64,000 nucleotides of DNA from Bryobacterales bacterium (lineage in GTDB: Bacteria > Acidobacteriota > Terriglobia > Bryobacterales > UBA6623). The position numbers and the translations under genes are program-made. The notes under the pieces were generated by a model. That model was not told the DNA's origin. It saw nothing but the letters and a program-made list of their open reading frames with translations, and ran no database searches. Of the stretch, positions 1 to 64,000 are shown in pieces; position 1 is the stretch's first letter, and each line of letters opens with the position of its first letter. The stretch lies in NCBI GenBank assembly GCA_022826925.1, contig JAJDTX010000130.1:1-64000 (forward strand). Direction: 5' to 3'.

Positions 1-443
1 GAAGAAGCACATTGATTGAAAGGATGAAATGCGCAATACACGAAACAAACGTGGCACTACACAATCTGCAATTTGGAGAGTTTGCGGCCGTAAACCGTTT
101 AAACTACGTACCGACCCGAAAATTACTGTCGAAGATGAGTCAGGCACTGCAGAAGGCGTCCGGGCGTAAGTGCGTCCGGTATTCCGCCCGTCGATTGGAG
201 GCAGCTACATCACCTCGAAACGCCGCGTGATTCACCGACAATTGAATGGGTGGACTCAGTGCGACCGGCAGGGTGCCCGGTCGGAAAGGCGTTCAGCGGA
301 TCATATTGGCGCCTCGCGATGTCTGGCCCCATTCCGAATCCTCCTATCACGTCAGAACTATGGGTCGTCACGCCGCAGTGCTTGGTTGAGCGTCGTCGGA
401 GCACCCACCGGCCTTGATGATCCGCAAGCCAAGATGAATGACC
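1..443. other. Intergenic, no gene recognised
   Basis: This stretch at the window edge is less GC-rich than the rest, particularly around 60-130. The short open frames on both strands show no recognisable family, no ribosome binding site and no compositional support. It may be decayed sequence next to the CRTAC1-like remnant that follows. No RNA gene was seen in it. Confidence 0.5.
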
Positions 444-773
444 TTACCGACAGCAGCGTGGTCCGACACTGCCAAGTTGCCCGCGTGCTCGGATCGCCCG
501 ACCCACTGTGGATCTTCAGCGCAGTGCCATCACGGCGAATTCTGACGATCAAGGCACCTGCTCTGGCTCGCGCACTTCCAATGCTTGGTTTGCCGAAACG
601 CGCCCGAGATCTTGAACGGTGCCGCCGGGCCAGGTGACCTGCACCGCAATATCTTCGGATTCTCCCAGGCCGAAATGCACCCCGTCATGGCTGGACGAGG
701 CGTAGCCGACCGCACTGCTCATCACGTTGGCCTGCCGATCCGCGCGGATGATCGCGCCTATGCAGTCGCGGTT
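444..773. repeat. 330-bp duplicated segment, copy A
   Basis: This segment aligns end to end with 14757-15086, with roughly nine in ten bases identical by eye and two compensating one-base indels. It covers the last ~225 bp of a CRTAC1-like reading frame (minus strand) plus ~105 bp beyond its stop codon. Similarity stops abruptly at both ends. Copy B carries the end of the intact gene at 14862-16526, so copy A looks like the displaced or leftover partner. Cause (segmental duplication, deletion of a second full gene, or a mobile repeat) cannot be told from this window. Confidence 0.85.
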
Positions 774-791
774 TGATTTACGACTCTTCAC
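549..791 (-). pseudogene. CRTAC1/ASPIC-UnbV C-terminal remnant
   Basis: The minus-strand frame encodes about 80 residues that match the extreme C-terminus of the protein at 14862-16526 (shared RKSNRD, NVM-SAVGYASSSHDGVHFGLG and EVREPEQVP blocks, same TGA stop). This is the ASPIC/UnbV domain that ends CRTAC1-type FG-GAP proteins. The signal peptide and all FG-GAP repeats are absent: upstream of 791 on this strand the homology ends and the adjacent DNA belongs to the promoter region and start of the divergent histidine kinase gene. The frame carries no stop or shift, so the truncation may be recent. It is very unlikely to yield a functional protein. Confidence 0.8.
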
Positions 792-821
792 CCGCGCTCG
801 TGGTCATATGATGATGAGTCG

Positions 822-3329
822 GTGACGCGATCCGGGCAGCCTCGTCGGTCGCTCTCGATGCGCCTGCGCCTAGCCTTTCTGGGGCTGGGCCTGGCCGCCA
901 TTGGGCTAACAGGATTTCAGTCCTATCAGATTGCCCACCGTGCCCTTCAGCAGGCCAGCTACGAACGTCTGACGGGCATTCGGGAAACTAAGAAGCGCCA
1001 AGTCGAGACATACTTTCGAGACACGGCTCGTATCCTCGCAACCCTCGCGCGAGACGAATCCGTAGCCGACGCCTACTTGGGCTTTCAAGCCGCATGGTTG
1101 CAGCTCGAGACCCAGGCTTCGCACGGCGAGAACCGAGAAGTGCTCGCCGCCGCTTACGTTAATCGCGTAGTGTCCCGCTTTCCCGGCCAGCCCGAACCGC
1201 CCGCGTCCAATGACCTCCTCCCGGCTTCCGTGGCAGGGACAGTGCTGCAGGCTCGCTATTGGCTGAACTCGACGTCGGAGCCGACCACCCTCGGTGACGA
1301 CTATGCCGCCGTGCATCGTTTGCATCACCCCAGCTTGGCCGATTTTGCGGATGCCTTCGGCTTTGAAGACCTGCTGCTTATCGATCCGACATCGGAGACC
1401 GTGCTCTATTCCGTACGGAAGGGGCATGACCTCGGCATCGCGCTCGAGCAGGTCGGCTATGCAAGCAGCAGTCTTCGCGAGGCTGCAAGGCGCAGCCTGG
1501 CGGTGGGAGCCGGCACGGTAATCGTCGACTTCGCCCCCTACTCTGGATCATTCGGCTCGCCGGCGCTCTTTGCCACGCATGCCGTAGTCGCTCCCGGCGG
1601 CGAGCAAGGCGTGTTGGCAGCACGTTTGTCGGCTCGCAAGCTCGACGACGTGATGACAGGCGGCGGCAGCTGGCTACGCGAAGGCCTCGGCGAATCGGGC
1701 GAAACCTACTTGGTGGGCTCTGATCTCCTGATGCGCAGCGATTCCCGCTTCCAGCTCGAGACCCCGGATGCCTATTACAGGCAATTGCGCGAAATCGGCT
1801 ACTCGCCGAGTTCGCTCGAGCGGCTGAGGAGCAGCGGCACCTCGGTCCTCCTCCAAGCCGTGGACACCGCTGCCGCGCGCCAGGCACTTGCGGGCAGGGC
1901 AGCCACCCAGCAAGTCGCTGACTATCGCGGCATCCAAGTGCTCAGCTCGTATACGCCGCTCGCCCTTCCCGACCTCGATTGGGCCCTGCTTTCGGAAATC
2001 GACGTGGAGGAGGTGTTTCGTCCGGTGCGGGCGCTGCGCCTCCAACTGGCGGCCTTGGCCCTGTTGATCTCCGGCGCCTTTGCCGTCGTCGGCTACCTCA
2101 TCGCCCGCAGAACCACCCGACCATTGCTCGCCCTGACGGCGGAGGTCGAGCGCCTCGGTCGGGGTGGCCGCATCCAGGCCAAGTCGGCCAGAACTTTCCG
2201 CGCGGCAGACGACGAAATCGCCCGACTGTGGCAGACCTTCGAAGATCTCACTGAGCGACTTAGTGCCACGCTCGTGTCCCGCGACCACCTCGACAGCCTG
2301 CTGGCGTCCATGATCAACGCCGTCTTTGTCTTGGGCAACGTGGGCGGCGGAAGCCGCAGCAGTCCTCTCGTCACCTCGGCGAACCCGGCGGCCTGCCGCT
2401 TGCTGGGCTACAGCGCGGAGGAGTTGCGCGACATCCCGCTCCGAGCGATCGTCGGAAGCGCGACTGACGAGCCTCCCTGGATAGCGCGGCTGCGCCGTGA
2501 CAGCTCGTTGCCCGCGATAGAGAAGGAGCTCGTCGCCGCCGACGGCCGACGCATCCCGGTGCTCTTCACCGCTGCGCTTGTCGACGACTCTGGAAGCGCG
2601 GGCCGCGAAGCAGTCTGCGTGGCGCAGGACATCACGGAGCGCAAGGCCGCCGAAGAGCGCTTGCGGGCTAGTCGCCAAGAACTCCGCGTATTGGCTGGGA
2701 GGCTGCTCAACGCCCAGGAAGATGAGCGCAGCAGGCTCGCCCGCGAGCTTCACGACGACGTGACCCAGCGCCTGGCGATGCTGGCCATCGATGCCGGCAA
2801 GCTGGCTCGCGGCGCCAAGCTGGACGAGAATGATCGGAATGCGCTGGCGAGGCTCAAAGAGCTAATCGTCGTCCTGTCGCATGATGTCCAAGACCTGTCC
2901 CGGCGACTGCACCCGGCGATGCTCGACGACCTCGGTCTGCCTGCCGCTATGCGCGCCGAGTGCCGGAGCCTCTCCAAGCGGTTGGGCATCCCGGTGTCCT
3001 GCGCCTCCGAGAACCTGCCTGTGGAGTTCCCGCGTGAATCCTCCCTGGCGCTCTACCGCATCGCCCAGGAGTCGTTTCGCAACATCGCCGCTCATTCCGG
3101 CGCTACCGAGGTCAGCGTCGAGCTAGGCTTCGTGAACGGCAACGTGCGACTCAGCATCGAGGACGACGGCCAAGGCTTTGATCGGGAGGAGGCGCGCCGC
3201 AGCGGAGGCTTGGGGCTAGCCAGCCTCGGCGAACGGGCACGGCTCGTCGGCGGGCGCATCGACATCCGCACCTCCCCCGGGGAAGGGGTGAGAATATCGG
3301 TCGAGATCCCGCAGACAAACTCGCTATGA
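822..3329 (+). CDS. Membrane sensor histidine kinase, NarL type
   Basis: This is an 835-residue transmembrane sensor kinase expected to phosphorylate the regulator encoded just downstream. An N-terminal membrane segment (about residues 17-33) precedes a ~370-residue periplasmic sensor region, probably Cache-like. A second membrane segment (around 405-430) leads into HAMP, then a PAS domain (~490-610). The HisKA_3 dimerisation domain carries RELHDDV with phospho-acceptor His644. The C-terminal HATPase domain shows the N box ESFRNIAAHS and the G boxes DDGQGFD and GGLGLASLGERA. The GTG at 822 is used; the ATG at 858 starts exactly before the membrane segment and is equally plausible, as neither has a clear ribosome binding site. 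The stop overlaps the next gene by 4 bp (ATGA). The ligand is unknown. Confidence 0.92.
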   Translation: MTRSGQPRRSLSMRLRLAFLGLGLAAIGLTGFQSYQIAHRALQQASYERLTGIRETKKRQVETYFRDTARILATLARDESVADAYLGFQAAWLQLETQASHGENREVLAAAYVNRVVSRFPGQPEPPASNDLLPASVAGTVLQARYWLNSTSEPTTLGDDYAAVHRLHHPSLADFADAFGFEDLLLIDPTSETVLYSVRKGHDLGIALEQVGYASSSLREAARRSLAVGAGTVIVDFAPYSGSFGSPALFATHAVVAPGGEQGVLAARLSARKLDDVMTGGGSWLREGLGESGETYLVGSDLLMRSDSRFQLETPDAYYRQLREIGYSPSSLERLRSSGTSVLLQAVDTAAARQALAGRAATQQVADYRGIQVLSSYTPLALPDLDWALLSEIDVEEVFRPVRALRLQLAALALLISGAFAVVGYLIARRTTRPLLALTAEVERLGRGGRIQAKSARTFRAADDEIARLWQTFEDLTERLSATLVSRDHLDSLLASMINAVFVLGNVGGGSRSSPLVTSANPAACRLLGYSAEELRDIPLRAIVGSATDEPPWIARLRRDSSLPAIEKELVAADGRRIPVLFTAALVDDSGSAGREAVCVAQDITERKAAEERLRASRQELRVLAGRLLNAQEDERSRLARELHDDVTQRLAMLAIDAGKLARGAKLDENDRNALARLKELIVVLSHDVQDLSRRLHPAMLDDLGLPAAMRAECRSLSKRLGIPVSCASENLPVEFPRESSLALYRIAQESFRNIAAHSGATEVSVELGFVNGNVRLSIEDDGQGFDREEARRSGGLGLASLGERARLVGGRIDIRTSPGEGVRISVEIPQTNSL

Positions 3330-3973
3330 CTAGATTCCCCTCTTCTCGTAAGCCTCGCGTGCTGGTTGCCGACGACCATCGAATCGTCGCCGAAGGCCTT
3401 CGCGGGTTGCTCGAGCCGGAATTCGAGTTGCTGGAGGTAGTAGAAGACGGCCGAGCGCTCCTGGAGGCGCATGATCGTTTGCACCCCGATATCGTAGTCG
3501 CCGACGTGACGATGCCCCTCCTCAATGGCATCCAGGCCGTACGCCGCTTGCGCGAGTCCGGATCGTCAGCGAAGTTCATCTTCCTTACGATGCACCCCGA
3601 GGTGAGCTACGCGACCGAGGCGCTCGATGCCGGTGCCGCGGGCTATGTCCTGAAGCACTCGGCCCCCGAAGAGCTGGTCACCGCGATCCGCGAAGCCCTG
3701 GCTGGACGCACCTATGTCACGCCCCGCATCGCCGGCGGAGTATTGGAAGCTTTGCGCCGCGGCGGCGAGGTTAAGCCCCGCCTAACCTCCCGCCAAGCGG
3801 AGGTGTTGCAACTGGTCGCCGAGGGTCGCTCCGCGAAAGAGATTGCGACGCTGCTCGACCTATCGCCTCGCACGGTCGAATCCCACAAATACGCCATCAT
3901 GGAGCAGGTAGGCGTCAAGACCACCGCAGAGTTGGTCCAATACGCAGTCAAGCAGGGTCTGGTCGGCCGCTGA
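3326..3973 (+). CDS. NarL/FixJ response regulator
   Basis: This 215-residue regulator has an N-terminal receiver domain (acidic pair at 16-17, phospho-acceptor Asp60 in VVADVTMP, conserved Lys in GYVLKHS) and a C-terminal LuxR-type helix-turn-helix (LTSRQAEVLQLVAEGRSAKE through SPRTVESHK). It overlaps the upstream kinase gene by 4 bp, so the two form a translationally coupled pair. It should act as a cytoplasmic DNA-binding regulator; its targets are not visible. The exported-protein gene 139 bp downstream is one candidate simply by position. Confidence 0.94.
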   Translation: MTRFPSSRKPRVLVADDHRIVAEGLRGLLEPEFELLEVVEDGRALLEAHDRLHPDIVVADVTMPLLNGIQAVRRLRESGSSAKFIFLTMHPEVSYATEALDAGAAGYVLKHSAPEELVTAIREALAGRTYVTPRIAGGVLEALRRGGEVKPRLTSRQAEVLQLVAEGRSAKEIATLLDLSPRTVESHKYAIMEQVGVKTTAELVQYAVKQGLVGR

Positions 3974-4112
3974 GCGCTTCGCCGGCATCTCCCGCGAGAC
4001 CCGAAAATTCCTTTTCCTTCTACCGTAGTTTTTCGGATTGCCCCAACGGCTCGCTCGCCGTAGCCTGAAACGCGTGAGGTCGTGGAAAACACGCCTAAGG
4101 AGGACAACGACG

Positions 4113-4523
4113 ATGCTGAGCACTCGCAAAGCCCTGTTAAATCTGGTCGCCGCCGCTGCCCTTGGAAGCCTTGCTTCAAGCGCCTTCGCGGTGGACATCG
4201 GAGACAAGCAGGAGGCAATGAAGCTGAAGAGGCTGGCCAATCTCGAGGAGACCGCCTCGACGAGCGCCGAATTCGAGCGGATCGCCCGCCTATACAAGCT
4301 CCGCGCCGAAATGCTCGACGAGAAGGTTGACCGCCACCAGCGTCTCGAGAAGCGTTACGCCGCCGCGCCGGCCTCGCTGCTCGCCAAACGCGGAACGGCT
4401 TGGAATACGCCGAAACGCCAGCGCCAGCTGGCGCGGACGGCGCACAAGCAAGCCGCCGAAGCGCGCGAGATGGCTACCGCCTACCTTGCCAAGGCCGACG
4501 CAGCGTTGACTGCTGCCGACTAG
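4113..4523 (+). CDS. Small exported helical protein, unknown function
   Basis: This is a 136-residue protein of unrecognised family. The start is fixed by a strong AAGGAGG at 4097-4103, nine bases before the ATG. Residues 1-26 form a signal peptide (MLSTRKALLNLVAAAALG then an ASSAFA cleavage site), so it is exported. The mature part is rich in Ala, Lys, Arg and Glu with few hydrophobic clusters and looks entirely alpha-helical, with an N-terminal KLKRLANLEE-type heptad region. No cysteines or enzyme motifs are visible. It follows the NarL two-component pair, has its own likely ribosome loading site, and is followed by a hairpin that may terminate it. Confidence 0.75.
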   Translation: MLSTRKALLNLVAAAALGSLASSAFAVDIGDKQEAMKLKRLANLEETASTSAEFERIARLYKLRAEMLDEKVDRHQRLEKRYAAAPASLLAKRGTAWNTPKRQRQLARTAHKQAAEAREMATAYLAKADAALTAAD

Positions 4524-4548
4524 TTCCTGCCCCGGGCCAGAGGCTCAT

Positions 4549-4573
4549 GCGGGCGTCTCTTCGAGGCGTCCGC
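4549..4573 (+). terminator. Candidate intrinsic terminator hairpin
   Basis: An 11-bp stem (4549-4559 with 4563-4573, two G-U pairs, 3-base loop TTC) lies 26 bp after the stop of the small exported protein. It is followed by TCTGCTTTGTGTG, a weak T-rich run. The position and strength fit a terminator separating that gene from the lipid operon. Confidence 0.5.
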
Positions 4574-4681
4574 TCTGCTTTGTGTGCCGAGCATGTTCGG
4601 CAGATTGACAGCGGAGAGTCCCGCGGAGAGCCTAATGAAGGTGAAGTTCTGGCATGAATCTCTTTTTTGTTTAGATATTGT

Positions 4682-4694
4682 ATAGTTATACTAT
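4682..4694. promoter_or_regulatory. AT-rich palindrome at head of lipid operon
   Basis: ATAGT-TAT-ACTAT is a perfect 13-bp odd-centred palindrome inside a sharply AT-rich island (4660-4694) in otherwise GC-rich DNA. It ends at the ATG of the desaturase gene and overlaps TATAGT/TATACT hexamers that could serve as a -10 element. It could be an operator for the MerR/B12 regulator encoded at the end of the operon; that link is inference only. Confidence 0.4.
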
Positions 4695-5730
4695 GGCGCA
4701 GGGCGTGGCGCAGTCGTCCCCGAACAAGCCACATGACCTAGGCCACTCGGAAGACGCGGTTGCGGGGCCGTCGGCAGCGACTCGTGAGCGGCGGCTGCCG
4801 CCTTGGCTGCGCCGCTGGTTCGATAATCACCAAGCCCTCGGGGACGAGGCACGACAGGCTGGTGTCGAATGGCTGCGGTGCCTTCCGTTCCTGGCTATGC
4901 ATGCAGCGACACTGGGCGTCATCTGGGTCGGCTGGAGTCCGGTGGCGATTTGGATTGCGGCTGCCGCGTTCCTAGTCCGTATGTTCGCAATCACTGGCTT
5001 CTATCACCGCTACTTCTCGCACCGCGCATTCCGCACGTCGCGGGCATTCCAAGGGCTAATGGCCTTCGTCGGAGGATGCGCCGCGCAGAGGGACCCGATG
5101 TGGTGGGCGTCGCACCACGTTCAGCATCACTTGCACTCTGACTCTCCCGGCGACCCGCATTCCCCGAGCCTGTCAGGGTTCCTGGGCAGCCACGCAGGGT
5201 GGTTCATGACAGGGGAGGGATTCCAGACGCGATCCAAATTCGTGCGCGACTGGGAGAGATTCGCCGAGCTGCGCTTTCTCAATCGATTCGACTGGGTGCC
5301 CCCCCTGCTCTTCGCAGCGCTGATCTACGTGCTTGGATGGTCGCTGGAGCGGTTCAGGCCAACCCTCGGCACGAACGGGCCGCAGCTGCTCGTCTGGGGG
5401 TTCTTTATCTCAACCATCTGCCTCTACCACGCAACCTTCACGGTGAACTCCTTGGCCCACGGCTGGGGTCAGCGGCGGTTCGCGACCGGAGATGACAGCC
5501 GGAACAATTGGTTCCTCGCTCTGCTAACCCTCGGCGAGGGCTGGCACAACAACCACCACCACTGTCCGGGCGTGGCCCGGCAAGGGTTCTATTGGTGGGA
5601 AATCGACATCACCTACTACGGCCTGGTCGTCCTGTCCAAGCTCGGCTTGGTCTGGGATCTGCGCCCCGTTCCAGCAGGCGTGGTGGAACGACGACGCATC
5701 GACAGCCCCTCCGGAGGGAGTGCAGCATGA
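4693..5730 (+). CDS. Acyl-CoA/acyl-lipid desaturase, delta-9 family
   Basis: This 345-residue integral membrane di-iron desaturase introduces a double bond into fatty acyl chains. The three histidine clusters of the stearoyl-CoA desaturase family are present: HRYFSH, HHVQHH and HNNHHH, separated by hydrophobic membrane segments. The ATG at 4693 is preferred over the in-frame TTG at 4678, because the family normally starts with a short cytoplasmic leader. It opens a cascade in which each following gene overlaps by 4 bp, so the unsaturated product is probably the substrate for the CFA-like methyltransferases downstream. The electron donor is not encoded in the window. Confidence 0.93.
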   Translation: MAQGVAQSSPNKPHDLGHSEDAVAGPSAATRERRLPPWLRRWFDNHQALGDEARQAGVEWLRCLPFLAMHAATLGVIWVGWSPVAIWIAAAAFLVRMFAITGFYHRYFSHRAFRTSRAFQGLMAFVGGCAAQRDPMWWASHHVQHHLHSDSPGDPHSPSLSGFLGSHAGWFMTGEGFQTRSKFVRDWERFAELRFLNRFDWVPPLLFAALIYVLGWSLERFRPTLGTNGPQLLVWGFFISTICLYHATFTVNSLAHGWGQRRFATGDDSRNNWFLALLTLGEGWHNNHHHCPGVARQGFYWWEIDITYYGLVVLSKLGLVWDLRPVPAGVVERRRIDSPSGGSAA

Positions 5731-6977
5731 GGATCGCGGTGGTCGGCGCGGGAATCTCTGGCCTGACGTGCGCCTACTATCTTTCTGGCCGCCATGACGT
5801 CACGGTCTTTGAAGCATCTGACCGAATCGGCGGCCATGCGCACGCAGTCAACGTCAGTGTTGATGGCCAAACGGCCCACGTCGACACGGGTTTCGTTGTG
5901 TTCAACGAAGTCAACTACCCGCTATTCACTCGATTGCTCCGCGAACTCGAGGTCGACACCCAACCGACGTCGATGAGCTTCAGCGTGCGCTCGGACGTGT
6001 CGGGCGTGGAATACAACGGCTCCTCCGTCAACGGGCTCTTCTCCCAACGGCGCAACCTCATTAGGCCGCGGTTTCTCGGCATGCTGCGCGACATCGCGAG
6101 ATTCCAGCGGGAGGCGCCGACTCTGGCACGTTTGGTAGCAGATGACACGAGTGTGGAATCATTCGTAACTCAGGGGCGGTACTGTCGCAGCTTCGTCGAG
6201 GACTACCTGATTCCGCTGGGCTCCGCCCTCTGGTCCGTGCCGCAAGGGACGTTCAGGCGATTCCCGATACGGCTGGTCGTAGAGTTCCTGGGCAACCATG
6301 GCATGCTGCGGTGGAGTCGGAGGCCCGTCTGGCGAGTGATCCGCGGCGGGTCGAGCCGCTATGTCGAAAGGATCTCTCAGCCGTTCCTGCGCAACATCGT
6401 CCCCAAGACTCCCATAGTAGCCATCGACCGCCGCGCGTATGGAGTCTGCGTGGTGGAACGCTCGGGCAGCTGCGGGGACTTCGACCACGTGATCCTAGCC
6501 TGCCATGCCGACCAAGCGCTCCGGCTCTTGCAGCGCCCTTCCCCCCGCGAATCGGAGATCTTGGGATCGTTCCCGTACCAGCAGAACGAAGCCGTGCTCC
6601 ACACCGACCCGGCACCCCTCCCCAAGCGCCGCCGGGCTTGGGCGAGTTGGAACTACCGTGTTCGGAGGCAGTCCAACGAGCGCGCCACCGTGACCTACAA
6701 CATGAATCGTCTGCAGGGAATCGAAACCCGAGCGCTGCTCAACGTCACGCTCAACGATTTTTCGGAAATCGCCGATGGGCGAATACTGAAACGGATGCGC
6801 TACGAGCATCCAGTATTCACTTCTGCACGCTCTAGATCGCAGGAGCGCCATCGGGAGCTTATCGATACGAATCGAACGTCGTACTGCGGTGCCTACTGGG
6901 GATATGGATTCCACGAAGACGGCGTGCGAAGCGCCGTTAAGGTCTGCCGCGCACTCGACCCGGAGTCAGCCAAGTGA
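5727..6977 (+). CDS. FAD/NAD-binding amine-oxidase-like protein, COG2907
   Basis: This 416-residue flavoprotein starts directly with a Rossmann dinucleotide motif (VVGAGISGL, then an acidic residue in [13 protein letters not shown]), typical of the flavin amine oxidase/desaturase superfamily and of the COG2907 subgroup. The start is set by a GGAGGGAG at 5713-5720 and a 4-bp ATGA overlap with the desaturase. COG2907 proteins are repeatedly found beside DUF1365 and CFA-synthase genes, and relatives in the Rhodobacter furan-fatty-acid pathway act on methylated acyl chains. A role in oxidising or desaturating a modified lipid is therefore likely, but the exact reaction is not shown by the sequence. 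Confidence 0.88.
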
Positions 6978-7750
6978 ACAGCAGCCTGTACAGGGGCTGG
7001 GTCCGCCACCGCCGTTTCCTCCCCGTGAAACACGAGTTCCGCTACCGCGTGTTTCAGGTCCTTCTGGACCTGTCAGAGCTCGACAGCGTGTTTGCCGGAC
7101 GCTGGCTCTGGTCGGCGAAGCGGTTCTCTCTGGCGTGGTTCCGCAGAGAGGATCACCTGGGCGATCAATCGCTGCCTCTCGAGGAGGCAGTCCGGCGGGA
7201 GGTCGAGCGCGAAACGGGAGTGCGCCCGCAAGGACCGATCCGGTTGCTGACGCACTTGCGCTATTTCGGATATGTCATGAATCCGGTGAGTTTCTACTAC
7301 TGTTTCGACAAGACCGGCCAGCGCGTGGAGTCCATCGTGGCGGAGGTGCATAACACCCCGTGGGGCGAAAGACACTGCTATACGTTCGCTTGGAATGACG
7401 GCCAAGCGTCCGCTGCGGCAAACACGTTCGAGTTCCGCAAAGAATTCCATGTTTCGCCTTTCATGGCGATGGATCAGTCCTACCGCTGGAGTTTCTCCGA
7501 CCCGGCGGGTGTTCTTGCCGTCCACATGGAATCCAGCGAAGGCGGCAAGGACATCTTCGACGCAACCCTCCGACTGGAGAGGGTGCCTATGGACGGTCCG
7601 GCGCTGGCAGGGGTGCTAGTGCGGTACCCGCTAATGACGCTCCATGTCGTGGCAGCCATCTACTGGCAGGCGCTCCGGCTGTTCCTGAAGCGATGTCCGT
7701 TTCACCCGCACCCCAAGCTCGCCGTCCCGCCTCGTTCGACAGTCCAATGA
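6974..7750 (+). CDS. DUF1365 family protein
   Basis: This 258-residue protein belongs to DUF1365, recognised from the N-terminal [20 protein letters not shown] segment, the [20 protein letters not shown] block and the [15 protein letters not shown] block. The biochemical activity of the family is not established. It is almost always encoded between a COG2907 flavoprotein and a CFA-like methyltransferase, exactly as here, so a role in the same lipid modification is inferred. It starts with GTG in a 4-bp GTGA overlap with the previous gene and ends in a 4-bp overlap with the next. Confidence 0.9.
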
Positions 7751-9024
7751 CCGAAGCATCTGCTCCCAAGCTCGCGCTGCCCAGCAGGACGGTTGCATTC
7801 CGCTGGATGCAGCCGCTGGCCAAGCGAAGCCTGAAGAATCGCCTGAAGGGACTGAGAAGGGGTGGCCTGATGATCGAAGAGGACGGCACGGCCCGCTTCT
7901 TCGGCGAGCCGGGCGGTCTCCGAGCTACAGTCGCCATCCGGAACTCGCAATTCTGGACGGATGTCGTGCTAGGAGGGACTCTCGGGGCCGCCGAGTCGTA
8001 CATCCTCGGACGCTGGCAAGCAGACGACCTGACCGCGGTGTGCCGCATACTTGCGCGCAATCTGGACCTGAGCGACGGCATGGAAGGGGGTTGGGCCAAG
8101 GGTGCTTCGATGGCTGCCAGGTGCTTGCATGCCCTAAACCGCAACACCCGCCGGGGGGTGGCCAGCAACGTCAAGGCGCACTACGATCTCGGGAACGATT
8201 TCTTCAGGCTATTGTTGGACGAGACGATGAGCTACTCGTGCGCCATATTCCGGTCCCCTGACGAGCCGCTCGAGACCGCTTCGACGCGCAAGCTAGACCT
8301 GGCCTGTCGCAAGCTGGACCTTACGCCCGCGGACCACTTGCTTGAGATCGGCACAGGATGGGGCAGCTTGGCCATCCACGCGGCACGGGAGTATGGTTGC
8401 CGGGTCACGACGACGACAATCTCGAGCGAACAGCACCTGTTGGCCCGGCAGAGGGTGAGCGATGCCAACCTCGGGGATCGCATTGAGGTGAGGCATCAAG
8501 ACTACCGCGACCTCACTGGGCGCTTCGACAAGATCGTCTCGATCGAAATGATCGAGGCGGTCGGGCACGAGTTCGTCCCGGAATACTTCGCCCGCTGCAG
8601 CAACTTGCTGAAGAACGACGGCTTGATGCTACTACAAGGGATCTTGATGGCCGAGCATCGCTACGAATCATACAGGCGCTCAGCCGATTTCATCCAGCGC
8701 TACGTCTTCCCGGGAAGCTGCCTCGTATCGATGGCGACGATCGCCGGTGCGGTTGCCCGAAGATCCGACATGCGCATGGTCCATCTCGAGGACCTCGCCC
8801 CGCACTACGGCGAGACCCTGCGCCGCTGGAAGGCGAATTTCCACGAGCATCTCCCCGAGATTCGTGCACTCGGTTACCCAGAGGGCTTCATACGCCTATG
8901 GGACTTCTACCTGTGCTACTGCGAAGCGGGCTTCGAGGAACGCTTGATCGGAAATGTTCAGCTGCTGCTGGCCAAACCCGGCAATCGACGCTCGCCGGTC
9001 CGGGCGGCATTGGAGCAGGCGTGA
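7747..9024 (+). CDS. CFA-synthase-like SAM methyltransferase (copy 1)
   Basis: This 425-residue protein is of the cyclopropane-fatty-acid synthase family, which transfers a methyl group from S-adenosylmethionine to a double bond in a phospholipid acyl chain. The SAM motif [11 protein letters not shown] is clear, and the [11 protein letters not shown] and HYGETL blocks align with active-site Cys, Glu and Tyr regions of E. coli Cfa. At the place of the Cfa histidine (LHTIG) this protein has LLQGI. A Gln there is usual for the CFA-like methylases of DUF1365 clusters as I recall them, so the product may be a methylated rather than a cyclopropane chain. Its ATG overlaps the DUF1365 gene by 4 bp. 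Confidence 0.9.
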
Positions 9025-9575
9025 CGTATCTGGTCAATCTGGGTGCCTTTCAGGCGACGTGGCTGGTGACCGTCTTTGCGGCCGCCGAAGGAAGGCTGTG
9101 GCCCGGCGCATCGGTGCTCGCGTGCTCCGTCGCGGCGCAGTCGGCCCGACGACTGAACGTCAGGCTGCCGGGCCTTGGCTTGCTCGCCGGCACCGCAGCG
9201 ATCGGATTGTGCAGTGATTCCGCGCTCTGGAGGCTAGGCTGGATCAGCTTCCCAGAGCACGCACAAATCGGCTGGCCAGTCCCGGTGTGGATGAGTGTCC
9301 TGTGGGTCAACTTTGCGACGACTCTGGACGAGTCGTTGGCATGGGCAGGCAAACGTCCCTTGCTTGCAGCGGCTCTAGGAGCTGTGGGCGGCCCGCTCTC
9401 CTACCTGTCCGGCGAGTATGTCGGCGCGCTGACTGTCGGCCCGCGGGCGGGAGCGGTGTTGGCGCTGGCCGGCTTGTGGGCCATGGCGATTCCGCTTCTC
9501 GCCTGGATCGCGAAATCTTTGCGGGGCTCTGGCCATGCCGGAGCCCCTTCCGCTGTCAAGGGAGGCCCCTCGTGA
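9021..9575 (+). CDS. DUF2878 family membrane protein
   Basis: This is a 184-residue protein with about five or six hydrophobic helices, starting with GTG in a 4-bp GTGA overlap. The opening YLVNLGAFQATWLVTVFAA and the WVNFATTLDESLAW block fit DUF2878, a family known mainly from clusters with DUF1365, DUF1295 and CFA-like methyltransferases. It has no known activity. Its membrane location suits handling of lipid substrates next to the other members of the operon. Confidence 0.8.
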   Translation: MTYLVNLGAFQATWLVTVFAAAEGRLWPGASVLACSVAAQSARRLNVRLPGLGLLAGTAAIGLCSDSALWRLGWISFPEHAQIGWPVPVWMSVLWVNFATTLDESLAWAGKRPLLAAALGAVGGPLSYLSGEYVGALTVGPRAGAVLALAGLWAMAIPLLAWIAKSLRGSGHAGAPSAVKGGPS

Positions 9576-10357
9576 CTCCCTTGACACTCTGGTCGCTGGG
9601 CTGGGCTGGTATCGCGGCGGCGATGGCAGCGCTTTGGGCAGTCCAGCGCAGATCGGGCAGAGCCGACGTTGTGGACCTTGCGTGGACGATGGGAACGGGC
9701 GGGCTCTCCGTCTTCTACGCCATAACCGGCGATGGAGACCCTTCTCGCCGCGCCCTAGTCGCCTTGCTCGGCGCAGCCTGGTCCGGGCGTCTCGGATGGC
9801 ACTTGGCCGCTAGGATCCGCAGGTCTCCCGAGGACGGCAGATACGCCCGCTTGCGCACCGGCCGCGACGAGTCCGTCCAAGGTTGGCTGTTCGGGTTCTT
9901 CCAAGCTCAGGGGTTCCTCTGCGCCTTGTTTGCCATTCCGGCACTCGTAGCAGCCGGAAACCCAACCTCCGTTGGTTGGCTCGATGCGCTGGGATGCGCC
10001 ATCTGGATTACAGCAGTCACGGGCGAGGGTATCGCCGACCTCCAACTGGACCGCTTTCGCAGGGACCCGGCCAACCGGGCCGAGGTTTGTCGCAACGGCC
10101 TATGGAGGTACTCCCGGCACCCGAACTATTTCTTCGAATGGATTCATTGGTGGAGTTACGTCTGCATGGGGTGGGGGGCGCGTTTCGGCTGGGCGACGCT
10201 AGTCGGGCCAGCTGCGATGCTGTTCCTCATCTTCAAGGTCACCGGCCTGCCACCCACCGAAGCCCAAGCGCTGTCGAAGCGGGGGCAGGCGTACCGGCAG
10301 TACCAGAGCGAGGTCAGCCCCTTCTTCCCGTGGTATCCAAGAGGCGGCACGGGATGA
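9572..10357 (+). CDS. DUF1295 (steroid 5-alpha-reductase-like) membrane protein
   Basis: This 261-residue polytopic membrane protein has the C-terminal signature GLWRYSRHPNYFFEW of the DUF1295/steroid 5-alpha-reductase and isoprenylcysteine methyltransferase superfamily. The N-terminal half carries several hydrophobic helices and the conserved RADVVDLAWTMG motif. NAD(P)H-dependent reduction of a lipid double bond is the activity suggested by the family, but it is unproven for DUF1295. It begins with GTG in a 4-bp overlap with DUF2878 and ends in a 4-bp overlap with the second CFA-like gene. Confidence 0.88.
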   Translation: MTPLTLWSLGWAGIAAAMAALWAVQRRSGRADVVDLAWTMGTGGLSVFYAITGDGDPSRRALVALLGAAWSGRLGWHLAARIRRSPEDGRYARLRTGRDESVQGWLFGFFQAQGFLCALFAIPALVAAGNPTSVGWLDALGCAIWITAVTGEGIADLQLDRFRRDPANRAEVCRNGLWRYSRHPNYFFEWIHWWSYVCMGWGARFGWATLVGPAAMLFLIFKVTGLPPTEAQALSKRGQAYRQYQSEVSPFFPWYPRGGTG

Positions 10358-11403
10358 ACGAGGCGCTGTTGTCCATGGCGCTGGAAGCAGCCGAACGAGG
10401 CAACTTGCCGGATTCTCTGATCCGGTCGGGCATCCGCCTGCTTTGTGCGCAGCGCTTGCGCGAGGAGGCTCGGCTGCTGGCTAGCCAGCAGCCTGATCGG
10501 CCCGATCGAGACGCGGTGGTGGCTCCTGTTCCCGAACTCGCCAACCAGCAGCACTACGAAGTTCCGCCCGCCTTCTTCCAGATAGTGCTCGGCCCTGCGC
10601 TCAAGTACAGTTGCTGCCACTGGGGCAACGCGGTCAACGATCTTGATGAGGCTGAGCGTGCGGCGCTCAGCGCAACCTGCCAACACGCCGAACTCGAGAA
10701 CGGTCAGGAAGTGCTGGAACTAGGCTGTGGCTGGGGGTCGCTAGCGCTATGGATCGCCGAGCACTATCCCCGGAGCAGCGTGTGGGCCGTTTCCAACTCG
10801 CACTCCCAGCGCGAATTCATATTGGAGCGTGCGAGGCAACGCGGCCTCGCGAACCTGAAAGCCATGACCACGGACATGAACGTCTTCGAGCCCGGGCGGT
10901 CATTCGACCGGGTCGTTTCGGTCGAGATGTTCGAGCACATGCGAAATCACGGCGAACTCATGAAGAGGATCGCCAGCTGGCTCAGGCCCGGCGGCAAGCT
11001 CTTCGTCCACCTCTTCTGCCACCGGGAATATAGCTACAGCTTCGAGACAGAGGGAGCGTCAAACTGGCTCGGGCGCTACTTCTTCACCGGCGGTCTGATG
11101 CCGAGCGAAGCACTATTACCTAGCTGCCAAGATCAGCTGGACCTACAGTGCCAATGGAGGTGGAACGGGACGCATTACCAGCGCACCGCATCAGCATGGC
11201 TGGAGAACCTAGATCGGGGGCACGACCGAGCGCTGCCAATCCTCCGTCAAGTGTACGGGGAACGCGCCGCCGAGCGCTGGTTCGGCAGATGGCGGCTGTT
11301 CTTTCTGGCGTGCGCTGGACTCTGGGGATACCGCAACGGGTCGGAATGGGGCGTGGCGCACTACTTGTTCGAAAAGCCCTTGGCGGGAGAACTCGCAGCA
11401 TGA
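10354..11403 (+). CDS. CFA-synthase-like SAM methyltransferase (copy 2)
   Basis: This 349-residue methyltransferase differs strongly from copy 1 in the same operon. The SAM motif is VLELGCGWGSLALWIAEHYP and the active-site-region blocks LKYSCCHWG and VSVEMFEHMRNH are present, while the C-terminal half (FFTGGLMPSEALLP, HYQRTASAWLENLD) resembles the subgroup that includes coclaurine N-methyltransferase-like enzymes. It probably methylates a second position or a different lipid intermediate. The ATG sits in a 4-bp overlap with DUF1295, so it is the seventh coupled gene of the operon; 55 bp then separate it from the regulator. Confidence 0.88.
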   Translation: MNEALLSMALEAAERGNLPDSLIRSGIRLLCAQRLREEARLLASQQPDRPDRDAVVAPVPELANQQHYEVPPAFFQIVLGPALKYSCCHWGNAVNDLDEAERAALSATCQHAELENGQEVLELGCGWGSLALWIAEHYPRSSVWAVSNSHSQREFILERARQRGLANLKAMTTDMNVFEPGRSFDRVVSVEMFEHMRNHGELMKRIASWLRPGGKLFVHLFCHREYSYSFETEGASNWLGRYFFTGGLMPSEALLPSCQDQLDLQCQWRWNGTHYQRTASAWLENLDRGHDRALPILRQVYGERAAERWFGRWRLFFLACAGLWGYRNGSEWGVAHYLFEKPLAGELAA

Positions 11404-11424
11404 GCCTCCTCCGGCGAGACTAGC

Positions 11425-11450
11425 ATGGAGGGGAAGAGCTCAGCCTCCAT
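11425..11450. promoter_or_regulatory. Inverted repeat before merR-type gene
   Basis: ATGGAGG (11425-11431) and CCTCCAT (11444-11450) form a perfect 7-bp inverted repeat with a 12-base spacer in the 55-bp gap before the regulator gene. It could be an operator for autoregulation or an mRNA hairpin that masks a ribosome binding site. The evidence is positional only. Confidence 0.3.
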
Positions 11451-11458
11451 TCGGCGAG

Positions 11459-12487
11459 ATGACTGACAACGCCATGAGTCCCACCCCGCCCTACAAGATG
11501 GGGACAATCGTGCGACTCACCTCATTCGCCCCTCAGCGCCTAAGGGCTTGGGAGCATCGCTACGACTTGCTCCGTCCTTGCCGAGGTGAAGGAGGGCACC
11601 GGCTGTATAGCGAAGAGGACCTGCGCGTGCTGTGCGCGGTGCGCGAGTTTCTCGGCACGGGCCGCACGATCGGCGAGATCAATAGGATCGGCCGGGATGC
11701 AATTCTCGACGGGACTGCTCGACCACGCGGAGGACGCACGAGGACAACTGCCGCATTTCAGCGGGTCGCCGCAGAAGACATTCCACTAAAGGCAGATACG
11801 TTGGTGAGCCGCCTCGTCAAGGCGACCCTCGCCATGGACGAGTCGGAGCTGCAGCGAGTCCTAGATCAGGCCTTTTCCACATTGTCGGCAGAAGTCGCAA
11901 TCGATCGAGTCATTGCTGCGTCGTTGCGACGCATCGGAAACCTGTGGGCCGGTGGCCTATGCACGATTTCGAGTGAGCACCTCGCCACGAGGATCTTCAC
12001 TCATCGAGTTCGAACGCTGTTCGAGCAGGAAGCCTCGGCGAATCTCTCCCGCAAGCCGAGGTTTCTGTGCGGCTGTTTTCCTCAAGAACGGCACGAACTA
12101 GGAATTCTGGCGCTCAGCTATTCCCTGGCCCTAAGGAAAGCGCGCGTGACGGTGCTGGGTTCCGAGGTGCCCCTGCCCGACCTTGAGCGAGCTTGTCGGG
12201 CCACCGCACCCGAAGCGGTGCTACTTTCCGTCTCGGACGATGCGCTCTATTTCGAGCACAAGGCCGAGCTACTCGAACTTAGCAGCCGAATTGGCCTGCA
12301 TACAAGAATCGTGCTTGGCGGCGCTGGTATCCCGGCTGGGGACACAGATCTTTCCGGCGCCGGAGTGACGGTCATTGCGTGCTCGGATTCTCTCGGGCAA
12401 ACTGCGGAATCGCTGCTGGCTGACATCCGAGGCCACGCTGCCAGCGCACGAAAGCCTAAGTCGAAGAGGCGTCAGCTTGGCCCTTGA
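11459..12487 (+). CDS. MerR-family cobalamin-binding regulator, CarH/LitR type
   Basis: This 342-residue regulator has an N-terminal MerR helix-turn-helix (residues 13-60: MGTIVRLTSF, LRAWEHRYDLLRP, GGHRLYSEEDL), a helical linker domain and a C-terminal B12-binding domain. Trp163, nine residues and Glu173-His174 reproduce the W-x9-EH signature that caps adenosylcobalamin in CarH. ERHELG with His212 matches the lower cobalt ligand site, and LGSEVPL and VLLS follow the usual Rossmann-like pattern. Known relatives bind adenosylcobalamin in the dark, repress as tetramers and release DNA on illumination. It is likely to control the upstream lipid operon. Start at 11459; Met6 at 11474 is possible. 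Confidence 0.9.
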   Translation: MTDNAMSPTPPYKMGTIVRLTSFAPQRLRAWEHRYDLLRPCRGEGGHRLYSEEDLRVLCAVREFLGTGRTIGEINRIGRDAILDGTARPRGGRTRTTAAFQRVAAEDIPLKADTLVSRLVKATLAMDESELQRVLDQAFSTLSAEVAIDRVIAASLRRIGNLWAGGLCTISSEHLATRIFTHRVRTLFEQEASANLSRKPRFLCGCFPQERHELGILALSYSLALRKARVTVLGSEVPLPDLERACRATAPEAVLLSVSDDALYFEHKAELLELSSRIGLHTRIVLGGAGIPAGDTDLSGAGVTVIACSDSLGQTAESLLADIRGHAASARKPKSKRRQLGP

Positions 12488-13120
12488 GAGCCGCACGCTC
12501 AGCGGCATTGTGTGCCAGTTGCGCATCTGGCAGTGCTGATCCGGGACTCAAGATGAAGGGGTTGTCGCCCATGCCTGCGACCGTCGGCTGCGCGGGGCAG
12601 CGCGGCGTCTGGGCCGGCGGAAGCCGAGCAAGCTCCGGGGGCAGTCATGGATCGGGAACGAGCGGAAGCTGCCCGCCCGGCCTTGCACGTGCACCAAACG
12701 GGGTATCCGGGCGAAGAAATGAAGGCGCACGAGAGCGAACCGCAGACGGTGGCGGCTGGAATTTGCCGCGCAACAATTCGGCACGAACGCTTGAGTGCGT
12801 GACTGCGGGCTTCACGATCCCGGTCGGGTGGCCTCCATGCATGACTTGGAGCCAGCCGCCGAATCGGTTTGCCATGCCAGCGGCAATAGGGAACAGCTGC
12901 GAGTTGCCGTTCCAGGCTCTCCTGCTCACGCCATTTGGAGCGTTCGCCTGCCAGTCTGACCGTCAATGGCACGCCACTCGTCAATGCCGAGTCGAGCTTG
13001 CTCCGGCTGCGTTATCCGAACGCCGTCGTGCTGCGAGCGATTTTCGAGGGGGTGCTGCGAGCTGGAGCGTGCCAACCGTCGATTGCATAAGGCCCGACTC
13101 GTACACGGAGAACCCTTGGC
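12488..13120. other. 633-bp gap, no gene recognised
   Basis: Open frames on both strands here have odd composition (Cys, Ser and Arg rich) and no family I recognise. A plus-strand frame at about 12930-13090 (TVNGTPLVNAESSLLRLRYP) has more normal amino-acid usage but no start. The region may be a decayed gene. No tRNA, hairpin array or strong promoter was found, though the promoter of the antiporter gene must lie in it. Confidence 0.5.
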
Positions 13121-14734
13121 ATGATGGATTTTGAGTGGATCGCTATCGCGTTGGGAGACGTGGTCTGGATCGCAGTAGCGTTCGCGCTGGGGCTGCTGTC
13201 CAAGACTGTCGGCCTGCCCCCTCTAGTCGGCTTCCTGGCCGCGGGCTTCGTTCTCAACCTGTGTGGAATCGCCAGCGGGGAAATGCTACAGAAGCTGTCC
13301 GACCTAGGCATCACCCTCTTGCTGTTCATCGTTGGCCTCAAGCTCAATCTCCGAACGTTGGCGCGACCGCAGGTCTGGGCTGTCGCCGGGCTGCATATGT
13401 CGATTTTCGTTGTAGCGTTCGGACTGGCCATCTGGTTGTTGGCGCTTCAGGGAACATCTTTCCTGGTCGGCGTTGATCTTTCCCGATCTCTGCTGATCGC
13501 GCTTGCATTCAGCTTTTCCAGCACCGTGTTCGTCTTGAAGGTGCTGGAAGAGAAAGGGGAAACGGCCTCGCTGCATGGCCGAATCGCGGTCGGGATTCTG
13601 ATCGTCCAAGACTTGGCCGCCGTCGTTTTCCTGGCAATATCGGCGCGAAGCTGGCCGACGAGCTGGGCGCTACTGGTGCCGCTCCTTGTTCCGCTTCGGC
13701 CGGTGCTAACGCTAGTGCTTCATCGCGTCGGCCACGGTGAGCTGATGGTCCTCTACGGCTTCGTGCTAGCTTTGGGCGGCGCGGAGATATTCGAGCTTGT
13801 CGGCTTGAAGGGTGACTTGGGCGCTCTCGTTCTGGGCGTTCTGATCGGCGGGCACGGCAGAGCCGACGAAATGGCGAAGACCATGCTCGGCTTCAAGGAC
13901 CTGTTCCTGCTCGGCTTCTTCCTGTCCATCGGACTGTCCGGTCCGCTAACCACAGAGGCGGCTTTGATAGGGGCCGCCATCACGCCGTTCGTATTTCTCA
14001 AGTCGGCGCTCTTCTTCGGCCTGCTGACGGGATTCAAGCTAAGGGCCCGAACCTCGTTGCTGGCATCATTGAACCTGACCAACTTCAGCGAATTCGGACT
14101 CATCGTAGCGGCTATCGGCGTCGCAAATGACTGGGTCGATGGTCGTTGGTTGATCATCCTCGCAGTCGCGCTGTCCCTGTCGTGCGGCATATCAGCGGGC
14201 CTGAATGTCGCCGCCCAACGGCTCTACACCCGCTATCGGACAGCGTGGAAACGCTTGGAACGAACGGAACGGGTGGCCGACGACCGGCCGCTCGACATCG
14301 GACGTGCGACAGCGGCCATCATCGGCATGGGTCCCGTCGGCACTGCGGCCTACGACGACATGCGTCAGATGCAAAGCGGAGCAGTCGTCGGCATCGACAT
14401 TGATCCGATAACCGTGCAACGCCAGCAGGCGGCTGGCCGCAACGTGCTGCTCGGAGATCCCAGCGACGCAGACTTCTGGGGTCGCGTGCAAGCCCGCCAC
14501 AGGCTAGAACTGGTGATGCTGGCTCTGCCGAACGTATCCGCCGGCCTAGCCGTTCTCGACGAGCTCAAAGCGGCCTCATTCGATGGCTTGGTTGCAGCCA
14601 CTGCTAGGTTCCCGGATGAGATCGAGCTACTGAAAAAGGCCGGCGCGTCGACCGTGTTCAACGTTTACGCGGAGGCAGGCTCAGGGTTTGCCGCACATGT
14701 CAAGGATCGGCGAAAGCCCCCTCGCCGGAAATGA
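13121..14734 (+). CDS. CPA2 cation/proton antiporter with TrkA-N domain
   Basis: This 537-residue protein is a KefB/YbaL-like monovalent cation/H+ antiporter. About 380 residues form 11-13 membrane helices with the family patterns GLPPLVGFLAAGFVLN, LLLFIVGLKLNL and LVGLKGDLGALVLG. The C-terminal cytoplasmic part is an RCK/TrkA-N nucleotide-binding domain (IIGMGPVGTAAYDDM, then acidic VVGIDIDP). Such proteins export K+ or Na+ in exchange for protons, gated by nucleotide or thiol ligands. ATG codons at 13121 and 13124 are both possible. It runs toward the CRTAC1 gene and the two are convergent. Confidence 0.92.
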   Translation: MMDFEWIAIALGDVVWIAVAFALGLLSKTVGLPPLVGFLAAGFVLNLCGIASGEMLQKLSDLGITLLLFIVGLKLNLRTLARPQVWAVAGLHMSIFVVAFGLAIWLLALQGTSFLVGVDLSRSLLIALAFSFSSTVFVLKVLEEKGETASLHGRIAVGILIVQDLAAVVFLAISARSWPTSWALLVPLLVPLRPVLTLVLHRVGHGELMVLYGFVLALGGAEIFELVGLKGDLGALVLGVLIGGHGRADEMAKTMLGFKDLFLLGFFLSIGLSGPLTTEAALIGAAITPFVFLKSALFFGLLTGFKLRARTSLLASLNLTNFSEFGLIVAAIGVANDWVDGRWLIILAVALSLSCGISAGLNVAAQRLYTRYRTAWKRLERTERVADDRPLDIGRATAAIIGMGPVGTAAYDDMRQMQSGAVVGIDIDPITVQRQQAAGRNVLLGDPSDADFWGRVQARHRLELVMLALPNVSAGLAVLDELKAASFDGLVAATARFPDEIELLKKAGASTVFNVYAEAGSGFAAHVKDRRKPPRRK

Positions 14735-14756
14735 TCAGGCGTTCGCTCCATGCGCG

Positions 14757-15086
14757 TTACCGACAGCAGCGTGGTCCGACACTGCCAATTGCCCGCGCGC
14801 GCGGATCGCCCGACTCCACTGTGGATCTTCAGCGCAGTGCCGTCACCCCAAGTTCTGACGATCAAGGCACCTGCTCGGGCTCGCGCACTTCTAATACCTG
14901 GTTTACCGAAACGCGTCCGAGATCTTGAACAGTGCCGCCGGGCCACGTGACCTGCACGGCAATATCTTCGGATGCCCCGAGGCCGAAATGCACCCCGTCA
15001 TGGCTAGACGAAGCGTAGCCGACCGCACTGGTCATCACGTTGGCCTGCCGACCTGCGCGGACCGTCGCGCCGATCCCGTCGCGGTT
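14757..15086. repeat. 330-bp duplicated segment, copy B
   Basis: This is the partner of 444-773. It includes the last ~225 bp of the CRTAC1 gene and ~105 bp of its 3' flank, extending to within 23 bp of the antiporter stop. In both copies a minus-strand frame overlapping the stop region keeps GTALKIHSG and WQCRTTLLSV in register through two compensating indels, which may be chance or a small dispersed coding or structural repeat. Confidence 0.85.
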
Positions 15087-16526
15087 GGACTTCCTCCCCA
15101 CGAGCCGGACATTCAGCCACGCTTGCTCTCGCGGGCTGGTGTTGTGCCATAACTCGGCCGCCCCACCCAGCGAAGACACCACCACGTCGACGCGGCCATC
15201 GCGGTCGAAATCCGCGAACGCACAGCCGCGGTGGGCCCTTGTCGTGCTCGCGAAGGCCTCGCCGGCGGCAGCCGTGACCTCCTCGAACGACCCGTCCGCA
15301 CGATTGGCGTACACGCTGTTGGTCTCGCGATACGGCGTCGTGGGCTCGAACTCGCGGATGATGTCGTTGACGTGGGAGTTGGCCGTGAACAGATCCTTCC
15401 AGCCATCGTTGTCGAAGTCGTACAGGCCGTTGCCCCAGCCGCTGTGGCGGTTGGAATACAGCGCCAAGCCGGACGGGCCGGTCACGTCCTCAAAGAAGCC
15501 GTCACCGAAGTTACGGAAGAGCGGGAACGTCTCGGCGATCAAGGCGGTGACCGCCACGTCCGGCAAGCCATCGTTGTCGTAATCGCGGAAATCGACGCCC
15601 ATGCTCGCCACGGGGTCGCCATGTTGCAGCAGAGCCGTGCCCGAGAACAGCCCCGCTTCTTCGAAGCTCTCTCCGGCCTGATTGAGGAACAGAAAGTTCG
15701 GCAGGTTGTCATTCGTGACCAACGCGTCAGTCCAGCCGTCGCCGTTGGCGTCAGCGAATGCCACGCTCATGCCGCGCCCGGAATGGTCGCTGACCCCAGT
15801 CGCCGCACTCACGTCCCGGAACGTGCCGTCACCGAGGTTGCGATACAGCCGATTCGGTGTCGGAGTCAGCTGCATCGGGTCGCAGTAGGCGCGGAGCCCG
15901 CGCCTCTCGTCGCCGCAGTATGTGTCGAAATCCAAGCTCCAGTTCGCATAGTTGACCACGAACAGATCAAGGTGCCCGTCGGCGTCGTAGTCGAACCACC
16001 CAGCAGCCACGGACCACTGGCCGCCTTGCAGGCCGGAGTCCGCGGTGACATCCTCGAAGACGCCATCGCCTCCATTGCGCAGCAGGGTTAGGCGAAAGAC
16101 TCCGGCCACCAGCAAGTCGACATCGCCATCGTTGTCGTAGTCGGCCGCAGCCACGCCCGTGTCATATCCGGTACCCGCAACGCCAGCCTCGGCGGTGACA
16201 TCGCTGAAGCGCAGTTCGCCATCGTTGCGATACAGGCGGTTCCAATACTCCGGCGCTACCTTGCTCAATGATGGGATCGCCGCGCCGTTGGTGAAGTAGA
16301 TGTCCGGCAGGCCATCGCCGTCGTAGTCGAAGATGGCCACACCGCCCGCCATCGTCTCGATCATGTGCTTTTCGGGCGTGGGGTGGTTGTGCAGCACGAA
16401 GTCGACCCCCGCCGATCCCGCGACATCGCGGAATTGGATTTCGCCGGGCGCACCGTGCAGCATCACCGCCGCAACCAGCAGGCTTGCGAGCGTCAGAGAG
16501 GTCCGGGCTACTCGCTCTTGATCCAT
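14862..16526 (-). CDS. Exported FG-GAP/ASPIC-UnbV (CRTAC1-like) protein
   Basis: This 554-residue protein has a signal peptide (ends near MLHGAPG), then repeated FG-GAP/VCBS calcium-type loops such as DYDGDGLPD, DYDNDGDVD, DYDADGHLD, DYDNDGLPD, DFDNDGWKD and DFDRDGRVD, predicted to form a beta-propeller. The C-terminus is the ASPIC/UnbV domain (AWLNVRLVG, RKSNRDGIGA, QVTWPGG). Proteins of this kind are abundant in Acidobacteriota beside TPR proteins and large TonB receptors; their function is not settled, with surface binding suspected. It overlaps the upstream TPR gene by 19 bp, so the two are coupled. Its 3' end is duplicated at 444-773. Confidence 0.92.
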   Translation of the reverse strand: MDQERVARTSLTLASLLVAAVMLHGAPGEIQFRDVAGSAGVDFVLHNHPTPEKHMIETMAGGVAIFDYDGDGLPDIYFTNGAAIPSLSKVAPEYWNRLYRNDGELRFSDVTAEAGVAGTGYDTGVAAADYDNDGDVDLLVAGVFRLTLLRNGGDGVFEDVTADSGLQGGQWSVAAGWFDYDADGHLDLFVVNYANWSLDFDTYCGDERRGLRAYCDPMQLTPTPNRLYRNLGDGTFRDVSAATGVSDHSGRGMSVAFADANGDGWTDALVTNDNLPNFLFLNQAGESFEEAGLFSGTALLQHGDPVASMGVDFRDYDNDGLPDVAVTALIAETFPLFRNFGDGFFEDVTGPSGLALYSNRHSGWGNGLYDFDNDGWKDLFTANSHVNDIIREFEPTTPYRETNSVYANRADGSFEEVTAAAGEAFASTTRAHRGCAFADFDRDGRVDVVVSSLGGAAELWHNTSPREQAWLNVRLVGRKSNRDGIGATVRAGRQANVMTSAVGYASSSHDGVHFGLGASEDIAVQVTWPGGTVQDLGRVSVNQVLEVREPEQVP

Positions 16527-18451
16527 CGCTCAAACTTGCTGCGGTCGCGAGCGAATGATCGCTTGCGCATTTCGGTGGACCGGTCCAGCGCTAGCTTGGC
16601 CCGTTCCATGTTGCCCAAACGGCGGTAGGCTTGGAAGAGCGAGTAGTGGATATCGCCGTAGTAGTCGAGGATCAGCGCTTGCTCAAGTTGCGCGGCAGCC
16701 TCTTCGACGCGCCCCACTCTCAGGTATGCCCGACCGAGACTTGGACGCGCCTCAACCAAGTTAGGGTCAAGCTGCAGAGCGGTCTCCAGGTAGGGGATGG
16801 ACTCGGCATGCTGTTGCCTGGCCACGAACAACCGGCCCGTCACGTATAGCGAGCGCGGGTTTGCACCGTCTAGATCGAGGGCCTTGTCGAGCGCTCCCTG
16901 AGCCTCGTCGTAGGCGTTGTTGAGCAAGTAGAGCAGCCCCAGGCTGCGGTGCAATTCGGCCGCATCTGGCTTGAGCTCGATCGCGCGCCGGTACTCGACG
17001 ATCGCCTCATCGTCGGCCTGCCGCTGGCGATGGGCCTCCGCCCGCAATTGATGCACGCGCCAAGACTGCGGGGCTAGCCGCTCGACCTGCTCGAAGCACA
17101 AGTCCGCCAGCGACCGGAGCGTACGGACCGTCCAATAGACAGCTTCAGGCGGTGCATCGTCGGTGCCCCGCATGGCGTGCGTGAACGCGATCAATGCCCG
17201 CTCGTGCTGAGCGAGCGCAAGGTAGGCCCTGCCCAGCAACAACAGCTCTGCCCGCGTCATCGAGCGACGCGACACCAGAGCCTGAGCGCACGCCGAATAG
17301 AGATGATCGGCGCACAGCGAGACAGCCTCGGAGGAACCGGCGGCGCGCGCCGGAGCGGCTTGGACAGCGCGCTCGAATCGCGCGCGGGCGGCATCAGCAA
17401 CTGCCTCTTCGCCAAAATTGGCGGACAGGGTCCAGGCTAGGAACGCCGCCGGTCCCGCCTCAGACTGGCTAAGAGACTGCAAGAGTTTGGCCGCAGATTC
17501 GGGCGCAATGACCCCGGGTTCGAACGCCGGCTGGGATCCCAGCCATTGCGGGAACGAATCCCAGACCGCGGCCACGCGCTCAAGAGCGGAAGCAGAATCG
17601 CCGCGCGCCAGGCTGATCTCGGCCAGCCCTAGCAATGCCTGCTCGGAGCGCGGATCTGTGCGCAACTCGTCTTCGAAGCTGGCCGCGGCCTCGTCCAGCT
17701 GCCCGAGCCGCAAGCGGGCGGATCCCAAGGCCGAGTGCAGGCCGGGCAGCCCGGCTCGCTTGGCGACTGCGGCCTCGTAGTAGTTCGCGGCGGCCTCCCA
17801 AGCTTCGCTGAGCGCGAGCATGTCAGCCCCGAGACGAGTGGCCCAGACCGAGTCCGGCTGCTCCACGACCAAGCGTCCGGCCAGATCGCTCATCAGGCCC
17901 ATGTAGTCGCGCCCGAGCAGGTACCATGCCTCGGTCCTGTCCGGGCTGTGCGAGAACGCCGCTTGGAATTCCTGCACCGCGCTGGCGTAGTCCCCCTTCG
18001 CCAAGTGGCATGCCGCCAGCGCCCGGTGCGCCTCGAGGTTGGCGGGGTCCAGTTCCAGGCTGCGCGAGAGCGCAGCGATGGCTTCGTCGGACGCGCCTAG
18101 CTTGAGGTGGCCGAGACCAAGGAATAGATGGGCGGCGGGCAGGGCCGGCAGGGCGCGAGCCGCCTGTTCCAGCTCGTCAACCGAGTGCTGGTATTTCCCC
18201 TGCAAGAATAGGGCCAAGCCTAGGTTTACGCGCGCTTCCGAGAGCCCTGGCTCGGCATCGAGGGCGGCCCGGAACTCAGTCTCGGCTCGGGCGAATTGAC
18301 CGGCTTGAAGCGCTGCCTGGCCCTCTTGGAAGCGAGTCCGGAAATCCGGTTGGCCGAGCTCTGGCTGCGCCGACAGAACGGCGGGCAGCAGCAGCAACAG
18401 TGCGGCGGCTGCGCGAAGACCGGCCGCCGAGTCGAGCGTTGTCCAAGCCAT
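16508..18451 (-). CDS. Exported TPR-repeat protein
   Basis: This 647-residue protein has a signal peptide (LRAAAALLLLLPAVLSAQP). Tetratricopeptide repeats run through most of its length, for example GQAALQAGQFARAETEFRAA, LGLALFLQGKYQHSVDELEQ, LLYLLNNAYDEAQGALDKAL and LGRAYLRVGRVEEAAAQLEQ. About a dozen repeats can be counted, with a less regular stretch in the middle. TPR arrays are protein-interaction scaffolds; a periplasmic or surface role with the CRTAC1-like partner encoded in overlap just downstream is likely. The Oar receptor gene lies 100 bp upstream on the same strand. Confidence 0.92.
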   Translation of the reverse strand: MAWTTLDSAAGLRAAAALLLLLPAVLSAQPELGQPDFRTRFQEGQAALQAGQFARAETEFRAALDAEPGLSEARVNLGLALFLQGKYQHSVDELEQAARALPALPAAHLFLGLGHLKLGASDEAIAALSRSLELDPANLEAHRALAACHLAKGDYASAVQEFQAAFSHSPDRTEAWYLLGRDYMGLMSDLAGRLVVEQPDSVWATRLGADMLALSEAWEAAANYYEAAVAKRAGLPGLHSALGSARLRLGQLDEAAASFEDELRTDPRSEQALLGLAEISLARGDSASALERVAAVWDSFPQWLGSQPAFEPGVIAPESAAKLLQSLSQSEAGPAAFLAWTLSANFGEEAVADAARARFERAVQAAPARAAGSSEAVSLCADHLYSACAQALVSRRSMTRAELLLLGRAYLALAQHERALIAFTHAMRGTDDAPPEAVYWTVRTLRSLADLCFEQVERLAPQSWRVHQLRAEAHRQRQADDEAIVEYRRAIELKPDAAELHRSLGLLYLLNNAYDEAQGALDKALDLDGANPRSLYVTGRLFVARQQHAESIPYLETALQLDPNLVEARPSLGRAYLRVGRVEEAAAQLEQALILDYYGDIHYSLFQAYRRLGNMERAKLALDRSTEMRKRSFARDRSKFERWIKSE

Positions 18452-18551
18452 CGAAGCCGGTTTAGATTATCGCGAGTTCTTGGATCGCAATGGAAACCGG
18501 CGGGCGGCTGGGCCACCCGCCGGTCCGATTCGCCGGGCTTGCGCGAACCGC

Positions 18552-21500
18552 CTAGAACAGTAGTCGCAGCCCGAACTGCACAAGTCGGGGCACGCCCCGA
18601 GTGCCGCTGATCACGCCGAACTGGGGAGTGCCCAACGCTGTCCCGGGATGCCGGAAGACCGGCGTGTTGAACAGGTTGAAGAACTCGGTGCGGAACTCCA
18701 GACCCACGCTCTCGCCCAACTGAGTGCGCTTGAACAGCGCGAAATCCCACTGCGCGATGCCGGGCCCGCGCACGTCCGGCAGGACCCGTGACGTGTTGCC
18801 GAAGGTGAACGCCGCCGGCTGGCTGAACACGTCTCTCCTAAAGTACTCGCCAAGCCGCGTTTGCGGGTCGCCGGACAGTGCCGCGCTAGTGCCGTTGTTG
18901 TCCGCGAACTGCGATCCCCCGAAAGAGTTGGAAAGGTTCTGGGAAGGCGACACGCCGATCGGAAATCCGGTCTGGACGGTGGTTACGCCGTTGATTCCCC
19001 ACCCACCAAGAATGGCGTTGGCAGCCCCCGAAAGATCGCCGAGGAACGGCTTGCCCTTGCCAAAGGGAAGATCAAGGACATAGCTCAGCACGAAACGCTG
19101 GGAGACATCGAACGCCGCCAGCGACTTCAGCGAGCGGAGATCGTTGTTGTTGCCGCCAGTGGCCCAGCCCTGCGCGCTGAAGCCCTCGAGGCCATCTAGC
19201 CAACCGGTCAGCGTGCCAGCATCCGTGATCAGCTTGCCGGCAGTATAGGAGGCCAGCAAGCTCGCACCTCCCTTGAAACGCCGCTCCACCTTGGCCTGGA
19301 AGGAGTGGTACGTCGAGCTTCGGTTGGTCGGCCCGGCCATTTCCACATTCGTGAATTGCGGATAGGGACGAAGCAGCTGCCCGCGTGCGACAGTCGGCTG
19401 GGAAAGCGGCCCGGTGGCGATGGACGTGCCGTGGAACGGGTTCGGCACCTGCTCGTTGAGCGCAGGGCCGAGGCTAAGGTGCTGGTCCGGCAGTTGATTG
19501 ATGGTCTGAGCGTTGACGGGCAAGCTCGTTCCCTTCGATCCGGCGTAAGCCAGGTCAACCAGCGTGCCGTCGCCGAGCTGTCGTTGAATATTGAAGTTCC
19601 ACTGCTGCATGTAGCCGAGCGGCTGGTCCGGCACCGGCGAGCGGATGCCGAGCCCGCCAATCAGCGTGTTGAGGAAGGTCGTGTCTCGTCCGGGCGGCAC
19701 CAAGACACCATCCGGGAAGGGGTCCGCCAACCGGCGAAACGCGGTCACGCCGCCATCGAGCGAGGTGATCCAAGGAGTCGCGATGGTGGTCACGACATCT
19801 TGGTTGGGCGCGACCGAAAACGCGACATCATTGGGCAGCCAGAAGATGCCGTAGCCCGTGCGGACCACGGTCTTGTCGTCGAGACGGTATGCGATGCCGA
19901 GACGGGGCGCAAAGGCGTTGCGGTCATCCAATCGCGTTCTCGGCTGGCGCAAATCCGAATTCACGAGCGCCAACTGTCCTCGCAGATCTAACCCGGTCTC
20001 GGAAGCCAACGGATTGACAGAGTCTAGGGCGAGCGAGGTCATGCGATCGTAGCGCTCAGAGAAATTCCCCGAGAGCTCCCAGCGCAACCCGATGTTCAGC
20101 GTCAGCCTGTCATTGACCTGCCATTGGTCATTGATATAGGCCGCACGATAGATCATCTGGCCAGCGACGAGTCCGGGCGTCGTGATCCCTCCGCCAGTCC
20201 CTGTGCCAAGCAGGAACGAAGCGAAGCCCCAGCCACCCATAGGGGCGAACGGATCGTTGGCGGTGAAGTTGCTGTTGAAGCGGAAGATGCCGCTCGGCGT
20301 GTTGCTCTGAGCGTAGTTGTGAGTCAGCCTGCGGACATCGCCCCCGATCTTGTAGGTGTGCCGCCCGCGGATCAAGGTGAGGCTGGGCAGGGCAGCTATG
20401 TTGTCCTGGCGACCGATGATGATGCTCCCCGTCCCTTGGGCGCAGAACAACGAGTAGCTTTCTACGCAGGGCGTGGGGATGTGGCGGAAGTTGTCCGGAA
20501 TCTGGCTTACGAGCGATGAGGGCCACGCAAACTGAGTCAGGTCGATGCCTTGGCTGGCAGGGGAACGGTCGTAGCGGAAACGCGTCCACGAGAGCCGGAT
20601 GTCGAAAATCGTCGTCGGGGACATCAAGTACGTGTCTCCGACCACGAATTGGTTAGTGGTGAAGGTCTCCGGTCCGGCATCGATGTGGGCGCCAGTGCCG
20701 TAGGGATCGACGCCGAAAGTGAGGTTGTCCCACCAAGTCCAGCGCCCCATCACGCGGTGCTTGTCGCTCGCGCTCCAGTCCACGCGATTGTTGAACTGGG
20801 TGTTGTTGCCGCCGTCGCTGGCATTAGTGGCGTAGTTGTTGTTCAGCCCGGGCTGGTTGGGCTGATCCCAAAGGTGGCTCAGCGACCTCGACGTGGCGTC
20901 CTGCAGCGCAGCCGGGATCGTGTCGTTCTCAAACCGGGTGCGCGGGAGGTCGCCCGCGCTGGACACCGAGAAAGGATCGTGGATGGCCCGCCCCACCTCC
21001 GAGAAATCGCCCTGCTGCTGCAGCGGGGTCGGCGAGTCGAGCAGCAGCGAACGGCCCTGCCTCTGGCGATAGCTCTCATAGGAGGAGAAGAAAAAGACGC
21101 GGTCTCTGACGATCGGACCGCCCACGTTGGCACCCCACTGGTTCTGGACGAACGGCGGCGTCCCGATGCCGCTGGCGTTGTTGAAGAAGGTGTTGGAATT
21201 TAGAACCTTGTTCCGCAGGAACTCGTAGGCGGAACCGTGGAACTGGTTGCTGCCGGACTTCGTGGCCATGTTGATGACACCGCCGGCGAACCGTCCGAAC
21301 TCCGCTCCAAGGTTGTTGGTCTGGATCTTGAATTCCTGCACAGCGTCCTGGGTCGGGACCAAGGCGGTGAGGTTGGCGTAGCCGATGTTGACGGGCGCGC
21401 CGTCCAGCGTCGTGGCGCTCTGATTCGACTGGCCACCGCCAATCTGGTAGTTGCCCCAGGCGAAGATGTTGACCCCGGTGGGACTCTGCATAGACTGCCC

Positions 21501-21998
21501 CTGCGGCACGACGCCCGGAGCGAGAGCGACCAAGTTCAGAACGTTGCGGCCGTTGAGCGGCGTCTCGGTGACCTTGCGGGACTCGACGACCTGACCTAGC
21601 GAGGATGTCTGCGACTGCAGTAGAGGCGTGCTCGACACGACCTCAACGACTTCGGTGACCTCTCCGATTTCGAGCACCGGGTCGATGCGGATGCTCGCCT
21701 CGACCTCGATCGTGATCGGCTCCTGCGCGAATTGCTTGAAGCCCTCAGAGCGCGCTTCCAGGCGGTACTGGCCCGGCACCAAGTTCACGAAGCGATACAG
21801 GCCGGCCGCTTCCGTCTCCTGCACGCGTTGTTCGCCGGTAGCGAGGCTCGTCACGGTGACGCTCGCTCCCGGAATCACGGCACCCGTCGAATCCTGAACG
21901 GACCCGACCAAGCTGCCGTAGAAGGTCTGGCCAAACGCCCCGCCGGCGAAAAGCGCCAGGCACGCTACCAGCCATCCCGATCTCTTCCGATGGATCAT
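18552..21998 (-). CDS. Oar-type TonB-dependent outer-membrane receptor
   Basis: This 1148-residue receptor starts at the ATG at 21998, preceded by GGAGGTGTGAAC; the open frame upstream of it is not needed. It has a signal peptide (ending GGAFGQ), a carboxypeptidase-D-like regulatory domain (GSLVGSVQDSTGAVIPGASV), a plug domain (~130-250, with LNGRNVLNLVALAPG) and a long beta-barrel. The last residues, FGLRLLF, form the C-terminal aromatic signature of outer-membrane barrels. Such Oar/SusC-like proteins in Acidobacteriota are presumed to import oligosaccharides, peptides or other large ligands. The substrate is unknown; neighbouring sulfatases make a sulfated glycan a reasonable guess. Confidence 0.92.
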   Translation of the reverse strand: MIHRKRSGWLVACLALFAGGAFGQTFYGSLVGSVQDSTGAVIPGASVTVTSLATGEQRVQETEAAGLYRFVNLVPGQYRLEARSEGFKQFAQEPITIEVEASIRIDPVLEIGEVTEVVEVVSSTPLLQSQTSSLGQVVESRKVTETPLNGRNVLNLVALAPGVVPQGQSMQSPTGVNIFAWGNYQIGGGQSNQSATTLDGAPVNIGYANLTALVPTQDAVQEFKIQTNNLGAEFGRFAGGVINMATKSGSNQFHGSAYEFLRNKVLNSNTFFNNASGIGTPPFVQNQWGANVGGPIVRDRVFFFSSYESYRQRQGRSLLLDSPTPLQQQGDFSEVGRAIHDPFSVSSAGDLPRTRFENDTIPAALQDATSRSLSHLWDQPNQPGLNNNYATNASDGGNNTQFNNRVDWSASDKHRVMGRWTWWDNLTFGVDPYGTGAHIDAGPETFTTNQFVVGDTYLMSPTTIFDIRLSWTRFRYDRSPASQGIDLTQFAWPSSLVSQIPDNFRHIPTPCVESYSLFCAQGTGSIIIGRQDNIAALPSLTLIRGRHTYKIGGDVRRLTHNYAQSNTPSGIFRFNSNFTANDPFAPMGGWGFASFLLGTGTGGGITTPGLVAGQMIYRAAYINDQWQVNDRLTLNIGLRWELSGNFSERYDRMTSLALDSVNPLASETGLDLRGQLALVNSDLRQPRTRLDDRNAFAPRLGIAYRLDDKTVVRTGYGIFWLPNDVAFSVAPNQDVVTTIATPWITSLDGGVTAFRRLADPFPDGVLVPPGRDTTFLNTLIGGLGIRSPVPDQPLGYMQQWNFNIQRQLGDGTLVDLAYAGSKGTSLPVNAQTINQLPDQHLSLGPALNEQVPNPFHGTSIATGPLSQPTVARGQLLRPYPQFTNVEMAGPTNRSSTYHSFQAKVERRFKGGASLLASYTAGKLITDAGTLTGWLDGLEGFSAQGWATGGNNNDLRSLKSLAAFDVSQRFVLSYVLDLPFGKGKPFLGDLSGAANAILGGWGINGVTTVQTGFPIGVSPSQNLSNSFGGSQFADNNGTSAALSGDPQTRLGEYFRRDVFSQPAAFTFGNTSRVLPDVRGPGIAQWDFALFKRTQLGESVGLEFRTEFFNLFNTPVFRHPGTALGTPQFGVISGTRGVPRLVQFGLRLLF

Positions 21999-22010
21999 GT
22001 TCACACCTCC

Positions 22011-22452
22011 ATGAAACACAACGGCCGACCCCACGTCGACCGTTTGGCAGAGAGAGGATAACGCAAAGGCCGGAACCTTCGCAATGGAACTCCAGCCGGT
22101 GCGACTACTCTGCCGCGCACGCATCGGCCCGCTCTGGCAGCGCCGACTGACACCACCGAGAAAACGGCGCGAAACCCAGGGGCGCGCACCGTTCGCGGGA
22201 GCGCTCAACCGCGCCAGACGGGTCTTGGCAAGACATCGCATCCCGCCGAGACCCTACATGTTGGGACCGGCGATCCTGCCGCAAGGCGTTTGCAACGGAT
22301 GCTGAGGGCAAGCGCCCGGCACTCGTTGTTACAGAACTCATACAATTCTCTAATTGACATTCGATTGCATTATCAGATAAATTGGGAATTCTTCGGGCTG
22401 CGGTGAATCCTCATCGCAGTCGAATCTACGACACCAACAAGGAGACCTTTCG
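22011..22452. other. Divergent intergenic region between two receptors
   Basis: This 440-bp region separates the divergently transcribed Oar receptor and FecA-like receptor genes and must hold both promoters. The right part (22320-22385) is AT-rich and carries the promoter-like elements listed separately. The left part is GC-rich; no gene or RNA was recognised. Confidence 0.6.
22354..22382 (+). promoter_or_regulatory. Candidate promoter with weak Fur-box-like site
   Basis: A consensus TTGACA (22354-22359) is followed after 17 bases by ATAAAT (22377-22382), about 70 bp before the FecA-like gene. On the opposite strand 22356-22374 reads GATAATG at its start and matches the 19-bp Fur consensus at roughly 12 positions. 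Iron control of a FecA-like receptor would be normal, but the match is imperfect. Confidence 0.4.
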
Positions 22453-24813
22453 ATGATCCAGCCTCTTTGGCGTGTGGGCTGCGCAGCAGCCACGCTACTC
22501 TGCTGCGCGAGCCTGCAAGCCCGTGACATTAGCGGACAGGTGACCGACCCCGGCGGCTTCCCTGTGGCCGCAGCCACAGTGGAGGCTGCTGAAGCTAGAG
22601 TAGTTACGCGCACAGACAGCTTGGGGAACTTCACCCTTTCCGGGGTCCCGGAAGGATCTCTGATTATCCGCGTGGTTGCGCCGGACTTCGAGCCAGTCGA
22701 AGTGAAGGGCGTGGCCGGAACAGCGGAACTCGCGATCGAGCTGACGGAACTGAGGCGCAACGCAGCCACGATCGAAGTCGTGGCGACCGTCGAAGATCTG
22801 CGCACGGCGATTCCGGGCTCATTGCATATCGTTAGCAAGGCGGATCTCCACGCGGCCAAGCCGCTCGACGCCAACGAAGTGCTGCGACGCGTGCCCGGCA
22901 TCAACCTGCGCGAAGACTCGGGGCCGGTCGCCATGCGGCTGAATATCGGCATGCGCGGTCTCAATCCCAACCGGAGCCGCAAAGTGCTGATCCTCGAGGA
23001 CGGCATTCCAATCGCACTCGCACCGTATGGCGAGCCGGACATGTACTATTCGCCACCCATCGAGCGCATGAGCCGGGTCGAAATCCTCAAGGGCAGCGGC
23101 CAGATAGCCCACGGCCCCCAGACCGTCGGCGGAGTAGTGAACTTCGTCACGCCGGATCCGCCATCGAGATTCCACGGCGAAGTCGACGCCGAGGGCGGAC
23201 AGCGCGGCGTATTTGTGGGGAAGGCCTCGCTGGGAGCGAGCAAACGCGACCAGTCGATCGGTTGGATCACCAACTATCTACACAAGCAGGGAGATGGCTG
23301 GCGCGGTTTCTTCTACGACATCGAGGACGTGCAGACTAAGTTCAGCTTCCGTCCTAACCAACGGCACACTCTCGCAGTCAAGGCGGGCGTCTACGACGAG
23401 ATCTCGAACTCGACCTATGTAGGCCTCACGCAGCCAATGTACGAGCAGGACCCGAACCTGAACCCCGTACCGTCCGACACGCTCGACGTGGCGCGCAAGT
23501 CCGCGTCATTCTCTCACGGCTACACGATTAGCCCTGCCGCGACCCTGAGCAGTGCGGTCTTCCTCTACAGCACCAAGCGGTTTTGGGGACGGCAAGACTT
23601 CGACCGCGGCGACCGGGGGCGCGATTACTTCGGCGTGTTCGGCGACCCCAATATACCCGGCGGGGCCTTGTTCTTGCGCAATTCAGCCGGCAATCGTAAC
23701 CGGGAGTTCGACGTCTACGGGGTCCAGTCAAACTTCAGCCGGCAGCACAGCTACGGCCAGCTCGACCTTGGCGTGCGCTACATCAGCGAGAATGCTCGCG
23801 ACCGGCGCGTCAACGGCGACGTGTTCAACGCGCGCACTGGCGTGACTCGGGACGACGAGTTCCGCTACGGCCGGGCCGCGGCAGGCTACATCCAGAACCG
23901 CTTCACTATCGGCTCTCGTGTCTCGCTCACGCCGGGCGCCCGCTTCGTGCGCTACAAGCAGGAGCGTCACATCGTGCGCAAGCGCGTGCAAGGCGTTCCG
24001 ACCGATGTGGATATCAGCCAAGACAACGGCGTCACGACAGTTATTCCAGGACTGGGCTTCTCAATCCGTACTGTCGACGACCTGACCCTCTTCGCAGGCG
24101 TCCACCGAGGCTTCGCCGCTCCAGGGACCAAGATCGCCATCAATAGCAACGGCGAGAACCTTGAACTCGATTCGGAGCTGTCGTGGAATTACGAGGCGGG
24201 CGTCCGTCTGGCCGGCCAGCGAGCGGTTTCAGGTGAATTCACTCTCTTCCGGATGGACTTCTCGAACCAGATCATCACTGCGGCCGAATCGGGAGGCGCC
24301 ACGACCACAGTGACCAACGGCGGCGCGACAATGCACCAAGGCTTCGAGAGCTCAGCCAAGATCCACTGGGACCGCGTCGCGGACTTGCCAGGCTGGAGCG
24401 TCTACACGGACTTCCGGCACATGTATCTGCCGGTTGCAGAGTTCAGGAACAACGAATTGTACGGCGGCAACCGCCTGCCGTATGCCCCCAGGCAGACGTT
24501 CGGCGTGCTGTTCGGCATCAAGCAGTTCGGCGGGTTGAGCTTCCAGCTTGACCTCAATGCAGTGGCCGGTCAGTTCGGGGACAACCGCGAGACGCTGGAG
24601 CCGTCCAATGACGGAACGGTCGGCCTGCTGCCGGCCTACCAAGTTGCCAACCTGGCAGTCGGCTACGAGATTCGGCGGGAGGCTTGGATGTTCGAGCCAT
24701 ACTTCACGATCAAGAACGCGTTCGACGAGCTCTACATCTCTTCACGGGCTCCGCAAGGAATTCAGCCCGGGCTGTTCCGGCAGGTCAACGGAGGTTTGCG
24801 GATCAGCTTCTAA
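22453..24813 (+). CDS. TonB-dependent receptor, FecA/siderophore type
   Basis: This 786-residue outer-membrane receptor starts at 22453 after AAGGAGACC. A signal peptide (to about SLQARD) is followed by a carboxypeptidase-regulatory-like domain (GQVTDPGGFPVAAATVEA), a plug domain (ANEVLRRVPGINLRED, MRGLNPNRSRKVLILEDGIP, VEILKGSGQIAHGPQTVGG) and a 22-strand-type barrel ending in LRISF. The plug resembles ferric-citrate receptors such as FecA, hence iron-chelate uptake is the best guess; other metal or sugar ligands cannot be excluded. No FecR/FecI regulators are encoded nearby. Confidence 0.9.
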   Translation: MIQPLWRVGCAAATLLCCASLQARDISGQVTDPGGFPVAAATVEAAEARVVTRTDSLGNFTLSGVPEGSLIIRVVAPDFEPVEVKGVAGTAELAIELTELRRNAATIEVVATVEDLRTAIPGSLHIVSKADLHAAKPLDANEVLRRVPGINLREDSGPVAMRLNIGMRGLNPNRSRKVLILEDGIPIALAPYGEPDMYYSPPIERMSRVEILKGSGQIAHGPQTVGGVVNFVTPDPPSRFHGEVDAEGGQRGVFVGKASLGASKRDQSIGWITNYLHKQGDGWRGFFYDIEDVQTKFSFRPNQRHTLAVKAGVYDEISNSTYVGLTQPMYEQDPNLNPVPSDTLDVARKSASFSHGYTISPAATLSSAVFLYSTKRFWGRQDFDRGDRGRDYFGVFGDPNIPGGALFLRNSAGNRNREFDVYGVQSNFSRQHSYGQLDLGVRYISENARDRRVNGDVFNARTGVTRDDEFRYGRAAAGYIQNRFTIGSRVSLTPGARFVRYKQERHIVRKRVQGVPTDVDISQDNGVTTVIPGLGFSIRTVDDLTLFAGVHRGFAAPGTKIAINSNGENLELDSELSWNYEAGVRLAGQRAVSGEFTLFRMDFSNQIITAAESGGATTTVTNGGATMHQGFESSAKIHWDRVADLPGWSVYTDFRHMYLPVAEFRNNELYGGNRLPYAPRQTFGVLFGIKQFGGLSFQLDLNAVAGQFGDNRETLEPSNDGTVGLLPAYQVANLAVGYEIRREAWMFEPYFTIKNAFDELYISSRAPQGIQPGLFRQVNGGLRISF

Positions 24814-25104
24814 GCACAGGATGGCGGTCGGCGATTCCTCCCCGAAAATCCCTGACCCGACCGCACTAGGGCTGGGGCGCCGGCTTTAGCAGGCAGCCTC
24901 CGCGATGCCGGAGTCCCAGCCCGTCACTTCCAGTGTCGAAGCCTCGGCCTGCGCGCCGCAGGGCGAGCAGACATGATTGCGATTCGCGGCCCGCGCCCGG
25001 GGCCCGTCGCCTGCCAACTGACCCGCGGTGGACCAGGTACTCCAACGCCCCGGAGGCGGCGCTACGTTTAGGGGAGGCCTGGACTAGAATGGGCGCACCC
25101 CGCC

Positions 25105-26580
25105 ATGCCGAAACCGAAATCTGCGCACATCCGCCCCACGCGCCGCGAATTCTTCGCGGCCTCGGCGGCCGCCTCGCTATTGGGATGCGGCAACGCAACT
25201 ACGCCGCCGAGCGGCGCTGCAACGCGACCGCCGAACATCGTGTTCATCATGGCCGACGATCTCGGCTACGGCGAGCTCGGGTGCTACGGACAGTCGAAGA
25301 TCCGAACTCCCAACATCGATCGCATCGCCGCCGAAGGCATGCGGTTTTCGAACGCGTACTCCGGATGCTCTGTGCGCGCTCCGGCGCGAAGCGTGCTGAT
25401 GACAGGCATGCATATGGGCCACACGTCGGTCCGCTCCAACCCCGGCGGCGTGCCGATCTTGGCGGAGGACGTGACCGTTGCGGAGCTGCTGAAGGAGCGC
25501 GGCTACGCCACGGGCTGCTTCGGCAAGTGGGGCCTAGGCGACATCGGCACCGAGGGGGTGCCTTGGAAACAGGGCTTTGACGAGTTCGTAGGCTACTTGC
25601 ACCAAGCGCATGCACACTACTTCTATCCCCACTACATCTACGACAACGATCAGAAACTGCCGCTTGACGGCAATGAGGGCAGCGGGCGCGGCACATATTC
25701 CCATGACGTCATCGCGGAGCGCGCGCTGGGATTCATCGAGAGAAACAAGGACCGGCCTTTCTTCTGCTACGTGCCGTTCACCATTCCGCACGCGGAATAC
25801 GTGGTGCCCGAGGACGAGATCTACGCCCAATACGCCGGCACCTTCGAAGAAGTAGAGCTGTCCGAGAACCCGAATCGGCCCGGGCGCTTGATTCGACCTC
25901 CAGAGCCGCACGCAACCCTGGCGGCGATGATCACTCGCATGGACCGAGACGTGGGCCGGATCCTGCAGCTCATTGCCGAGCTGGGCTTGGACGAGAACAC
26001 GATCGTGTTCTTCACCTCCGACAACGGCGCGGCAGCTGCGACTTGGACGGACTACTTCCGAAGTAGCGGGAACCTGCGCGGCGCGAAGCGCGACTTCTAC
26101 GAAGGTGGCATCCGGGTGCCAATGCTGGCGCGGTGGCCAGAGCAGATCGCGGCGGGTTCGAGCAGCGACCACATTTGGGGCTTCCACGATTTCCTAGTGA
26201 CCGCATTGGAACTCGCGGGGGCCGAAGCGGCGGCGGGCACGGACGGGATCTCGGTGGTTCCGACGCTGCTGGGCCGCGGCGGGCAAGCCGAACACGAATA
26301 CCTGTACTGGGAATTGCCGCGCCACGACAGTGGGTCGGGAACCTTTCGCGACGAGATTCCTTCCCAGGCCTTGCGCATGGGCAAGTGGAAAGCCGTGCGA
26401 CCTGTACCTGACGGCGAACTCGAGCTCTACGATCTCGAGGCCGATCCCGGAGAGACGCTGGATCTTGCAGCGGCCGAGCCCGCCATCATGGCGAAGCTTC
26501 AAGCTCTCCTAGAACAGGCCCGGCAACCGCCAAGGCCGCAGACGCAGCCGGATCACATCTGGTGGGTCAGCATGGGCTGA
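25105..26580 (+). CDS. Sulfatase-family lipoprotein with Cys-to-Arg active site
   Basis: This 491-residue arylsulfatase-A-like protein has a Tat-type leader (RPTRREFF) merged with a lipobox (SLLGC, Cys near 27), so it is probably an exported lipoprotein. The fold motifs are intact: metal-binding ADDLGYGELGCYG, GKWGLG, IPHAEY and SDNGA. At the sulfatase signature, however, it reads SVRAPARSVLMTG where relatives read VCAPSRCVLMTG, so the formylglycine Cys is Arg91 (CGC at 25375-25377) and the following Ser is Ala. The nearby Cys88 is not in the right register. Without formylglycine, sulfate-ester hydrolysis by the usual mechanism should fail. It may be inactive, a binding protein, or altered in activity. 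Confidence 0.88.
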   Translation: MPKPKSAHIRPTRREFFAASAAASLLGCGNATTPPSGAATRPPNIVFIMADDLGYGELGCYGQSKIRTPNIDRIAAEGMRFSNAYSGCSVRAPARSVLMTGMHMGHTSVRSNPGGVPILAEDVTVAELLKERGYATGCFGKWGLGDIGTEGVPWKQGFDEFVGYLHQAHAHYFYPHYIYDNDQKLPLDGNEGSGRGTYSHDVIAERALGFIERNKDRPFFCYVPFTIPHAEYVVPEDEIYAQYAGTFEEVELSENPNRPGRLIRPPEPHATLAAMITRMDRDVGRILQLIAELGLDENTIVFFTSDNGAAAATWTDYFRSSGNLRGAKRDFYEGGIRVPMLARWPEQIAAGSSSDHIWGFHDFLVTALELAGAEAAAGTDGISVVPTLLGRGGQAEHEYLYWELPRHDSGSGTFRDEIPSQALRMGKWKAVRPVPDGELELYDLEADPGETLDLAAAEPAIMAKLQALLEQARQPPRPQTQPDHIWWVSMG

Positions 26581-26610
26581 ACGACGGTCTACTGGCCCCG
26601 GGGCGGAAAT

Positions 26611-28158
26611 CTACAGCGCCCTGCTATGCCCTTGCTCCTTGTAGCGCTCCAGCATGGCCTTGAGCTGCTCCACCACTTCCGGGTGCTCGCCAAAGAGGTT
26701 GTTGTCCTCGTGGCGGTCGGCTTCGATGTCGTACAGCTGCGCGGGCGGGTCGCCCGGTTGGGGACCGTCCCATTGCTGCGAACCCGGGCCTTGCCCGTCA
26801 ATGTACTTCCACTTGCCCTGGCGGATGGCGAACGTGCCGTCAACCGAATGATGCACCGTGGCCTCGCGCAGGGGAGCGCTGTCGGTTCCGAGCAATGCGG
26901 GCAGGATGCTGACACTGTCCTGCGCGGCATCGGCGGGCAGCTCGTGCCCCGCGATTTCGGCGGCGGTCGCCATCAGGTCGGTGAGGCAGATCGTTTGATC
27001 GCTGGTTGACCCGGCCGCGACCCTAGCCGGCCACGAGGCGATGAAGGGCATGCGGTGCCCGCCCTCCCAGGCGTCCCGCTTCTTGCCGCGCTGGCTGGCG
27101 TGATTGGCGTAATGGCCGAACTCCTCGATGTGGCTCGGATCCCATTCTGCGCCGTTGTCGCTGGTGACGATGAAGAGAGTGTGCTCGAACTGGCCGGTCG
27201 CCTTGAGGGCATCTACGACCATCCCGATATGGGCGTCAACCTGGGTCACGAAGTCGCCGTACAGGCCAGCGCCGCTGCGCCCGATGAACTCCTCGGTAGG
27301 AACCCACGGCCAGTGCGGGGCTGGCAGCGGGAAGTAGAGGAAGAACGGCTGGTCGGGACTGTCGGCCCGGCGCTCGATGTAGTCCACGACGTGCCGGGTC
27401 AGGTTGGGCAGCACGTCGAAGAAGTCAAAACCCTCCGCGGCCTCTCCGGGCCGCCAAAAGACCGGGCCGTCGAACCGGCCCGGCTCATGCACGGTGGCGG
27501 GCTTCTCGCAGGCATTGTTTTCCACGTAGACATACGGCGCCATGTCGAGCGAAGCCGGAATGATGTAGGAGTAGTCGAAACCGAGCGTGGCGGGGCCGTT
27601 GGTGACCGGCGCAATGAAATCGATCTCCAAGCCCTCCGGCTTGGAGAAGTCTGAAGCCGCTTGGAACGCGGCGGACGTGTCGCCCTCGTCCCAGCTCGCG
27701 GGCTCCGACAGCGTCGTCCAGTCCAGCCCGAGGTGCCACTTGCCGACAACCGCCGTGTGATAGCCCTGCTCGCGCAACATGCTGCCGACCGTCATGCGCT
27801 CCGGCTCGATGAGCGCGCGCGAGTATCCCGAAAGGACTCCCCGCTTAAGCGGCGTGCGCCATGCATAGCGACCTGTCACCACTCCGTAGCGCGTCGGCGT
27901 GCAGACGGCTGAACCCGAATGCGCGTCCGTAAACCTCATGCCTCCGGCCGCCAAGGCGTCCATGGCTGGGGTCGGGATCTTCGAATCTTCGTTGAAGCTG
28001 CCGGGATCTCCATACCCCATGTCGTCCGCCATCAGGAAAATGATGTTCGGCATGCGCTCTTCCAGAGGCGGCTGGGGCGAGCAGGCGGCGAGCACTGCCA
28101 GAGAGACGAGGGCGAGCACCGAAAGCAAGGAACTGAACCGTAAGTTGCGGGAAATCAT
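26611..28158 (-). CDS. Arylsulfatase lipoprotein
   Basis: This 515-residue sulfatase starts at the ATG at 28158, because the lipoprotein signal (LALVSLAVLAAC) begins just after it. The formylglycine signature is canonical (AVCTPTRYGVVTGRYAWR), as are the metal and active-site blocks MADDMGYGDPG, VGKWHLGLDW, PAPHWPW and SDNGAEWDPS. Proteins of this type remove sulfate esters from polysaccharides or aryl substrates and need a maturation enzyme, which is not encoded in the window. It is convergent with the Arg91 sulfatase 30 bp away. Confidence 0.93.
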   Translation of the reverse strand: MISRNLRFSSLLSVLALVSLAVLAACSPQPPLEERMPNIIFLMADDMGYGDPGSFNEDSKIPTPAMDALAAGGMRFTDAHSGSAVCTPTRYGVVTGRYAWRTPLKRGVLSGYSRALIEPERMTVGSMLREQGYHTAVVGKWHLGLDWTTLSEPASWDEGDTSAAFQAASDFSKPEGLEIDFIAPVTNGPATLGFDYSYIIPASLDMAPYVYVENNACEKPATVHEPGRFDGPVFWRPGEAAEGFDFFDVLPNLTRHVVDYIERRADSPDQPFFLYFPLPAPHWPWVPTEEFIGRSGAGLYGDFVTQVDAHIGMVVDALKATGQFEHTLFIVTSDNGAEWDPSHIEEFGHYANHASQRGKKRDAWEGGHRMPFIASWPARVAAGSTSDQTICLTDLMATAAEIAGHELPADAAQDSVSILPALLGTDSAPLREATVHHSVDGTFAIRQGKWKYIDGQGPGSQQWDGPQPGDPPAQLYDIEADRHEDNNLFGEHPEVVEQLKAMLERYKEQGHSRAL

Positions 28159-28877
28159 GGCACTTCGCCAATTGTACGGCACCCGGCCAGACGTAGAGAC
28201 AAGAACTGCCCGCCCCTCAGTGCCTCCGGGTGTCGCAGGTCGAGGAGCGCCTTCGGTGGTTCCGAGATGCTCCACAGAGAAGCCAGTGTCGGCCGTTTCT
28301 GACCTGCCGCAACCCGGGCGGCAAGCCGATGCTCCTGATAGACCACTAACCTCCGAGCGAATCTGCGCTGCGAGCCTAGAAGCCTTGGAAGCAGAGGTCT
28401 TCTGCGAAAGCTATGTAGAGCGGGAGTCCCAGAAGGACGGAATCGTTCAAGATGAAGTGCGATGGGCCATCGATGGATTTGGGATTGATGGAGGCCGTGC
28501 TTTACCAGTCTTGCGTATCCCTCTTCGCGAGAGTCACTGCCGAAGTGGCAGTCAGCCATGATGTGGTGCGGTGAAAAAGCTGCTTCTGATGCTCTTGAGC
28601 CCCGAAGTTGTACCCTGTTCAAGGGTGATCTTGCTGCCGCTCGGGGAAGTACCTGCGGTCGGGTTCCAAGACTTGCTGTCTGTCGCGTTAGGCATCCAGT
28701 CAAACGCCTCCATTGGCAAGCCGGCCACGTAGCTACGCGCGGTATCAGGTGCTCACCACCCCGCCAGCCGTCGCGGCACGCCTACCTACAATCGCAAGCG
28801 CCCTGTCGGGAGTTGGATTGCCGAGCGCTGCGATTGCGGGCAATCATTGTTGGGATTGAGAGTGCATGGAGTCCGTC
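28159..28877. other. 719-bp gap, no confident gene
   Basis: No frame here shows a recognisable family or a plausible start with a ribosome binding site. Several moderately long open frames on both strands are GC-driven. A short plus-strand frame near 28455-28573 has fairly normal amino-acid usage but is only ~50 codons. Decay of an older gene is possible. The promoter of the fitAB-like pair should lie in the last 100 bp. Confidence 0.5.
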
Positions 28878-29120
28878 ATGGCCAGCATCACAATCCGTAA
28901 CCTATCAGCGGAATCGAAGGAGAGGCTCCGCCGACGCGCCGACCAACGCGGGTGCAGCCTCGAGACTCTAGCCCGATCCATCCTAGACAAAGCTGCCGCC
29001 GAGACAGTTCAATCGATCCGGTTTCCGCACGATCTCATGGAAGTGATCGAGCGCGGCGAAGAGATCGAGGCGCTATTGCGGGCCCACGACCGGCCTCAAG
29101 AGCGGGTCGACCTCGCATGA
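28878..29120 (+). CDS. FitA-like ribbon-helix-helix antitoxin
   Basis: This 80-residue protein begins MASITIRNLSAESKERLRRR, the hallmark of FitA/VapB-type antitoxins with a ribbon-helix-helix DNA-binding N-terminus (start at 28878, GGAG at 28867-28870; the ATG at 28866 adds four residues). The C-terminal part should wrap the toxin and block its active site. It overlaps the PIN-domain toxin gene by 4 bp (ATGA). The pair probably represses its own promoter and may stabilise this accessory region. Confidence 0.88.
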   Translation: MASITIRNLSAESKERLRRRADQRGCSLETLARSILDKAAAETVQSIRFPHDLMEVIERGEEIEALLRAHDRPQERVDLA

Positions 29121-29560
29121 TCCTCCTTGACACGAACGTCCTGTCCGAGCTGACCAGATCGAGCCCGTCGGCACCTGTCATCGCATGGCTCGAAGCCAAC
29201 CGCCCGCTGCTTGCGGTGCCAACGATAGCCTTGGCGGAACTACGCTACGGGATTTCGCGGCTGCCCACTGGCCGTCGGCGATCAAGCCTGCTGCGATTCT
29301 GGGAAATGACGTGCAAGCAGTTTCGTGGCCGTATTTTCTCGTTCGATGAACGCGCAGCTGCAGTCTACGGGGACAGTGCGGCCGAGGCCGAGCATAGAGG
29401 CAGGCGCCTCAACGTCGCGGATGGAAAGATAGCGGCAATCGCCCTTGTTCATGGAATGCAAGTCGCAACCCGCGACGTCAGCAACTTTGAATCCTCGGGT
29501 GTCTCTCTGGTGAACCCCCGGGGATTGAGCGCGTGTTTCCGGATCACGCGTGGCAATTGA
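29117..29560 (+). CDS. PIN-domain ribonuclease toxin, FitB/VapC-like
   Basis: This 147-residue PIN-domain protein carries the expected acidic residues: Asp5 in LLDTNVLSE, Glu in ALAELRYG, Asp in VADGKIAA and Asp in ATRDVSNF. Such toxins are Mg-dependent ribonucleases, often cutting tRNA or rRNA, held inactive by the antitoxin encoded in overlap upstream. The length and the motif SELTRSSP are typical of the FitB subgroup. All key residues are present, so it should be active unless neutralised. Confidence 0.9.
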   Translation: MILLDTNVLSELTRSSPSAPVIAWLEANRPLLAVPTIALAELRYGISRLPTGRRRSSLLRFWEMTCKQFRGRIFSFDERAAAVYGDSAAEAEHRGRRLNVADGKIAAIALVHGMQVATRDVSNFESSGVSLVNPRGLSACFRITRGN

Positions 29561-29567
29561 AGTAGGC

Positions 29568-29913
29568 TCCGGAGGTCGATGACCTGCTCCGGGGCCTTGA
29601 TGGCCCGGCGTTCGAAGGCACCCTGTGCTACGACCCGCTGACTGGGTACTTCAATGCTGCCACCCTAGCATCGGTCGCCCGGGGGATCAAGGGACGCGTC
29701 CGCGATGACGGGCGCATGCACCTCGAAGTCGGATGCACGCTCGGGGCTTCGGCAATCGGAGCTATAGCCGACGACGAGGGCGTGCGCGATCAGGTCGAGC
29801 GGAATCCACTGGACGTGCCCCTAGCACCGCCCGACAATTCCTCCGTTGACGCGCTGGGACGGCTCGATTTCGCCTCCGCCGATCGCTCCGTTACGCTAAG
29901 GGCGTGCCGCTGA
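29568..29913 (+). pseudogene. Orphan reading-frame fragment after fitB
   Basis: A single plus-strand frame runs from the TAG at 29565-29567 to the TGA at 29911-29913 (about 114 codons) with natural-looking composition: DDLLRGLDGPAFEGTLCYDP, TGYFNAATLASVARGI, then DGRMHLEVGCTLGASA. There is no start codon with a ribosome binding site near its head; the first ATG is at 29716. It may be the remains of a gene whose 5' part was lost when the toxin-antitoxin pair arrived. I do not recognise the family. Confidence 0.35.
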
Positions 29914-30872
29914 GCGCCTGCGGGGCAGTCGCGCCAATGATGTCGCTGCCAAAATTCATGAACCGCATCTCCAGCCAAGGCTGGCGCGTTCGGACGTTGA
30001 CCTCATCTAGCCAACTGACTCCTTCAGGTTCCAACAAAGCAATCCAGGCCAAGGCTTGGGCGCTCTGCCGAGCACTCTGGATCGTAGCCGGACTGAGCGC
30101 TGCGCAAGCGCCAACACTCCAAGCAGTCGAGTTCGGTGTAGTTCGGATGCACGACGATGCGGCCGCGGCGTTCTCGGAGTACATAGCTGCCGCTGACACG
30201 CAATTCGAGCGTAGCCTCGCCGGGGACGCGCCGTTCCTGTGGGGCAAGCAAGACCAAGCCAGAGCCAAAGCACTAGCTCGCGGGAAGATCGTCGTTGATC
30301 CCACTCCGATTCCCAACATGCGGGAAACGCCGGGCGGACTGATCCACGATTGGACCGCCGCCTTGCTGGTACCGCACGCGGATGCGGAGCGACTTGTTGC
30401 GGTCGTAGCTGCCTACGACACCCACGCGGACACGTACGGACCGGGAGTGATAGATTCCCGCATTCTCGGGCGAGATGGCACGCAAATGCGAGTGGCGATG
30501 CGCTTGTTGAAGAAGAATGTTCTCACGGCAGTGCTTGAGACCGAGCACACAGTGGAGTTTGACCGGCTGGACAGTCAGAGATGGTGGGGGCGTTCCCAAA
30601 GCACCAGCATCCGGGAGGTGGTAAGAGTCGGCAAGCCTGACGAGTCGCTCAGGCCGGCGGGTCATGACAGGGGCTTCCTGTGGCGGATGGTAGTGTACTG
30701 GAGATTCGCCGACACAGCGGAAGGAGCCATCGTTGAACACCGCTCGATCAGCTTGACCCGCAGTCCGCCCAAGGGGCTTCGGTGGGTGCTGCGACCGGTG
30801 CTTGACGGATTGCCCCGGCAATCGCTAGCCAACATCCTCAGCATTACCAGCGACGCTGCACTGGCACCATGA
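29904..30872 (+). CDS. START/SRPBCC-like exported protein
   Basis: This protein of up to 322 residues matches, from memory, a conserved family of Acidobacteriota hypothetical proteins with a START/polyketide-cyclase-like helix-grip fold. Marker blocks are GGLIHDWTAALLVPHADAER, YDTHADTYGPGVIDSRILGR, LLKKNVLTAVLETEH and HDRGFLWRMVVYWRF. A hydrophobic stretch at about residues 53-68 (LCRALWIVAGLSAAQA) looks like a signal peptide, so the true start may lie well downstream of 29904; 29937 or later codons are options. A lipid- or hydrophobic-ligand-binding role is suggested by the fold only. Confidence 0.7.
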   Translation: MPLSACGAVAPMMSLPKFMNRISSQGWRVRTLTSSSQLTPSGSNKAIQAKAWALCRALWIVAGLSAAQAPTLQAVEFGVVRMHDDAAAAFSEYIAAADTQFERSLAGDAPFLWGKQDQARAKALARGKIVVDPTPIPNMRETPGGLIHDWTAALLVPHADAERLVAVVAAYDTHADTYGPGVIDSRILGRDGTQMRVAMRLLKKNVLTAVLETEHTVEFDRLDSQRWWGRSQSTSIREVVRVGKPDESLRPAGHDRGFLWRMVVYWRFADTAEGAIVEHRSISLTRSPPKGLRWVLRPVLDGLPRQSLANILSITSDAALAP

Positions 30873-31025
30873 TCCACCCATTTCGCGGACCGTTCGCCCA
30901 AGGCAGCCGAGGCCCAGCCACGGGCGTGCGTGCCTAGAGGTCTGGACAATCTCGGCGTCACCGCGGTTGCCGCGCGCTGCCGGGGCCAGCGTGAACGATG
31001 AAGATCGGCTAGACTCTCCATCGTC

Positions 31026-32510
31026 ATGTTGCAGCTCGCGCGTCGATCCCTGCTGTTGTTACCGCTCCTGACGCTGCCCTTGGCGCTTGCGGCACAACAG
31101 CAGCCCAACTTCATCGTCATCTTTGCCGATGACCTAGGGTACGGAGACCTGTCCTCCTACGGCGCGACAGCGCACAAGACCCCACATCTGGACCGCATGG
31201 CGCAAGAGGGGATCCGCCTCACCGACTTCTATGTCTCGATGCCGTTCTGCGGCCCCTCCAGAGCGACCCTGCTCACTGGGCGCTACCCGTTCCGGACAGG
31301 ACTGGTGGTCAACCCATCGCCGGACGTGGGCCGCAATGACATAGGGCTCCCGCCCTCGGAGATCACGATTGCCGAGGCTCTCAAGCCGTTGGGCTACGCG
31401 ACCGCGGCAATCGGGAAATGGCACCTCGGGCATGTCGAGAGGTACCTGCCCCGCAAACAAGGGTTCGACGAGTACTACGGCATTCTGTACTCGAACGACA
31501 TGCGCCCGGTCCAACTCGTCCAAAACGAGTCCGTCGTTCAATACCCGGTAGTGCAATCCGAGCTGACCAAGGACTACACGCAACGAGCGGTCGATTTCAT
31601 CGAGCGTCACCGAAACGAACCGTTCTTCTTGTATCTCCCGCACGCGATGCCGCACAAGCCGCTCGCGGCCTCGGAGGACTTCTACACTCCAGAAACGCCC
31701 GATGACCTCTACAGCGATGCCATGCGCGAACTTGACTGGTCTGTCGGACGAATCTTGGACAAGCTGCGCGCGAGTTCGCTGGACGACAAGACCCTGGTGT
31801 TCTTCACGTCAGACAACGGCGCGACGTACGGAGGCTACAACGGCGGCCTGCGCGCCTCCAAGGCATCCAACTTCGACGGCGGCTTGCGAGTGCCGGCCAT
31901 CGCGCGATGGCCGGGCAGGATCCCGCCGGGCCAAGTATCAGGCGCAGTGCTCGCCTCGATCGACATCTTCCCGACGATCGTCGCTGCCGCCGGGGGCGAG
32001 CTTCCCAGCGACCGGACAATCGATGGCCGCGACATCCTGCCGGTCTTGGCAGGACGCGCCAGCGAATCGCCGCACGAGGCGATCTTCGCGCTGGGAGCGG
32101 AGGAGCTGAAGATGATCCGCTCCGGGCGCTGGAAGCTACACGTCCGGGCGCCGGAGCCGGGCTTCCCCTGTCTCGACGACCCGAACGCCTACGTGGATCC
32201 GCGGCGTCCGGACGGCATCACGATCATTGCCCAGTTCGAGCAAGCCAATCGAACGCAGTGCCCGGGCGTAGTCACCGGACCGGCCCCGAAACCGCTCATG
32301 CTCTTCGACATGGAGACGGATCCAGCCGAGCAGCGCGATGTCGCTGCCGAGCATCCCGAAATCGTCGCCCGGCTGCGGGCGATCTTTGACCGCTTCGATG
32401 CAGAAGTGCCGGACGAGTTCCAAAGCGGCGATCGATCACCGAAGATCCTCTGGATCGAGGGCGGCGAATTGCGCTACGAACGGCAGATCAAACCCCTGCC
32501 GCACGACTGA
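31026..32510 (+). CDS. Exported arylsulfatase
   Basis: This 494-residue sulfatase has a classical signal peptide (SLLLLPLLTLPLALAAQ). The formylglycine signature is intact (PFCGPSRATLLTGRYPFRTG), together with FADDLGYGDLSSYG, IGKWHLGH, HAMPHKPL and SDNGATYGG. The C-terminal subdomain is of normal length. It should hydrolyse sulfate esters in the periplasm or outside, once its Cys is oxidised to formylglycine by a maturase encoded elsewhere. It is the third sulfatase within 7.5 kb and stands alone on the plus strand. Confidence 0.93.
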   Translation: MLQLARRSLLLLPLLTLPLALAAQQQPNFIVIFADDLGYGDLSSYGATAHKTPHLDRMAQEGIRLTDFYVSMPFCGPSRATLLTGRYPFRTGLVVNPSPDVGRNDIGLPPSEITIAEALKPLGYATAAIGKWHLGHVERYLPRKQGFDEYYGILYSNDMRPVQLVQNESVVQYPVVQSELTKDYTQRAVDFIERHRNEPFFLYLPHAMPHKPLAASEDFYTPETPDDLYSDAMRELDWSVGRILDKLRASSLDDKTLVFFTSDNGATYGGYNGGLRASKASNFDGGLRVPAIARWPGRIPPGQVSGAVLASIDIFPTIVAAAGGELPSDRTIDGRDILPVLAGRASESPHEAIFALGAEELKMIRSGRWKLHVRAPEPGFPCLDDPNAYVDPRRPDGITIIAQFEQANRTQCPGVVTGPAPKPLMLFDMETDPAEQRDVAAEHPEIVARLRAIFDRFDAEVPDEFQSGDRSPKILWIEGGELRYERQIKPLPHD

Positions 32511-32523
32511 ACCGCGACGCCGG

Positions 32524-33822
32524 CTAGCCTCGAGTAACCGAGGCGAGCACGTCGAAGAACTCCGGAAACGAAACAGCCGCGGCTGCGGCTCCCTCGAGGA
32601 TCGAGTCGCCGTCCGCAGCCAGCGCCCCCACCGCGAAGGCCATCGCGATGCGGTGGTCACCGCAGGAATCCAGCTGTGCGGCGCGCAGCTTATAGCCGCC
32701 CTGTATGTCCATGCCGCTCTCGTGCTCGGTGACCTCCACGCCCATCTGGCGCAAGTTCGCGGCCACGGTTGCGATTCGGTCCGTTTCCTTGACGCGCAGC
32801 TCGCCTGCATCCCGGATGCGCAATCCGTCCTCAGATGCGGCCCCGAGCACGGCAAGCATGGGAATCTCGTCGATGACCGCGGCGGTGGTTTCCCCTGAAA
32901 TCACTCCGCCGGCAAGCCTGCCAGTGCCGCGCACCCGGAGCGTTCCACTGGCCTCGCCGCCAGAGTCGGACTCGGGGTGGACTTCGATGTGCGCGCCCAT
33001 GCGGCGAAGTACGCGCAACACGGCCGAACGAGTCGGATTCAAGCCTACGCCATCGATGACCAGGTCCGAGCCCGGGAGCAGCAGGGCCGCAGCGAGAAAG
33101 AACACCGCCGAAGAGAGATCGCTCGGCACGCGCAGCACACACCCTGCCAGAGCGGGACAGCCTGCCACCGATCGCGACCGTCCGTCCACACGGACGTCGG
33201 CCCCGAACCGTCGGAGGGCGATCTCGGTGTGATCGCGTGTCTGCACCGGCTCTACAACTTCTGTCACGCCCCGGGCGTAAAGGCCAGCAAGCAAGACGCA
33301 GCTCTTAACCTGCGCGCTAGCGACAGGCAATTCATAGCGAATGGGCTGCAGGGCTCTGCCCCGGATGACCAGCGGGGGGAACTGACCGTCGCTGGCCTTG
33401 ATTGCAGCCCCCATCCGACTCAGCGGCGTCATGATCCGCAGCATGGGGCGCTTCGACAGAGACTCGTCACCCTGAATTACGGTTTCGAACGGCTGGCCGG
33501 CAAGGATTCCGGACAGCATTCGGATTGTCGAACCGGAGTTCCCTGCATCTAGAGGCGCCTTGGGCGCGCTCAAGCCTTGCAACCCGCAGCCCTCGATCTC
33601 GACTCGGGTGCCCTCGCGCTCCCAACGCACGCCTAGGGAGTTCAGGCAAGCAAGTGTCGACGCGCAATCTGCACCGGTTGAATAGTTGGCCAGGGCGCTG
33701 CGGCCCCGAGCCAGGGCCGCGAGCATCGCATAGCGGTGCGAAATCGACTTGTCGCCCGGCAGCGAGAGCGTGCCGGCGATGCCCGAAGCGGGGCGAATGG
33801 TCCGGGGCATTGGCATTTCCAT
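32524..33822 (-). CDS. aroA: 3-phosphoshikimate 1-carboxyvinyltransferase (EPSP synthase)
   Basis: This ~432-residue enzyme of the shikimate pathway joins phosphoenolpyruvate to shikimate-3-phosphate. The N-terminal LPGDKSISHR motif, LDAGNSGSTIRML, the RPMLRI region and the C-terminal DHRIAMAFAVGAL are all typical. The long upstream extension of the open frame is not part of the family, so the start is one of three nearby ATGs (33822, 33816 or 33810); 33822 is reported. The gene faces away from the amidase gene across a 204-bp intergenic region with an AT-rich palindrome. Confidence 0.95.
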   Translation of the reverse strand: MEMPMPRTIRPASGIAGTLSLPGDKSISHRYAMLAALARGRSALANYSTGADCASTLACLNSLGVRWEREGTRVEIEGCGLQGLSAPKAPLDAGNSGSTIRMLSGILAGQPFETVIQGDESLSKRPMLRIMTPLSRMGAAIKASDGQFPPLVIRGRALQPIRYELPVASAQVKSCVLLAGLYARGVTEVVEPVQTRDHTEIALRRFGADVRVDGRSRSVAGCPALAGCVLRVPSDLSSAVFFLAAALLLPGSDLVIDGVGLNPTRSAVLRVLRRMGAHIEVHPESDSGGEASGTLRVRGTGRLAGGVISGETTAAVIDEIPMLAVLGAASEDGLRIRDAGELRVKETDRIATVAANLRQMGVEVTEHESGMDIQGGYKLRAAQLDSCGDHRIAMAFAVGALAADGDSILEGAAAAAVSFPEFFDVLASVTRG

Positions 33823-33910
33823 TATCCAAGGGACACATCGCAGGGCCGTCCGGGCCGAGTCCGCTGCGATGGAGAATCCGCGCAACCCTGCTGAATTGCG
33901 CCCGCACCGC

Positions 33911-33931
33911 AACATTATCTGTGCTAATGTT
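33911..33931. promoter_or_regulatory. AT-rich palindrome between aroA and amidase
   Basis: AACATTA (33911-33917) and TAATGTT (33925-33931) form a perfect inverted repeat around a 7-base spacer in a short AT-rich patch between two divergent genes. The symmetry and location suit an operator or a divergent promoter core. The factor is unknown. Confidence 0.4.
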
Positions 33932-34026
33932 CTAATTGTAAGGAGTGTGCCCCACGCCAGATCGCGATCGGCCGCTTGGCCCCAAGCGCCGAACGACCCG
34001 GCGGGTCGGGCCTGGGTGGATTGCCA

Positions 34027-35778
34027 ATGATTCGACAGAATCGTTTCCGGACGGCGCTGGCACTGGGATTGGCTGCCCTGCTCAGCACCGTTGCGGCTGA
34101 GTCCGCTTCCAAGCGAGAGACCGCCGCCAAGCACTACCGCAAGGCTGCTCAGCTCTACGAAGATCTGCAGAGCGTCCCCGGGCCCGAACTGGGCCTCCGC
34201 CAATACCAGCTGGTGGCCAACTCGCTGCGCAAGGTCCACCTCACCGATCCTTCCAGCGGGTACTGCGACGACTCCCTGCTGCACCTAGCCGAGGTCTATC
34301 GCAAGATGGCCGAGCGTTTCGGGGACGAGCAATACCGCGACCGTGCGATCGAGACGTATGCATTCCTGGCCAGGGAATACCCGCACAGCAAGCACAACCA
34401 GACGGCCCACGAGATGGCCGCCAAGCTAGGGTCGGGGCCAGGCGCTCCTTCGACCCTTGCCAGCCAGCCGCCTGACGGCGCTGGCCAACCCCCGCAAGCG
34501 ACCGCCGGGACTGCGGCGCTGTCCGATGAAGAACACGCTGCGGGCAAGGTGATCAACCCTTCCGGGCCTCCCGCCGCGAGAGGCGTCGCTGCGATTTCAG
34601 GGATTCGCCATCACAGCTACGCGGACGGCACTCGGGTGGTCTTGGAAACGGACCACAAGGCCGCGCTCAAATACGACTGGCTCAAGCGGCCGGACCGGCT
34701 CTACATCGATTTGTTCAGCAGTCGGCTGTCGGATGCGCTGATCAAGGGCCGACAGCTCGAGATAAACGACAGGCTCCTTTCCAACGCGCGGCTCGCCCAG
34801 AATCGCAACAACAAATCGCGCATCGTTCTGGACTTGCGCACCGCAGTATCGTTCGATGCCTTCTGGCTCGAGGGGCCCGTTCGGCTTGTGATCGATGTTC
34901 GCGCTGCGGGCACTCCGCGAGCTGAGAGGACAGTGCTCGCCCTCAATCCGGCGCGAGTGCAGCCCCCCGAAGCGCCGCGCGCGCAGTCCGCCGAAGCGCC
35001 GCGCGCGGCCGACGTAACCGCGGCCGGCAGGTTCAGCCTGACACGGGCGCTCGGGCTGAAGCTGGAAAGAGTCTTGATCGACGCGGGCCATGGTGGCCAT
35101 GACACTGGATCGATCGGGCGCGGCGGCCTTCTGGAGAAGGACGTCGTGCTCGACATCGCACTGCGCTTGGGCAGGCTGGTTGAAGAGCGCCTCGCTGCCG
35201 AGGTGATCCAGACACGGACGGAGGACACGTTCGTGCCTCTGGAAGAGCGGACCAAGATCGCCAACGAGCGCAAAGCCGATCTCATGATCTCGATCCACTG
35301 CAACTCAGCGCCCAGCAGCAGAGTGCGCGGCATCGAGACTTACTACCTCAACTTCACGTCCGATTCGTGGGAACTCGGCGTGGCAGCCTTGGAAAACGCG
35401 GCCGCCAGACGGTCCATCCACGAGTTGGAAGACTTGGTCTCGAAGATCGCCCTCGAAGAGAAGATCGAGGAGTCCCGCGACTTGGCCACGAGGGTGCAAG
35501 CCCGTCTGCACGCCGGAGTGTCGAAGCACTCTGCCAGCATCCGTAACCGAGGCGTCCGCAAGGCGCCGTTCGTCGTTCTGATCGGAGCCGAGATGCCCGC
35601 AGTCCTAGCGGAGATCGCATTCATGAGCAACCGAGCCGACGAGGCGCTGCTCGGCAAGTCTTCGTTTCGCCAAGAGGTCGCCGAGTATCTTTACAGCGCA
35701 ATCGCCGACTATGCCAGCAGCTTGGGAACGCTGACGGTCACGCGCTCGCTCTCGGCCGGTTCTTCCCAGCGAGATTGA
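34027..35778 (+). CDS. N-acetylmuramoyl-L-alanine amidase, AmiC-like
   Basis: This 583-residue periplasmic amidase cleaves the bond between MurNAc and the stem peptide during cell separation. A signal peptide (ending VAAESA) is followed by a TPR-like helical repeat region (~30-135), a linker, an AMIN domain (~195-300, IRHHSYADGTRVVLETDH) and an Amidase_3 catalytic domain (~350-575). Zinc and catalytic residues are visible in DAGHGGHDTG, GLLEKDV, SIHCNS and LAEIAFMSN. A small in-frame repeat (EAPRAQSAEAPRA) sits in the linker before the catalytic domain. The N-terminal TPR-like extension is unusual outside Acidobacteriota and Myxococcota-like groups. Confidence 0.92.
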   Translation: MIRQNRFRTALALGLAALLSTVAAESASKRETAAKHYRKAAQLYEDLQSVPGPELGLRQYQLVANSLRKVHLTDPSSGYCDDSLLHLAEVYRKMAERFGDEQYRDRAIETYAFLAREYPHSKHNQTAHEMAAKLGSGPGAPSTLASQPPDGAGQPPQATAGTAALSDEEHAAGKVINPSGPPAARGVAAISGIRHHSYADGTRVVLETDHKAALKYDWLKRPDRLYIDLFSSRLSDALIKGRQLEINDRLLSNARLAQNRNNKSRIVLDLRTAVSFDAFWLEGPVRLVIDVRAAGTPRAERTVLALNPARVQPPEAPRAQSAEAPRAADVTAAGRFSLTRALGLKLERVLIDAGHGGHDTGSIGRGGLLEKDVVLDIALRLGRLVEERLAAEVIQTRTEDTFVPLEERTKIANERKADLMISIHCNSAPSSRVRGIETYYLNFTSDSWELGVAALENAAARRSIHELEDLVSKIALEEKIEESRDLATRVQARLHAGVSKHSASIRNRGVRKAPFVVLIGAEMPAVLAEIAFMSNRADEALLGKSSFRQEVAEYLYSAIADYASSLGTLTVTRSLSAGSSQRD

Positions 35779-36858
35779 TCAGGCTGCCCCGGCCGCACCG
35801 CTGCAACCGGGCGACACACCGGAGTCTCGGGCCACTCGCAACGCCTTGCGGCTGATGGTGGACAATGGCAGCCCGGACATTTCGCGCACCGACACCCAAC
35901 GCTGGTCCTGCCGCATGCTGCCTTCGAACTCGGCCAGATAGACTCGCACGGTGTACTGGGTGTTCGTTATGGAATGCGCAAACGACCCCAGCTCCTCGCC
36001 CTCGACGCAACTCGGAAACCCGAGCGCACACAGCGCCGAGGCGTCGCCGCTGGCCATGGGAAGCTCCCAGAATCCAGGCATGACCGAGGCATCCGAAGGG
36101 CGCTGGCGCATCAGGACGAGCTGACCGCGGACAGCCAAAGCAACTGACAGGTTGACTCTTCGGGGAACACTGCGCGCGCCCTTGACCGGCAGGTGAGGCG
36201 CGCTTCCAGCAGCCAGTCCGGAACAGTCCGCATTCCAGGGACATCGCTCGCACCGTGGTGAGCGGGGAACGCAAACCACGGCGCCGAGCTCGATCAGGGC
36301 CTGCGTGAAGTCCCCTCGCGAACCGCGAGGTACGGCATCCATCAGATCCTTGGCCGCGCCCCCGAGGGCGCGCCGAGTGGCACCTGCACCGATGTCGCGA
36401 CGCTCGTCGGCCATCCGTGACAGGACCCTCAGAGCGTTGCCGTCCAAGGCCGGTCGAGGCTCGTCGAAAGCGATGCTCGCAATGGCAGCTGCAGTGTAGT
36501 CGCCAATGCCAGGCAGTGCCCGCATTCGCGAATAGGAGCGCGGCCACTCGCCGTCATCGCCGGAGACCACCCGCTTGCTCGCAGCGTGGAGCATCCGGGC
36601 ACGGCGGTAGTAGCCGAGCCCTGCCCAGCTCGCGAGCACGGCTTCTTCGCTCGCCTGCGCCAAGGCGGCCAGCGTTGGAAAGCGCCGGAGGAACGTCTCG
36701 TAGTGCGGGATGACTGCCTCGACCCGCGTCTGCTGGAGCATGATCTCCGAGACCCAGATGCGGTAGGGATCCCGCGTCAGCCGCCACGGCAGGGCGCGGT
36801 GGCCCGCCCGGTACCACGCCAGCAGCCGGGCGGCTAGGACGTCAGGCGCTGCCTTCAC
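35779..36858 (-). CDS. mutY: A/G-specific adenine glycosylase MutY
   Basis: This 359-residue base-excision repair enzyme removes adenine mispaired with 8-oxoguanine. Catalytic Glu38 lies in WVSEIMLQQTRV, the helix-hairpin-helix is LPGIGDYTAAAIASIAF, the catalytic Asp is in PALDGNALRVLSR, and four cysteines (C-x6-C-x2-C-x5-C, CVPRSPRCERCPWNADC) bind a [4Fe-4S] cluster. The C-terminal NUDIX-like 8-oxoG-recognition domain is present. The GTG at 36858 is chosen: it overlaps the TGA of the upstream frame in a 4-bp GTGA, and the longer open frame has no family support. Confidence 0.94.
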   Translation of the reverse strand: MKAAPDVLAARLLAWYRAGHRALPWRLTRDPYRIWVSEIMLQQTRVEAVIPHYETFLRRFPTLAALAQASEEAVLASWAGLGYYRRARMLHAASKRVVSGDDGEWPRSYSRMRALPGIGDYTAAAIASIAFDEPRPALDGNALRVLSRMADERRDIGAGATRRALGGAAKDLMDAVPRGSRGDFTQALIELGAVVCVPRSPRCERCPWNADCSGLAAGSAPHLPVKGARSVPRRVNLSVALAVRGQLVLMRQRPSDASVMPGFWELPMASGDASALCALGFPSCVEGEELGSFAHSITNTQYTVRVYLAEFEGSMRQDQRWVSVREMSGLPLSTISRKALRVARDSGVSPGCSGAAGAA

Positions 36859-37358
36859 GCGCCCTTGAGCGTAGCGCGGAAGTGGTCGGCGTTCACTTCG
36901 GAGATCATGTCCACGCTGCTCTCCTTGGGACATGCGGCTTCGCAGTCCGAGGCGTTGGTACAGCCGCCGAACCCCTCGGCTTCGATCTGGTCGAGCATCG
37001 CCCGGGCCCGGGAAGGCTGTTCCAGCTGGGCCTGCGGCATGTGCCGCAGGTGCGCGATCTTGGCCGCCGGGGTGAGGCTGGCATCCGGGGCAGATCCCGC
37101 GCTAACCGACACAAAACCGCCCGCCCGAACGATCCGGTCAGATGCGGACCGATCCACGACCAAATCGCGGATCACGGGCAGCGCGTCCCGGCACATGAGC
37201 TCTCCGGATTCTCGGAAGTGCGCGACCCAGCCGGCGTATTGGAGAGTTTGGTTGAAGTTCGAGCTCTCCAATACGCCGGACGGGTCGATGATGCAGTTCG
37301 AGACCTGGGCAAGGCGATAAGTCGAGGCCAGTGCGCGCTTGGATTCAATCGCGGGCAC
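36855..37358 (-). pseudogene. Degenerate class-B-type SdhB/FrdB remnant
   Basis: This 167-codon open frame contains pieces of a succinate dehydrogenase/fumarate reductase iron-sulfur subunit of the Bacteroidetes/epsilon type: ALPVIRDLVVDRSASDRIV and, later, LDQIEAEGFGGCTNASDCEA followed by ACPKE. The N-terminal [2Fe-2S] domain is replaced by unrelated sequence. The segment with CIGCGACVAAC, which should lie between the two pieces, is missing. Only one of three cluster-binding cysteine sets remains, so it cannot function as SdhB. The gene is still open because the losses are in frame. A complete, different SdhB is encoded at 38326-39066. A 16-bp inverted repeat lies in the foreign N-terminal part. 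Confidence 0.75.
37231..37279. repeat. 16-bp perfect inverted repeat
   Basis: CCGGCGTATTGGAGAG (37231-37246) and its exact reverse complement (37264-37279) are separated by 17 bases. Three further base pairs follow two mismatches outside. There is no T-run on either strand, so it is not a classic terminator. It sits inside the degenerate SdhB frame near the point where homology begins. Confidence 0.85.
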
Positions 37359-37527
37359 CGCTATGTATTGGCACTGAACGGCTAGCCTAGAGGAAACAGG
37401 CCCCGAGGCCAGATCGAGGCTGCCCTAACAGGCCAGCGCTATTCCAGCATCCGCGCAGATTACAGTCCCACAGCCAGGCTTCCAATGCTTCGCCCCGTGT
37501 GGACCCGCGCGTTAGTCAGAAAGCGCG

Positions 37528-37559
37528 ATGCGCGGGAGATAAATATAACTCCCGCGCAT
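37528..37559 (-). terminator. Hairpin downstream of small exported protein
   Basis: ATGCGCGGGAG (37528-37538) pairs perfectly with CTCCCGCGCAT (37549-37559) around a 10-base AT-only loop. On the minus strand it lies 86 bp after the stop at 37645 and is followed by CGCGCTTTCT. A transcription end for the sdh-linked block is plausible, although no strong T-run is present. Confidence 0.45.
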
Positions 37560-37644
37560 GCTTCCGGCCACAGAAGCGACCGGAGACCTAGTTGATTGGA
37601 CGAGCGGCTGCATCGACCGGCAAGACCGGCCGTCGTGCAACGCT

Positions 37645-37956
37645 CTAGCTCGGCATCGTGACCTTGTCGATCGACGTGACCTTCATGCCCTCGACCTTGC
37701 CCTCGACCATGACCTTGTGTCCGGCGTGGTCTTTGAGCTTGGTTGAGTCGGCAACTTGGTAGATCTTGCCGTCCTCGGTGACTAGCACGATGGTCGCTCC
37801 GCCGCTGATGCAACCGGCGGCGCATTTGGCATGGGCCTCTCCGTGCTTGCCTGCAGTCGCGCACTTCTCGTCGGTCACGTAGCCGGTGACCGAGCCTGCG
37901 AAGCACAGCGACGCGACCAGCATGGTCAGCGCCAACAGAGTGATGAGTCTTTTCAT
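37645..37956 (-). CDS. Small exported OB-like protein (paralogue A)
   Basis: This 103-residue protein has a signal peptide (MKRLITLLALTMLVASLCFA) and a mature domain with GYVTDEKC, KCAAGCISGG, LVTEDGKIYQVAD and DHAGHKVMVEGKVEG blocks. It is paralogous to the protein at 41944-42246. Proteins of this layout (a few cysteines, then a small beta-barrel-like domain) are common in Acidobacteriota and, from memory, fall near DUF5818. Function is unknown. It follows sdhB on the same strand, 369 bp downstream, with its own ribosome site (GAAGGGAAGAACG). Confidence 0.8.
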   Translation of the reverse strand: MKRLITLLALTMLVASLCFAGSVTGYVTDEKCATAGKHGEAHAKCAAGCISGGATIVLVTEDGKIYQVADSTKLKDHAGHKVMVEGKVEGMKVTSIDKVTMPS

Positions 37957-38325
37957 TTCGTTCTTCCCTTCTTGTAGCCGATTTGCGACCACAAGCCGGT
38001 AGTATAAGCCGGGCCCGTCATATGTGTCAAGCACGAATTCGGCGCGAATTCGGCGCAGGGTCGAGTCGCCCGAGGGAGTCCCAGCCTCGGCCGCGCTCAG
38101 GTAGGGGTCGGGGCGGGAGCAGGCGCGCTGGCGGTAGGGGTCGGCGGTACTTCCATCGCTCTCGCTTTGGGCCTCAATCCGACTCCCATATTCGCGTTTC
38201 CTGCTCCCGCCTCGTCAAATCCGGCATGCTGTTTTCCGGCACCGGGCTCGCCCGTGGATCGCCGTCCAATCGCCTCGCGAGATTGCCGAACCGTTCGAGG
38301 CCGGCGAAGAAAGCAGGGTCGGGTC
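37957..38325. other. Gap between sdhB and small exported protein
   Basis: This 369-bp stretch contains an 11-bp tandem repeat (CGAATTCGGCG twice near 38034-38055) and a minus-strand Pro/Thr/Ala-rich frame that runs out of sdhB in another frame and looks spurious. Leader and promoter for the small exported protein should lie at the 37957-38030 end. No RNA gene was recognised. Confidence 0.5.
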
Positions 38326-39066
38326 CTACTTCTGGAACACCCGGAAGATCTTCCGGAGCGGGTCGTAGAACTCATCGACTACGCGCTCTTTGAGCGGAAT
38401 GATCGCGTTGTCGGTGATCGTAATGTGTTCCGGACAGACATTCGTGCAGCACTTGGTGATGTTGCAGTACCCTATGCCGTCGGTCTCCCGGAGCTGGCCG
38501 ACACGGTCCTCGCTGTCCAAGGGGTGCATTTCAAGCGCGGCCGCATGAACCAGGAAGCGCGGGCCGATGAAGCGGTCGTGGAAGTGATGCTCGCGAAGGA
38601 CGTGACAGACATCCTGGCAGAGAAAGCACTCGATGCACTTTCGGAATTCCTGCACGCGATCGACATCTCTTTGCAGCACGCGCCACGAACCATCCTCGGC
38701 ATCCGGCGGCCTCGGGGCGAACGGCTTGAGTTGCTTCTTCACCTCGAAGTTCCAGCTGACATCGCACACCAAGTCCTTGACGAGAGGGAAGGTCTGCATG
38801 GGCTCGATCGTGACGGGCTTGTCCAGTGGGACATCGCTCAGGCGCGCCATGCACATCAGCCGTGGGGAACCGTTGATTTCGGCCGAGCAAGACCCACACT
38901 TGCCGGCCTTGCAGTTCCAGCGGACAGCTAGGTCGTTGGCCTGTTCCGCCTGGATCTTGTGCACAGCATCGAGGACGACCATGCCTTCGGAAATCTCGCA
39001 GTCGTAGTCCTGAAAGCTTCCCGAGGCCGCATTACCCCGCCAAATCCGGAATGTCGCCGTCGGCAT
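38326..39066 (-). CDS. sdhB: Succinate dehydrogenase iron-sulfur subunit
   Basis: This 246-residue subunit passes electrons from the flavoprotein to quinone. The [2Fe-2S] domain shows CKAGKCGSC and a later Cys in PRLMCMARL. The C-terminal domain holds CIECFLCQDVC and CNITKCCTNVCP for the [4Fe-4S] and [3Fe-4S] centres. The start at 39066 follows GAGGAGGGC and lies 11 bp after the sdhA stop. It is the last gene of sdhC-sdhA-sdhB and is unrelated in subtype to the remnant at 36855-37358. Confidence 0.94.
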   Translation of the reverse strand: MPTATFRIWRGNAASGSFQDYDCEISEGMVVLDAVHKIQAEQANDLAVRWNCKAGKCGSCSAEINGSPRLMCMARLSDVPLDKPVTIEPMQTFPLVKDLVCDVSWNFEVKKQLKPFAPRPPDAEDGSWRVLQRDVDRVQEFRKCIECFLCQDVCHVLREHHFHDRFIGPRFLVHAAALEMHPLDSEDRVGQLRETDGIGYCNITKCCTNVCPEHITITDNAIIPLKERVVDEFYDPLRKIFRVFQK

Positions 39067-39077
39067 ATCTGCCCTCC

Positions 39078-40901
39078 TCACTTCTTCGCGTCGATGATCC
39101 GCTGCAGTTCCTCGGGGATGTCTGGGATCGGCTCCGATGAGACCTCAAGATCGCCGTCCGAGTTCTTGCGGATCACGACGCTCAGTTTCCCGAGTTTCTC
39201 GTCCTTGTCAGGGTAGTCGAGGCGTGTGTGCGCGCCGCGGCTCTCCTTCCGTGCCAGAGCCGCTCGAGCGATCGCTTCTGAATAGGTAAGAAGATTGCGC
39301 AGGTCCAGAGCCGTGTGCCAGCCCGGGTTGTACTCGCGGTTGCCGCTGACGGCGACCCGCTCCGCTCGCTCCCGCAAACGGCCGATGCCCTCCACTGCTG
39401 CCTGCATATCGTCCTCGTTGCGGACGATTCCCACCTGGTCCTGCATCATCTTCTGCAGGTCCTGCTGAATCTCAAACGGGTTCTCGGCACCGCCCGTGTC
39501 GAAGCCGCGGTCGAATGCCTCAAGCGCAGCGCGCGCGACACGGGCAGTGTGATCTCGCGAGATCTCGCCGCTCGAATTCTCCTGGGCGAAGCGAGCAGCG
39601 TACTCGCCGGCGCGCTTGCCGAACACGAGCAGGTCGGAGAGGGAGTTGCCACCCAAGCGATTGGCACCGTGCAGGCCCGCGGCGCACTCTCCGGCTGCGA
39701 AGAGCCCGGGAACGTCTGTCATTTGCGAGTACGCGTCAACGCGCACACCGCCCATCACGTAGTGAGTGGTCGGGCCGACCTCCATCGGCTCCTCGGTAAT
39801 GTCGATGTCGGCGAGTTCTTTGAACTGGTGGTACATGCTGGGCAGCTTGCGCTTGATGTGTTCCGCAGCACCGGGAAGTTTCTCCTTGATCCAAGCAATG
39901 TCCAGGAAGACACCGCCATGAGGGCTTCCCCTCCCTTCCTTGACTTCCCGCACGATGCAGCGCGCCACGTGGTCACGGGTCAGCAATTCCGGGGGCCGCC
40001 GTGCATCCTTGTCACCTTGGGTGTACCGCCAACCTTCCTCCTCGTTGTCGGCCGTCTGGTTGCGGTATGCAGGCGGGATGTCGCCGAACATGAAACGCTC
40101 GCCCAGCGAGTTACGCAAGACGCCGCCCTCGCCCCGCACTCCTTCGGTCACCAAGATTCCCGCAACGCTCGGAGGCCAGACCATACCCGTCGGGTGGAAC
40201 TGGACGAATTCCATGTCGATTAGCGCAGCTCCCGCGCGGTAGGCCAAGGCGTGGCCGTCCCCGGTGTATTCCCAGCTGTTGCTGGTGATGCGATACGCCT
40301 TGCCGATGCCGCCGGTCGCCAGCACGACGGCCTTGGTGCGAAACACCTTGAAGGTGCCGCGATCCCGGTCGAATGCGAAAGCGCCGACCACCCGCTCCCC
40401 ATCTGTCAGGAGCTCGATCACGGCGCATTCCATGTGCACGTCGATGTCCTGGTGGATGGCGTGGTCCTGGAGCGTGCGGATCATCTCCAGGCCCGTCCTG
40501 TCGCCTACGTGCGCGAGCCGCGGGTAGGCGTGTCCGCCGAAATTGCGCTGCAGAATGCGCCCGTCGGGCGAGCGGTCAAAGACCGCCCCCCATGCTTCGA
40601 GTTCGCGAACCCGCGCGGGAGCCTCCTTGGCGTGCAGCTCTGCCATCCGGCAGTTGTTCAGGTACTGACCCCCGCGCATCGTGTCGGCGAAGTGCACTTC
40701 CCAGTTGTCACGGTCATCGACGTTCGACAACGCGGCGGCTACACCCCCCTCAGCCATCACCGTGTGCGCCTTGCCGAGCAGGGACTTGCAGACGAGACCG
40801 ACTGAGGCGCCCATGGCCTGGGCTTCAATCGCCGCTCGCAGGCCTGCCCCGCCGGCACCGATGACAAGAACGTCGTATTGAATCGGCTGGTGTTCGATCA
40901 C
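39078..40901 (-). CDS. sdhA: Succinate dehydrogenase flavoprotein subunit
   Basis: This 607-residue subunit oxidises succinate to fumarate with covalently bound FAD. The Rossmann motif VIGAGGAGLRAA, the FAD-linking His in GKAHTVMAEGG, QFHPTG, TEGVRGEGG and HGANRLGGNSLSDLLVFG are all present. The GTG start overlaps the TAG of the membrane-anchor gene by one base, and sdhB follows closely. The gene order C-A-B and the 5-helix anchor point to a single operon for respiratory complex II. Confidence 0.95.
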   Translation of the reverse strand: MIEHQPIQYDVLVIGAGGAGLRAAIEAQAMGASVGLVCKSLLGKAHTVMAEGGVAAALSNVDDRDNWEVHFADTMRGGQYLNNCRMAELHAKEAPARVRELEAWGAVFDRSPDGRILQRNFGGHAYPRLAHVGDRTGLEMIRTLQDHAIHQDIDVHMECAVIELLTDGERVVGAFAFDRDRGTFKVFRTKAVVLATGGIGKAYRITSNSWEYTGDGHALAYRAGAALIDMEFVQFHPTGMVWPPSVAGILVTEGVRGEGGVLRNSLGERFMFGDIPPAYRNQTADNEEEGWRYTQGDKDARRPPELLTRDHVARCIVREVKEGRGSPHGGVFLDIAWIKEKLPGAAEHIKRKLPSMYHQFKELADIDITEEPMEVGPTTHYVMGGVRVDAYSQMTDVPGLFAAGECAAGLHGANRLGGNSLSDLLVFGKRAGEYAARFAQENSSGEISRDHTARVARAALEAFDRGFDTGGAENPFEIQQDLQKMMQDQVGIVRNEDDMQAAVEGIGRLRERAERVAVSGNREYNPGWHTALDLRNLLTYSEAIARAALARKESRGAHTRLDYPDKDEKLGKLSVVIRKNSDGDLEVSSEPIPDIPEELQRIIDAKK

Positions 40902-41704
40902 TACAGGATTCTCCAGTCAGTCCATACGCCCATGGAGCAAAGGCGGATGTAGAGATCGGAGAATCCGACCGAGAACAGGCTGAACCAAGCCCAGCGCATG
41001 TGCTGGCGGTTCAGGCAGCTTACGCAATCGTAGGTCTTGCCGAGCGCGGGCGACCCGGAAAGCACGTCCTTGCGTCCTCCCAGCAAGTGGCGCAGGGAAT
41101 GGCAGCCGAATGCGTAGCAGGAAAGCAACGCCACGTTAACGACCAGCACGATGCTGCCCAAGCCCACCCCAAACTCGACCGAGCCTGTGGTCGGATCGGA
41201 AAACCACAGCGCCTTCCAAGCGTCATAGGAAAGCATGACGATGAATCCGAGCGCTATGTAGAGGAAGTAGCGGTGTACGTTCTGAATGATCAGCGGGAAT
41301 GAACGCTCGCCCCGGTAGCCTGATCGCGGCTCCCCCACGGCGCAGGAAGGCGGGTCGGCCCAGAAGGCCTTGTAATACGCACCGCGGTAGTAATAGCAGG
41401 TAAGACGAAATCCCAGCGGGGCCCAGAGAATCAGGAAGGCCGGCGAGAACGGTATCCACATCGGCCACCAGCCGGGCTTGGGACCGAACCAGCTATGCTC
41501 GGTCGGCCCGAAGAGCTCCGGCGAGTAGAACGGCGACAGGTACGGCCCGGCCGTGTAGTGCTCCGCCTGGAAGATCGCCCAGGTGGTGTAGACGATGAAC
41601 GTGGAGAACCCGAGGAATATAGCCAGCGGTTGCACCCACCAAGCGTCCGGCCGCGAGGTTTGGCCGAATCCACGCTTGCCAAGGGGAACATCAATGGTCG
41701 ACAT
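40901..41704 (-). CDS. sdhC: Succinate dehydrogenase membrane anchor (cytochrome b)
   Basis: This 267-residue membrane protein starts at 41704 (GGAGAG just upstream). About five hydrophobic helices are visible: around WWVQPLAIFLGFSTFIVY, FLILWAPLGFRLTCYY, YFLYIALGFIVMLSY, GSIVLVVNVALLSCYAF and WFSLFSVGFSDLYIRL. Histidines in NVHRYF and CHSLRHLLGG could bind heme b. One five-helix anchor instead of separate SdhC and SdhD is the class-B-like arrangement. Identity rests largely on position before sdhA and on topology. Confidence 0.82.
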   Translation of the reverse strand: MSTIDVPLGKRGFGQTSRPDAWWVQPLAIFLGFSTFIVYTTWAIFQAEHYTAGPYLSPFYSPELFGPTEHSWFGPKPGWWPMWIPFSPAFLILWAPLGFRLTCYYYRGAYYKAFWADPPSCAVGEPRSGYRGERSFPLIIQNVHRYFLYIALGFIVMLSYDAWKALWFSDPTTGSVEFGVGLGSIVLVVNVALLSCYAFGCHSLRHLLGGRKDVLSGSPALGKTYDCVSCLNRQHMRWAWFSLFSVGFSDLYIRLCSMGVWTDWRIL

Positions 41705-41943
41705 GGTCTCTCCAGTCTGCCCCAGACAGAATCTAGAATTGTAACGAGGCCATGGCGGCCATTTCAACTTGGGAGAATGCCCCGATGCCCCGGATGCGGG
41801 ACGGCGTCTTGTGGTGAACGATTTAGGGAGTGCGCGTAGCCATCTCCACCGTTCTGTTCAGATTCGGCCTGCTTCGTGGAATGGGACGGGCACACCGAGC
41901 CACTGAGGCTCCGCAGGCGCGCCCGCGCCGGATCAGAGCTGAC

Positions 41944-42246
41944 TTAGCCAGCCTTCTCGACCTTCTCCACCGAAGTGATCTTCATGCCTTCGATGTTGCC
42001 GGTCACGGTGACCTTCGTGCCGGCATGCTCCACCAGCTTGGCTTGCTCGGCAACCTCGTAGATCTTGCCGTCGGCCGTTACGACCGCTGCCGTTGCCCCG
42101 TTCTTGATGCAGTTCACGGCACAGGCCAAGTCGGTGTGGCCGGCCTTCGCGCAGTTTAGGTCCAGCACATGGCCGGTAACCGACCCTGCCAGGCAAAGCG
42201 GCGCAGCCAACATGGCGAGCGCGAGCAGCGTGATCAGTCTCTTCAT
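41944..42246 (-). CDS. Small exported OB-like protein (paralogue B)
   Basis: This 100-residue protein starts MKRLITLLALAMLAAPLCLA and shares the whole layout of the protein at 37645-37956 (GSVTG, then NCIKNGATAAVVTADGKIYE, then HAGTKVTVTGNIEGMKITSV). A ribosome site (AAGAGAGGAAC) precedes the ATG. It lies between mdh and sdhC on the same strand, so the two paralogues bracket the sdh operon. Function is unknown; export and conserved cysteines suggest a periplasmic or surface role. Confidence 0.82.
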   Translation of the reverse strand: MKRLITLLALAMLAAPLCLAGSVTGHVLDLNCAKAGHTDLACAVNCIKNGATAAVVTADGKIYEVAEQAKLVEHAGTKVTVTGNIEGMKITSVEKVEKAG

Positions 42247-42356
42247 TTGGATGTTCCTCTCTTGCGGTCGAAAACGCGACCGAAACCGAACTCTAACGCC
42301 ACCGCGGCCACTTAGTCAAGCCCTAGAGCCCGCGCGCCGCCACCATGCCCCGCAGA

Positions 42357-44560
<2,204 letters not shown>

Positions 44561-44773
44561 AGCGCTTGCGGTGCTCGGAGGGGCTCGCGGCTCGGAACGT
44601 TGCTGTCGAGCCCGGAAACCGGGCAGAGCATCCCGGTCGGCCCCAAATCCAAGCATATCATTGGGCCCTCCCAGGCCACAACGCTGCCCGTGGCAGGGAC
44701 CGGACGGCCGGGGCCATCGGCTCTGGCGGAGTAAGATTAGAGTTTGGGCTCGAAGCGCGGCTCGAATTCTCCC

Positions 44774-45568
44774 ATGGAAGCGACCCCAGCCAAGACTGAG
44801 AAGCTCGACGACGAGGCACCGCAGGAGGCCGTGCAGCCGTCGCGCGGCATCATCGCCGAGTGGACGGTCACGATCCTGCTCCTGCTATTCGGCACGACCA
44901 CTCTCGTACAAGCGTTCGTGATTCCGACCGGCTCGATGGAGGACTCTCTGCTGATCGGCGACCATTTGCTGGTGGACAAGCTCGCCTACGCGCCAGCCGG
45001 CGCCATCAGCCAATACCTGCTGCCGTATCAAGAGGTCGAGCGTGGTGACATCATCGTCTTCCGCTATCCGATGGACCTCGAGCAGACCTTCGTCAAGCGC
45101 GTCGTGGGGGTCCCGGGCGACCGCATTCGCATCGTCGACAAGCAACTGTGGATCAATGGCAAGCATGCAGACGAACCCTACGTGGTGTACAAGAGCGATT
45201 TCATCGACTCATACCGCGACAACTTCCCCACCCTGCCGACGTCGATGCAGATCTACGAGCCGGCCTTGCGCATGCTCAAGGAATTTGTCGAGGACGGGGA
45301 ACTGGTCGTTCCAGAAGGGAACTATTTCGCGATGGGCGACAACCGCGACCAGTCGCTCGACAGCCGCTATTGGGGATTCGTGCCGCGGGCGCACATCGTC
45401 GGCAAGCCCTTGATCATTTACTGGTCGTACGACGCCCCCACCGCACACCTGCAAGACCCAGGCGTGTCCCTCGAGCACCTGCGCGACCTAGCCCTGAACT
45501 TCTTCACGAAAACGCGCTGGTCTCGCACATTGAAGTTGATTCGCGGCTACGAGTGGTCAGGGGACTGA
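44774..45568 (+). CDS. lepB: Signal peptidase I
   Basis: This 264-residue membrane protease removes signal peptides from exported proteins. One N-terminal membrane helix (~30-48) is followed by the catalytic Ser54 in [10 protein letters not shown] and Lys108 in [11 protein letters not shown]; the [16 protein letters not shown] box is complete. The ATG at 44774 is favoured over 44744, as the extra residues are not family-like. It precedes the nucleotidyltransferase gene by 11 bp, probably in one transcript. Confidence 0.93.
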
Positions 45569-45579
45569 GGTCTCCGCCC

Positions 45580-46671
45580 ATGCGCAGCGGGCGACTTGGG
45601 CCGCAGCGCCACGCAGTCATCGTCGCCGGCGGCCGCGGGGTGCGTTTCTGGCCTCGCAGTCGCATCGACAGGCCGAAACAACTGCTTGCACCGCTGGGCG
45701 GCCCGACCCTGCTTAGGCAGACGTTCGAACGACTGCGCAGCTCGTTTCCAGCTGAGAACATCTGGGTCGTGACTGCCCAGCGCCTGCTAGATGCTGTTTC
45801 ATCCGAGCTGCCGGAGATACGGTCCGAGCGCCTGATCGGCGAGCCGGAGGCCAAGGGAACTGCTCCGGCAGCTGGCCTGGCGGCCGCCCTTATCCACCGC
45901 AAGGATCCCGACGCCCTCATGGGAGTGTTTCCGGCCGACCACCACATCGGCGATGAGCAGCGATACCTTGGACTGCTCGAGTCGGCCCTGACGGCGGCTG
46001 AAGCGGATCGGCTGATCGTGTTGGGAATCCGGCCGCAGCGGCCCGAAACCGGTTTCGGCTATATCGAGTTCGCCGATCCGATCCAGGCGGGCGATAGCCA
46101 GGCAGCACCGGTGACGCGCTTCCGCGAGAAGCCCGACCGTCGCACGGCGGAAGAGTTCTTCCGGAGCGGACGGCTCTATTGGAACAGCGGCCAGTTCTTC
46201 TGGAGGGCCGCAGTCCTCGCGGAAGAGATGCTGCGACACTTGCCGGACACTTGGGCCACTCTAGCGGCGATCGCGGGAGGCAACGAGAACGGGTTCGGCG
46301 AGCGGCTCGCCGAACTTTACGGGGAATGCGCGCACGTCTCGGTTGATACGGGCATCTTGGAGCGCTCGGATCGCGTGTGGGGGTTGGTGGCTCCAGACAT
46401 CGGCTGGAGCGATCTGGGCAGCTGGGAATCTCTCCGAGCGCTGCTCCCGCAGGACGCCGATGGCAACTGTGCGCCCACGCCAAGCACGCTGGTACGGTCG
46501 TCGGGAAACTATCTGGACGTGCCGAGCAAGCACGTGGCTCTGCTCGGAGTGAACGATCTAGTCATTGTCGAGACTGCGGACGCACTCTTGGTCTGCCCTC
46601 GGCACGAGGCTCAGAACCTCTTTGAAGTCATTTCAGCTCTCGCGGCTGACGATCACAAGCGCCTGCTATGA
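45580..46671 (+). CDS. Mannose-1-phosphate guanylyltransferase
   Basis: This 363-residue nucleotidyltransferase makes GDP-mannose from mannose-1-phosphate and GTP. The pyrophosphorylase motif VAGGRGVRFWPRSRIDRPKQ is at the N-terminus, with FPADHHIGD, TGFGYIEF, FREKPDRRTA and YWNSGQFFW following; these separate it from glucose-type enzymes. There is no C-terminal isomerase domain, so it is the monofunctional ManC/short type. Its stop overlaps the convergent DUF2064 gene by 6 bp. Confidence 0.9.
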   Translation: MRSGRLGPQRHAVIVAGGRGVRFWPRSRIDRPKQLLAPLGGPTLLRQTFERLRSSFPAENIWVVTAQRLLDAVSSELPEIRSERLIGEPEAKGTAPAAGLAAALIHRKDPDALMGVFPADHHIGDEQRYLGLLESALTAAEADRLIVLGIRPQRPETGFGYIEFADPIQAGDSQAAPVTRFREKPDRRTAEEFFRSGRLYWNSGQFFWRAAVLAEEMLRHLPDTWATLAAIAGGNENGFGERLAELYGECAHVSVDTGILERSDRVWGLVAPDIGWSDLGSWESLRALLPQDADGNCAPTPSTLVRSSGNYLDVPSKHVALLGVNDLVIVETADALLVCPRHEAQNLFEVISALAADDHKRLL

Positions 46672-47334
46672 CCGTGGCTCGCGGTACGGGAGCAGCCAAG
46701 ATTCCAAGCTGGCCGGCAGGCCGGCATCGTGCGCCAGCCGCCTAAGGCCCGACAACGTATCCACGTCGTAGCCCTTCGTGCGCGTTTCCACGGCCCTGAG
46801 GCCAGCGTCTTGCGCGGCAGCCATGCACGCCCTGCGGGTGTCCGGGCGCGACCAAGTCACGCCTCGAAACATTGCCGCGGCGACGCGGGTCGCTCCGATA
46901 AGCGTAAAGCCCCCGTCCTCCGAAGGTCCCAAGACCACGTCCGCCGAATCGAGCGCTTCCGAGGCCTCGCCGAGTTGCGCCCATGGCAACGTGGGAGCAT
47001 CGCTGCCCACAATCAGTGCCTTGCCGTACCCGTCGCCCAGCAATTCCTCCAAGCAGAGCCGCATGCGCTGGCCCAAGTCGCTGCCGCGCTGCAATCGAAA
47101 GCGGCCGCCGTCCGCGACAGCCTCGAATTCTGCCCACTGCACGTCGCAGTAAAGGAAGGCGTCATGAGCTAGCGAGCCGACGAGGCGCTCCCACGTCGCC
47201 AAGGTGCTGAGACGCTGGAACTCTGCCGCTGCCTTGGCCGAGAGGTCTCGGGCGAGGCGGGTCTTGACCATGCCGGCCCGCGGCGCCTTGGCGAACAGCG
47301 CAACTGCGATGGCCGGAGATCGGGACATGCCCAT
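46666..47334 (-). CDS. DUF2064/TIGR04282 glycosyltransferase-like protein
   Basis: This 222-residue GT-A fold protein has VALFAKAPRAGMVKTRLAR at the N-terminus and IVGSDAPTLPWAQL and GPSEDGGFTLIG blocks, the pattern of DUF2064 (TIGR04282), sometimes linked to arsenosugar or other unusual glycosylation. The substrate cannot be predicted from sequence. It is convergent with the GDP-mannose gene (6-bp overlap) and faces the response-regulator gene upstream. Confidence 0.85.
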   Translation of the reverse strand: MGMSRSPAIAVALFAKAPRAGMVKTRLARDLSAKAAAEFQRLSTLATWERLVGSLAHDAFLYCDVQWAEFEAVADGGRFRLQRGSDLGQRMRLCLEELLGDGYGKALIVGSDAPTLPWAQLGEASEALDSADVVLGPSEDGGFTLIGATRVAAAMFRGVTWSRPDTRRACMAAAQDAGLRAVETRTKGYDVDTLSGLRRLAHDAGLPASLESWLLPYREPRS

Positions 47335-47367
47335 CCAATGCTACACTCGCCCTAGGATCGATCGCCG

Positions 47368-48162
47368 ATGTCGGCAGATTCCCGCGCAGGCGGAAGCATC
47401 ACGGCCCTGCTCGTTGACGACGAGGCCTTGGCCCGCGAGGAACTGGGATTCCTGCTGCAGTCGTTTCCCGAAGTCGAGGTCGTCGGGGAGGCGGCGGATG
47501 GCCACAGGGCGATCGATCAAGTCGCCGACCTAGAGCCCGACATTGTCTTCCTTGACGTTCAGATGCCGGGTCGCAACGGGCTCGAAGTGGCACGGGAGCT
47601 GCTCGCGCGCGGGGGCAAGATCCCCTATATCGTGTTCGCCACGGCCTTTGACCAGTACGCCGTCGAGGCGTTCGACGTCAACGCTGCGGACTACCTGCTC
47701 AAGCCCGTTGAAAAGGACCGCCTGGGTCGGGCGATTCGCCGGGCGCAGCAACAGATCCTCTCCCCGGAACGCGAATCCGAGCGCTTGGCGCGCCTGCTGG
47801 CGACGATTCGCAACCAGCCCGCGCCGCCAACCAAGGTCCTGATCCGGGGTGGCGACCGCATGATGCTGGTCGACGCTGCGGACGTGATCTTCGCCACTGT
47901 GGATTCCGGCGCGATCCGCATCGTGGCGACTGAATTGGACGGACACAGCAACTACAAGACGCTCGACGAGCTGCACGCGACCTTGGAGGATCCGCGCTTT
48001 TGGAGGCCCCACCGTTCGTACATCGTTAACATCAACCGAATCAAAGAGGTGCTGCCTTGGTTCAAGTCGAACTACCAGCTGCGCATGAGCGATCCGGACG
48101 GGACCGAAGTTCCCGTGAGCCGCGGCCAAACCAAGCGGCTGCGCGAATTGTTCAGGCTCTAG
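47368..48162 (+). CDS. LytTR-family response regulator
   Basis: This 264-residue regulator has an N-terminal receiver (acidic VDDEALAREE, phospho-acceptor Asp in VFLDVQMPGRNG, Lys in YLLKPVEKDR) and a C-terminal LytTR DNA-binding domain (LIRGGDRMMLVDAADVIFAT, FWRPHRSYIVNINRIKEV). No partner histidine kinase is encoded within the window near it, so it is an orphan by position. It is followed 71 bp later by an Oar-type receptor on the same strand, a possible target. Confidence 0.93.
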   Translation: MSADSRAGGSITALLVDDEALAREELGFLLQSFPEVEVVGEAADGHRAIDQVADLEPDIVFLDVQMPGRNGLEVARELLARGGKIPYIVFATAFDQYAVEAFDVNAADYLLKPVEKDRLGRAIRRAQQQILSPERESERLARLLATIRNQPAPPTKVLIRGGDRMMLVDAADVIFATVDSGAIRIVATELDGHSNYKTLDELHATLEDPRFWRPHRSYIVNINRIKEVLPWFKSNYQLRMSDPDGTEVPVSRGQTKRLRELFRL

Positions 48163-48233
48163 GCCGGCTCACGGACGCGCCGCTCCGTAGCGTCGGCCAA
48201 GGCCGAGCAGAGGATTTCCTGTCTCTGCATAGG

Positions 48234-51200
48234 ATGTGTCGTCTTGCCTGCACGGCCGCGATAGCGCTCTTCGCGGCGTCGCTGGTCACGCTCCCGGCCC
48301 AAGTGGTGGGCGGCAGCATTTCCGGCACGATCATCGGGCCGTCAGGCGGTCGGGTGGCGGCCGAGGTTGTCGCAGCGCACGTCGAAACCGGCCGCCAGCA
48401 TAGCTCGCCAGCGACGCTGGACGGGACGTTCGTCTTCCCTTCCCTGCCGCCCGGAACGTACGACCTCAGGCCGAGCGCCAACGGGCTGTCCGCCCCGGTG
48501 GCGCGGGTCGCCGTGCGGGTCGGCACCAGCGTCCAAGTGCGGCTCGAAATGGTGCTGGAAGCACTCCGGGCAAGCATTGACGTGGTGGACTCCACCCCGC
48601 TGGTCGAGGCTGAGACCGCAGCATTGGGCACGGTGATCGGGCGCAACAGGATGCGCAACCTGCCCCTAAACCAACGGGTGTTCTTGCCGCTGACGCTGCT
48701 GGCTGGCGGGGCTCACTCGAGTGCGCCGGGCTCCGAGCTCTCTTCCCAGAACGACAGCGGCTTCCATGTGTCGGGCGGACGCGAGACAGCCAACAACTTT
48801 CTGCTTGACGGCATCGACAACAACGACATCTATATCAATCGGATCGTCGTCAGCCCGCCTCTGGACAGCGTCCGCGAGTTCCGACTCCACGCATCTGGCT
48901 ACAAGGCGGAGTTCGGCCGCAGCTCGGGCGGGCAAGTGAACGTCGTAAGCCGCTCGGGCACCCGCGAACTGCACGGATCGGCCTACCACTATATGCGCAA
49001 CGAGGCGCTGGACGAGCCGAACTATTTTGACCCGGAGGACGAACCGAAGCCGACGTACCGGCGCGGTCAGTTCGGCGGCGCCCTAGGCGGGCCGCTGCCC
49101 GGCGAACACACATTCTTCTTCGCCGGCTTCGAGGGCACCCGCATCGACGACGCCGCGACGCGCACCGCGTCAGTGCCGACTCCGGCGCAACGCACGGGCG
49201 ATTTCTCCGACACTCCGGCTCCGGTGATCGACCCCTTCGCGGCAGCGCCGTTCCCTGACAACCGCGTTCCCCTGAGGAGGCAGGATCCGGCCGGCGCGGG
49301 CGCGGCCCGCTACTGGCCAGACCCCAACCGACGGGACCCTGTGCAAAACTTCGTTTCGACGCCGGACGGTGACGCCCTCGTGAATCAGCTCACGGGGCGC
49401 CTGGACCACGACCCGGCAGCCGAGAGCCGCATCTTCGCCCGCTTCAACTCCGGCCACCTGCGCTCTTTCAGCCCGTTCGCGGATTCTGACGTGCCTGGCT
49501 TCGGGAGCTTCACGCTGGACCGCGGCCAGCACCTTGCGGCAGCCTACTCACAGGCGTTCTCGGCGCTGACCCTGCTAGAGATCCGCGCTGGGTTCAACCG
49601 CCTGCGCCGCGCGGTCACGCACCAGAACGCGGGTCGCGACATTTCCAGCGAGCTAGGCATCAAGGGCTTGACTACCGATCCCCGCTTCGTGGGATTTCCC
49701 AGTATCAATGTCGGCGGCTACGCCAGCCTGTCGGACGACACCGCGCTCCCGATCGCGCGCACAAGCACCACGCAACACGTCGCCGCCAATCTCACGCACG
49801 CGAAGTCAAAGCACCGGCTCAAGTGGGGCGGCGAACTCCGCAGCGTCAGCATTGACGGCACCCAAGGCCTGTTCGGACGCGGCCAGTTCAATTTCCTAGG
49901 CGTGATTTCGCAACACCCCGTGTCGGACCTGCTGCTCGGCTTTCCCACGTACAGCATCCAGACCGTGGTGGACAACGACTTCCGCCAGCGCGCGCAATTC
50001 TGGAGCGTGTTCGGCCAAGACGACTGGACGCTGGCGCCAGAACTGACGCTAAGCGTCGGGCTGCGCTACGAATACAACGCGCCCGTTCACGACGCCGATG
50101 ACCGCTTCTCACAGTTCGACCTCGGCACGCTGCAACTCATCGACGCGGCCGCCTCGCCACTCGGCAGGGCAGGATACGCGGCGGATCGCAACAATTTCGC
50201 GCCGCGCATCGGACTCGCCTGGAATCCCCGCGACTCGCTTGTGGTGAGGGCCGCCTACGGCCTCTACTATGACGTGACCATGCTGGAGGCCAACTCCGGC
50301 CTGTACTTCAACCCTCCGTACTTTGACCTGAAGCTGTTCTTCCCGTCGCAAGTCTCTCTGCCGCGATTGTCAGACCCGTTTTCCGGGCCGGGCTTCGCCC
50401 CTCCCGCATCGGTCAACACCCTGCAACCCGACTACCGCACGGGTTACGCCCAGCACTGGCATCTCGGGTTCGAGCATGCGCTGCCCGGCGAGCTGGTGGC
50501 GCGCGTGTCCTACGTTGGCTCGAAGGCAGCCAAGCTATTGCGGCGGCGAAACCTGAACCAGCCCCCGCCGGGGGAGGGCGAGGTGGACTTGCGGCGCCCG
50601 ACGCCCGGCTTCGCCAATATCGTCCTGTTCGAGTCTGGAGCGGCCTCGAGCTACCACTCCGGCGTCGCCACCCTGGAACGGCGTTTCGGCGAGCTCGCCG
50701 GCTTTCGCGCGGCCTATACCTGGGCCAAGTCCATCGACGACGTCTCGGCCTTCCTGAGTTCTTCAGGCGACCAATCGTTCCCGCAGAACAGCCACGACTT
50801 CCGGGCCGAGAGGGGCCTGTCCAATTTCGACCAGCGCCACCGCTTGGCGCTCTCCCTCCAACTCGCATCCCCGTTCCGGCACAGGCTGCTGGGGGGCTGG
50901 CGCGCCTACGCGATCGCCACGGCCGGAAGCGGCCGCCCGCTGACCCCCCAGTTGGCCATCGACAACTCCAACACCGGCAACACCGGCGGTATCTTCGGCA
51001 CCGATCGACCCAACCTGACCGGCGATCCGGCGACCGGCCTTCACGGTCCGGGCCAGTTCTTCGACGCGGCCGCCTTCGCCATGCCTGCACCGCTCACCTT
51101 CGGAAGCGCCGGGCGGAACATCCTGGCCGGTCCGGGCTTCGGCTCGCTGGACGTGGCAGCCGTGCGATCCCTGCGGCTGTCTGAGCAAGCCACGGTCGAA

Positions 51201-51341
51201 CTGCGGCTGGAGGCTTTCAACCTCACGAACCGCGCCAATTTCGACCTGCCCGAACGGACGTTCGGCCAAGCGACTTTCGGGCGATCGCTGTCGGCAGGCC
51301 AGGCGCGCCAGCTGCAGTTGGGACTGCGATTCTCGTTCTAA
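48234..51341 (+). CDS. Oar-type TonB-dependent outer-membrane receptor
   Basis: This receptor of about 1035 residues is the second large Oar-like protein in the window. The ATG at 48234 is chosen because a signal peptide starts there (CTAAIALFAASLVTLPAQ); the longer open frame reads back into the LytTR gene. It has a carboxypeptidase-regulatory domain (GGSISGTIIGPSGGRVAAEV), a plug (LPLNQRVFLPLTLLAGG, GRETANNFLLDGIDNNDIYI) and a barrel ending in LGLRFSF. The ligand is unknown. The next gene begins the secretion-type cluster 52 bp downstream. Confidence 0.9.
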   Translation: MCRLACTAAIALFAASLVTLPAQVVGGSISGTIIGPSGGRVAAEVVAAHVETGRQHSSPATLDGTFVFPSLPPGTYDLRPSANGLSAPVARVAVRVGTSVQVRLEMVLEALRASIDVVDSTPLVEAETAALGTVIGRNRMRNLPLNQRVFLPLTLLAGGAHSSAPGSELSSQNDSGFHVSGGRETANNFLLDGIDNNDIYINRIVVSPPLDSVREFRLHASGYKAEFGRSSGGQVNVVSRSGTRELHGSAYHYMRNEALDEPNYFDPEDEPKPTYRRGQFGGALGGPLPGEHTFFFAGFEGTRIDDAATRTASVPTPAQRTGDFSDTPAPVIDPFAAAPFPDNRVPLRRQDPAGAGAARYWPDPNRRDPVQNFVSTPDGDALVNQLTGRLDHDPAAESRIFARFNSGHLRSFSPFADSDVPGFGSFTLDRGQHLAAAYSQAFSALTLLEIRAGFNRLRRAVTHQNAGRDISSELGIKGLTTDPRFVGFPSINVGGYASLSDDTALPIARTSTTQHVAANLTHAKSKHRLKWGGELRSVSIDGTQGLFGRGQFNFLGVISQHPVSDLLLGFPTYSIQTVVDNDFRQRAQFWSVFGQDDWTLAPELTLSVGLRYEYNAPVHDADDRFSQFDLGTLQLIDAAASPLGRAGYAADRNNFAPRIGLAWNPRDSLVVRAAYGLYYDVTMLEANSGLYFNPPYFDLKLFFPSQVSLPRLSDPFSGPGFAPPASVNTLQPDYRTGYAQHWHLGFEHALPGELVARVSYVGSKAAKLLRRRNLNQPPPGEGEVDLRRPTPGFANIVLFESGAASSYHSGVATLERRFGELAGFRAAYTWAKSIDDVSAFLSSSGDQSFPQNSHDFRAERGLSNFDQRHRLALSLQLASPFRHRLLGGWRAYAIATAGSGRPLTPQLAIDNSNTGNTGGIFGTDRPNLTGDPATGLHGPGQFFDAAAFAMPAPLTFGSAGRNILAGPGFGSLDVAAVRSLRLSEQATVELRLEAFNLTNRANFDLPERTFGQATFGRSLSAGQARQLQLGLRFSF

Positions 51342-51393
51342 TGCGCTGCACGCCAAGGCCCGGCCCAGCGTCCTAGCCTCTAGGGCCGGCGCG

Positions 51394-52596
51394 ATGCCTG
51401 AGTTCACGGTTAGCTACACGGACCGACAGGGCGGGGTCCACGAGGAAGTGGCGGCCGCTCCCTCCGCCCACGTGGCGCGGCGGCAATTCACCGCGCGCGG
51501 CCTGTTAGTGCATTCGGTGAGCGTGCGGGGCGAGATCCAGACGTCCCGGCCAGGCAGCAAGCGCGGGCGTCTCGACCTGCAGCAATTCGTGGTCTTCAAC
51601 GCGCAATTCCTCGCCATGATTCGAGCGGGCATGCCCATCCCGCAGTCTCTGGAGCTATTGGCGGGGAATGTGCGCAACAAGGCGCTGGCCGCACACATCG
51701 CCGCTGTTCGCAACGATGTCAGAGTCGGCGTGCCGCTCTCGGACGCCTTTGCCAAGCGCAAGGCGTTCCCGCCCATTTATGTCACGTCCCTGCTCGCCGG
51801 CGAGCGCTCTGGAGCGCTCGACTCAGTGCTCGAACGCTACGTGGAATACCAGAAACTCGCGCTGGCGGTTCGCAAGAAGATTCTCGTGTCGCTGATCTAT
51901 CCGACGGTGCTGATCGCGCTGGTGCTCACGCTGGTGGTGTTTCTCGTGACCTACGTGGTGCCGGAGTTCGCGCAACTCTACGACACCATGGACGCGAACC
52001 TGCCCGTATCGACACAATTGCTCGTCGCGTTGGGCGGAGCTGCGCGCGACAACTCCCTGTTGCTCGTCGCGGCCGCAGCAGCCGCGGTAGCCGGGGGAAT
52101 CTGGACTCTGCGCCGGGAAGGCGCACGGGCCGGTCTCGAGGGCCTGCTGCTGCGCACGCCGATGGTCGGCCAGCTCTGGATTCGCTACCAAGTGGCCCAG
52201 CTGGCGCGACTGCTGGGCACGCTCCTCACGGGAGGCGTGCCGCTGCTGCACGCCCTAGAGACCGCCAGCGAATCCCTCGGCTCGGGGCTGCTGCGGGGCA
52301 AGCTCGGCGTGGTCCGGGAAAGAGTCCGCGAGGGGCAGACCCTGGCGGCTAGCATGCTGCAAGCCGACCTCTTCCCGACCCTGGCGGTCGAAATGGTGCG
52401 CGTAGGGGAGTCGACGGGCGCACTGCCGCAGATGCTGACATCGGTCGCAGAGTTCTTCGATGACGAGGTCCAGACCAAGACTGCCGCGCTGCTGAACCTG
52501 ATCGAGCCGGCCATCATGATCTTCATGGGCATCTTCGTGGCCTTCGTGCTGATCTCTCTGTACCTGCCGATCTTCAGCCTTGCGGAACAGTTCTGA
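51394..52596 (+). CDS. Type II secretion/type IV pilus inner-membrane protein (GspF/PilC)
   Basis: This 400-residue protein is the platform protein of a type II secretion or type IV pilus machine. Two GspF domains (~65-190 and ~270-390) each show the family pattern FNAQFLAMIRAGMPIPQSLE and LARLLGTLLTGGVPLLHALE, with three membrane helices (KILVSLIYPTVLIALVLTLV, SLLLVAAAAAAVAGGIW, EPAIMIFMGIFVAFVLISLY). It couples the cytoplasmic ATPase encoded next to the pseudopilus. The gene order F-E-M-N-O-P is more pilus-like than the standard Gsp order. Confidence 0.93.
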   Translation: MPEFTVSYTDRQGGVHEEVAAAPSAHVARRQFTARGLLVHSVSVRGEIQTSRPGSKRGRLDLQQFVVFNAQFLAMIRAGMPIPQSLELLAGNVRNKALAAHIAAVRNDVRVGVPLSDAFAKRKAFPPIYVTSLLAGERSGALDSVLERYVEYQKLALAVRKKILVSLIYPTVLIALVLTLVVFLVTYVVPEFAQLYDTMDANLPVSTQLLVALGGAARDNSLLLVAAAAAAVAGGIWTLRREGARAGLEGLLLRTPMVGQLWIRYQVAQLARLLGTLLTGGVPLLHALETASESLGSGLLRGKLGVVRERVREGQTLAASMLQADLFPTLAVEMVRVGESTGALPQMLTSVAEFFDDEVQTKTAALLNLIEPAIMIFMGIFVAFVLISLYLPIFSLAEQF

Positions 52597-52682
52597 AGGC
52601 AGGCTGTCCCAACGGGCGGCTGCACGCTGCCTCCTGCTTGTGCGTCTAGATCTATTGCACGGCGCGAGCACGGCGCCAGTCT

Positions 52683-54299
52683 ATGCCCACGCCCGAGGAA
52701 GCGACTGAAACCAGGCCCGGGGCGGCCGAGCATGGCGCTCGCCAACTGGCGCAGCGCTACCGCTACCCGTTTGTCGATCTCACCTCGGTCCATATCGATA
52801 GCGACCTGTTCCGGTCGATTCCGGTCGATCTGATGTTCCGGCACAACTTCGTGCCGATCACCGAGCGGAACGGCTCGTTAGAGATCGCCATCGCAGACCC
52901 AAGACGATTGCCCGAGCTCGATGAGATCGCCTCCCTGCTGGGCAAGAAACTGCGGATCGCCATCGCCACGCTGCCTCAGATCAACGAGCTGCTGGACAAG
53001 ACCGAGCAGTCTCAGAGAGTGCTGGAGGAGGTCACCGAAGAATTCACCTTGGACGTAAGCGCGGGCGAGGATCCGGACGAGACGCTGTCGATCGACAAGC
53101 TAACCAAGGACAGCGGTATCGCGCCGGTCATCAAGCTGATCGATTCCACCGTTTTCAACGCTCTGGAACGGCGGGCCAGCGACATCCACATCGAGACGCG
53201 CAACGCCGACGTGGCGATCAAGTACCGCATCGATGGCGTGCTGCACTACGCCATGTCGCCAATCGCCAAGGACTGGCACGAAACGATCCTGTCGCGCATC
53301 AAGGTGATGAGCGAACTCGACATCGCCGAGCGGCGAGTGCCCCAAGACGGGCGCTTCCGGGTGCGCTACAAGGGGCGGCAAATCGACTTCCGGGTGTCCA
53401 TCATGCCCACCGTCTTCGGCGAGGACGCGGTGCTGCGCATCTTGGACAAGCAGTCCATGAGCGAAAAGTTCAAGAAGCTGTCCTTGGACGTGGTCGGATT
53501 CAGCTCTGCGGACCAGCGGCGCTTCGGGCTCTACATCCGAGAACCGTACGGAATGGTCCTAGTGACCGGCCCGACGGGCTCGGGCAAGACGACCACGCTC
53601 TATGCGGCGCTGAGCGAGATCCAGAGCGACGAAGACAAGATCGTCACCATTGAAGACCCGGTCGAGTACCAATTGCACGGTATCACGCAGATCCCCATCA
53701 ACGAAAAGAAGGGGCTGACGTTCGCGCGCGGGCTCCGCTCGATCCTGCGCCACGATCCCGACAAGATCATGGTCGGCGAGATCCGCGACCCCGAGACAGC
53801 TCAGATCGCCATCCAATCGGCCCTCACCGGCCACTTGGTGTTCACGACCGTACACGCCAACAACGTGGTCGACGTGTTGGGGCGCTTCCTGAACATGGGC
53901 GTGGAAGCCTACAACTTCGTCTCCGCGCTGAATTGCATACTTGCCCAGCGCCTCGTGCGCTTGATCTGTCCCCACTGCTGCGTGAAACGGCGGTATTCGC
54001 GCGAGCGGCTGGCGGCCTCGCGCCTGCCCTTGGAAGAATGGGAGGGGTTTGAATTCACCGAGGGCGAGGGCTGCATCGAATGCTCGGGCACGGGGTTCCG
54101 AGGCCGCTCCGCGATCCACGAGCTACTCGACATGTCGGACAACATCCGCGAACTGATCCTAGCTAAGCGTCCGAGTTCCGAAATCGCCCGCGCCGCGCGG
54201 GCAGAGGGCATGCAGACGCTCCGGGAGTCCGCCGTCGAGCGAGTGCGCGCAGGCCTGACCACCTTGCGCGAGATCGACAAGGTCACTTTCATCGACTGA
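52683..54299 (+). CDS. Type II secretion/type IV pilus assembly ATPase (GspE/PilB)
   Basis: This 538-residue hexameric ATPase drives pseudopilus or pilus assembly. An N-terminal T2SSE_N domain (RQLAQRYRYPFVDLTSVHID) is followed by the ATPase core: Walker A GPTGSGKTT at 296-304, Asp box IVTIEDPVEYQ, Walker B IMVGEIRDPETA and His box FTTVHANN. A zinc-binding four-cysteine insert (CPHCC and CIECSGTG) is intact. It has all residues needed for activity. Two bases separate its stop from the next start. Confidence 0.95.
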   Translation: MPTPEEATETRPGAAEHGARQLAQRYRYPFVDLTSVHIDSDLFRSIPVDLMFRHNFVPITERNGSLEIAIADPRRLPELDEIASLLGKKLRIAIATLPQINELLDKTEQSQRVLEEVTEEFTLDVSAGEDPDETLSIDKLTKDSGIAPVIKLIDSTVFNALERRASDIHIETRNADVAIKYRIDGVLHYAMSPIAKDWHETILSRIKVMSELDIAERRVPQDGRFRVRYKGRQIDFRVSIMPTVFGEDAVLRILDKQSMSEKFKKLSLDVVGFSSADQRRFGLYIREPYGMVLVTGPTGSGKTTTLYAALSEIQSDEDKIVTIEDPVEYQLHGITQIPINEKKGLTFARGLRSILRHDPDKIMVGEIRDPETAQIAIQSALTGHLVFTTVHANNVVDVLGRFLNMGVEAYNFVSALNCILAQRLVRLICPHCCVKRRYSRERLAASRLPLEEWEGFEFTEGEGCIECSGTGFRGRSAIHELLDMSDNIRELILAKRPSSEIARAARAEGMQTLRESAVERVRAGLTTLREIDKVTFID

Positions 54300-54301
54300 T
54301 C

Positions 54302-55195
54302 GTGGGAACGCTGCTCCAAGCCCTCAACCGGCTGTGGCCGGACCCCCAACCCGCGCTGGTTTTCGAACTCGGCGGCGGCGTGCTCATGGGCGTGCGCCGG
54401 TCAGGGACGGCCGTGCTCGCCCGGGCTGAGCGCGAACTACCGGAGGCCGATCTGGCGAGCGACCAGCCCCAGCCGCCGGACGGACTACAAGACGCGATCC
54501 AGGCAGTGCTCGGCGAGTTGCAACCCGTGCCCAGCCCGCATGCTGCAGTGTTGCTCCCGGACGAGGCGGTCCGGCTGGCGCTGTTCGAGTTCGACAGCCT
54601 GCCGCGCAGGACTCAAGACCTTCGTAACGCGGTTGAAGAGCGCTTTAGCAACAGCCTGCCCTTCGACTCGCGCCTAGCCCGCATCACCTTCCAGACGCAA
54701 CATGGCGGCGGCAGGCCGTCAGTATTCGCCGCGGCGGTAGCCAGCGACTACGTACTGCGCTGCGAGAGCGCGTTCGAGGCCGCAGGGCTGTGTCCTGGAT
54801 TCGTAGGCTCATCGTGCGCCGCCGCACTTAATCTGGTCGACGACGATGCCATGACGGTGCTGCTCAAGCACAGTGACCAGGCGATGACGATTACCGCGGT
54901 GGAGGGTGGCACTGTGCGACTGCTGCGGCGCATCGCCTTACCAAACCTCCACGGAACGGATGCGGCCGCCGGCGTACAGGAAGTCTTGGCCGATGTCTTC
55001 CCCACCCTCGTCTATATCGAGGAGAATCTCGGGCGCGCCGTGGAACATCTGGTGGTTGCCGACTTCGGGGAGATACAGCCGGCACTTGTGGAGGCGCTGC
55101 CCGACGAAGCGGGATCTCCGGCCAGGCCCCTGCTCGGGGACCCGCTTGCTGGCTCAAGTTGCGGCACGGGTTTGATGGGGTACGTGCATGGCTGA
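54302..55195 (+). CDS. PilM/GspL-like actin-fold protein
   Basis: This 297-residue protein starts with GTG two bases after the ATPase stop. Its position and the patterns AVLLPDEAVRLALFEF, AVEERFSNSLPFD and AVASDYVLRCESAFEAAGL fit the cytoplasmic actin-like PilM or the N-terminal part of GspL. It should bind the short cytoplasmic tail of the next protein (PilN-like). No membrane helix is visible, which favours PilM over full-length GspL. It overlaps the following gene by 8 bp. Confidence 0.82.
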   Translation: MGTLLQALNRLWPDPQPALVFELGGGVLMGVRRSGTAVLARAERELPEADLASDQPQPPDGLQDAIQAVLGELQPVPSPHAAVLLPDEAVRLALFEFDSLPRRTQDLRNAVEERFSNSLPFDSRLARITFQTQHGGGRPSVFAAAVASDYVLRCESAFEAAGLCPGFVGSSCAAALNLVDDDAMTVLLKHSDQAMTITAVEGGTVRLLRRIALPNLHGTDAAAGVQEVLADVFPTLVYIEENLGRAVEHLVVADFGEIQPALVEALPDEAGSPARPLLGDPLAGSSCGTGLMGYVHG

Positions 55196-55805
55196 TCGCG
55201 TGGGTCGCGCGGTGTGGGCGATGCGCATCACGAGCCCGTCGGCGTCAGGGCTGAACTTGGCCACGAAGCCGGCAGGCGGCTACCGGGCCTTCTCCGCCCT
55301 GGCGTGTTGCGCAGCCCTGGCGCTGCTGGTCGTGACGGCATGGCTGGTGGCCGGATTCCTTCGCATCGAGGGGACGCCGGACCAACTGCTCGGTCAGCAA
55401 CGAGACTTGATCGCAGAGCAGCGCCGCCTGGACACCCTGGCCGCGGCCGCATCGCGGCAGCTCGGAAGCGAGAGCACCAGCGAGACCCTCGAGCGCACAG
55501 CATTCCTCAACGGGCTGCTGGTGCGCAAGAGCGTGTCTTGGACCCGGACGTTTCTCGACTTGGAGGTCGTGCTGCCTCCCAACGTCAGGATGCTCACGAT
55601 CAAGCCGGAGGTAGCCCGAGGAGACACTATCCGCCTGGACATGACGCTCGGTGCCAAGGCACCGGCGGATTTCATCGGCTTTCTGAAGACGCTGGAGGAA
55701 TCCGACCTCTTCCGGGCTCCCGCGCTGCGCGGGAGCCTGCCGCCCACCGATGGCGATCCTACCTTCCGCTACCAACTCACGGTGGAGTATGACCAGCAAC
55801 TCTGA
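55188..55805 (+). CDS. PilN-like inner-membrane protein
   Basis: This 205-residue protein has a cytoplasmic N-terminus with LNLATKPAGGYRAFS (an NLA-type motif as in PilN, which binds PilM), one membrane helix (ALACCAALALLVVTAWLVAGF), and a coiled-coil then ferredoxin-like periplasmic part (WTRTFLDLEVVLPPNVRMLT). The architecture matches PilN or the C-terminal half of GspL. It overlaps its neighbours on both sides (8 and 17 bp). Confidence 0.83.
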   Translation: MADRVGRAVWAMRITSPSASGLNLATKPAGGYRAFSALACCAALALLVVTAWLVAGFLRIEGTPDQLLGQQRDLIAEQRRLDTLAAAASRQLGSESTSETLERTAFLNGLLVRKSVSWTRTFLDLEVVLPPNVRMLTIKPEVARGDTIRLDMTLGAKAPADFIGFLKTLEESDLFRAPALRGSLPPTDGDPTFRYQLTVEYDQQL

Positions 55806-56391
55806 TCGCACCGACCGGCCGGTCGCGTCGATGGAGTGGTACCGCCGATTCGCGCCCAAGACCGTGCTGGCGGCGCTTGGCGCAGTGGCCGTGTGCAACT
55901 TGGGGTTCTATTCGCTGGCAGTCCGCCCAGCCAAACTGGGAGAGTACGAGCTCGAAGCCCGCAACGCTACATTGGCCGCGCAAGTCCAAGAGTCGCGAGC
56001 CACCACGGAGGTCGTCCAGGCCCGGGCGAAGCTGATCGAGACCGCTCAGGTCGACGGCAGCGCCTTGGTAGAGGAGATCGCCCTGCCCCGCCAGAGCGCG
56101 TTCTCCGCCCTGCTGACCGAACTGGGCGCGGCGGCGACGCAGGCCGGGATCGAGATCCGCGAGACCAGCTATGCTGTCGAGCCGCTCGAAGGGAATGAAC
56201 AGTACGGCAGCCTCGCTGTGAACGCCAGCTTGCGCGGACGCTACGACAACTTGGTGCAGTTCCTGTACCAACTCGATCGTTCCAAGGTCTTTTTCGTGAT
56301 TGGCTCGCTCGGCGCGACGCCGCGCAGCGACGGCAACTTGAACGAGCTGCAGATCAACATGCGCTTTGACACGCTGGTGAGGGACCTATAG
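55789..56391 (+). CDS. PilO/GspM-like inner-membrane protein
   Basis: This 200-residue protein has one N-terminal membrane helix (KTVLAALGAVAVCNLGFYSL), a coiled-coil stretch (~50-90) and a ferredoxin-like periplasmic domain (LGAAATQAGIEIRETSYAVE, LRGRYDNLVQFLYQLDRSK). It pairs with the preceding PilN-like protein in the assembly complex. The ATG at 55789 lies within the end of the previous gene (17-bp overlap); the longer open frame is not needed. Confidence 0.83.
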   Translation: MTSNSDRTDRPVASMEWYRRFAPKTVLAALGAVAVCNLGFYSLAVRPAKLGEYELEARNATLAAQVQESRATTEVVQARAKLIETAQVDGSALVEEIALPRQSAFSALLTELGAAATQAGIEIRETSYAVEPLEGNEQYGSLAVNASLRGRYDNLVQFLYQLDRSKVFFVIGSLGATPRSDGNLNELQINMRFDTLVRDL

Positions 56392-56400
56392 GAGACCGCG

Positions 56401-57048
56401 GTGGAACTCGGAGCGAACAAGAGATCGCTGATCCAGCTGGGAGTGGCGCTGGCCGTGCTCGCAATCGTGGTGTACGTGCAGTTCTTCAGCGGGCCCGGCG
56501 GGGGACCGGCGCTGTTGCCGACCGCACAACGCCCAGCTGTATCCGCGGGCGGGGCAGCGAACCAGCCTCCGACCGTTGATCCGCAGTCCCCGAACGAGCC
56601 CGATTTCACCGCTGACGCGACGCTGCGCAAAGATCTGCTCGAGCGCGTCCGCGCTATCGAAACGCCGGTCGTGGACAGAGATATCTTCAACTTCGGCCGC
56701 CCGAAGCCGCGCGAGATCGCGGGGCCGACCAGAGAGGAAGCGCGGCTTGCCCAAGCCAAGCTGGAAGCGGCCGCGCGCAAGCCCGCTCCGAGGCCCGCGC
56801 GACCGGCCCCAAGGCCTGCCCCTAAGAAGGCGCGCCCGCCAGACTGGAAGTACTACGGGCTGGCCAGCTCGGCGCACTCGGAGGCCCGGCGAGCATTCTT
56901 GCTCGATGGCGACGAGATCCTCCTGGCGTCCGAAGGATCGCTCCTGCAGGGTCGCTACCGGATCACGGACATCGGGCTGCAGGCGGTCAGGCTCGAAGAC
57001 ACCCAAGAGAACCAGGAGTTCTCGATCCCGCTGGAGTTTCCGCAATGA
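56401..57048 (+). CDS. PilP/GspC-like periplasmic linker protein
   Basis: This 215-residue protein starts with GTG 9 bp after the PilO-like gene. It has one membrane helix (LIQLGVALAVLAIVVYVQFF), a Pro/Ala-rich linker (~105-130, KPAPRPARPAPRPAPKKARP) and a small beta-rich C-terminal domain (FLLDGDEILLASEGSLLQGR, YRITDIGLQAVRLED). This is how PilP and GspC link inner-membrane proteins to a secretin. No secretin is encoded in the window. It overlaps the next gene by 4 bp. Confidence 0.72.
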   Translation: MELGANKRSLIQLGVALAVLAIVVYVQFFSGPGGGPALLPTAQRPAVSAGGAANQPPTVDPQSPNEPDFTADATLRKDLLERVRAIETPVVDRDIFNFGRPKPREIAGPTREEARLAQAKLEAAARKPAPRPARPAPRPAPKKARPPDWKYYGLASSAHSEARRAFLLDGDEILLASEGSLLQGRYRITDIGLQAVRLEDTQENQEFSIPLEFPQ

Positions 57049-58253
57049 GGTCCGGGCAAGACGCCGCCAGGCGTGGCCAGGAGGGCTATGTCCTGCTGGC
57101 GCTGCTCGTGACTTCAGCCGTCTTGCTGATCGGCTTGGCCCTCTCGATCCCGCGGATGGCGCTGCAGTCGCAGCGCTTGAAGGATGCGCAGCTCATCGAG
57201 CGCGGCGAGCAGTACCGGCGCGCAATCCAGCTCTACCACCGCGATCACAACAAGTACCCCGAGGACCTCGACGATTTGGAAGACACGGATGGCGTGCGCT
57301 ACCTGCGCAGGCGAGCTCCGGATCCAATCGGAGAGACGGGGGAGTGGCGCTTGATCCACATGGGGGAGGACGGGCGCTTCGAGGACTCCCTGCTGTTCGA
57401 CACGGCCGAGGACAGGCGCCAGGGCGGCCTCGGCCAAGCGCCGGGCGCTCCCATGGGACAGGGGCTGACCGGCCTGTTCGGATCGCAGGCGGATCCCGGC
57501 GCTGGCAACATGCCGGGCACGCGGCCCGGCATGCCCAATGCGCAAGATCCATTTGCGCCAGAGGTGCCCGAACAGGTGGAACGCTTCCAGGCGGTGCGAG
57601 ACTCCGCGGCACCAGACCTAGCCGCTGCAACCCGTTACGGCCAAGGGTTCGGGTTCAACACCGCCGAGGGCGAACCCTCGCCAAGCCCCGACGAGCCGTC
57701 AGACCCCGGACAGCCTCCAGACTACAGTCGGATGCTGCCCAGCCAAGTGCCGATGGACGAGAACGAGCGCCGTTTCGCTCAGCAAGACCTGGGCGCTGCT
57801 GCGGGCGGAATCGCTCAGGGCCGCGGACCGGGCGTGCCGCCACGACCGGGGGCGCCCCGGCAGGGTCTCGGCGGCGCGTCTGGCCGAACGCCGGGCGGGC
57901 TTGCAGGGACGGCGTCGGGCTCGGGCGCGCCGGAGCTGATCAACCGCCTGCTGACCTCTCCACGACCCGGCGGAATCGCCGGCACGTCCGCTCCGGCCCA
58001 GGCCGCCGCCACTGTGCAAAGGTTCGAACGCGGGATCGCAGGCGTCGCCAGCAAGAGCGAAGCCACCGGCGTCAAGGTCTATAACGGCAAGAAAGCCTAC
58101 AACGAGTGGGAGTTCGTTTACGACTATCGAGAAGATCCTGGCGCCGCGGACCGCGCCCCGGCGAATGCCGGGTCCGGGCTACCGAACCAGCCCCGCAGCC
58201 AGCAGCCGCCACGACAGCCGGGCGCGGGTCGGCGCGGGCTGCCTGTGCGCTAG
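57045..58253 (+). CDS. Pseudopilin-like protein with Gly/Pro-rich tail
   Basis: This 402-residue protein starts in a 4-bp ATGA overlap with the PilP-like gene. Its N-terminus (RRGQEGYVLLALLVTSAVLL) resembles a prepilin: a short basic leader, Gly, Tyr at the cut site, then a hydrophobic helix. The usual Glu5 is absent (Ala in that place) and Thr/Phe features are weak. A GspG-like helical part (QLIERGEQYRRAIQLYHRDH, NKYPEDLDDLED) follows to ~90. Residues ~130-330 are low-complexity Gly/Pro/Ala/Gln, and a short ordered C-terminal segment (KKAYNEWEFVYDYREDPGA) closes it. Whether it is processed by a prepilin peptidase is uncertain. Confidence 0.75.
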   Translation: MRSGQDAARRGQEGYVLLALLVTSAVLLIGLALSIPRMALQSQRLKDAQLIERGEQYRRAIQLYHRDHNKYPEDLDDLEDTDGVRYLRRRAPDPIGETGEWRLIHMGEDGRFEDSLLFDTAEDRRQGGLGQAPGAPMGQGLTGLFGSQADPGAGNMPGTRPGMPNAQDPFAPEVPEQVERFQAVRDSAAPDLAAATRYGQGFGFNTAEGEPSPSPDEPSDPGQPPDYSRMLPSQVPMDENERRFAQQDLGAAAGGIAQGRGPGVPPRPGAPRQGLGGASGRTPGGLAGTASGSGAPELINRLLTSPRPGGIAGTSAPAQAAATVQRFERGIAGVASKSEATGVKVYNGKKAYNEWEFVYDYREDPGAADRAPANAGSGLPNQPRSQQPPRQPGAGRRGLPVR

Positions 58254-58256
58254 GGG

Positions 58257-58859
58257 CTACGCCGCCGAGCGGCGGTCGGCAACGGGCTCTGACAAGCCTA
58301 GTCCCGCGCAGATCGCTCCGAATACTTCCTCGATCGAGCGACTGGCGTCCACCTTCAACAGCAAGTCGCGCTCTTCGAAGAGCTTGAGCAGCGGCCGGGT
58401 CTTGAGGTGGTATTCGGACAGCCTGTGCTGGAGCGCCTCAGGGTTGTCGTCAGCGCGCTTCGTAAAGCCTCCGCCCTGGCCGGCCTGGGCGCGCTTCAGC
58501 ACGCGCTGGCTGACCGCAGCATCGGGCAGGTTCAAGTAAATCGCACGGTCGAGATTCCAGTTCTCGAACAGGTAGCTGGCTTGGGATGGAGTCCGCGGGA
58601 AGCCATCCAGGACGAACCCATGTCGCCAGTCGTGCAGCTCCAAGCGCTCGCGCACGACCTCTTCGACGATCTCGTCGGACACCAGTCGGCCTTGAGCCGT
58701 GATGCGCGTCACTTGCGAGCCGAGCTTGGTGTGGTTGTCCACGTGCCAGCGGAAGATCTCCCCGATCGAAATGTGCACGAACCCGAACGTCCGCGAGAGC
58801 AGGACGGACTGAGTACCCTTGCCAGCTCCCTGCGGGCCAATCATGATGTACTTGTTCAT
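58257..58859 (-). CDS. adk: Adenylate-kinase-family nucleotide kinase
   Basis: This 200-residue kinase has a P-loop (GPQGAGKGTQ), the RLVSDEIVEEVVRERL segment, GFVLDGFPRT and FTKRADDNPEALQHRLSEYH blocks of adenylate kinase. It transfers phosphate between ATP and AMP. Unusual points: the strand after the P-loop reads VHISIGEIFRW instead of HISTGDMLR, and the LID appears to be the short type without the zinc cysteines. A related nucleoside monophosphate specificity cannot be excluded. It faces the end of the pseudopilin gene, 3 bp away. Confidence 0.85.
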   Translation of the reverse strand: MNKYIMIGPQGAGKGTQSVLLSRTFGFVHISIGEIFRWHVDNHTKLGSQVTRITAQGRLVSDEIVEEVVRERLELHDWRHGFVLDGFPRTPSQASYLFENWNLDRAIYLNLPDAAVSQRVLKRAQAGQGGGFTKRADDNPEALQHRLSEYHLKTRPLLKLFEERDLLLKVDASRSIEEVFGAICAGLGLSEPVADRRSAA

Positions 58860-58969
58860 TTCTCGCTGAGATCGCCGCTCCGGCCAGCCAGTGCGGGGCG
58901 CGCTTGCGCCCTATCGCTATCGTAGTACTCTCTCAAACCAGTCGCCGCTGGCACCCGGCGGACTGCCCG

Positions 58970-59689
58970 ATGCACACACTGGAAGGCAAGGTCGTTGCCG
59001 TGACCGGCGCCGCGAAGCGGATCGGGCGCTGCATCGCGCTGCACCTCGCAAGCCGCGGCGCCAGGATCGCGGTCCACTACAACACGTCCAAGACTGATGC
59101 CCTCGCCACGGCGGCCGCCTGTGGCGGACGGGCCTTTCGGGCGGATCTGGCGAACGTTGCCGAGATCCGGCGCTTGTTCGGGGAGATCGAAACAGCGTTC
59201 GGGCGGCTGGACTGCTTGGTGAACAACGCGGCGGTCTTCCGTGCCATCGACCCGCTCGACGCCTCTGAACGCGACTGGGACGCTATTCATTCCGTCAATC
59301 TCAAGGCTACGTTCTTCTGCTGCCAGCAGGCGGCCAAGATCATGCTTCGCGGAGGCGGGGGAAGAATCGTCAACATTGCTTCGCTAGGCGGGTTGCGGCC
59401 GTGGGCCAAGCACGTGCCGTATTGCACCTCCAAGGCCGGTGTCGTGATGCTGACACACGGGTTGGCAAAGGCGCTCGCGCCGGATATCGCAGTCAACGGG
59501 ATCGCTCCGGGCGTCATCCACTTCGGAGATCAGATGCCCGACGAAATCGCCCGCCTCGTGCGCAACACCCCGATGGGGCGGCACGGCTCTGGCGAGGAAA
59601 TCGCCTCCGCCGTCGGCATGCTGCTCGAAGGGCCGGCGTTCGTGACGGGGCAAATCATCGCCGTCGACGGTGGCCTTTCGCTGAAGTAG
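58970..59689 (+). CDS. SDR oxidoreductase, pteridine-reductase-like
   Basis: This 239-residue short-chain dehydrogenase has TGAAKRIG at residues 12-19, which fits the TG-x3-R-x-G pattern of pteridine reductases and FolM, followed by the NNAAVF motif, Ser in VNIASLGG, and the catalytic Tyr-x3-Lys in YCTSKAG. PTR1/FolM enzymes reduce pterins with NADPH; FabG-like roles are the alternative. The ATG at 58970 is preferred to the upstream frame. It is convergent with kdsA. Confidence 0.88.
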   Translation: MHTLEGKVVAVTGAAKRIGRCIALHLASRGARIAVHYNTSKTDALATAAACGGRAFRADLANVAEIRRLFGEIETAFGRLDCLVNNAAVFRAIDPLDASERDWDAIHSVNLKATFFCCQQAAKIMLRGGGGRIVNIASLGGLRPWAKHVPYCTSKAGVVMLTHGLAKALAPDIAVNGIAPGVIHFGDQMPDEIARLVRNTPMGRHGSGEEIASAVGMLLEGPAFVTGQIIAVDGGLSLK

Positions 59690-59690
59690 C

Positions 59691-60530
59691 TCAGGTCTCC
59701 GCAGAGCCACGGCGCGAGTCGAAGCTGGACACCAGACGCCAGATCTTCGCCACCCGAGCCAACAACTCCGGCAGCAAGTCCAGCTGCAGCGCAGTGGCAC
59801 CGTCCGAGAGAGCCCGGCCGGGCTCCTCGTGGACTTCAAGGAACAGCCCGTCGAATCCGGCGGCCGCGCCCGCCCTAGCCAACAGTTCGATGAACTGGGG
59901 CTGTCCCCCACTCGTGCCGCCCGCCGCGCCCGGCTGCTGCAGGCTATGCGTGACGTCGAGCACGACAGGATAGCCCAGCGCGCTCATCTTGGCCGACGCC
60001 CGGAAGTCTACCACCAGGTCGCGGTAGCCGAAGCTGGTGCCGCGCTCAGTCAAGAGGATCCGGCGATTGCCGCAGGAGGCGACCTTGTCGGCGGCGTACT
60101 GCATGTCTTCGGGTGCCATGAACTGGCCCTTCTTGATGTTGACGACGCGACCGGTGCGCCCGGCCGCTACCAACAGGTCCGTCTGACGACACAGAAAGGC
60201 GGGAATCTGAAGGATGTCGCACACCTCGGCCACCGCTGCAGCCTGGCCGGGCTCGTGGATGTCGGTGAGCACGGGCAGGCCGGTCTCCTTGCGGACATCG
60301 CGCAAGACCTCGAGGCCTTGTTGCAGGCCAAGCCCGCGATATGACGACTGGCTGGTCCGGTTGGCTTTGTCGAAGGAAGCCTTGAATACCGCGCCCACTC
60401 CCGCCGAGTTGGCCGCTTCCGCCAATGCGCGACCGATCTGGAGGGCATGCTCGGAGGATTCGATGACGCAGGGGCCTCCGATCACGAACAGCCCGCGCTT
60501 GGCGAACAGGTGTGTGGTCCGATCATCCAT
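59691..60530 (-). CDS. kdsA: 3-deoxy-8-phosphooctulonate synthase
   Basis: This 279-residue enzyme condenses phosphoenolpyruvate with arabinose-5-phosphate for LPS core synthesis. FVIGGPCVIES, FKASFDKANRTS, LTDIHEP, NIKKGQFMAPEDM, LTERGTSFGY and LDVTHSLQQPG are all present. A Cys in GGPCVIES, with the His of DVTHS and Glu of FLEVHEEP, points to the metal-dependent class rather than the E. coli metal-free class. The ATG at 60530 is chosen over a TTG five codons upstream. Confidence 0.95.
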   Translation of the reverse strand: MDDRTTHLFAKRGLFVIGGPCVIESSEHALQIGRALAEAANSAGVGAVFKASFDKANRTSQSSYRGLGLQQGLEVLRDVRKETGLPVLTDIHEPGQAAAVAEVCDILQIPAFLCRQTDLLVAAGRTGRVVNIKKGQFMAPEDMQYAADKVASCGNRRILLTERGTSFGYRDLVVDFRASAKMSALGYPVVLDVTHSLQQPGAAGGTSGGQPQFIELLARAGAAAGFDGLFLEVHEEPGRALSDGATALQLDLLPELLARVAKIWRLVSSFDSRRGSAET

Positions 60531-60686
60531 CGCAACGCGCTGCAATCAGGGACCCGCAATCCGGTGCGGGCCCGCAATCTCCAGACTACATTGCATACAT
60601 CACGCCCGACGCTACCGGACACTATCGGGGTCGCACCTGACCCGCCTCCCTCAGGAGTGCGCTCTCGCGTCTGAGAGAATGAGCCA

Positions 60687-61874
60687 ATGGGGATCTTTGA
60701 CGAGGAGCCCTTCCATCGCATCGGCAAGCTCCCGAACTACGTCTTCGCGGAGATCAACACGATGCGCGCCAAGGCCCGTCGGGCTGGGCTCGACGTGATC
60801 GATCTGGGCATGGGCAATCCCGACGGCGCGACGCCCGACTTGGTCGTCGAAAAGCTCACCGAAGCAGCCCGTGACAAGCGCAACCACCGCTATTCGCTCT
60901 CGCGTGGCATCCCCCGCCTACGGGAGGAGATCTGCAAGCGCTACCAAGACAAGTTCGGAGTGGAATTGGATTCCGAGACGGAAGCGATCGCGACCATGGG
61001 GTCCAAGGACGCGCTCGCTCACCTCACGTTCGCCACGATCGGGCCGGGGGATGGGGTCGCCATGCCAGATCCGTCCTATCCCATCCACCAGTGGGGCGTG
61101 GTGATGGCCGATGGAGTGCAGATCGCGGTTCCGATGCCGTCTCCGGACGAATTCCTCGCGCGCATCGAGGACATCTTCAAGAAGCCGGGAGTCAAGCCGG
61201 CGATGATCCTGACATCGTTTCCGCACAACCCCACGACTCAGTGCGTGGAGCTGGATTTCTTTCGCCCGCTCGTAGACTTGGCCCATAGGCACGGCACCAT
61301 GCTCGTGCATGACTTCGCCTATGCCGACATCGTGTTCGACGGCTACCAAGCTCCGTCCATGATGCAAGTGCCGGGCGCGAAAGAGGTCGGCGTCGAAATC
61401 TTCTCGATGTCCAAGAGCTACAGCATGCCAGGCTGGCGCGTGGGCTTCTGCGTGGGCAATCCCAAGATGATCGACGCGCTAGCGCGCATCAAGAGCTATC
61501 TGGACTACGGAATGTTCCAGCCCATCCAGATCGCCGCCATCATCGCCCTCCGCCATTGCGAGTCAGCAACAGCGGAGAACGCTGCAATGTACAAGAGCCG
61601 CCGCGACGCGCTGATCGACGGCTTGGGCAGCGGCGGTTGGGAGATCGAGCCGCCGAAGGCGACGATGTTCGTTTGGGGCAAGATCCCGGAGCGCTATGCA
61701 TGGTCGGGATCGCTGGAGTTCTCCAAGCTGCTGCTGCACGAAGCACTGGTCGCCGTGTCGCCCGGAATCGGCTTCGGGCCGCGTGGCGACGACTCGGTCC
61801 GCTTCGCATTGGTGGAAAACGAGCAGCGCATCCGCCAAGCGACCCGCGGCATACGCAAGCTGCTGCGGGATTGA
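60687..61874 (+). CDS. PLP aminotransferase, AlaC/LL-DAP aminotransferase-like
   Basis: This 395-residue class I/II aminotransferase has IDLGMGNPDGATPD, YSLSRGIPRLREEI, DPSYPIHQWG, FPHNPTTQC, the PLP Lys in SMSKSYSMPGWRVGF and a C-terminal Arg in DDSVRFALVENEQR. The close match to AlaC/YfdZ (alanine transaminase, acting with pyruvate and glutamate) is my best recognition; LL-diaminopimelate aminotransferase is the nearest alternative. It is divergent from kdsA across ~155 bp. Confidence 0.88.
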   Translation: MGIFDEEPFHRIGKLPNYVFAEINTMRAKARRAGLDVIDLGMGNPDGATPDLVVEKLTEAARDKRNHRYSLSRGIPRLREEICKRYQDKFGVELDSETEAIATMGSKDALAHLTFATIGPGDGVAMPDPSYPIHQWGVVMADGVQIAVPMPSPDEFLARIEDIFKKPGVKPAMILTSFPHNPTTQCVELDFFRPLVDLAHRHGTMLVHDFAYADIVFDGYQAPSMMQVPGAKEVGVEIFSMSKSYSMPGWRVGFCVGNPKMIDALARIKSYLDYGMFQPIQIAAIIALRHCESATAENAAMYKSRRDALIDGLGSGGWEIEPPKATMFVWGKIPERYAWSGSLEFSKLLLHEALVAVSPGIGFGPRGDDSVRFALVENEQRIRQATRGIRKLLRD

Positions 61875-61968
61875 GCAGGACCGACCGGTATACTGAAACT
61901 AGCGTGGCCCGTACGTCGAAAGGGATCGGCCCGCGCCATACCTATCCGCTACTGCGCGCCCCGTGCCC

Positions 61969-62649
61969 ATGACCTCGAAATCTGCTCTTTCCGGCGTTTT
62001 GTTCGCCTTGGCCATCGCAAGCTCTGTCGCGACAGCGCAGCCGCTAAACAAGACCATCGAGGGCATCGAGCGCCGCTACAACAGCCTGAGCGGGCTGCAG
62101 ATGCAGTTCGAACAGTCGATGGAGTACTCAGGGCAACGGCGCATGGTCGAGACCGGCACGCTCTACCTCCAGCGCCCCGGCAAGATGCGCTGGGACTACA
62201 CCAAGCCAGAGGGCAAGGTCGCGGTCAGCGATGGCACGATGTTTCGGATGTACAACCCGCACTCCAACCAAGTGCGCCAGGTGGAGTTGGAGGCGATGAC
62301 CGATCTGCGCGCGCCGCTGTCGTTCCTGCTGGGCCGGATGCGCCTGCGCAGGATGTTCCGCAATCTGCGCATCGAGGAGGCGGGCGGACAATCAGTGCTG
62401 ATCGGCGAGGGGCGCAACGCGCGGGATTTCTATTCCCGCGTGGAGTTCGACTTCGATCCGGCCGCGTACTCAATCACAGGCATTCGCATCGTGGGACGGG
62501 ACGAGTCTGTCAACGTCTACCAGTTCTCCGACGAGCAGATGAATCCGGCCCTGAGCGAATCGATGTTCGAGTTCAAGGCCCCTGAAGGCGCCGAAGTGGT
62601 GCCGCTCACCCGGAACTTCAACGACGTTCCGCTAGAGCTGGGTCAATAG
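61969..62649 (+). CDS. lolA: Outer-membrane lipoprotein carrier LolA
   Basis: This 226-residue periplasmic chaperone moves lipoproteins from the inner to the outer membrane. It has a signal peptide (VLFALAIASSVATAQ), and family blocks RRYNSLSGLQMQFEQSM, GTLYLQRPGKMRWDYTKPEG and FLLGRMRLRRMF. The ATG at 61969 is taken over a GTG two codons earlier. Together with kdsA it shows that the organism has an LPS-type outer membrane. It is convergent with the cyclophilin gene. Confidence 0.92.
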   Translation: MTSKSALSGVLFALAIASSVATAQPLNKTIEGIERRYNSLSGLQMQFEQSMEYSGQRRMVETGTLYLQRPGKMRWDYTKPEGKVAVSDGTMFRMYNPHSNQVRQVELEAMTDLRAPLSFLLGRMRLRRMFRNLRIEEAGGQSVLIGEGRNARDFYSRVEFDFDPAAYSITGIRIVGRDESVNVYQFSDEQMNPALSESMFEFKAPEGAEVVPLTRNFNDVPLELGQ

Positions 62650-62673
62650 CGGCGTCGCCACCGGCCGCCGACT

Positions 62674-63237
62674 CTACTGCTCCACCCGGGCGCTGTCTAG
62701 GAAAACCGGCAGGATGGGCACGTCCTGCATGCGACCGCGCCGACTGGTCTGGACCCGCGAGATGCGGTCCACGACATCCATGCCCTCGATCACGCGGCCG
62801 AATACCGTGTAACCGAACTGCAGCGCACCCCGGTCCAGCGTGGTATTGGATTTTAGGTTGATGAAGAACTGGGAGGTCGCGGTGTCCTTGCCCATCTGGC
62901 GCGCCATGGCCACCGTACCGCGCTCGTTGCTTATGCCGTTCTTCGTCTCGATGCGTACCGGCTTGCGGGTAGGCTTGGGGACGAGTTCCGGAGTGAAGCC
63001 GCCGCCCTGGACGACAAAGCCTTCGATCACGCGGTGAAACACCGTGTCGTCATAGAAGCCAGAGTTGACGTAGGCGAGGAAGTTCGCAACGGTCTTGGGC
63101 GCTACCTCCGGGTACAGTTCTGCGCGCACGGTCCCCATGGAGGTCTCCAGAGCCACGACCGGACGCGGTTCCTCAGCCTGTGCAGACAGGAAGAGGACAA
63201 AGCACGCCGCGAAGGCGAGCGGGCCTTTCACAGGCAT
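62674..63237 (-). CDS. Exported cyclophilin-type peptidyl-prolyl isomerase
   Basis: This 187-residue cyclophilin has a signal peptide starting at the ATG at 63237 (GPLAFAACFVLFLSAQAEE) and the catalytic domain with FYDDTVFHRVIEGFVVQGGG, GTVAMARQMGKDTATSQFFI and FGRVIEGMDVV. It should speed proline isomerisation in periplasmic protein folding (PpiA type). Residues for catalysis (the Arg in FHRV, Gln in FVVQGG, Phe in QFFI) are present. Confidence 0.93.
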   Translation of the reverse strand: MPVKGPLAFAACFVLFLSAQAEEPRPVVALETSMGTVRAELYPEVAPKTVANFLAYVNSGFYDDTVFHRVIEGFVVQGGGFTPELVPKPTRKPVRIETKNGISNERGTVAMARQMGKDTATSQFFINLKSNTTLDRGALQFGYTVFGRVIEGMDVVDRISRVQTSRRGRMQDVPILPVFLDSARVEQ

Positions 63238-64000
63238 GGGTATGAGGATACAGAATCCGCCCATCCAACGCATGTCCGGACGGACCCCCGTAACGCTGGC
63301 GCCGAGGGGCGGGAGACGGACGGCGCGGTTCGGCCTCGAGGGGCCCGTAGCGCTCCTGTCGAGGATCGAGCGGTCCTACAGGGAGCGCTGAGGCCCGTGC
63401 CGAGACAGAGTCCGGGGCACTTGCGGGCCAGGCCACCAAGTCGCGGCACATGGGGAGCTCCTCGCGATGGCCCACGGCCGGCCCACTGTGCGAGTGCAGT
63501 ATACGGCTACCTCGTCCCATGGCAGTGATTTGACGGGAGCTACGCCTGGCGCTGCCAGGGTTGCTGCAAGGGTCGATTCGAGTTGGCCACCGTGGGCCGC
63601 GCAAGTCCGTCTGCAAGGTCTGCCAGAACAAGTGCTATAGGCTCCGCGGAGGCGATGCCGTAAAGGAACCGCAAGCAGATACAGCTGCGGTGCCGGAACT
63701 CCGATCCAGCGCCGTTGGAGCCAGCGCAACCAAGCCCCGGATTTCGCCCGTGAATCCTGTCCGATGAAGGCCGCTGTCGAGTGCTCTCCCATCCCCGAGC
63801 GCTGAGAGCCTGCCCGGGGGAGACCGGCCCGGAACTCACGATCTCGGCAACATCGGCTTCCGCCTGCTGAGGGCCGATTAGCCCCAGGCGCTGTTACCTT
63901 AGATTCCGCCGTCCAGCCGCCTTCCGCCGTACCAACTGCTTCACCCGTCGCCGCATCGGCAACTTGAGCAGGTAGTCCTAACGCCGCTTCTCCAAGGCTT
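63238..64000. other. Window-end region without confident gene
   Basis: No frame in these 763 bp has a family I recognise. A short, very basic minus-strand frame near 63894-63980 (KLPMRRRVKQLVRRKAAGRR) looks like the end of a protein but is preceded in frame by a TAG, so it is either non-coding or a broken tail running in from beyond the window. No tRNA or CRISPR repeat was seen. Confidence 0.5.

Follow-up and report, generated by a model that had tools for sequence, protein, structure and literature searches.

Organisation of the locus

The DNA analysed here, called the window throughout, is a stretch of 64,000 nucleotides from a Bryobacterales bacterium (contig JAJDTX010000130.1, assembly GCA_022826925.1). 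It carries a string of seven same-strand enzyme genes starting at about 4693 and overlapping by about four bases each, followed after a gap of 55 bases by the gene of a CarH-like MerR/B12 regulator (Table 1). The coordinates, frame and strand assigned to this gene in a first-pass annotation were right, as was its description as the operon-distal gene, running in the same direction as the others.

Table 1. Features of the operon, its operator and the regulator (nucleotide positions in the window, or residues of the regulator protein).
Feature	Position	Strand	Basis or remark
Terminator-like hairpin in the gap between a small upstream gene and the operon	4549-4573	+	Consensus scan; 3 sites in the region against a shuffle mean of 7.4, weak
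Degenerate third operator unit	4656-4666	-	
CarH-type operator, two tandem 11-bp direct repeats nAnnTnnACAn	4667-4688	-	TAACTATACAA at 4678-4688, TATCTAAACAA at 4667-4677
Membrane fatty acid desaturase, first gene	4693-5730	+	PF00487, E 7.6e-21; true start maybe GTG 4705
FAD-dependent oxidoreductase (amine-oxidase-like), UfaD-like by domain and position	5727-6977	+	PF01593, E 5.7e-24
DUF1365 protein, UfaO-like	6974-7750	+	PF07103, E 2.5e-87
SAM-dependent fatty-acyl methylase, cyclopropane synthase family, UfaM-like by position	7747-9024	+	PF02353, E 8.9e-88
DUF2878 protein	9021-9575	+	PF11086, E 2.6e-33
DUF1295 protein	9572-10357	+	PF06966, E 4.4e-64
Second cyclopropane-synthase-family methylase	10354-11403	+	PF02353, E 4.4e-40
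CarH-like MerR/B12 regulator, last operon gene	11459-12487	+	342 aa; ATG 11459, stop 12487
MerR HTH, PF13411	residues 12-77		49.5 bits, cut-off 21.6
B12-binding_2, PF02607	residues 117-187		Domain search
B12-binding, PF02310	residues 201-292		32.9 bits, cut-off 32.1
Codons of W163 and Ala164	11945-11950	+	Alignment; TtCarH W131 and His132
Codon of Cys168	11960-11962	+	10/11 clade rows, 0/30 others
Codons of E173-H174, upper cap	11975-11980	+	Alignment, motif
Codon of Cys206	12074-12076	+	11/11 clade rows, 0/30 others
Codon of H212, predicted lower axial cobalt ligand	12092-12094	+	Alignment

Furan fatty acids are made by the SAM methylase UfaM, the FAD enzyme UfaD and the DUF1365 protein UfaO, and the Rhodopseudomonas palustris furan genes RPA2571-2570-2569 stand in the order D-O-M (excerpts of PMC7380195). 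The operon has this same gene content and order, and from its domains and their order it is predicted to resemble the ufaD-ufaO-ufaM pathway. The second methylase may, at a guess, be FufM-like and add the second furan methyl.

Directly upstream of the operon, positions 822-3973 hold what by eye is a probable sensor kinase together with a LuxR-type response regulator. The region is flanked by two copies of a sequence of about 330 bases, at 444-773 and at about 14757-15086, which are 89% alike as gauged through the related contig L003. Within the first copy is the tail of a gene that is found complete at 14862-16526 on the minus strand; from inspection by eye, we take this gene to be of the FG-GAP/UnbV type.

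Cobalamin-site residues of the regulator

Among solved structures, the best relatives of the regulator are TtCarH entries (phmmer; 3whp at E 3.6e-22 and 5c8d at E 5.6e-22), and the engineered TtCarH H132A (8c35) is also found among its relatives in the PDB. The regulator scores 112.4 bits against the NCBIfam CarH equivalog NF052513, for which the cut-off is 400, and a single-sequence AlphaFold2 model reached a mean pLDDT of 36.0 and a pTM of 0.23.

The residues singled out in the first-pass annotation (W163, E173-H174 and H212) are all present, and they align with W131, E141-H142 and H177 of TtCarH (residue numbers as in PMC10442372). WAGGLCTISSEH, starting at residue 163, is the sole match in the regulator to the CarH motif W-x9-EH, and ERHELG places a histidine at 212. 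Shuffling the regulator protein 20,000 times gave 46 occurrences of W-x9-EH, a chance level that is irrelevant here because of the homology to TtCarH seen in the match to 5c8d. In TtCarH, W131 stacks on the adenosyl group.

The claim that the regulator keeps the full CarH signature does not hold. His132, the upper cobalt ligand of TtCarH in the light (excerpts of PMC10442372), has its place occupied by Ala164. The signature of light-responsive AdoCbl binding is given as GxxW, EH, GxxH and GxxxP in excerpts of PMC11796333; the regulator has GNLW, EH and GSEVP, with QERH (Q209) standing where GxxH is expected. The definition of CarH in excerpts of PMC8156234 asks for two motifs, W-x9-EH and ExHx2Gx41SxV/Tx22-27GG. 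The positions and spacings of the second fit the regulator, with S259 in place of V/T; the strict form is matched by six of the 11 proteins of the regulator's clade, described below, and missed by five. The related claim that the cobalamin domain is not degenerate stands in that no degeneration is visible. The kept residues are nonetheless weaker evidence for it than had been supposed, since nearly all relatives found have them: the tryptophan in 40 of 41 rows and the glutamate, histidine and lower histidine in 41 of 41, in a sample of relatives from a similarity search with the regulator, which under-represents degenerate proteins. The sole loss of the tryptophan, to cysteine, is in a B12-MerR protein from genome G059 (L017).

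Two proteins with substitutions at the His132 place bear on the consequences of Ala164. TtCarH H132A mostly stays tetrameric in the light, according to excerpts of PMC10442372, which also notes an earlier report of disassembly, and a natural alanine could therefore blunt derepression. For the light spectrum, PMC10442372 gives values of 352 nm for H132A and 359 nm for the wild type. CtMerR has an arginine there, yet its adenosyl group is lost in the light in anaerobic crystals (excerpts of PMC11796333), so that Ala164 does not exclude a photoreceptor. What the alanine does imply is that the light state cannot be the bis-His adduct of TtCarH. Judged by its sequence, the regulator is CarH-like rather than a textbook CarH, and it is not filed as CarH because of the B12-motif position and the incomplete light signature; it should still work like CarH, and the true photoreception proposed earlier appears plausible.

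Residues at the oligomer contacts have changed in part. Arg176 of TtCarH is kept as R211 and Asp201 is replaced by Glu236 (alignment read against PMC10442372), and in our reading of the alignment Gly160 and Gly192 of the dimer-dimer contact correspond to Ala192 and Lys227. Loss of these glycines makes a tetramer doubtful, and a dimer, as reported for Cystobacter CarH (excerpts of PMC9304148), would be as likely.

A clade without the light ligand

The window's genome contains one such regulator, a second match being at HTH level only (E 8.2e-4). Within the order, 27 of 150 genomes had a match at 1e-10, and 11 proteins in 10 genomes scored above 200 bits, the next reaching 77 bits; within the phylum, 13 of 297 genomes had matches at 1e-20, none above 92 bits besides the window's own. 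A genome-contig search with the regulator returned one relative, and a viral-contig search a short HTH match only. The 11 proteins form one clade with support of 100/99 in a tree of 47 rows, in which the Aeromonas and Salinivibrio rows have long branches and are unsafe. Clade counts leave out L018, which duplicates the gene in L003; L063 is likewise the L003 contig. A regulator copy that is 91% identical occurs in another Bryobacterales bacterium (genome G321), with the surrounding 10.5 kb of the window 92.5% alike. Distribution within the genus is patchy: besides the window's genome, matches were seen in four of the 10 genomes listed for the genus.

At the place of His132, the 11 clade rows have alanine (four), methionine (three), serine (two), threonine (one) or valine (one) and never histidine, which is found there in 13 of the 30 other relatives. 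Cys206 is present in all 11 clade rows and Cys168 in 10, and both are absent from the other 30. These counts rest on relatives chosen by similarity to the regulator. In the alignment used for them L006, L023 and L026 each contain one stop, shown as X; clean frames from L068 and L071 stand in for L023 and L026 in the later alignment and tree, and L006 is cut at X in the tree.

The regulator is the last gene of the operon in five more loci (L063, L064, L065, L066 and L072). The operon of L072 begins with a RudS-type gene, and RudS genes are often found in light-responsive operons (excerpts of PMC11417400). In L067 a photolyase gene is divergent from the regulator; the window's genome, 93% complete, gave no match to FAD_binding_7 photolyase.

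A tandem-repeat operator at the operon start

CarH operators consist of tandem 11-bp repeats of the form nAnnTnnACAn or nnnnTnnACAn, with three repeats for TtCarH, four in Bacillus megaterium, and in some myxobacteria no more than one or two full repeats accompanied by degenerate ones (excerpts of PMC8156234 and PMC9304148). An arrangement of this type, with tandem repeats at the target promoter as described in PMC9304148, lies at the start of the operon. A scan for three in-register 11-mers, with at least two TnnACA and a score of at least 12 of 15 points, gave one match in the 64 kb of the window, at 4656-4688 on the minus strand, which ends five bases before the first ATG. The positive control, a Thermus plasmid sequence of 7.7 kb, likewise gave one match (15/15), between carH and the phytoene synthase gene. 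There were no matches in 2.85 Mb of first-order Markov sequence, in ten simulations of the window or in ten loci without a clade regulator (155 kb), and among other B12-MerR loci three of 31 had matches. No inverted repeats of at least eight bases were found at 4630-4720, and readings of the site as a palindrome or as a Pseudomonas TGTACA-N12-TGTACA site were rejected, the repeats being direct at 11 bp.

The operator recurs with the operon or regulator across the clade. Eight of 11 clade loci, the window included, have a match (seven of 10 if L063 is not counted apart), the others being L063, L064, L067, L068, L070, L071 and L072; by our measurement these matches overlap the start of the operon or regulator or lie within about 175 bases of it. 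L065, L066 and L069 had no match at the threshold. At the operon start the first two show ATACA units next to a single full repeat, and L069 has nothing at threshold before the regulator and two lower-scoring units behind it, before a receptor-like gene. A transposase-like frame, identified by eye, lies close upstream of the operator in L072 (635-1582), and the stretch before the L063 operator, which is not the same as in the window, looks transposase-like.

The strict pattern ANNTNNACANNANNTNNACA was searched in the window's genome and in 16 relatives, comprising nine clade genomes and seven without a clade regulator. It matched five times in the 5.97 Mb of the window's genome (reversed control, three); one match is the operator (4668-4687), two fall within long open frames, and the remaining two are close to contig starts and outside any long frame. 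Totals were 18 in the nine other clade genomes (reversed control, 10) and nine in the seven genomes without the clade regulator (control, 10). The pattern alone is thus not rare, and it is its place that counts: we estimate, from a handful of matches per 4-8 Mb, that a match within 200 bases of a given gene arises by chance in the order of 1e-4 per genome. A strict match stands at the operon or regulator promoter in seven of the 10 clade genomes, the window's included. G300 has one match, at its operon, and G321 has two, one of them at the operon. One of two in G307 falls in the gap that separates the regulator from divergently read genes, a Polyketide_cyc-domain gene plus photolyase; the three in G323 lie at the start of the RudS-type gene heading the operon, before a second regulator copy and before a fasciclin gene; and two of the three in G371 overlap before the regulator. 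The single match in the 5.5 Mb of G317 precedes a complete seven-gene operon, with the regulator on another contig, and the operon would here be controlled in trans. At the operon or regulator no strict match was found in G309 (two elsewhere), G311 (four elsewhere) or G429 (none).

Two side observations concern neighbouring genes. The G317 operon contig (operator at L108 10674-10706) also has photolyase-like and RudS-like frames by eye. CarH-type repeats precede fasciclin-domain genes in G323 (L103 2376-2408) and G429 (L071 11349-11392), and the fasciclin gene is a possible further regulon member.

The first-pass annotation proposed that repression would have to act far upstream and could be autoregulatory. 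Repression exerted at a site about 6.8 kb upstream, with autoregulation, is indeed likely, given the CarH-type operator at the operon start. The consensus scan found no promoter at 11380-11480, which takes in the 55-base gap ahead of the regulator gene, and none at 4600-4700 either, so that it weighs little on this point, and promoter hexamers have been assigned to neither operon nor regulator. Autoregulation is the simplest circuit that fits the terminal position of the gene, the 55-base gap and an operator located where the operon begins.

Cofactor supply

Neither corrinoid adenosyltransferase family was found in the window's genome (93% complete), which has two matches to AdoCbl-type methylmalonyl-CoA mutase. 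All nine other clade genomes have an adenosyltransferase, which makes a gap in the draft genome the likelier explanation; across 17 genomes, PF01923 was found in 15 and PF02572 in two. That the host is unable to make AdoCbl was set aside on the same grounds, G321, with its 91% identical regulator, being among the nine.

Proposed mechanism and alternatives

We hold with moderate confidence that the regulator is a CarH/LitR-like repressor, dependent on B12, relieved by light and acting on its own gene, which governs the protection of the membrane against photo-oxidation, and that its light state is not the bis-His state of TtCarH. What the sequences show directly is the residues, the domains, the operator and its recurrence beside operon or regulator; from these we infer cobalamin binding, repression, the light response and furan products. 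In the dark, AdoCbl would be held between the four-helix bundle, with W163, E173 and H174 above it, and the Rossmann domain, with H212 below. The loaded regulator would oligomerise and occupy the tandem repeats, shutting off the seven enzyme genes from desaturase to second methylase together with its own gene; as the repeats abut the first start codon, a regulator bound there would obstruct RNA polymerase in the manner of CarH systems. Light would cleave the Co-C bond and the repressor would leave the operator, allowing the cell to make modified, probably furan, fatty acids that guard the membrane from photo-oxidative damage. The regulator would rise with the operon, so that repression could return in the dark. 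The light end-state is more likely to have water bound or to be stabilised by E173, as has been reported of CtMerR. Speaking against this reading are the persistence of H132A tetramers in the light, the missing GxxH, S259 for V/T, the lack of adenosyltransferase matches in the window's genome, the changed glycines of the dimer-dimer contact, the single full repeat in L065 and L066, the L069 regulator with no match at threshold before it, the three clade genomes (G309, G311 and G429) with no strict match at operon or regulator, and the few repeats at other B12-MerR loci.

The absence of the light-ligand histidine from all 11 clade rows, together with the clade's own Cys168 and Cys206, would also suit a protein that binds cobalamin and acts on a CarH-type operator with no working photoreceptor, sensing instead the B12 level, the redox state or singlet oxygen, with the two cysteines as the redox part. 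This alternative, unlikely though to be taken seriously, draws further on the sigma/ChrR genes adjoining the related Pseudoalteromonas and Rhizobium clusters and on the rise of furan fatty acids upon loss of ChrR in Rhodobacter sphaeroides (excerpts of PMC7380195). It is at odds with the adenosyl-capping W, E and H, kept in 11 of 11 clade rows, with the photolyase and RudS-type neighbours, and with CtMerR and photocobilins, which are reported to respond to light without this histidine (excerpts of PMC11796333). The cysteines might also belong to a light sensor: it is a long shot that the clade dropped bis-His in favour of a cysteine-based light state, in which Cys168 or Cys206 ligates cobalt or the pair reacts after photolysis. 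One protein would then read light as well as oxygen or singlet oxygen, and control furan-lipid synthesis.

Ala164 is the exact residue of the engineered H132A, and B12 might be bound and photolysed while the assembly persists as in that mutant, making derepression by light slow or weak. We doubt this. CtMerR is reported to work without the histidine (excerpts of PMC11796333), and although none of the 11 clade rows has it, the operator is retained at most loci, which points to a switch that still works, the loss having been compensated. It is very improbable that the regulator is of the CarA kind, independent of B12 and with a cobalamin domain that is a relic. Such kinds exist (CarA, excerpts of PMC8156234; class II, IV and V LitR, excerpts of PMC9758184), and the MerR proteins in the like gene clusters of Aeromonas and Salinivibrio have no Pfam B12 domain, but CarA is described without W-x9-EH in excerpts of PMC8156234, and the clade as a whole retains the capping and ligand residues. 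Just as improbable is that the regulator acts as a classical MerR activator, twisting a promoter with a long spacer: the HTH is of MerR type and, in our reading, L065 and L066 show TTGACA or TTGATA, 20 bases and TATAGT, but the site is made of tandem direct repeats, in a stretch where the search for inverted repeats of eight or more bases came back empty.

Novelty and significance

LitR-family control of a ufa gene is already in print, for class II LitR of Pseudomonas putida (excerpts of PMC9758184). A literature search, mostly without subscription papers, found nothing joining furan fatty acids and CarH and nothing joining DUF1365, MerR and light. What we rate as new is a CarH-like clade lacking the light ligand and placed on a predicted lipid operon with a testable operator. 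CarH is known mainly as a carotenoid switch, and a CarH-type operator on a predicted furan operon in Acidobacteriota would mean that light sensing by B12 also serves the protection of membrane lipids, in a one-gene, one-site system suited to testing. The clade would also offer a natural experiment on the need for the His132 ligand switch in CarH-type release; excerpts of PMC10442372 argue for that need in TtCarH, and CtMerR in excerpts of PMC11796333 suggests that it does not always apply.

Comparison with known systems

Among plasmid records, 99 matched DUF1365 and 270 the methylase, with the contexts of four examined, and 194 matched the regulator, again with four contexts examined. In Azoarcus sp. 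KH32C pAZKH, a B12-MerR protein with W-x9-EH lies by FAD-DUF1365-methylase genes, with repeats scoring 13/15 between them; it differs in its 25% identity, its separate tree branch and a regulator gene that is divergent rather than terminal. The Aeromonas and Salinivibrio clusters have photolyase, DUF523-DUF1722 and MerR without a B12 domain beside FAD-DUF1365-methylase-DUF2878, and the Pseudoalteromonas cluster and the Rhizobium plasmid have a sigma/ChrR pair. The Caballeronia and Comamonas regulators had no such operon adjoining and no repeats at the threshold used.

The Rhodobacter furan genes associated with ChrR/sigma-E share the FAD enzyme, DUF1365 protein and SAM methylase (UfaD, UfaO and UfaM; excerpts of PMC7380195), but are linked to a singlet-oxygen anti-sigma factor and not to a B12 regulator. 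The Pseudomonas class II LitR proteins PplR1 and PmlR2 belong to the LitR family as well, and ufaM is among the light-inducible genes under the P. putida PplR proteins (excerpts of PMC9758184). Class II LitR, however, has only one half of the B12 domain left, the four-helix one, PmlR2 works with a LOV partner, and the operator T(G/A)TACA-N12-TGTA(C/T)A is unlike direct 11-bp repeats.

CtMerR (PDB 8JBS/8JBT) is a B12-MerR protein without a His132 equivalent that is reported to respond to light (excerpts of PMC11796333), and it matches the regulator over residues 12-290 (phmmer, E 1.4e-9); it differs in having arginine where the regulator has Ala164 and in keeping the GxxH signature. With TtCarH the regulator shares domain order, the W-x9-EH cap, the lower histidine, the ERHExG loop and tandem 11-bp operator repeats, and a photolyase gene lies near Thermus carH too (L088). 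The two are 26% identical and differ in the alanine for His132 and in the clade-specific cysteine pair, and whereas TtCarH controls carotenoid genes, the regulator described here seems to control a lipid operon.
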